From a virus: 21,459 nucleotides of DNA. The translations under genes and the position numbers were made by a program. Below the pieces are notes generated by a model. That model was not told where the DNA came from. It saw nothing but the letters and a program-made list of their open reading frames with translations, and ran no database searches. Below are positions 1 through 21,459 of this stretch, in pieces (position 1 is the stretch's first letter; the number at the start of each line of letters is the position of its first letter). The stretch is taken from positions 1 through 21,459 of IMG/VR virus record IMGVR_UViG_3300030098_006029. The stretch is one strand, 5' to 3'.

Positions 1-697
1 GGCCGCCGTTAGACACGAAATATGGCACATATGCAGGTATGCTTGATACGTCTATTTTATCCATGCCGGAAGATTGAGTTCCTGCCTTGACCATACTAAA
101 TGCACCGTGAGTAGCAAGGGACATGAGGTTACCTTCTGAATCGGCCCTATAGTCATCGAGCCAACGATTTGTATATCCCATAGTGCGCCCATCATTGATC
201 ATATACTCGTTTTGCACACTGCGAGGAATTTGAAAAGTGTCGGGGGCGCCAAGTATGCCCCTGGTTCCATTATCTTCGTCAAGCCAGTCTTGGTTGTCTA
301 AAGTAACTTCTTTGCTGCCATCGCCGTTCTGGTGGGTAACCTGCCCGCTTGAGGCGCCGGAGGCTAGCCACCTGTATAGATCTGATGATAGATCGTTGCC
401 GTCACGGAGTTCATCGTTAACACTCTTGTACTCCCAGGGGGTAATTGCAGGCCCAGGATCCGCATCAAAGTCTTTGCTGGCTTCACCAAATTCTTCATCA
501 AAACCAAGGGCAGTTATCAAAGCCTGAGCTGAGATTTCTCCGATTTGTTCAGCTGTGTACGGAGGAGAGATATCTCCTTCAACTGGAACTATCTCACCTT
601 CAGCATTTGGTACATATAAGGTTATTTTATTAACAGCATCTACGATCTCCTGCGATGGAGTCCACCTTATTGGCGTTGGCTTTGGAGGTAATGCCAT
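1..697 (-). CDS. Unrecognised virion/baseplate-region protein, N-terminal part (runs off the left edge)
   Basis: An open minus-strand frame begins with ATG at 697 and stays open to base 1, giving about 232 residues with no stop in the window. The start is supported by a purine-rich site (AGAGGAAG) and by close coupling to the LysM gene, whose TAA ends two bases before this ATG. The protein begins MALPPKPTPIRWTPSQEIVD and is acidic and rich in Asp, Glu, Gly and Pro. It shows no signal peptide or membrane segment. I do not recognise the family. Its place directly after a LysM baseplate protein suggests another baseplate or tail-tip component, but that is inference from position only. The C-terminal part, which would be most informative, is missing. 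Confidence 0.75.
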   Translation of the reverse strand, partial: MALPPKPTPIRWTPSQEIVDAVNKITLYVPNAEGEIVPVEGDISPPYTAEQIGEISAQALITALGFDEEFGEASKDFDADPGPAITPWEYKSVNDELRDGNDLSSDLYRWLASGASSGQVTHQNGDGSKEVTLDNQDWLDEDNGTRGILGAPDTFQIPRSVQNEYMINDGRTMGYTNRWLDDYRADSEGNLMSLATHGAFSMVKAGTQSSGMDKIDVSSIPAYVPYFVSNGG

Positions 698-698
698 T

Positions 699-1043
699 TT
701 AAATCTTCCTCTTCAGAATACTCATCACTTGACCAAGGGGGCCCGGGATTCGAAGCACTTCTCCGATTTTAACGTGGGCTTCTGTAGGCCTCAAGTTCCA
801 CCATGCAATTACCCACCAATATTTTGAATCACCGTAGTGATGGTGGGCTAATTTGAAAAATCGGTCACCCTCTTTCCACACATGTACAGATTGCGTCATC
901 TGCTCTCTTTGCTCGGGAGTTGGGTGGTTCAGTTTCGGCGTTTCAAAGTGGTTAATTTTTGTGGTGGCGCGGCGCTCTAACAACTCCTTATGAGTCGTCA
1001 AATCAGTAGTCTTTTTATTTTTTCCGTGATATCTGCTGCTCAT
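699..1043 (-). CDS. LysM-domain baseplate protein (gp53-like wedge or tail-tip LysM protein)
   Basis: A 114-residue protein. Residues 1-50 are basic and polar. Residues about 53-101 form a LysM-type module with the phage baseplate signature HVWKEGDRFFKLAHHHYGD, then YWWVIAWWN and a final IGEVLRIPGP. LysM modules bind glycan chains. In contractile tails they occur in T4 gp53 (baseplate wedge) and in small LysM proteins encoded next to the tube initiator (P2 gpX, PBSX XkdP). The gene starts nine bases after the putative tube-initiator gene and is almost joined to the next gene, so all three probably share one mRNA. The Shine-Dalgarno site is weak (AGG within ATAGGTATAAATT), so translation may depend on coupling. 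LysM assignment is firm; whether it is the true gp53 counterpart is less certain. Confidence 0.8.
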   Translation of the reverse strand: MSSRYHGKNKKTTDLTTHKELLERRATTKINHFETPKLNHPTPEQREQMTQSVHVWKEGDRFFKLAHHHYGDSKYWWVIAWWNLRPTEAHVKIGEVLRIPGPLGQVMSILKRKI

Positions 1044-1052
1044 AATTTATAC

Positions 1053-1892
1053 CTATGGTGTGCTGGATGTTGGCGGGGTAGCTCCCGAAGGGGTCGGGGC
1101 GGGAGTGGAACTGCCACCTGCAGTCGGGGCGGCTGTGCTAGAGCCACCTTCATAGCTCTGGGGACCAAAAGCATTATATGGGTAAGCGCCGGCGTTCTCG
1201 CTTGTTCCTAGCCACACCTTGGAATCGTTGTCCCACCCAAGAGTGTGCTCGTGCAATACTGACAAGTTGGCAGATAACTTGAACACCTTTGGGGTCGCAA
1301 GGCCGGCGCTGTCGAACACGCCAGCTTCTAAATCTGCCTCAACTGTGAGGCCATCCAAAGCAGCCAATAAGCCAGTATCTTTCGCATCCACACTGTTTAC
1401 TGAACCTCTAGCATCCATGACCAAGTTTGCAAATCTGACTTTGATTAGCGGCGCTTTTGTCATCGTTCCAACCTTGAGGTCTTGTGGGGCTCCGGTAGAG
1501 TTTGAAAAATTGAAAGTCTTCATTTTGTAAGCGGGGTACAAAAACTGGGCCAGCATCGAGACGCGCGCAAGATTATTTCTTGCTTCTTCGTAACTACCAG
1601 CAACCACATCCCAACTAAGTGATATGCTTCTTGTAGTGCCTTCAAAAGTGTGAATATCGTCGTTTCGGCCGTATACCGTTTCAGCATTGTATCTAGATTC
1701 GAATTTATCTGACCACGAGGTAATATAGCCTTTAAATGCAACAGATTTATCGGAGGGTAGGTGATAAAATTCTAAAAATAGTTTATTACCATTAGCATAA
1801 ATTTCGGTTCTATCGTCAAACTTACCTTCATTTTCATCAAATAGGCTGTCTCGTCCCCTTAGCTGATCGTTTAATTTGTCTATAAAGCCCAT
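1053..1892 (-). CDS. Putative baseplate / tail-tube initiator protein (gp48/gp54-like role)
   Basis: A 279-residue protein. Residues about 30-110 carry a beta-rich segment including VAFKGYITSWSDKFESRY, then VYGRNDDIHTFEGTTRSISL and WDVVAGSYEEARNNL, a pattern I associate with baseplate or tube-junction proteins of marine T4-like phages. A second segment (APLIKVRFANLV, then LHEHTLGW) looks like the end of a tube-like beta fold. Residues about 240-279 are a low-complexity Gly/Ser/Thr/Ala/Pro tail. Its place after the tape measure and before a LysM protein matches tube-initiator genes in several contractile-tail systems. The start has a strong GGAGGG site that overlaps the end of the tape measure gene. 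I cannot align it confidently to T4 gp48 or gp54; another baseplate hub protein is possible. Confidence 0.6.
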   Translation of the reverse strand: MGFIDKLNDQLRGRDSLFDENEGKFDDRTEIYANGNKLFLEFYHLPSDKSVAFKGYITSWSDKFESRYNAETVYGRNDDIHTFEGTTRSISLSWDVVAGSYEEARNNLARVSMLAQFLYPAYKMKTFNFSNSTGAPQDLKVGTMTKAPLIKVRFANLVMDARGSVNSVDAKDTGLLAALDGLTVEADLEAGVFDSAGLATPKVFKLSANLSVLHEHTLGWDNDSKVWLGTSENAGAYPYNAFGPQSYEGGSSTAAPTAGGSSTPAPTPSGATPPTSSTP

Positions 1893-1903
1893 CTTCTACC
1901 CTC

Positions 1904-4378
1904 CTATCCCTGCGCGGGATCCAATAGCCCAATCACAGTTTCCTCAGTGGCTGTTGCCAAGACCCTCTTGTCTAGCTGTAAGACAGACGTGATTTGAACA
2001 GGCTGGCCGCCTCCCATGCCTTTCTCGGTACGTCCCATCTGATGAGCGGCTGTAATAACCCGGGTCATCTCGACTGCGGGAGAATTCGTATTAGCGGGAG
2101 CCACTGATGCCCCTTGTGGTAGTGTAGTAACTTCACCTTTACCGCCTGGGCCGTCGCCTGTGATCGTCATCATGTCCTGGGGCAGTCCGTTTGCTCCATT
2201 TGATAACATGGGAATTCCTGCTGCCATGGCACCGCTAAGGTTGGGAATAATCGGAATATTGACCCCGGGGATCTTGTTCATACCTCTAATAATGAGGTTG
2301 AAGCCGCCGATGACGGATGCAACAGCAGCCCTCATAGGAAAAGTAATTACTTGAAAGAGCCTTATTCCAATGGTCTTCATCATATCTACTGTTTTTTCCC
2401 ACCCGTTAACAAGCGCGTAAATCGCAGCACCAACGGCAAGGATTCCGACAATAGCTAAGCCAATCGGGTTGGCAGCCATGACCATGCCCAAAAGCTTTGC
2501 TGCGCCGGCGAGGGCGAATTTGGCCAACGTTACAGTACCTAGAGCACCAGCATACAATATATAACCAGCAGTCGAAAGACCGATTGCGACCTTCTCAGCG
2601 ACGAACATAGCAATATTCTTAAGGCCTGCTAATCTGTTTGCTCCTAGTGCGGCTGTATTTGATATTAATCCCAGCGTTTTTAGCGCCATGGCGAACTGGG
2701 CGGCCATGGCAACAACTTTTAGGGCGCCAAGCATGACGATTATTTTTCCACCATGTCTGGCTAATATTGGCAACACTTTATTGAGTCCGTTACTAACCTT
2801 ATCAATAATAAACTTAAGATCGGGAGCCATGGCTGCAAAAGCTGCAGCAAGCTGAGATTGTACATCTTGGTTAGTTCTGGCAATTTCTGCCAGTCGCTCT
2901 TGCTCCAAAGCTTGCTGTTCTGTAGAAACATTGAGTGTATCTAGGTCTCCTGAAAGCGCTTTTGAAAGCTCTTGCACATCGGCAAAGCCGCCGGCTTCTG
3001 CAATGGCCATCTTTTCATAATACGACATATCTTCAAAGCTCTTACCGGCCTCATTAACAGCATCTGTAATCATTCTCATACGCTCGGCTGGGTTTTCGGC
3101 TGCCATAAGATCCATAGCATTTACAAAGTCGCCACCAAGCATAGCATTAAGAGAGCCAACTTTGTCTGCGGCGCCTTCAAATGTGTCGAATTGCTGTGTA
3201 TAATCTAAGATTCTACTAATTTCCATACCAGTAGCCTTAGCAGCCTTCGCGACGTCTTTAAAATTGCGCTCTGCGTTGTATGAGAATTTAGCGAGGACTG
3301 GGCCGGCGTCGGCAAAGCTTTCAGCCATCATTTGTGGCGACATTCCTAGTTCTTGAGCGAATCTAAGTAAGTCAGTCTGGGTATCTCGTGCTTGTTCTGC
3401 CGTGTTCCCAAGGGCTTTCATAGATACTTCTAGACCCATCGAAAAAGCGTCAGCGCTAACTCCGGCTTGTTCTAACAAAGCGCCAGTATCAATTAGTTCG
3501 CCTTGTGTCTTTTGATTCATGAGTGAAAACTGACTAGTATTTCGGAATAAGTTTGCTGTAGCAGATGATGCATTCTCAACAGTGACACCGTAAGCTTTAT
3601 TGTTCTGGTATGCGTCTTCCACAACTTGGTTATAGCGTCCCATACCGCCTGTAAGTTTGTCGAGGTCTGACTGAGCAGAATCCAAAGCTAATGCTTGGTG
3701 GAAGGCGGCTGTAGCAAGGGCAATGATGCCTCCAGTCAATTTTTTGCTTGCAGCATCTAAAGCAAATGTGCCAAATTCTGCTTTTTTCAAATTTCCGTAT
3801 ACGCCGCCTAGGATGTCTTTAAGGCTTGCTCCGTTAGCAAAGGCCGCCAGGAGCTTACCTTCTAAAGATAACTCATCTGAGAGGCCGGCCATTTTCATAA
3901 TGCCATCAGCTATATCCTTGTTAACAGACTTAGCGCCCTTTAATTGAGTTAGCCTTTTCTGCTCTTGAAGCTGCACATCTTCGCTTGCTTTTAACGTCAG
4001 GAGTTTCTGTTCATACATCTCCTCCATGATCTCGCCATTTTTTAATCGAAGTTCCAGACGCTCTCGGTCGGCGGCCAACAATCTTTGATGAAGTTCCAAG
4101 CGGCGCTCAGCGGCATCGTACATGTAATCCGCTCGGATCTGCATGTCTGAAGCTTTTTGGCCAATTGACTCATATAAGGCTGCCTCAGTTTGTAGCGTAT
4201 CGGTGTTTTTTTGGCTTATATCGTATCGCTTTTGCTCTTCTGATGATAATTTTGAGGCTGATGCGGCGGTTTTTTTAAAGTTCTCTGCAAGGGTGGCACT
4301 AGCCTCCTTTAAGCTTTCCACGACAGACTCAAGCTCTTTTACGATAGCTACATCTCTTTCGGTAAACTTATCTGCCAT
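1904..4378 (-). CDS. Tail tape measure protein (putative)
   Basis: An 824-residue protein laid out like a tape measure. Residues 1-160 are charged and helical, probably coiled coil. Residues about 225-520 are an Ala-rich helical region with short repeats around LLEQAGVSADAFSMGLEVSM. Residues about 545-700 hold several hydrophobic stretches (GGKIIVMLGALKVVAMAA, ANPIGLAIVGILAVGAAI) that could cross the host membrane during DNA ejection. The C-terminus is Gly/Pro-rich. Tape measure proteins fill the tube, set tail length and leave first on infection. At about 1.5 angstrom per residue, 824 residues would suggest a tail near 120 nm, if all of it acts as ruler. No lytic enzyme domain is visible. 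It sits between the tail-assembly genes and the tube initiator, the usual place. T4 gp29 similarity is not evident by eye. Confidence 0.75.
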   Translation of the reverse strand: MADKFTERDVAIVKELESVVESLKEASATLAENFKKTAASASKLSSEEQKRYDISQKNTDTLQTEAALYESIGQKASDMQIRADYMYDAAERRLELHQRLLAADRERLELRLKNGEIMEEMYEQKLLTLKASEDVQLQEQKRLTQLKGAKSVNKDIADGIMKMAGLSDELSLEGKLLAAFANGASLKDILGGVYGNLKKAEFGTFALDAASKKLTGGIIALATAAFHQALALDSAQSDLDKLTGGMGRYNQVVEDAYQNNKAYGVTVENASSATANLFRNTSQFSLMNQKTQGELIDTGALLEQAGVSADAFSMGLEVSMKALGNTAEQARDTQTDLLRFAQELGMSPQMMAESFADAGPVLAKFSYNAERNFKDVAKAAKATGMEISRILDYTQQFDTFEGAADKVGSLNAMLGGDFVNAMDLMAAENPAERMRMITDAVNEAGKSFEDMSYYEKMAIAEAGGFADVQELSKALSGDLDTLNVSTEQQALEQERLAEIARTNQDVQSQLAAAFAAMAPDLKFIIDKVSNGLNKVLPILARHGGKIIVMLGALKVVAMAAQFAMALKTLGLISNTAALGANRLAGLKNIAMFVAEKVAIGLSTAGYILYAGALGTVTLAKFALAGAAKLLGMVMAANPIGLAIVGILAVGAAIYALVNGWEKTVDMMKTIGIRLFQVITFPMRAAVASVIGGFNLIIRGMNKIPGVNIPIIPNLSGAMAAGIPMLSNGANGLPQDMMTITGDGPGGKGEVTTLPQGASVAPANTNSPAVEMTRVITAAHQMGRTEKGMGGGQPVQITSVLQLDKRVLATATEETVIGLLDPAQG

Positions 4379-4384
4379 AACTCA

Positions 4385-4726
4385 CTATACCTTAAACGGC
4401 CATTTTAGACCCGTTTTCCTTTCAAAGCTAGATACATTCTTTCTGAGTACCGCTTTGTTCTTTACTGCCCTGGGATTGTCTAGCCCATAGTTCTGTAAGG
4501 TTGCCAAGTAATTACGCTCTGAGCCAAGTGCTTTTGCAAACGCCTCTACTTCTGATTTTGTTCCGATTACTCTTGTTTGTGGCACTCTATTGCCAAACAT
4601 CCCTTTCAATAAGGACTTGACCATGTAACCAAAAGAAGCCAAAAAGCTTTCTCGTAGTTCTGGGTCTCTCAAGTGATCGAAATTGATTTCAAACTCTTCT
4701 AATTTGTCTTCATTTAAGTCTTGCAT
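4385..4726 (-). CDS. Conserved-looking 113-aa protein upstream of the tape measure, function unknown
   Basis: A small soluble protein, acidic at the N-terminus (MQDLNEDKLEEFEINFDHL) and basic at the C-terminus. The end, SSFERKTGLKWPFKV, and the middle part FAKALGSERNYLATLQNYGL look like a compact helical domain. I recall similar small proteins in marine T4-like phages, without an assigned function. It is the first gene after a terminator and a promoter-like element, and its stop lies six bases before the tape measure start, so the two are probably co-transcribed and may be translationally linked. That place suggests a tail assembly factor or a partner of the tape measure, but this is inference. 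The Shine-Dalgarno site (AAGG, about 12 bases upstream) is weak; no other in-frame Met occurs before residue 35. Confidence 0.75.
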   Translation of the reverse strand: MQDLNEDKLEEFEINFDHLRDPELRESFLASFGYMVKSLLKGMFGNRVPQTRVIGTKSEVEAFAKALGSERNYLATLQNYGLDNPRAVKNKAVLRKNVSSFERKTGLKWPFKV

Positions 4727-4745
4727 AGCGCGTAATAACCTTGTT

Positions 4746-4766
4746 GCTAAAATAAATAGTGTTTTA
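4746..4766 (-). promoter_or_regulatory. Candidate late promoter (ACTATTTA element) upstream of the 113-aa/tape measure unit
   Basis: The coding strand reads ACACTATTTATTTTAGC, with the core ACTATTTA at 4753-4760, 27 bases before the ATG at 4726 and directly after a terminator hairpin. The core is shared with sites before the sheath, 93-aa, scaffold and 477-aa genes. Promoter function is inferred from recurrence and position. Confidence 0.5.
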
Positions 4767-4767
4767 T

Positions 4768-4800
4768 AAAAATAAAGCCGGGAGCGAACTCCCGGCTTTT
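4768..4800 (-). terminator. Rho-independent terminator after the gp26-like/small ORF pair
   Basis: Bases 4774-4784 and 4789-4799 form a perfect 11-bp stem (core GCCGGGAG / CTCCCGGC) with the tetraloop TTCG on the transcribed strand, followed by ATTTTTATAAAA. It separates the sheath-tube-gp26 unit from the tape measure unit. Confidence 0.88.
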
Positions 4801-4855
4801 TAAGCTTGCTGATGTTTGATAAAGCTGTGAGGGTAGGTGTGAGGGGAGAGACCGT

Positions 4856-5023
4856 TCATCTTGCTTTACCAGCTTCTTGAATAGCTTTTGCTTCGGCCTC
4901 TATTTGCTTTACCAATCTTTCAACAAACCATGTTCTGAGCCCGATGGGTAAACTGTATGCTTCTGTCAAACTCCACCCTCCCTTATACTTCAGGAAGAAG
5001 AATTGCTCATACACTTGCTCCAT
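4856..5023 (-). CDS. Small tail-assembly-associated protein (55 aa; possible chaperone extension)
   Basis: With ATG at 5023 this encodes 55 residues, MEQVYEQFFFLKYKGGWSLT onward, ending in a charged helix (VERLVKQIEAEAKAIQEAGK). The start lies four bases after the TAA of the gp26-like gene. The frame is open further upstream to a GTG at 5089 (77 residues), overlapping the end of the gp26-like gene by 62 bases; I prefer the ATG because that overlap is long and the conserved-looking part begins near it. No strong Shine-Dalgarno site precedes the ATG, so coupling or frameshifting from the upstream gene is likely. The position between tube and tape measure is where other phages make a frameshifted tail chaperone extension. 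The WSLTEAYSLP part is familiar from small ORFs in marine T4-like phages; function unproven. Confidence 0.72.
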   Translation of the reverse strand: MEQVYEQFFFLKYKGGWSLTEAYSLPIGLRTWFVERLVKQIEAEAKAIQEAGKAR

Positions 5024-5027
5024 ATAA

Positions 5028-5915
5028 TTATCGGTCAGGCCAAAAAAAGTCCGCAGTAAACGGCACCTCCATTTCTGTAGCGTAGTCACAGTGTGAGCAG
5101 ATGAACTGCTGAACCATGTCTACATTTGGCGTAATGACCCTATAAATAGTGCGTAAAAACCTAGAATCCCTTGCTGGCATGTGATCTACGAAATACGCGA
5201 TGTTTTTTTGTGTTGTATCGCCATTAACAGCGACAATAAAGCTTCGAAGCTGGCCTGTTAGCGTTGTGCCAGCTTGGACTCCCGCTTTCTTGTGAATGCG
5301 GTTATTCTTTGCAGTTCGCTCCTCATCTGCTCCAGTAAGCATTCTTACAGTGACTGTTGCGTTGGTCGCAGGAAGCGTAATATTAAAGTGAGCACCTTCT
5401 CTAGTAACCGCATCGTACTCAGTATATGCGTTAGGATCCGTATTCGTAACTTCACCCAAATCAAACTCACATGTTGACGTTTCAGCACAGTTTGGACAAG
5501 TTACTTTTGTAAGGTACTCTGGGCCGTAGCCTGAAGCCCGTGCTGCAACAATAATAGCGTTCTTATCGCCAACTAACATGTTGTTTGCGTTAATTCGTTT
5601 ATCGACAATTAGATTATTGATCATTCTGTTGAGAGCAGTACCGTTCTTTAGTAAAGCTCTAGACGTTAGAATGTCCTCATCTTTTGCCGTCATTTGTCGA
5701 ATTTCAATTGTTTCGACTCCGCTTAGTACATGCCCTTCGGGGTAAAACTCACCTCGTGAGGGCAGTTCCACGAACTCAGTAGGCGCAACAAACTGAAACG
5801 GCGAAGCAGTGTTAGCCGTCTCATTAGTATGTGTTGCTGCTGTAGGAGTTTCGGTGGATGCATCTTGTGTTGCGCCGGTTGTTGGCGTCAATCGATCATC
5901 ATTATTTCTTGACAA
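5028..5915 (-). CDS. T4 gp26-like baseplate/tail assembly protein with a zinc-ribbon-like Cys pattern
   Basis: A 295-residue protein. Residues 1-40 are a Thr/Ala-rich, probably disordered leader. The family core begins at about residue 47 with EFVELPSRGEFYPEGH and continues through EIRQMTAKDEDILTSRALLK, typical of the T4 gp26 baseplate family. Cysteines at 140, 143 and 149 (CPNCAETSTC) and at 273 and 276 (CSHC) suggest a bound zinc ion. The start is TTG at 5915, chosen because AGAGGTGA lies at ideal spacing before it and no in-frame ATG occurs near it. The gene follows the tube gene and precedes the tape measure, so it could act in tail assembly instead of, or as well as, in the baseplate. 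Its last codons overlap the upstream extension of the next ORF across a run of seven T. Confidence 0.82.
   Translation of the reverse strand: MSRNNDDRLTPTTGATQDASTETPTAATHTNETANTASPFQFVAPTEFVELPSRGEFYPEGHVLSGVETIEIRQMTAKDEDILTSRALLKNGTALNRMINNLIVDKRINANNMLVGDKNAIIVAARASGYGPEYLTKVTCPNCAETSTCEFDLGEVTNTDPNAYTEYDAVTREGAHFNITLPATNATVTVRMLTGADEERTAKNNRIHKKAGVQAGTTLTGQLRSFIVAVNGDTTQKNIAYFVDHMPARDSRFLRTIYRVITPNVDMVQQFICSHCDYATEMEVPFTADFFWPDR
5141..5150 (-). promoter_or_regulatory. Internal copy of the promoter-like element within the gp26-like gene
   Basis: The coding strand reads ACTATTTATA, identical over ten bases to the elements before the 93-aa and 477-aa genes. Here it lies inside the gp26-like reading frame (codons for Thr-Ile-Tyr), 118 bases before the small ORF start. 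It may be an internal promoter or chance; I lean to chance. Confidence 0.2.
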
Positions 5916-5918
5916 AAA

Positions 5919-5926
5919 TCACCTCT
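5919..5926 (-). promoter_or_regulatory. Ribosome binding site that fixes a TTG start
   Basis: The coding strand reads AGAGGTGA followed by TTT and then TTG at 5915-5913. The AGG core is six bases from the TTG. This strong site supports the unusual TTG start of the gp26-like gene. Confidence 0.65.
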
Positions 5927-5965
5927 CTTTTCATTATAGCATTAAGTTGTTGTCAATTGTATTAA

Positions 5966-6577
5966 TTAGGGCGTGTTGGTAGGATATGGATCATTGGCGC
6001 CCCACCACTCGGTGTTGCCTGGATCGGCGCCGGTGCGGGCGCTTCCTGTCTTCGTTTCTAACGTGGCCCAGTCATATTGAAATTCCATTTCTACCTCTGT
6101 TAGCTCTTCTGAACTATAATCTAGGTTACCATATGTTACCTTGGAAATCCAAGCATTTTTAAGCGTCCATTTTTCAATCATAGTGCCGTTGGCATCGATC
6201 TGCTCAATATACACATCACCCAAGGTCTTAACAGCCGAGGACTTTGACATCGAGGTATGATCATCGGCGGTTGATGGAGGGTGATATCCTGCGTATGTGA
6301 CGATATCAGACAAAGTGGCTGCCATATCTGGATTCGTTGGATCAACCATCTTCATGCTAACAGGAGACCAAGTTGTCTTACCCGGGAACTTAAACTTATG
6401 ATTCAAATAATCATGCTCCTGTGTACTGATTTCGAAGCTGGGCTTGTCTACAGACTTTGCATACCACATGTACCCGGAAGAGCCGAGTCCGGTAATGTTT
6501 CCGATTTGAACTCGAAACCTAAAACCTCTTTTAGGGTCGCGACCAGTTCCTTCTGTGGGTGTTGTCCAAAATGGCAT
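5966..6577 (-). CDS. 19: Tail tube protein (T4 gp19-like)
   Basis: A 203-residue protein. The sequence RFRVQIGNITGLGSSGYMWY near the start, then KSVDKPSFEI and KFKFPGKTTWSPVSMKMVDP, is typical of T4-type tail tube proteins, which fold as two beta-sheets and stack as hexameric rings inside the sheath. T4 gp19 is 163 residues; the extra length is mainly a mid-protein insertion near residues 95-115 and a polar C-terminal tail after about residue 183. It follows the sheath gene directly, as gp18-gp19 do in T4. The start has an AAGGAG site, and a variant of the promoter-like element lies upstream, so the tube may be made from its own transcript as well as from sheath read-through. Confidence 0.92.
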   Translation of the reverse strand: MPFWTTPTEGTGRDPKRGFRFRVQIGNITGLGSSGYMWYAKSVDKPSFEISTQEHDYLNHKFKFPGKTTWSPVSMKMVDPTNPDMAATLSDIVTYAGYHPPSTADDHTSMSKSSAVKTLGDVYIEQIDANGTMIEKWTLKNAWISKVTYGNLDYSSEELTEVEMEFQYDWATLETKTGSARTGADPGNTEWWGANDPYPTNTP

Positions 6578-6591
6578 TTTACTTGTTCTCC

Positions 6592-6612
6592 TTGTTATTA
6601 TATAGTTTTATA
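6592..6612 (-). promoter_or_regulatory. Variant promoter-like element before the tail tube gene
   Basis: The coding strand reads TTATAAAACTATATAATAAC. ACTATATA (6599-6606) differs by one base from the ACTATTTA core, 22 bases before the ATG at 6577, in the short gap after the sheath gene. A separate tube promoter would fit the high demand for tube subunits. Confidence 0.35.
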
Positions 6613-6639
6613 ATCAAATTTGTATTTTTTCTTCCAACT

Positions 6640-9564
6640 TTAATCATCGAAAGAAGCACCTGTTGGCATGATATTGAAATCAATCGCAATGTACTCAATC
6701 GCTCTGGCAGGCTTAAGCATGATCTTCGCATATAGAATGTTCTGATCAATCAAGTCTGGCGTAGTGGTGGTTTCATCAAGAATTAGTCGATATTCAGTGA
6801 GTCCAAACTGTGCTTTTACGCCAGCCAAGATGGGATCCACAAGGCTCTTGAAGCGGTTCCAAGTAGATTCGACGTTCTGGTCAAACAGGACTTGGGTAGA
6901 AGCTCTAGAGACTTCCTTCTTGAGGTAAATCATCAGGCGACGTACGTTAACTCGGTCAAGGGCGCTGGGCTGGGCCTGAAGCGTCTTTTGTCCGAAGATT
7001 ACTAGCCCCTCATTAGGGAACTTAGCAATTGGGTTGACATTGTTCTCATAGAGTGAGTCACGATCCTTACGGGACAGTCTCTGACGGGCGGAAATAACAG
7101 GAATTCCTGCTGCACCGTCTGTTAGACCGCCGCGGTTGAATCCTGCAGGGGCGAACCAGACTGCGCTCGCGGCTTCAGAGGAAGCCAACGTGCCGAGGGC
7201 AACGACAGAAGGCGGAACCCACACGTTGGTGCTTCGGGCTTCGTCCAAAATCTGAACCCAGGGGTAGTATGTTGCACCGTAACTCGTGTTAAGCCTGCGG
7301 CTCTTCATATTTGCTACTGCTGTAGATACTGAACCTCTTCTGTTCTGGGCGCTGTCTCTGGACTCCGTACGAGGAGTGTAGTCGCCGTCAGCTACATCGA
7401 TAATTGCCAAGGCATCACCGCGCTCTTCGCAGACTTCCATAGCATAGTTTGTTAGGCCTGCGGCGCGGAGGCCGGGCACTGACAGAAGGTTCATCTCAAT
7501 GAACTCAGGATCTGCGACAGAAGTGATTGCTCTGTGAAGACTGTTGTAAGCATAGTTGTTGTACTGTGATGCTCCTGCTACCTTCACAATCTCGTTGTTG
7601 AAAGGCTCCATCTCGGTAATGTTGACACCATCGTGGCCACCGTGGAAGACAGTAGTGAAGCGGTCATAGCCCAAGTCAAGGGTTGCACTGAATGAGTTGA
7701 GTGCTGAGTATGAATCTCCAGAAATGCGGGATCCTGACACATAGTTCATGCAGCCAAGTGCTGTATCATATGCTAGATCATCCATGGAGAACATGTATGA
7801 GTGCTCGAATCCAGGCTTTGGATCCCAAGAGTTCGCACTTGTTGACTCATCAATTGGAAGCAAGTAATCTACTACACTCTCATCATGTCTACTAGACGTT
7901 CTGCTTCGATTCGTGTTAACACCGAAGTATGCGTCAGTCTGGTCGGAAAGACCAGCGTCAAGAGACGAGGAAACCATGAGAAGGGCAGGGAATCGCAGTG
8001 AGCCAGAGAATGCTCCGTCTACTCCCAGCACGTTTCCGAGGGCGACATGCTTTGCTTGTGGAATCGCGTTTGCTCCAATGAAGTACGCGCCAACATGAGC
8101 GGGTCCAACGGCGTTGGTGGTGGCGTCGTCGTCTAGTGCGGTTGAGCCTGCAGAATCTCCGCCGGCTACGGCAGGGCCGTGGCCCGGGATAAACTTAATC
8201 GGCTTGGGCGCCGGGGGTCCGAGAACTCCGAAGGGAATCAGCGAAGGCTCCACGGAACCATTGTGTGTGGCATCATCCATTTCAACCCGAATGTGCGTAG
8301 AGTTATTTGGATGATCTCCGTACTCTCTAAAGCGGGCTTCAGAATCACTCCATTCCAGATACATATCACCAATCTTCTTGGCGATGTAATCAGGAGAGTC
8401 AGGGTCAATATTACATCCTGTGAATCTTTCAACTACCAGCACTTTGTTGTCCGTATCTGAGAGGGACCGCAGCACGACTGAGAATGAGCCGTAAGGGTAA
8501 ATATCTGGGTTGCTGGGGGCCTTAATGTCTTCGATGGAGACCTTGAAGCGTCTCTGCGTGGAGGCACCACCCTCTAGACCAACAAGCCTAAATAGCTTTT
8601 GTGCGCTGGTTGCACGGAAAGCCGTGTTAACACCCATATCTTGACCGATAAACCAACCTGTTTTACCGTTCTGGTATGCCAGTTCCTGATCGTGGAATCC
8701 AACTGACCCCTTCTTAAGGCCAACGATTGCGGCGAGGGTGTGATCCACACCAGAACCAGTGATTGTTGTCTCAACCATTTGATCGTAGGTCTGACCAAGC
8801 CAATACTTTTCTATATCGTCTGCTTTCGTAAATCTGCTGTTGATTTTCTGCGGATTTGTATTAAAGACCTTGCGAATATAAATATCCGAGTCTCTATCAA
8901 AGTTGAAGGAGGTTTCTTTTACTACAGCGTTGCTAGCATCTCTAATAATTGCACGGCACTCATGAGTAGCGGCATTGGTCGTTCTCATGAGAGCAGCAGA
9001 AGAAGTAACTGCGGTGCCACCAACGCCATTTCGGCGGGTACCCTTGAGAACGATGCTGCCCTCTTCTAGATACCAGACTGCGGCGAGTGTTCCACTAACG
9101 AATCCGGTGACAGTTTGGGAGACCGATGCAGAATCAAACAAGACAAGGCCATAGGCTCCACCATTGGTCTCGTGGGACTCGGTCTGGTTTTTTGATGTTG
9201 TCCAGCCTGCAGTAGCGCCGGCGTCTGCGGTCTTGTTGGCATTGTGCGTGCCTAGGAGTCGAACATAGTTAACGGGACCTACGTTGGCGGCGAGGTATGC
9301 TTGTGCAGCATATGCACCGTAAGTAGGGCCACCCAAGTTTCCGTGGCGCCAAAGATCTCCGCCCTTATAACCGCTAACGGGGTTTCCGAACGTGCGGACA
9401 AAATCTCCAAAAGATTCTACCCTGATGGGGCGCATTGCCGGACCGAAGGGGGCACGACCAATAATTACGGGGCCTACCAAAGGTGCGGCTGGCTCTCTGA
9501 AGGATCTATCGACCTCCTTAATAAAGATGCCGGGGGAGACGAATTTGAACTTCTTGACTGACAT
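6640..9564 (-). CDS. 18: Contractile tail sheath protein (T4 gp18-like)
   Basis: A 974-residue protein. The N-terminus (SPGIFIKEVDRS, then PVIIGRAPFGPAMRPIRVES and FGDFVRTFG) is the conserved start of phage sheath proteins. The later part has the family signatures YGATYYPWVQILD, VWVPPSVVALGTLASSEAAS, WFAPAGFNRGGL and LYENNVNPIAKFPNEGLVIF. The C-terminal domain includes FGLTEYRLILDETTTTPDLI and ends with AIDFNIMPTGASFDD. The sheath surrounds the tube and contracts to drive it through the cell envelope. The protein is clearly longer than T4 gp18 (659 residues); the excess lies in the middle, about residues 100-650, probably surface domains. The start has AAGGAG ten bases upstream. It heads a unit with tube, gp26-like protein and the small ORF, and a candidate promoter lies before it. 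Confidence 0.95.
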   Translation of the reverse strand: MSVKKFKFVSPGIFIKEVDRSFREPAAPLVGPVIIGRAPFGPAMRPIRVESFGDFVRTFGNPVSGYKGGDLWRHGNLGGPTYGAYAAQAYLAANVGPVNYVRLLGTHNANKTADAGATAGWTTSKNQTESHETNGGAYGLVLFDSASVSQTVTGFVSGTLAAVWYLEEGSIVLKGTRRNGVGGTAVTSSAALMRTTNAATHECRAIIRDASNAVVKETSFNFDRDSDIYIRKVFNTNPQKINSRFTKADDIEKYWLGQTYDQMVETTITGSGVDHTLAAIVGLKKGSVGFHDQELAYQNGKTGWFIGQDMGVNTAFRATSAQKLFRLVGLEGGASTQRRFKVSIEDIKAPSNPDIYPYGSFSVVLRSLSDTDNKVLVVERFTGCNIDPDSPDYIAKKIGDMYLEWSDSEARFREYGDHPNNSTHIRVEMDDATHNGSVEPSLIPFGVLGPPAPKPIKFIPGHGPAVAGGDSAGSTALDDDATTNAVGPAHVGAYFIGANAIPQAKHVALGNVLGVDGAFSGSLRFPALLMVSSSLDAGLSDQTDAYFGVNTNRSRTSSRHDESVVDYLLPIDESTSANSWDPKPGFEHSYMFSMDDLAYDTALGCMNYVSGSRISGDSYSALNSFSATLDLGYDRFTTVFHGGHDGVNITEMEPFNNEIVKVAGASQYNNYAYNSLHRAITSVADPEFIEMNLLSVPGLRAAGLTNYAMEVCEERGDALAIIDVADGDYTPRTESRDSAQNRRGSVSTAVANMKSRRLNTSYGATYYPWVQILDEARSTNVWVPPSVVALGTLASSEAASAVWFAPAGFNRGGLTDGAAGIPVISARQRLSRKDRDSLYENNVNPIAKFPNEGLVIFGQKTLQAQPSALDRVNVRRLMIYLKKEVSRASTQVLFDQNVESTWNRFKSLVDPILAGVKAQFGLTEYRLILDETTTTPDLIDQNILYAKIMLKPARAIEYIAIDFNIMPTGASFDD

Positions 9565-9630
9565 ATTTTTTAAACTCCTTAAAAACTTTTAAATTTTGCA
9601 AATGCTCTTTTGCATATGTTGAGCCTTATC

Positions 9631-9650
9631 GTATAGTAAATAGTAACGGT
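9631..9650 (-). promoter_or_regulatory. Candidate late promoter upstream of the sheath gene
   Basis: The coding strand reads ACCGTTACTATTTACTATAC, with ACTATTTA at 9637-9644, 73 bases before the sheath ATG. The preceding gene (gp15-like) ends at 9668. The long leader may serve mRNA stability or translation control. No clear terminator was found after gp15. Confidence 0.45.
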
Positions 9651-9667
9651 TTGACCCAATCTCCATT

Positions 9668-10600
9668 TTACTCTTTATAAAATTGCCCGTTGTTTTTATC
9701 GGGATGTTCTTCCTCAACAATAACTCGCTCGCGGGGCAATCGTACTTTGACAAGGTTTTCTTTTTTCGCAATGAGGGGGCCCTGCTGGTTGTGCCCTTGT
9801 CCCACTAAATATGCTAATACACGAATATCAAATTTGGTTTCGTAAGTTCTCTCCTCTTCTGACATATCGGAGACGTTATTGTTTGTAGAATATTCAGTTG
9901 GCAAGAAGGCCTCATAAAAGTGCCCATCATGATTAATTTCCATGATGTTCCAGTGACCTGTCCGTGTAAGGAACGGGGTCAATAGATCATTTAGGTGCTG
10001 TTGATACTGTGCACGCAGTACAATTGAGTAAGTCACATTCACATACACGGGAATTGGTGTAGTATACGTTTCATACACAATCTCTTTATTTTCAGCAGGA
10101 TGGTACGGCTCACCAATGCCCGTCTGGGCCCCGATCACACCATTTTTAGAGTCCCACTGGCGGGCGTTATTCGACGCGGCGAATAAAGATGTCCTGTCTT
10201 GCTTTATCTTTCTTGCCACGACCCACTCCCCACCATTCACGCCGTCAAGAGGGGCAAGAGTTGCTACAATTGTTCCATGCTGGCGAGGATCCTTTGTAAC
10301 CGAAGTCTTTTCGACTGTGATAATCGGCATTTTGATGTGTCCCTCAGAATCTCTCAAATCTTTGTCATTTTTGATCTGAAATGTCCTCTCTGCAGAGTTC
10401 CAGATCACCGGCACCTTTGCTGCCTCCTGATCGGCCTTGGTAAAGTGAATATTTAGCACCTCATCGATAAATTCGAATAATGCACGGTCGACCGTTTCTA
10501 GTGTAGAGGGGGTCATAAACAAGTCAATTGTTTCTTGTTCGTTTTTAGTGTTATTTCTAACAGGTTTGGCGCGAGTTGGCCTAACAATCTTAACTGCCAT
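9668..10600 (-). CDS. 15: Tail completion / sheath stabiliser protein (T4 gp15-like)
   Basis: With ATG at 10600 this encodes 310 residues starting MAVKIVRPTRAKPVRN. The frame is open upstream to 10717, but I chose 10600 because AAAGGGGG lies six bases before it and overlap with the preceding gene is then only 11 bases. The part IPVYVNVTYSIVLRAQYQQH, with LNDLLTPFLTRTGHWNI and KFDIRVLAYLVG, follows the same pattern as the central region of T4 gp15 (potential residues near MIYELSIFTRYEDDM). gp15 caps the tail tube and sheath and joins the tail to the neck. The order gp13-gp14-gp15 is the same as in T4, which supports the call. Residues about 55-150 are extra relative to my recollection of T4 gp15 (272 residues). 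Confidence 0.82.
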   Translation of the reverse strand: MAVKIVRPTRAKPVRNNTKNEQETIDLFMTPSTLETVDRALFEFIDEVLNIHFTKADQEAAKVPVIWNSAERTFQIKNDKDLRDSEGHIKMPIITVEKTSVTKDPRQHGTIVATLAPLDGVNGGEWVVARKIKQDRTSLFAASNNARQWDSKNGVIGAQTGIGEPYHPAENKEIVYETYTTPIPVYVNVTYSIVLRAQYQQHLNDLLTPFLTRTGHWNIMEINHDGHFYEAFLPTEYSTNNNVSDMSEEERTYETKFDIRVLAYLVGQGHNQQGPLIAKKENLVKVRLPRERVIVEEEHPDKNNGQFYKE

Positions 10601-11087
10601 CGAATACCCCCTTTCTTGCCTTAATACACTTGGCAACGATCTCAAATCTGTGCTCAATCTGACCAAATAGCTGCTGGGGTTCTTCCAAGGCCACGATTTC
10701 ATAATGCAGGTTGCCATATAAAACGAAATCGCCTTCTCTTACATAAAGATCTTGATCTTCTGTCAATCTTCGCTTGTGAAAGTGTACAACAATCCCCGCT
10801 TCCTTGTCCAGGCCAACACCAGATGTATATTTGGTCTTAATTCCCTCAAACTCTACTAAAGCATGCACCCTAACTGGCGGCAAAAAGGTTTTTCTCATGG
10901 CTTCGCCATACAGATCATGAAAGTCGGTATGTTCAATATCAATAGGATAGTAAACAATGGTCTGGCCGATGACCCTTTCAATAAGCTCATCGTTTACCTG
11001 CTTTACTAGATCTCGCTCAGGCTGTCCGGTGAACAAGGGTGGGGGCGGAGCGTCGGGTTGTGACCATTTATTGTTTTCATCGGACAT
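10590..11087 (-). CDS. 14: Neck protein (T4 gp14-like, short form)
   Basis: A 165-residue protein. The segment LVKQVNDELIERVIGQTIVY, then YGEAMRKTF, ALVEFEG and REGDFVLYGNLHYEIVALEE with QQLFGQIEHRFEIVAKC, tracks T4 gp14 ([63 protein letters not shown]). gp14 joins gp13 to close the neck between the filled head and the tail. T4 gp14 is 256 residues; this one lacks the C-terminal extension and so may be a minimal neck subunit. It follows gp13 with a four-base gap and overlaps gp15 by 11 bases, so gp13-14-15 look translationally coupled. The N-terminus is Pro-rich and probably disordered. Confidence 0.82.
   Translation of the reverse strand: MSDENNKWSQPDAPPPPLFTGQPERDLVKQVNDELIERVIGQTIVYYPIDIEHTDFHDLYGEAMRKTFLPPVRVHALVEFEGIKTKYTSGVGLDKEAGIVVHFHKRRLTEDQDLYVREGDFVLYGNLHYEIVALEEPQQLFGQIEHRFEIVAKCIKARKGVFDGS
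10607..10614 (-). promoter_or_regulatory. Ribosome binding site that fixes the gp15-like start
   Basis: The coding strand reads AAAGGGGG, six bases before the ATG at 10600 and inside the end of the gp14-like gene. It favours this ATG over the longer reading frame that begins at 10717. Confidence 0.65.
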
Positions 11088-11091
11088 TTAT

Positions 11092-12345
11092 CTACCCCAC
11101 ATAGATCTTCATTGGAATTGAAGTATTAATCTTGCTAGCTGCATCGGCAATCTTGGCATCGTCTTCCATGATTGCAGTGTAAGTAAGCTGATCAAGCACT
11201 TCTTTCAATTCTGTTCTAAGCTTTTCTTGCTCCTCTTTGGCTTGTGACAACAATTCTGAGTGGTTTAGAGTCACGTTATCGCCAGGAATCGGCAAAGTTG
11301 CAAATTTACCTCGAATTTGGCCCAAAGTCTCTTTAGATAAGGCCAAAGCAAAGCGACGGATCCACTGTTTTCCGATTGCATTAATGTTTTCGTAAGGAAC
11401 ATTGTCAAACGGAATGGTGTTCATGTTGTTCACGCCCTCAATGCCACTCTTTCTGTCATCATACTCTTCAAATGGGTCTTTCTGCACTGTAAAGGACACC
11501 CACATTGTTCTGTGCGTCAGATCTGCTTGTGGGACAGGGTATAATCGCAGCTTATTGTTAATAATCTCATATGAATAATGGGACGTTCTTGTGTAAATTG
11601 AGTCCTCATATGTCATAGCCTGCATCTTATTCTGCCAAGTTGGGATAATCTCAAATGTAGAGTCATCCGCGAACTGGCCATAGGTGTTCATATTGCCAAC
11701 GACGCTTACTCCGCCATAATATCCATAAAATCTCCACATTGCACGAGGAGAGATATAGTAAACACGTCGAATCTGGACTTTGTTGTTTCCTACAAGATTG
11801 TAAAAATCACTGGCGCTCTCATCTGCAGAAGCGGAAATGATTGTTTGTAAGTCATAATCTTGCACCCCGTTTTCCAAAGAAAAGCTAGCAGAGTATTCTG
11901 TAAGTGTGCCGCCTGTTGAGCCGGCTTCCGTAGAGATGGCATCTGCAACTCGTCGTGCATAGGCGAATTCAAATCGAGGAAACTTTAAGTTAATTCCTTC
12001 TGGGCCCGTTTTTAGGCTGCCGTCATGATCAAATGTGCCGGTTGTAGCACCCAAGACATCGGAAAGAACATTTTTAGCTTGGTGAGTGTTGATTAGGTAT
12101 GAATACTCTAATACAGCCTCTTCATAGTTTGCGTAAACGTTTGAAGCTTTCAGCTCAATGTCTAAAACGTCACCGCCCAGCTTCTTATAGGTATACGCAA
12201 CCTGCTCTGCGGCGCCGGACAGAAAGTCAGTATTGCTAGAATAAATGCCAAAAGGCAAAGCGGAAGCTACATCGCCTGCTGTGCCTGTAACTGGTAGTTT
12301 GGAAACGCTCGTGTTGCTTGACGGCGTTAAAGTGGGCTGGGCCAT
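11092..12345 (-). CDS. 13: Neck protein (T4 gp13-like)
   Basis: With ATG at 12345 this encodes 417 residues. A GTG one codon earlier is also open, but AGGAGG at 12353-12358 is seven bases from the ATG and only four from the GTG. Two regions track T4 gp13: near residue 50, YKKLGGDVLDIELKASNVYA with YEEAVLEYSYLI (T4: [20 protein letters not shown]), and near residue 325, NINAIGKQWIRRFALALSKE, then GQIRGKF and LLSQAKEEQEKLRTELKEVL (T4: [36 protein letters not shown]). gp13 binds the portal after DNA packaging and forms the neck with gp14. It is longer than T4 gp13 (309 residues), with extra sequence at both ends and in the middle. gp14- and gp15-like genes follow immediately. Confidence 0.85.
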   Translation of the reverse strand: MAQPTLTPSSNTSVSKLPVTGTAGDVASALPFGIYSSNTDFLSGAAEQVAYTYKKLGGDVLDIELKASNVYANYEEAVLEYSYLINTHQAKNVLSDVLGATTGTFDHDGSLKTGPEGINLKFPRFEFAYARRVADAISTEAGSTGGTLTEYSASFSLENGVQDYDLQTIISASADESASDFYNLVGNNKVQIRRVYYISPRAMWRFYGYYGGVSVVGNMNTYGQFADDSTFEIIPTWQNKMQAMTYEDSIYTRTSHYSYEIINNKLRLYPVPQADLTHRTMWVSFTVQKDPFEEYDDRKSGIEGVNNMNTIPFDNVPYENINAIGKQWIRRFALALSKETLGQIRGKFATLPIPGDNVTLNHSELLSQAKEEQEKLRTELKEVLDQLTYTAIMEDDAKIADAASKINTSIPMKIYVG

Positions 12346-12352
12346 CACGGAT

Positions 12353-12358
12353 CCTCCT
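12353..12358 (-). promoter_or_regulatory. Ribosome binding site deciding ATG over GTG for the gp13-like gene
   Basis: A perfect AGGAGG on the coding strand lies seven bases before ATG (12345) and four before GTG (12348); normal spacing favours the ATG. Confidence 0.6.
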
Positions 12359-12399
12359 AAGCATAAGTAGTACGAGAAACAGGAAACAGGCCCGTTTTA

Positions 12400-12681
12400 C
12401 TATGCTTCAGAAGAATCGACCTTCTTAGTTGTTGTTCTACGAGTTTTGCTGGTCTTCTTTTTCGCTGAGTTTGCGCGTTTAACAGGAGCGGGCTCTTCTT
12501 CAGCTACAGCGGGAGTGGCGACAACGGGCTCAGGGGCAGGGGCAACCTCAACCTTTGTTGCCAATTCCTCAATTGCCTCGCTGTTGGAAGGCGCGGCAGC
12601 AGGGGCTCGGGTTCGGCCGAGATTTCTGGCTCTTGCTTTGAATTTATTTGGATGAGCGATTGCTCTACGTTTCTTTCCCAT
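12400..12681 (-). CDS. Small basic histone-tail-like protein between capsid and neck genes
   Basis: A 93-residue protein in three parts. The N-terminus is basic (MGKKRRAIAHPNKFKARARN). Residues about 25-68 are an Ala/Pro/Val/Glu linker (APAPEPVVATPAVAEEEPAP). The C-terminus is Lys/Arg/Thr/Ser-rich (KKKTSKTRRTTTKK). No folded domain or hydrophobic core is evident, so it is probably disordered and could bind DNA or the acidic inner capsid face. I recall MGKKRR-type openings in small ORFs near capsid genes of environmental phages, without known function. It starts after the capsid terminator, with its own promoter-like element and AGGAGA site, and heads the gp13-14-15 unit. A minor head protein or an internal DNA-binding protein is possible; I cannot decide. 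The composition resembles the tail of histone H1, which alone does not prove homology. Confidence 0.75.
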   Translation of the reverse strand: MGKKRRAIAHPNKFKARARNLGRTRAPAAAPSNSEAIEELATKVEVAPAPEPVVATPAVAEEEPAPVKRANSAKKKTSKTRRTTTKKVDSSEA

Positions 12682-12695
12682 GGTATGTTCTCCTA

Positions 12696-12722
12696 AAGTG
12701 GGTCTTTTTATAAATAGTAACC
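12696..12722 (-). promoter_or_regulatory. Candidate late promoter before the 93-aa/neck unit
   Basis: The coding strand reads GGTTACTATTTATAAAAAGA then CCCACTT; the core ACTATTTA is at 12711-12718, 30 bases before the ATG. About 24 bases match the element before the 477-aa gene with one indel and one or two substitutions, well beyond the eight-base core. It lies between the capsid terminator and the 93-aa gene. Confidence 0.6.
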
Positions 12723-12780
12723 TTTTTTTAAAAAACGAAAAATCTCAAAAATTTGCTGGCGGTATTTTTTGGCCTACCTC

Positions 12781-12815
12781 AAAAAGAAAACCCCCTCTCC
12801 ACTTGGAAGAGGGGG
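12781..12815 (-). terminator. Rho-independent terminator after the major capsid gene
   Basis: The transcribed strand forms CCCCCTCT, loop TCCAAGTGG, AGAGGGGG, followed by TTTTCTTTTT. It lies 33 bases after the capsid stop, so capsid transcripts end before the neck genes. Confidence 0.92.
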
Positions 12816-12847
12816 CTTAACTTTTTACCCGTTAGGTTGTTCTAGGC

Positions 12848-14689
12848 TTACGCTCCAGATTCTCCAACCATGCCGCGGCAGATGACGAGTCCGTACATAT
12901 CAGGACGCACCATCTTCTTGGCGTAACGAGTCATCACGCCCTTACGAGGCACGAAGTCCTCGGGTCCAAAGATGGTGGGAGTGACCTGCAGCGGGACGTA
13001 AGGAGCGTATACATATCCACTTTCGAGGAATGAACCGCCTCTACGGCCAACAAGGATCACCTGACGTGGGAAGTAAGGGTCAACGTGGACATCAAACTTC
13101 TTGCTCAGGGCTCCAACCTTGACAGCACCAACGGTACCACGCTCGTCGTCAGCAGTGACGGAAGCACGGAAGCCAGCGGTGAACTCAAGAATGTTCGCAA
13201 CTTCAGGGGAGCAAACGATGAAGTTTGCACCACCGCGAAGCGTCTTGCGGTGAATCTGAGCAGAAACGTCGTTAATGGTCTCGACAAGAGTCTCGTACCA
13301 CTCGGACACTGTACCGGTGAAGTCAGGGGCAGCTGTATTAGCACCAACCTCTAGGCCAGTCTCACGGTTGAGGAACATACCGGGGGAACGGGCCCAGTAG
13401 TATGTTGCAGCGGTGGCACCGCGAACCAAGTCAGCAAGGATCTCGCGATCAATCTCAAGAGCAATCTGCTCGGAGAGAATGCTGGTAAGCTCGACCTCGG
13501 CGTCAAGGTTGTGATAGGCGTTAAGATCCTGTCCCAACTCTGGCGTCCACTTGGCCTTGAGCTTCTTGGTCTGTGCGGTAACAGCGATGCTGTCAACCTG
13601 AATGTCGATCTCAGGGATCGCAGACTCGTTTTCAAGTCCCCAGTCAGTGGTACCAACAACTGAACCGAGAGCATCGGAAGCAGTGAGGTTATCACGGATT
13701 GGGAAGCGAACGATAAGTTCGTCACCACCGGTTGCGGAACCTGAACCCGCAACCTCTACACCAGCGGCCGGGGAGCCGTTGATAAGAACACCAGTAGAGC
13801 CTGAAGGGCCAACGACGGTGAACAGAATGCGTTCTGAAGTTGTCTCATCAGCGGGCTGATCACGCGTCAGGCGACGAACGAGTACAGCTTGTGCTCCAAG
13901 ACCAGTCATTTGGCTAAGATCATCAATGCTGAATGCACCGAGGTTGTCGAAGTCAGCCTCTGAACCATTGGAACTGGTAAAGATAGACTTGACAACTGAA
14001 AGAACAGCAACACCAATTGATGTACCGGACCCGGACAGAGCCAGGATATCGGGATCATACATGATGAGCTTCTTCTGCGCTTCGTTGATGTTATCTAGTG
14101 CGAAAGAGTCACGAACGTGCATAGTCGCGGCGGTGGCCTCATCAAGGGTCGAAGAACCAGAGGCAGCGCCATAAGCGTAACCAACGGTTGTGCGAGGACC
14201 TGAGAGGTCTCCACCGGAGGAATCAACGAGGTTGACACCACCTGTGATCTGGCTACCAACACGGTCGGTACCGTAGATGGAAGCGTTGTTACCTTGACCG
14301 AAAAGGCCGTCAGTACGGGTATCGCTGGAGCGGTCGAGGCCGGCGATATCAGCGCTGAACGTGAAGTCTAGGAAGAAGATTAGACCAGAGGGAAGGCTCA
14401 TGGGCTGAACAGAGACAAGCTCGTTAGCAACAAGGCCAGCAAAGACGCGACGGACGATGGGGAATGCTACAGCAGCAAAACCCTCAACGTCACCAGCGGA
14501 CATTGCGGAAGACTCACGAAGTAGTTCCTTGGCTTGATTCTCTAAGAGACGGGCCATGGAGTTACGGTCGCGGTCGTTGGTCAAACCTTCAAGAAGACCT
14601 GTGCGCTCCCACTTGGTAAGTAGGGCGTGTGACTCCTTAGAGAGGTCACGCTCAACGATGCCTTCAGTTAGTTTGTTTAGAATAGACAT
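12848..14689 (-). CDS. 23: Major capsid protein (T4 gp23-like)
   Basis: A 613-residue protein. The hallmark of T4-type capsid proteins lies at about residues 72-110: FAAVAFPIVRRVFAGLVANE followed by LVSVQPMSLPSGLIFFLDFTF-like sequence. Other family parts are VTAQTKKLKAKWTPELGQDL, LTSILSEQIALEIDREIL, GGANFIVCSPEVANILE and the C-terminal YGLVICRGM. T4 gp23 is 521 residues; extra sequence lies mainly at about residues 115-330, the variable, outward-facing part. In T4 the prohead protease removes the N-terminal 65 residues after a hydrophobic-x-Glu site; LLRE at 56-59 is a fitting site here. The gene follows the scaffold gene, as 22-23 in T4, with an AAGGAG site, and a strong terminator follows. 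Its codons look biased towards those typical of highly expressed genes. Confidence 0.96.
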   Translation of the reverse strand: MSILNKLTEGIVERDLSKESHALLTKWERTGLLEGLTNDRDRNSMARLLENQAKELLRESSAMSAGDVEGFAAVAFPIVRRVFAGLVANELVSVQPMSLPSGLIFFLDFTFSADIAGLDRSSDTRTDGLFGQGNNASIYGTDRVGSQITGGVNLVDSSGGDLSGPRTTVGYAYGAASGSSTLDEATAATMHVRDSFALDNINEAQKKLIMYDPDILALSGSGTSIGVAVLSVVKSIFTSSNGSEADFDNLGAFSIDDLSQMTGLGAQAVLVRRLTRDQPADETTSERILFTVVGPSGSTGVLINGSPAAGVEVAGSGSATGGDELIVRFPIRDNLTASDALGSVVGTTDWGLENESAIPEIDIQVDSIAVTAQTKKLKAKWTPELGQDLNAYHNLDAEVELTSILSEQIALEIDREILADLVRGATAATYYWARSPGMFLNRETGLEVGANTAAPDFTGTVSEWYETLVETINDVSAQIHRKTLRGGANFIVCSPEVANILEFTAGFRASVTADDERGTVGAVKVGALSKKFDVHVDPYFPRQVILVGRRGGSFLESGYVYAPYVPLQVTPTIFGPEDFVPRKGVMTRYAKKMVRPDMYGLVICRGMVGESGA

Positions 14690-14715
14690 TGTTATTTTTC
14701 TCCTTGAATAATGTT

Positions 14716-15903
14716 TTATTTCTTAATGCCTGCAAGGATTTGCATCCTCTCGGCAGCTGGATCAGCAGTATTGCGTCGGTTCTCACGAACAGACATTATA
14801 GAAGAAGATCTAGTGACAGCTTCACGCAGTGACTGTGGTCCGCGGCGATCCGGCGCAGAACCCACTGTGTTTTTAAGTGTCTCGTAAATGACCTTTGCTT
14901 CTTTTACTGAACCGGCGGATGAGATAGCTTCGACAAGTTTATTCTTTTGTCGCTCATTCAAGGAGGTGCTATTCAAAATGCGGTTCGCGTATAGTAATCT
15001 TGCGTTTGTTAAATTTGTTTCATTAAGCTTGCGCTTCATTTCGTTAATTGTAAAATCGTAATTGGAGAGCTTTTCCTGTAGTTCTTCTACAGCTTTCTTT
15101 AGAGCTTCATTCTCTTCTTTAAAATCTGTGCTTTGCTGGTGAGCGAGTTCTAGCTCAAGCTCATACTTGGCAGTGTCTTCTGAAACGCCAAGGTGGCCAG
15201 TCTTACGCTGGGCCATGTCAACGACAAGCTTTTCGACCACAGCGGTAAGAGCGTCTTCGTCCAGATCAAGTTCTTCGTTCTTGGCGTCAGCATTAATTTT
15301 ATCTCGGACATCCTTGGGAAGAAAATCGGCCTTATTCTCCTTGTCTCTAGGGGGAGTGCGTGCAGCAACGTCGTCATCATCGTCGTACTTACCTTTCTTC
15401 TTCTCTTCAAGGTCTTTCTCGTCGTCCTCTTCTTTCATGACTTGAACAGGCTCGTCTTCATCAGAAGAAAGTTCGCTAATAATTGCTTCAAGTAAATCAT
15501 CAGAAAGCTCAATCTCGGAATCTTCCTGCAACGACGCGTCGAGGGCGGGTGAGGCATCGTCCATGGCAGGATCTTCAGGGCCGGCCATGTTGCTAAGCTC
15601 ATCGAAATCAACCACAATCTTGTCCGGCTCATCTTCATCAGGACAGGGACACATATCTTCTCCTTCGGTAGCAGCAAGTTGAGCGTCGACATCGGCGTCG
15701 ATAGGCTCAGCAGGCTCACCGGCCATGGCAGGATCGGCCTCAAGGGCAGCCATGGGATCATCTAAATCTTGCTCTAACAGAGCTTCAACTGCCTGTTTAA
15801 TTTCAGGCGCATACTTTTCTAATACTGCGGCTTCTGCATTTTTTAACGCAGCTTCCTTTAGTGCTGTGGCATCAACAATTGCTTGCTCTAATAATGAAGA
15901 CAT
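14716..15903 (-). CDS. 22: Prohead core scaffold protein (T4 gp22-like)
   Basis: A 395-residue, very acidic protein. Residues 1-45 are helical; residues about 46-180 are dominated by Asp and Glu, with a short CPCP motif at 85-88 and a DDDDD run at 174-178. Residues about 244-300 look like a coiled coil (YELELELAHQ, EENEALKKAVEELQEKL). The C-terminal part SLNERQKNKLVEAISSAGSV, then KEAKVIYETL, resembles scaffold proteins of marine T4-like phages. The scaffold organises capsid subunits during prohead assembly and is then cut up by the prohead protease; several Leu-x-Glu sites are present. Its place just before the capsid gene is the T4 order. T4 gp22 is 269 residues, so the acidic region is an enlargement. 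The start has AGGAGA and a candidate promoter upstream. Confidence 0.82.
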   Translation of the reverse strand: MSSLLEQAIVDATALKEAALKNAEAAVLEKYAPEIKQAVEALLEQDLDDPMAALEADPAMAGEPAEPIDADVDAQLAATEGEDMCPCPDEDEPDKIVVDFDELSNMAGPEDPAMDDASPALDASLQEDSEIELSDDLLEAIISELSSDEDEPVQVMKEEDDEKDLEEKKKGKYDDDDDVAARTPPRDKENKADFLPKDVRDKINADAKNEELDLDEDALTAVVEKLVVDMAQRKTGHLGVSEDTAKYELELELAHQQSTDFKEENEALKKAVEELQEKLSNYDFTINEMKRKLNETNLTNARLLYANRILNSTSLNERQKNKLVEAISSAGSVKEAKVIYETLKNTVGSAPDRRGPQSLREAVTRSSSIMSVRENRRNTADPAAERMQILAGIKK

Positions 15904-15928
15904 TCAAACTCTCCTAAAAATAGAATTT

Positions 15929-15950
15929 CTCAGTTTTTAAATAGTTCACA
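15929..15950 (-). promoter_or_regulatory. Candidate late promoter before the scaffold-capsid unit
   Basis: The coding strand reads GAACTATTTAAAAACTGAGA; the core ACTATTTA is at 15938-15945, 35 bases before the scaffold ATG. The gap to the 477-aa gene (15904-15980) holds only this element, the ribosome site and a weak AT hairpin. Confidence 0.5.
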
Positions 15951-15980
15951 AAAACCCAAAATGACATTTTACAATACCTT

Positions 15981-17414
15981 TTAGTTCTCACCAATGATGA
16001 GCCATTCGTATGAACCGCCCCCTGTGATATCTACAGCAAGCAGTTCTTTGAACTTTGCTGCTCCGGGGTTTCCCGAACCCATTGATACATTTTCGGCGCC
16101 ATCAATTAGGTCGTCAGCACCTGCAGAGCCAGTAATTAAGCAATCCTCCGTGCTTAAAAACTTGATGTTGAAAATCATGCCAACATTGTCTGCTGTAATT
16201 TGTGGTAGTGACGCAGTGGCGTCATATGCATTTCCCTGCGCATTAAAAACTTGATATCTTGCTTGCGGAAATGTCAAGTTTACATTTTGTCCGTGTGAAG
16301 TGATGTTCGTAACTACATGTTCGCTTCGGTGTGAGCCACTGAATACTGTATTCGAAGAGGTAAGGGCCAGGATTCGCGGATTATCTACTTGCGCAATCTG
16401 TACACTATTGCTATCTATTGATGCTTGTACAAGCTTTGTATCGCCTTTGATACTGCGAAGCCTTACTTGTCTGCTAACCACTGTATTGTAGATACCAGCA
16501 CCTGTTCCCACATTCGCTACAGTCGATAAGGTATCACCCAATAGTACGGATACTTTTTGTTTTTTATTTGTATATCCACCAGCACCATCATTATCAGCAA
16601 CAATAACCCAATCTGGCTGAACGGCGTCTGTGTTTAGTGAACCTTCTTCTGTCAACCCTGCAACATTTAGACCAACACCGTTTGCTGCAACTGCGATGCC
16701 TAATCTATTATTGTCTGTGCTGTTTGCATTTACTGTAAGGTTTAAGTCAGCACCATCTGAAACATGCGTGAGGCCGTTGCCCAAGTTTTTAATTTCGCCC
16801 TTCAGTCCAAGCGAACCAGTAATCTGGCCGGCTGCTTCAATATTACTATTTGTGTACAGCGTACCAGATACAACCACTCTCCAATCTGCTGCGTTGGCTC
16901 CGCCTGAAACAGCAAGTACTGGGTTGTTCTTTCTGCCTACTGAAAGCAATGAAGCTGAGTGGGGGAAGTTTGAGCTACTGATATGAAGAAGTATGTTTTT
17001 GTTTTCTGAGGCAGGATCGTGACTACCGATCTTAACTGTTGAATATTGTCCGTTAACAAGTAGGCCGTGCGAACCAACACCTGTGTTGACTACAAAGTTT
17101 ATGTCATCTTCGTCATTATTGATTGTTACTTTATTTTGTACACCATCGGCCTGAATTAATGCTGAGCCTGCGGCATTGACTGTAACCACATCTGGTGTGA
17201 AACTGACTTCTGTGTTTGCATCACCATAATGGCGCAGGGCCGTAGCAATTTGTAAAGCTCCGCCTGTAACAATTGCACCGCCTGATGCTGTAATGTTTGT
17301 GAATGTTTTGGCGCCGGATACTGTTTGAGCACCATGGGTGTTTACAATATCTTCAATTTCGCCAAGTTCTGATCCAATAAACTCAATGGAACCAGACAAA
17401 AGGTTGTATGACAT
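15981..17414 (-). CDS. Fibre-like virion protein (477 aa)
   Basis: A beta-rich protein full of Gly, Ser, Thr, Asn and Val, with the short strand-and-turn repeats usual in phage fibre or decoration proteins. Near residue 95, KVTINNDEDDINFVVNTG then LLVNGQYSTVKIG resembles a module also found twice in the 818-aa neighbour. The C-terminus (GMIFNIKFLSTEDCLITGSA, LIDGAENVSM, SYEWLIIGEN) looks like a diverged copy of the end module shared by the 365- and 818-aa proteins. It lies between a terminator with its own promoter-like element and the scaffold gene. No enzyme domain or signal peptide is seen. It may be a tail or head fibre, whisker or outer capsid decoration; sequence alone does not decide. 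Codon use looks more AT-rich than in the 818-aa and capsid genes. Confidence 0.8.
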   Translation of the reverse strand: MSYNLLSGSIEFIGSELGEIEDIVNTHGAQTVSGAKTFTNITASGGAIVTGGALQIATALRHYGDANTEVSFTPDVVTVNAAGSALIQADGVQNKVTINNDEDDINFVVNTGVGSHGLLVNGQYSTVKIGSHDPASENKNILLHISSSNFPHSASLLSVGRKNNPVLAVSGGANAADWRVVVSGTLYTNSNIEAAGQITGSLGLKGEIKNLGNGLTHVSDGADLNLTVNANSTDNNRLGIAVAANGVGLNVAGLTEEGSLNTDAVQPDWVIVADNDGAGGYTNKKQKVSVLLGDTLSTVANVGTGAGIYNTVVSRQVRLRSIKGDTKLVQASIDSNSVQIAQVDNPRILALTSSNTVFSGSHRSEHVVTNITSHGQNVNLTFPQARYQVFNAQGNAYDATASLPQITADNVGMIFNIKFLSTEDCLITGSAGADDLIDGAENVSMGSGNPGAAKFKELLAVDITGGGSYEWLIIGEN

Positions 17415-17434
17415 TTATATCCTTCCAAGTCCAG

Positions 17435-17460
17435 AAGTGGCTCTTTTATAAATAGTAGAG
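17435..17460 (-). promoter_or_regulatory. Candidate late promoter before the 477-aa gene
   Basis: The coding strand reads CTCTACTATTTATAAAAGAG then CCACTT; the core ACTATTTA is at 17449-17456, 35 bases before the ATG at 17414 and just after a terminator. It is the closest match to the element at 12696-12722. Confidence 0.6.
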
Positions 17461-17482
17461 TCTCATTAAATAGAACACAAAT

Positions 17483-17515
17483 AAAAAGGGACCCCCCATA
17501 AAGAGGGGCCCCTAA
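17483..17515 (-). terminator. Rho-independent terminator after the 818-aa gene
   Basis: The transcribed strand reads AGGGGCCCC, loop TCTTTATGG, then GGGGTCCCT followed by a T-run (about nine pairs including one G-U). It lies about 50 bases after the stop of the 818-aa gene. Confidence 0.85.
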
Positions 17516-17563
17516 GTTTATTTGGCAGTTTATTAATCCGAAGATTAACTTACTTTTGCTATA

Positions 17564-20020
17564 TTACATGACGTAGTATTCAGAGCTACCATCGCTGAAG
17601 AGCATAACACCGGCAAGTGCAGACTCAAGAACGATTGAGTGACCGCCATCGATGGTGTCGCTACCTGCACGATGGATGGTTACCTTGTTAGCACTAGAGT
17701 CAATTCTCTTGATCTTAAGCACTAGGCCTGCAACCGCTGCAGCGTTAGCCGCCGGAAGCGTGACCACAACGTCACCACTTGAAGCGTCAACTCTAATGAG
17801 TGTGCCATCTGCTGGGTTTAGAGTATCGTCGCTGGTGATTGTATCAGCTAAAGCCTCGGAAATACTTCCCTCTAGGTTACCAACAAAAGTTCCAGCTGTA
17901 AGCTTGGCAGTCGATGGGTTGTAGGTCAAAGCACCATCATCTTCCAAGAGGCCGTTAGAGGCATCGTGGAAAACCAGATCGAAGTTAGTGTTAGCAGAGC
18001 TATCAGTAACCTTAGCCTTGGTGGCAACACCGTCAAGTTCGTCTACAACAAGAGTTGCCTTAGCATAGCCAGAAGCGCTTCTGTCGATAGCCGTAACAGC
18101 TGTGAGATCTTCCTCGGTATCCTTGAAGAGGTGGAACTTGCCAGAGTCATTCGCATCGCGGAAAAGACCAGCGTACTTATGTGTACCACCATCACCGTAC
18201 TTACCAAAGAAACCGATGTCAAGAGCGTCGACGTTGTTAGCCTGTCCTCTTGCCAACTCGATAAGCGGGTCTTCAACAGTCAACTTGGTAACATCCATCT
18301 GGACGAAATCGCCGGAGACTGTGAGGTCGCCAGCAACAGTCAAGTCGTGACCAACTGTAACGTGACCAGCGAAGGCCGCTGTTGATTCAGTTGCGGTTGC
18401 GTGTGGTGTAATCGAGAACATCTCGACCGGTGAGCCCTTTGAAGCAATGTCGTTTGCCCATGTCTTTTTACCGCCATCGGCAGCAATGGTCATTGCCCAT
18501 AGATCACCTGCGTCGTCATGCTGATCTGCAGCATAACCAATGGCAAGAGCGGCGCCTTCAACGTTTTGTTGGATCATAAGAGAATCAGAAGTCGCTTCGT
18601 CGTACTTGATAGAAACGTCGTCATCTGAACCAAAGACAATACCCTTGTCATCTTCGATAGCCATACCAGCGCCGTCGATTGAAACAATCTCAGCCTGTTG
18701 CGCGCCGTCGTGAGCCTTGAAGACAATACCCTTTTGATCAACGTTAGACTCGATGTAAAGGTTGTCATCATAAACACCGATACCAGCGTCAGCACCAGCA
18801 CCAAAGGTGATAGCACCAGCCTGACCAGAGACGGTCTGGTTGACGGCAGGGGCAGCTGCGATGTCAACGTCGAGCTTAAGTTCACCACCGGTCTGAATCT
18901 TGCTTGTTCCGTTATCGATAGATCCGAAACCAGAAGTAATAGAACCAGCGTTAAGAGCACCAACTGTGGTAACATTGCTCAAGGTGTCAAGCGCGCTTTC
19001 GAAGTATGTCTCGAAATCGGTCATTGCAACCTGCTTCATTGTACCATTATCGTTAAGCACAAGACGGTCAGCATCTGCAACAGTCACTGAGGACGCGGAT
19101 GTGCCACCATCCATGATGTTAAGCTCTGCGCCAGTTGCAGTAACAAGTGTGCCTGAGAGGCTAAGCTTGTTAATCACAACTGAGTGCTCAGAACCGTCAA
19201 CCCTTAGAGGCTGAACGTTAGAGCCGCCGGCCTTCTTGACTTGGAACACAATGTCCTTGTCAGCTGTGTTGTTGATGACGTAAGCGTCATCAGAGAACAC
19301 GGCCATCTGCATGTCGCCACCAGCACCGAGCTTGATGTGACCTTCAGATCCGCCGGCGCCGTCGTATGCAAGTGAAAGCTGACGTACCTTACCGTGGTGA
19401 CCGATAATATCGGCAGACGCGGACAGTTCGGCAATTCCGACAAGCTTACGGGAGCCATCAAGAACAGCAACCTTGCTAGCAACAGAGTTGGCAGCGGACG
19501 CACCGTCGACGAAGCCAATTTCTGCATCAGTAAGAGCAGAAAGAGTTGTCAACTTAGCAGCAGTAACATCTGCGCCGGCGCCGTCAAGCTTGTTAAGCTC
19601 AGCAGCAGTTGAAGTGACAAGGGCGCCACCAAGCTTAAGTCCGTTGGAGCCATCATGTGAAGCAATGTCCACATCAAGAGCACCATCCTTAAACTCGACA
19701 ACTGCGGGCTTCATTGTAATGAAGTCGGGAACTGATGCGTTACCGATATTGTAGTTGTCTGTACCGAAGTAACCTTCGCTTGTAGCAAAAGCAGAAGCAG
19801 AAAGGTCGTTGATGCCTCCGATATCTTTTGCTGCATTCAAAACCAATGCCTTGCCTGCCCCGGCGGAACCGGCTGCGACTTGGTTGATTGTGTGCAGTTC
19901 GGCGACTGTAGTGCGAACTGCAGAACCGGAAATCTGAAGTCCGGCTCCGGCGTCCAAACTGTCCTCGACCTTAATAGATCCAGAAGCTGTAAAGGCGCCT
20001 AATTGAAATTTATAAGCCAT
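17564..20020 (-). CDS. Fibre-like virion protein with AELNxLDG-type repeats (818 aa)
   Basis: A long beta-rich protein. Short AEL-type repeats occur near residues 39 (VAELHTIN), 138 (AAELNKLDG) and 297 (GAELNIMDG), with a related DAEIGFVDG at 165. A second module occurs twice, at about 245-275 (NTADKDIVFQVKK, LRVDG) and 419-450 (NVDQKGIVFKAHDG, VSIDG). Residues about 589-640 (LARGQANNVDALDIGFFGKY, then KYAGLFRDANDSGKFHLFKD) are a segment I know from tail fibre-like proteins of marine phages. The C-terminus, SDTIDGGHSIVLESALAG then MLFSDGSSEYYVM, matches the end of the 365-aa neighbour. Such proteins form trimeric fibres or surface decorations for host attachment. A GGAGGG site precedes the ATG and a terminator follows. 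Many of its codons are of the kind preferred in highly expressed genes, which suggests an abundant virion part. Confidence 0.85.
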   Translation of the reverse strand: MAYKFQLGAFTASGSIKVEDSLDAGAGLQISGSAVRTTVAELHTINQVAAGSAGAGKALVLNAAKDIGGINDLSASAFATSEGYFGTDNYNIGNASVPDFITMKPAVVEFKDGALDVDIASHDGSNGLKLGGALVTSTAAELNKLDGAGADVTAAKLTTLSALTDAEIGFVDGASAANSVASKVAVLDGSRKLVGIAELSASADIIGHHGKVRQLSLAYDGAGGSEGHIKLGAGGDMQMAVFSDDAYVINNTADKDIVFQVKKAGGSNVQPLRVDGSEHSVVINKLSLSGTLVTATGAELNIMDGGTSASSVTVADADRLVLNDNGTMKQVAMTDFETYFESALDTLSNVTTVGALNAGSITSGFGSIDNGTSKIQTGGELKLDVDIAAAPAVNQTVSGQAGAITFGAGADAGIGVYDDNLYIESNVDQKGIVFKAHDGAQQAEIVSIDGAGMAIEDDKGIVFGSDDDVSIKYDEATSDSLMIQQNVEGAALAIGYAADQHDDAGDLWAMTIAADGGKKTWANDIASKGSPVEMFSITPHATATESTAAFAGHVTVGHDLTVAGDLTVSGDFVQMDVTKLTVEDPLIELARGQANNVDALDIGFFGKYGDGGTHKYAGLFRDANDSGKFHLFKDTEEDLTAVTAIDRSASGYAKATLVVDELDGVATKAKVTDSSANTNFDLVFHDASNGLLEDDGALTYNPSTAKLTAGTFVGNLEGSISEALADTITSDDTLNPADGTLIRVDASSGDVVVTLPAANAAAVAGLVLKIKRIDSSANKVTIHRAGSDTIDGGHSIVLESALAGVMLFSDGSSEYYVM

Positions 20021-20214
20021 TTAAAAATCCCTCCAAAATTTGATTTTAATATTGCTTTTCCCGATTGGGAGTTTATACACCAATCCATATATGTTTTGAT
20101 GTTACGGTCGAGGACACCATTACATAGTGCCGAAAACGTTTACGGCTGTGATATTAACGGTAAATTACTAAATTAGCTTGGTTCTACTAAAAGTACCCAT
20201 TATATATTCAAAAA
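20021..20214. other. Intergenic region with an imperfect palindrome, no gene seen
   Basis: This is the longest non-coding gap (194 bases). It holds the ribosome site of the 818-aa gene, a weak TCCC/GGGA hairpin, an 18-base imperfect palindrome at 20129-20146 and, next to it, ACTATGTA (coding strand, 20121-20128), one base from the promoter-like core. TATATAATGG just after the 365-aa stop resembles a bacterial -10 box, with no good -35. No tRNA or credible small ORF was seen. Confidence 0.45.
20129..20146. repeat. 18-base imperfect palindrome in the intergenic region
   Basis: The sequence GCCGAAAACGTTTACGGC is symmetric about its centre apart from one mismatched pair (GCCG / CGGC arms around AAACGTTT). 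With almost no loop it looks more like a protein-binding site than an RNA hairpin. It lies about 110 bases before the 818-aa gene, next to a promoter-like element. Confidence 0.4.
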
Positions 20215-21312
20215 CTAGTAAATGAAGTAGGCGTTCGATCCATTGCTATACAGTGAAACTGCAGCGAATGGAGACTCCAAAATAATTGATTGTTGGCCAT
20301 CAATTGTTTGGCCAGGATGTGCTCTAATGTTTACGGGGTTTGTATTTGTGGCACCACCCTCATCTTTAATAACAATCGTTTGCCCGTCTTCAAGCGAAGA
20401 AGCATTTAAAAGACGAACATCAAATGAGCCCCCTGATGAGTTTACTCCAATAAAGTAATCTGATGCTGAGGCGGTGACGTGAGCAGTCACTGTTCTTCTT
20501 TTTAATTTAAGGCCACCGTCTACACTAAGAGTGCTGTTGGCAAATGTTAAATTCGCGTCTGCAGTGAGTGTATCCGCATCAGACCAAAAAGCTAATCTGG
20601 TATTTGCACCAGAGCCATCAACTGTTCCCCCGCCGGCCGAGGCGGAAATTGATGCCAATTTTTCATCTAGATATTCTCCAACATACAGATATGCAGAGGC
20701 AGTGACTGGAACCTGTGAGGCGTTATAATCCTGAATGAAGACGATTCCAGAATAGTAATCCACCTGCCAGTCAATACTGTCTCCTGATGTAATCTCATTC
20801 GCAGGGTCGGCGGGGTCACCCTTGTATAACTTTAGAAAGTATCTATTTGGACTAGCATTTGAGATAAGCGGAGGCACAAGCTGCAGAGCACCGCGAGAGT
20901 CATAAACCCTTTTGCCGTTTGTGAAAGCGCCGGTACCTTTGGCGGGATTTGACGAAGTCGTCTGGTATGCGGCTGGAAGCTTTAGGTAGTAGCCGTGTGG
21001 GCCTGAAGCAGAGGATTCGTCTCCTCCTCCGCCAGTATCATCAGCATCGTAAATCGTGTCTGAGATTGAGACAATATCAAAATACACCTGCTCTACAGTA
21101 GCAGGGCCACCAGCAGAGGCGCTGTACATTGTGTAAAAAGCGGTGCCCGGATCATTGGGAATAGCTTCGCCAAAGATCGTTTCAGAAGGTAAAGATACGT
21201 TTGAAGGAACTGACTCGTTAACATCGGACTTTAAGTTAGAGGTGTGCGCCTTACCAAGAAGCTTCTTGGCCGCAAACTGAGTCGATGTTGTATTGGTCTT
21301 TCCTGTACTCAT
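20215..21312 (-). CDS. Fibre-like virion protein (365 aa) sharing its C-terminal module with the 818-aa protein
   Basis: A 365-residue protein. Residues 1-45 include KKLLGKAHTS. The middle part has SPNRYFLKLYKGD, then DWQVDYYSGIVFIQDYNAS and SAYLYVGEYLDEKLA, a block I recall from structural proteins of marine phages. Residues about 285-365 form the beta-rich end module, with DGQTIVIKDEGG, GQTIDGQQSIILESPFAAVS and LYSNGSNAYFIY. The ATG overlaps the stop of the preceding gene in TAATG, so translation is probably coupled; no strong Shine-Dalgarno site is seen. It probably belongs to the tail fibre, collar or head surface set with the next two genes. I cannot tell which part of the virion it occupies. 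No enzymatic motif is present. Confidence 0.8.
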   Translation of the reverse strand: MSTGKTNTTSTQFAAKKLLGKAHTSNLKSDVNESVPSNVSLPSETIFGEAIPNDPGTAFYTMYSASAGGPATVEQVYFDIVSISDTIYDADDTGGGGDESSASGPHGYYLKLPAAYQTTSSNPAKGTGAFTNGKRVYDSRGALQLVPPLISNASPNRYFLKLYKGDPADPANEITSGDSIDWQVDYYSGIVFIQDYNASQVPVTASAYLYVGEYLDEKLASISASAGGGTVDGSGANTRLAFWSDADTLTADANLTFANSTLSVDGGLKLKRRTVTAHVTASASDYFIGVNSSGGSFDVRLLNASSLEDGQTIVIKDEGGATNTNPVNIRAHPGQTIDGQQSIILESPFAAVSLYSNGSNAYFIY

Positions 21313-21459
21313 TAGTAAGTTATCCCAATCCTAGATAGGTATCCAGTCCAATCTTCGTGTGCCGTAATCTTGACAACAAAGTATTGGTTGTTTCTGACTT
21401 GCTTTTGCTGCAACTGAATGGCTACAGCGCGGCCGCTACCGGGCACTGTTGTAGTCAAG
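21312..21459 (-). CDS. Unrecognised protein, C-terminal 48 residues only
   Basis: An open minus-strand frame enters at the right edge and ends with TAA at 21314-21312, overlapping the ATG of the 365-aa gene by one base (TAATG). The visible end includes RAVAIQLQQKQVRNNQYFVV and ITAHEDWTGYLSRIGITY. The one-base overlap with the next gene and the open frame to the edge support a real gene. Too little is present to name a family; being coupled to a fibre-like gene, it may also be a virion protein. Confidence 0.6.
   Translation of the reverse strand, partial: LTTTVPGSGRAVAIQLQQKQVRNNQYFVVKITAHEDWTGYLSRIGITY

Follow-up and report, generated by a model that had tools for sequence, protein, structure and literature searches.

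The window analysed here, a virus contig of 21,459 nt (21.5 kb) taken at its full length, carries all of its large genes on the minus strand, in the order gp23-like major capsid, sheath, gp19-like tail tube, gp26-like gene, small ORF, 113-residue ORF and probable tape measure (Table 1). This order agrees with the sequence-only reading, which had placed the gp26-like gene and the small ORF as a pair between tail tube and tape measure; the 113-residue ORF and a terminator-like hairpin precede the tape-measure gene. The gp26-like protein belongs to Pfam PF12322 (T4_baseplate, the gp26/gp51 family; E=6.4e-11, 42.8 bits, cut-off 24.5) and matched the baseplate hub family phrog_150 (E=2.1e-15). The 113-residue ORF gave no Pfam match and no confident PHROG match. 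The tape measure protein was assigned as probable mainly by size and place, its family matches being weak (PF20155 TMP_3, E=0.028; phrog_971, E=6e-4). The strong terminator-like hairpin lies directly 3′ of the small ORF, upstream of both the 113-residue ORF and the tape-measure gene.

Table 1. Features of the gp26-like locus (window coordinates)
Feature	Coordinates	Strand	Basis or remark
Tail tube protein, gene preceding the pair	5966..6577	-	phrog_4542 tail tube, E=2.5e-25; PF06841 T4 gp19
gp26-like gene, zero frame; putative short gpG-like form, 295 residues, ending FTADFFWPDR	5028..5915	-	PF12322, phrog_150
Conserved GGAGG	5066..5070	-	20 nt before the P-site codon
Possible small RNA hairpin CCGT-N5-GCGG	5051..5063	-	Directly 5′ of the slip site; arms nearly invariant at synonymous positions
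Candidate slip site TTT TTT TGG	5040..5048	-	P-site TTT 5045-5043, proposed +1 re-pairing on TTT 5044-5042, then GGC
+1-frame extension, 61 residues (GLTDNYMEQVYEQFFFLKYKGGWSL...) and stop; putative gpT-like fusion part	4856..5041	-	Conserved peptide in relatives; resembles DUF6760 below cut-off
ATG, rival start for a separate small ORF, without ribosome site	5021..5023	-	ATG in 55/73
Intrinsic-terminator-like hairpin	4774..4799	-	11-bp stem, then ATTTTTATAA
113-residue ORF between the pair and the tape-measure gene	4385..4726	-	Without family
Probable tape measure protein, 824 residues	1904..4378	-	Position and length

Near its 3′ end the gp26-like gene contains a minus-strand run of seven T residues (5048-5042), read in the zero frame as GAC TTT TTT TGG CCT GAC CGA TAA with the stop at 5030-5028, while the +1 frame of the small ORF is open across this run and reaches its end at 4856, both as described from the letters alone. 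Joining the two frames at the slip site by one step gives an uninterrupted 352-residue protein with the predicted junction peptide ...TADFFGLTDNYMEQ.... The earlier proposal that slippage would fuse a 55-residue part to the gp26-like protein was right about the continuous fusion, with one refinement of its length: the extension of the frameshift product comprises 61 residues from GGC at 5041, which the 55 residues counted from the ATG understate.

The sequence-only reading had named comparison of relatives as the check on programmed frameshifting. We collected 166 distinct junctions (<95% nucleotide identity) by searching viral contigs three times, the queries being the small ORF, the gp26-like protein by itself and a profile of diverse gp26-like proteins, and by adding MAG contigs and cultured phages; the 73 closest relatives formed the first set. 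In a protein search of cultured phages, the 55-residue small ORF as query found no match. The relatives retain the slip sequence, and their +1 extension stays open. A +1-slippery codon precedes the stop in 165/166 junctions (152 TTT_TGG, 4 CTT_TGG, and TTT with a T or C after it in the others), and in 164 of the 166 the +1 frame continues beyond the stop for 35 codons or more. Among the 73 closest relatives the P-site TTT and the following TGG are invariant (73/73 each), although TTC makes up 17% of the codons for Phe in other parts of the genes and 48% within the extensions. Just 2 seven-T runs occur in 131,412 nt of the remaining sequence of these genes. The junction arrangement is far beyond chance. 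The relatives share the extension peptide FFGLTxxYMExVYEQFFFLKYxGGWSF.EAYNLPVGLR.WFVERL. Two relatives were awkward: L264, where TGG lies farther from the stop, and L268, a high-GC junction without a clear extension.

Codon-by-codon comparison of the 73 relatives indicated where selection changes frame. The zero-frame residues are the conserved ones as far as TTT TGG; starting at TGG, conservation passes to the +1 residues, and the zero frame drifts and then stops. Invariant +1 residues (73/73 each) are a Gly, a Leu with the third base of the codon free and, past the gp26 stop and immediately before the ATG position, a Tyr written as TAT or TAC. Any CCN would serve for the zero-frame Pro after TGG, yet 72/73 use CCT, since this T also provides the middle position of the Leu codon in the +1 frame. 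On the other side of the slip, a +1-frame stop lies within 45 nt upstream in 17/73, and therefore the +1 frame is not read there. In-frame stops in the overlap had been proposed as evidence against frameshifting; they were found only at these upstream positions, where they speak against a separate start of translation but leave frameshifting untouched. The zero-frame A-site codon TGG (7.4 per 1000 in this genome) is rarer than the +1 codon GGC (31.9 per 1000), which is the relation that the PRFect authors require for a forward shift (PMC10885494). A −1 shift from TTT TTT TGG would run into TGA after two or three codons.

The kept slip site, the open +1 frame under selection from the slip onward and the absence of a usable start in many relatives support the interpretation as a programmed frameshift. 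We consider it very probable, from the comparative sequence evidence, that +1 programmed frameshifting yields the 295-residue gp26-like protein together with the 352-residue fusion, and that the two form a tape-measure chaperone pair of the lambda gpG/gpGT type. A fraction of ribosomes, with tRNA-Phe on the second TTT, would slip forward by one base; the tRNA would re-pair with the overlapping TTT, GGC would be read next and translation would continue for 61 codons. We infer that this shift takes place in vivo at some efficiency, and that both products would act like gpG and gpGT in contractile-tail assembly, binding the tape measure protein and handing over tube subunits.

The alternative that survives best, and that we still regard as improbable, involves no frameshift: the small ORF would encode a separate protein, translated by re-initiation at the ATG at 5023-5021 just past the gp26 stop (TAATTATATG). 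An ATG stands at this place in 55/73 relatives, this window included; in Actinomycetota loci the corresponding small ORF apparently begins at an ATGA/GTGA overlap; and all 34/34 cyanophage-type genes have an ATG at a distance of 5 nt from the first base of the stop codon. However, the other 18 of the 73 relatives have replaced the ATG (ATA 7, TCN 7, AAT, GTG, ACC, ATT), GTG being the sole common start among the replacements, and 14 of these have no ATG, GTG or TTG anywhere between the slip and the conserved core. The same held for 68/165 junctions of the wider set, where 16/165 have no start all the way back to the previous in-frame stop (L268 was omitted from this count, its extension being unclear). 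The earlier claim that the small ORF lacks a good ribosome site was borne out, as no Shine-Dalgarno sequence precedes the ATG. Re-initiation also leaves the fixed TTT TGG unexplained, and the +1 frame is under selection already 6 codons upstream of the ATG. Since starts are absent in many relatives, independent initiation cannot be the general mechanism, although coupled re-initiation could add to frameshifting in those phages that keep the ATG.

The remaining alternatives concern how the two frames come to be joined. The sequence-only reading had called the shift "+1 (equivalently −2)", and a −2 shift of the phage Mu type leads to the same final frame and is possible on paper by re-pairing on the seven T residues. 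Six of the 73 relatives, however, read TTC TTT TGG with only four T, and others read CTT TGG; at TTC TTT TGG or TTT CTT TGG the codon met by the P-site tRNA after a −2 shift would be mismatched, whereas a +1 shift lets it re-pair on TTT in every case. This argues against the −2 half of the claim, leaving it very unlikely, and the +1 half stands. Transcriptional slippage, by which a mixed mRNA pool would give the fusion from shortened mRNA, we judge just as unlikely: T runs can promote RNA polymerase slippage, and seven T is a borderline length, but the relatives with four T, with CTT TGG or with TTT C keep the same frame arrangement, and therefore run length is not the selected trait. An error of sequencing or assembly, with a true run of six T and one continuous gene, had been raised at the outset as homopolymer runs are error-prone and six T would join the frames; it is excluded in practice by the recurrence of the same frame break in 166 distinct loci from many samples and cultured phages, including those with four T or CTT TGG and no long run.

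Upstream of the +1 slip site, TGGAGGTNCCG and CGGA are kept at degenerate positions. GGAGG occurs at the same position in 121 of the 152 TTT_TGG junctions, compared with 63 occurrences in 131,412 nt elsewhere, and its Glu codon is GAG in 73/73 in genes that prefer GAA by 1003 to 532 (35% GAG). A spacing of 20 nt from the P site is beyond known stimulatory spacings and too far for the prfB or dnaX type. GGAGG as the signal for an internal start was rejected, there being no conserved start codon at a usable distance downstream. Between GGAGG and the slip, CCGN-N5-NCGG can pair; its variable pair in the 73 relatives is CG in 51, TA in 12, TG in 5, CT in 4, TT in 1 and CA in 0, so that C-G, T-A or T-G is present in 68/73, and in the wider set of 152, 25 of 38 changes of this pair on a tree lead to bases that can pair. 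For four examples, RNA folding gave z of about −1.8 to −2.8. As the covariation is modest and mostly runs through G-U, we did not rely on it. The hairpin would be covered by a ribosome standing on the slip site. In the window, GGAGG and the CCG/CGG arms (5051-5070), conserved at synonymous sites, lie within about 25 nt before the slip.

Frameshifted tail chaperones in −1, −2 and +1 forms are already well known, with −1 in lambda, −2 in Mu and a "very likely" +1 in haloarchaeal HSTV-2 among the gpG/gpGT type (PMC5009743). The window shows the features of this type: an overlapping ORF pair between tail tube and tape measure, a conserved slip and a second frame without a necessary start. As in lambda G/GT, two products would be made from overlapping frames near the tape-measure gene, the shift adding a small C-terminal part. 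In contrast to lambda, the pair belongs to the T4_baseplate (gp26/gp51) family with a zinc-ribbon-like region, the predicted slip is +1 at UUU_UGG with a conserved GGAGG and hairpin upstream, and the tape measure does not follow directly, an ORF and a terminator-like hairpin lying in between. To our knowledge, a zinc-ribbon-like region is absent from gpG. The site resembles the +1 shift of prfB (release factor 2; CUU_UGA) in that a P-site YUU would re-pair on UUU, and some relatives here indeed read CTT TGG. It differs from prfB in its A-site codon, which is UGG in 73/73 and not a stop, in the position of its GGAGG, 20 nt before the P-site codon where prfB has a Shine-Dalgarno sequence ~3 nt before the slip, and in showing no sign of autoregulation.

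Structural comparison used models of two unmodified proteins, the window protein and a gp51 96% identical to that of T4. When the Foldseek PDB candidates for the window model were aligned with VIA-align, the HK97 tail assembly chaperone (2ob9) ranked first (Z 5.6, rmsd 5.0, 85 aligned) and YqbN (3klu) second (Z 5.2, rmsd 7.5, 91 aligned), the next best reaching 2.7; every Z was under 8 and hence weak. The HK97/YqbN match covers the N-terminal half of the window protein. The fold evidence is supportive only, because Foldseek alone gave E=6.8 and probability 0.10 against 2ob9 and the gp51 model had no tail-chaperone match in the PDB. Neither the fusion profile nor gp51 had a relative in sequence searches of the PDB. 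Position, homology to the T4 hub chaperones, the pairing of a short with a long form and, weakly, the fold point to a gpG/gpGT-type chaperone, the likeness that the sequence-only reading had proposed.

In T4, gp26 and gp51 are hub assembly chaperones (PMC3004832), and both carry T4_baseplate as the window gene does, the Pfam match spanning nearly the whole of gp26 and residues 1-201 of 249 of gp51. Profile comparison, in which all E-values refer to single comparisons, related gp26 to gp51 at E=1.9e-24, the cyanophage extension to the last 58 residues of gp51 at 97.2% and E=3.2e-11, and the whole cyanophage fusion to gp51 through to its C-terminus at E=5.8e-17. Pfam and PHROGs agree, PHROG 634 spanning both the gp51 tail and the cyanophage extension. 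The gp51 model predicts three helices at 206-248 after the gp26-like part, so that gp51 would end in an additional helical part, the homologue of the cyanophage extension. The window extension and the T4 gp51 tail gave no match when aligned directly, and the link between them therefore runs via the cyanophage family, to whose extension that of the window is weakly related (39%, E=3e-4). Genes 26 and 51 of T4 are separate, divergently transcribed and without such an overlap (L150:7803-9229), whereas the window phage has one gene and a predicted frameshift. By sequence comparison gp51 is a paralogue of gp26, and its tail matches the cyanophage extension, which suggests that T4 probably makes the pair from two genes, gp26 as the short form and gp51 as the long form. 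A precedent for such a two-gene replacement is the Bacillus thuringiensis phage 0305phi8-36, whose gp143 and gp144 are described as G and GT from related genes with no frameshift (PMC2147016); the proteins are others and so is the lineage.

The arrangement extends to distant relatives. The +1 layout, with TTT_T, CTT_T or TTT_C, was found in the cultured phages Flavobacterium phage immuto, Microcystis phage Mel-JY01, Streptomyces phage Alone3, Listeria phage LIS04 and Bacillus phage SP-15, and also in Streptococcus phage GXN1 and a 484-kb metagenomic phage. In two further phages, Pseudomonas phage PA5oct and a metagenomic one of 595 kb (L149:2311; L147:2269), the same gene has T TTT TTC with a −1 layout, and the latter phage also has an ATG past the stop. 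Rhizobium phage IC12 reads T TTT TTC, and RL38J1 reads T TTT TTG. Cyanophage-type genes carry U_UUU_UUC at the same place in 34/34 distinct junctions, preceded by AGT, GAT, TCT or AAT, always ending in T, with GGAGG exactly 10 nt upstream of the slip in 28/34. This is the classic −1 arrangement of dnaX. These genes are probably a −1 frameshift version of the gp26-family pair; as their ATG just past the stop is always present, re-initiation may occur there. Their slip lies before a small ORF annotated as 'baseplate hub assembly catalyst' (L153:3660-3700; L158-L237), and Synechococcus phage Sf-FS3 has a probable −1 frameshift without annotation.

Small proteins of the DUF6760 family (PF20546) occupy the same place after a zinc-ribbon protein and share the residue pattern YEE...W...L...R..W with the extension, which scored 15.2 bits for the window and 21.3 for the best phage relative scanned, both below the family cut-off of 27. 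Across L353-L376, in many of the inspected Actinomycetota loci, the DUF6760 ORF follows a gene ending in a zinc-ribbon motif and, unlike the window extension, apparently starts at an ATGA/GTGA overlap and not at a slip; the upstream proteins scanned there gave weak zinc-ribbon matches only and no T4_baseplate match. In the Bacteroidota loci L375 and L376 a longer protein ends with the DUF6760 part in the same frame, and a Pfam scan of L375 placed PF12322 (2.5e-9) and PF20546 (28.6 bits) in one frame, both above cut-off. A DUF6760 search in the first class of genomes gave nothing new. The Actinomycetota and Bacteroidota loci may represent injection systems.

We think it likely that these loci share one gp26-family module, realised by a +1 shift here, by a −1 shift in the cyanophage type, by coupled starts or in-frame fusion in the injection-system-like loci and by two paralogues in T4, with gp26 as G and gp51 as GT. 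Atkins et al. describe G-T frameshifting as conserved in long-tailed phages except T4 (PMC5009743), and the T4 review of Leiman et al. lists gp51 as essential and of unknown function (PMC3004832); the gene pair bridges the two statements. Should gp26 be the G form and gp51 the GT form, the proposal is directly open to T4 genetics and gene 51 gains a testable role. In the open-access literature searched, we found no prior report linking the gp26/gp51 family to frameshifting or to the G/GT scheme. The site would add to the known +1 shifts a UUU_UGG with a conserved putative RNA element upstream, and in marine T4-type phages and cyanophages the gene would be mis-annotated.

In the deposited records examined, the fusion is unannotated and the small ORF either has an arbitrary start or is not called. 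Several records start the extension internally, leaving about 36-51 residues (L142:2333-2443; L146:2309-2428; L144:2306-2461), and one misses it altogether (L145:2206-2439). One 305-kb contig, assigned to a Methylococcaceae MAG, has the same gp26-like match close to each of its ends (L258 and L259) and looks like a mis-binned jumbo-phage genome with overlapping ends.
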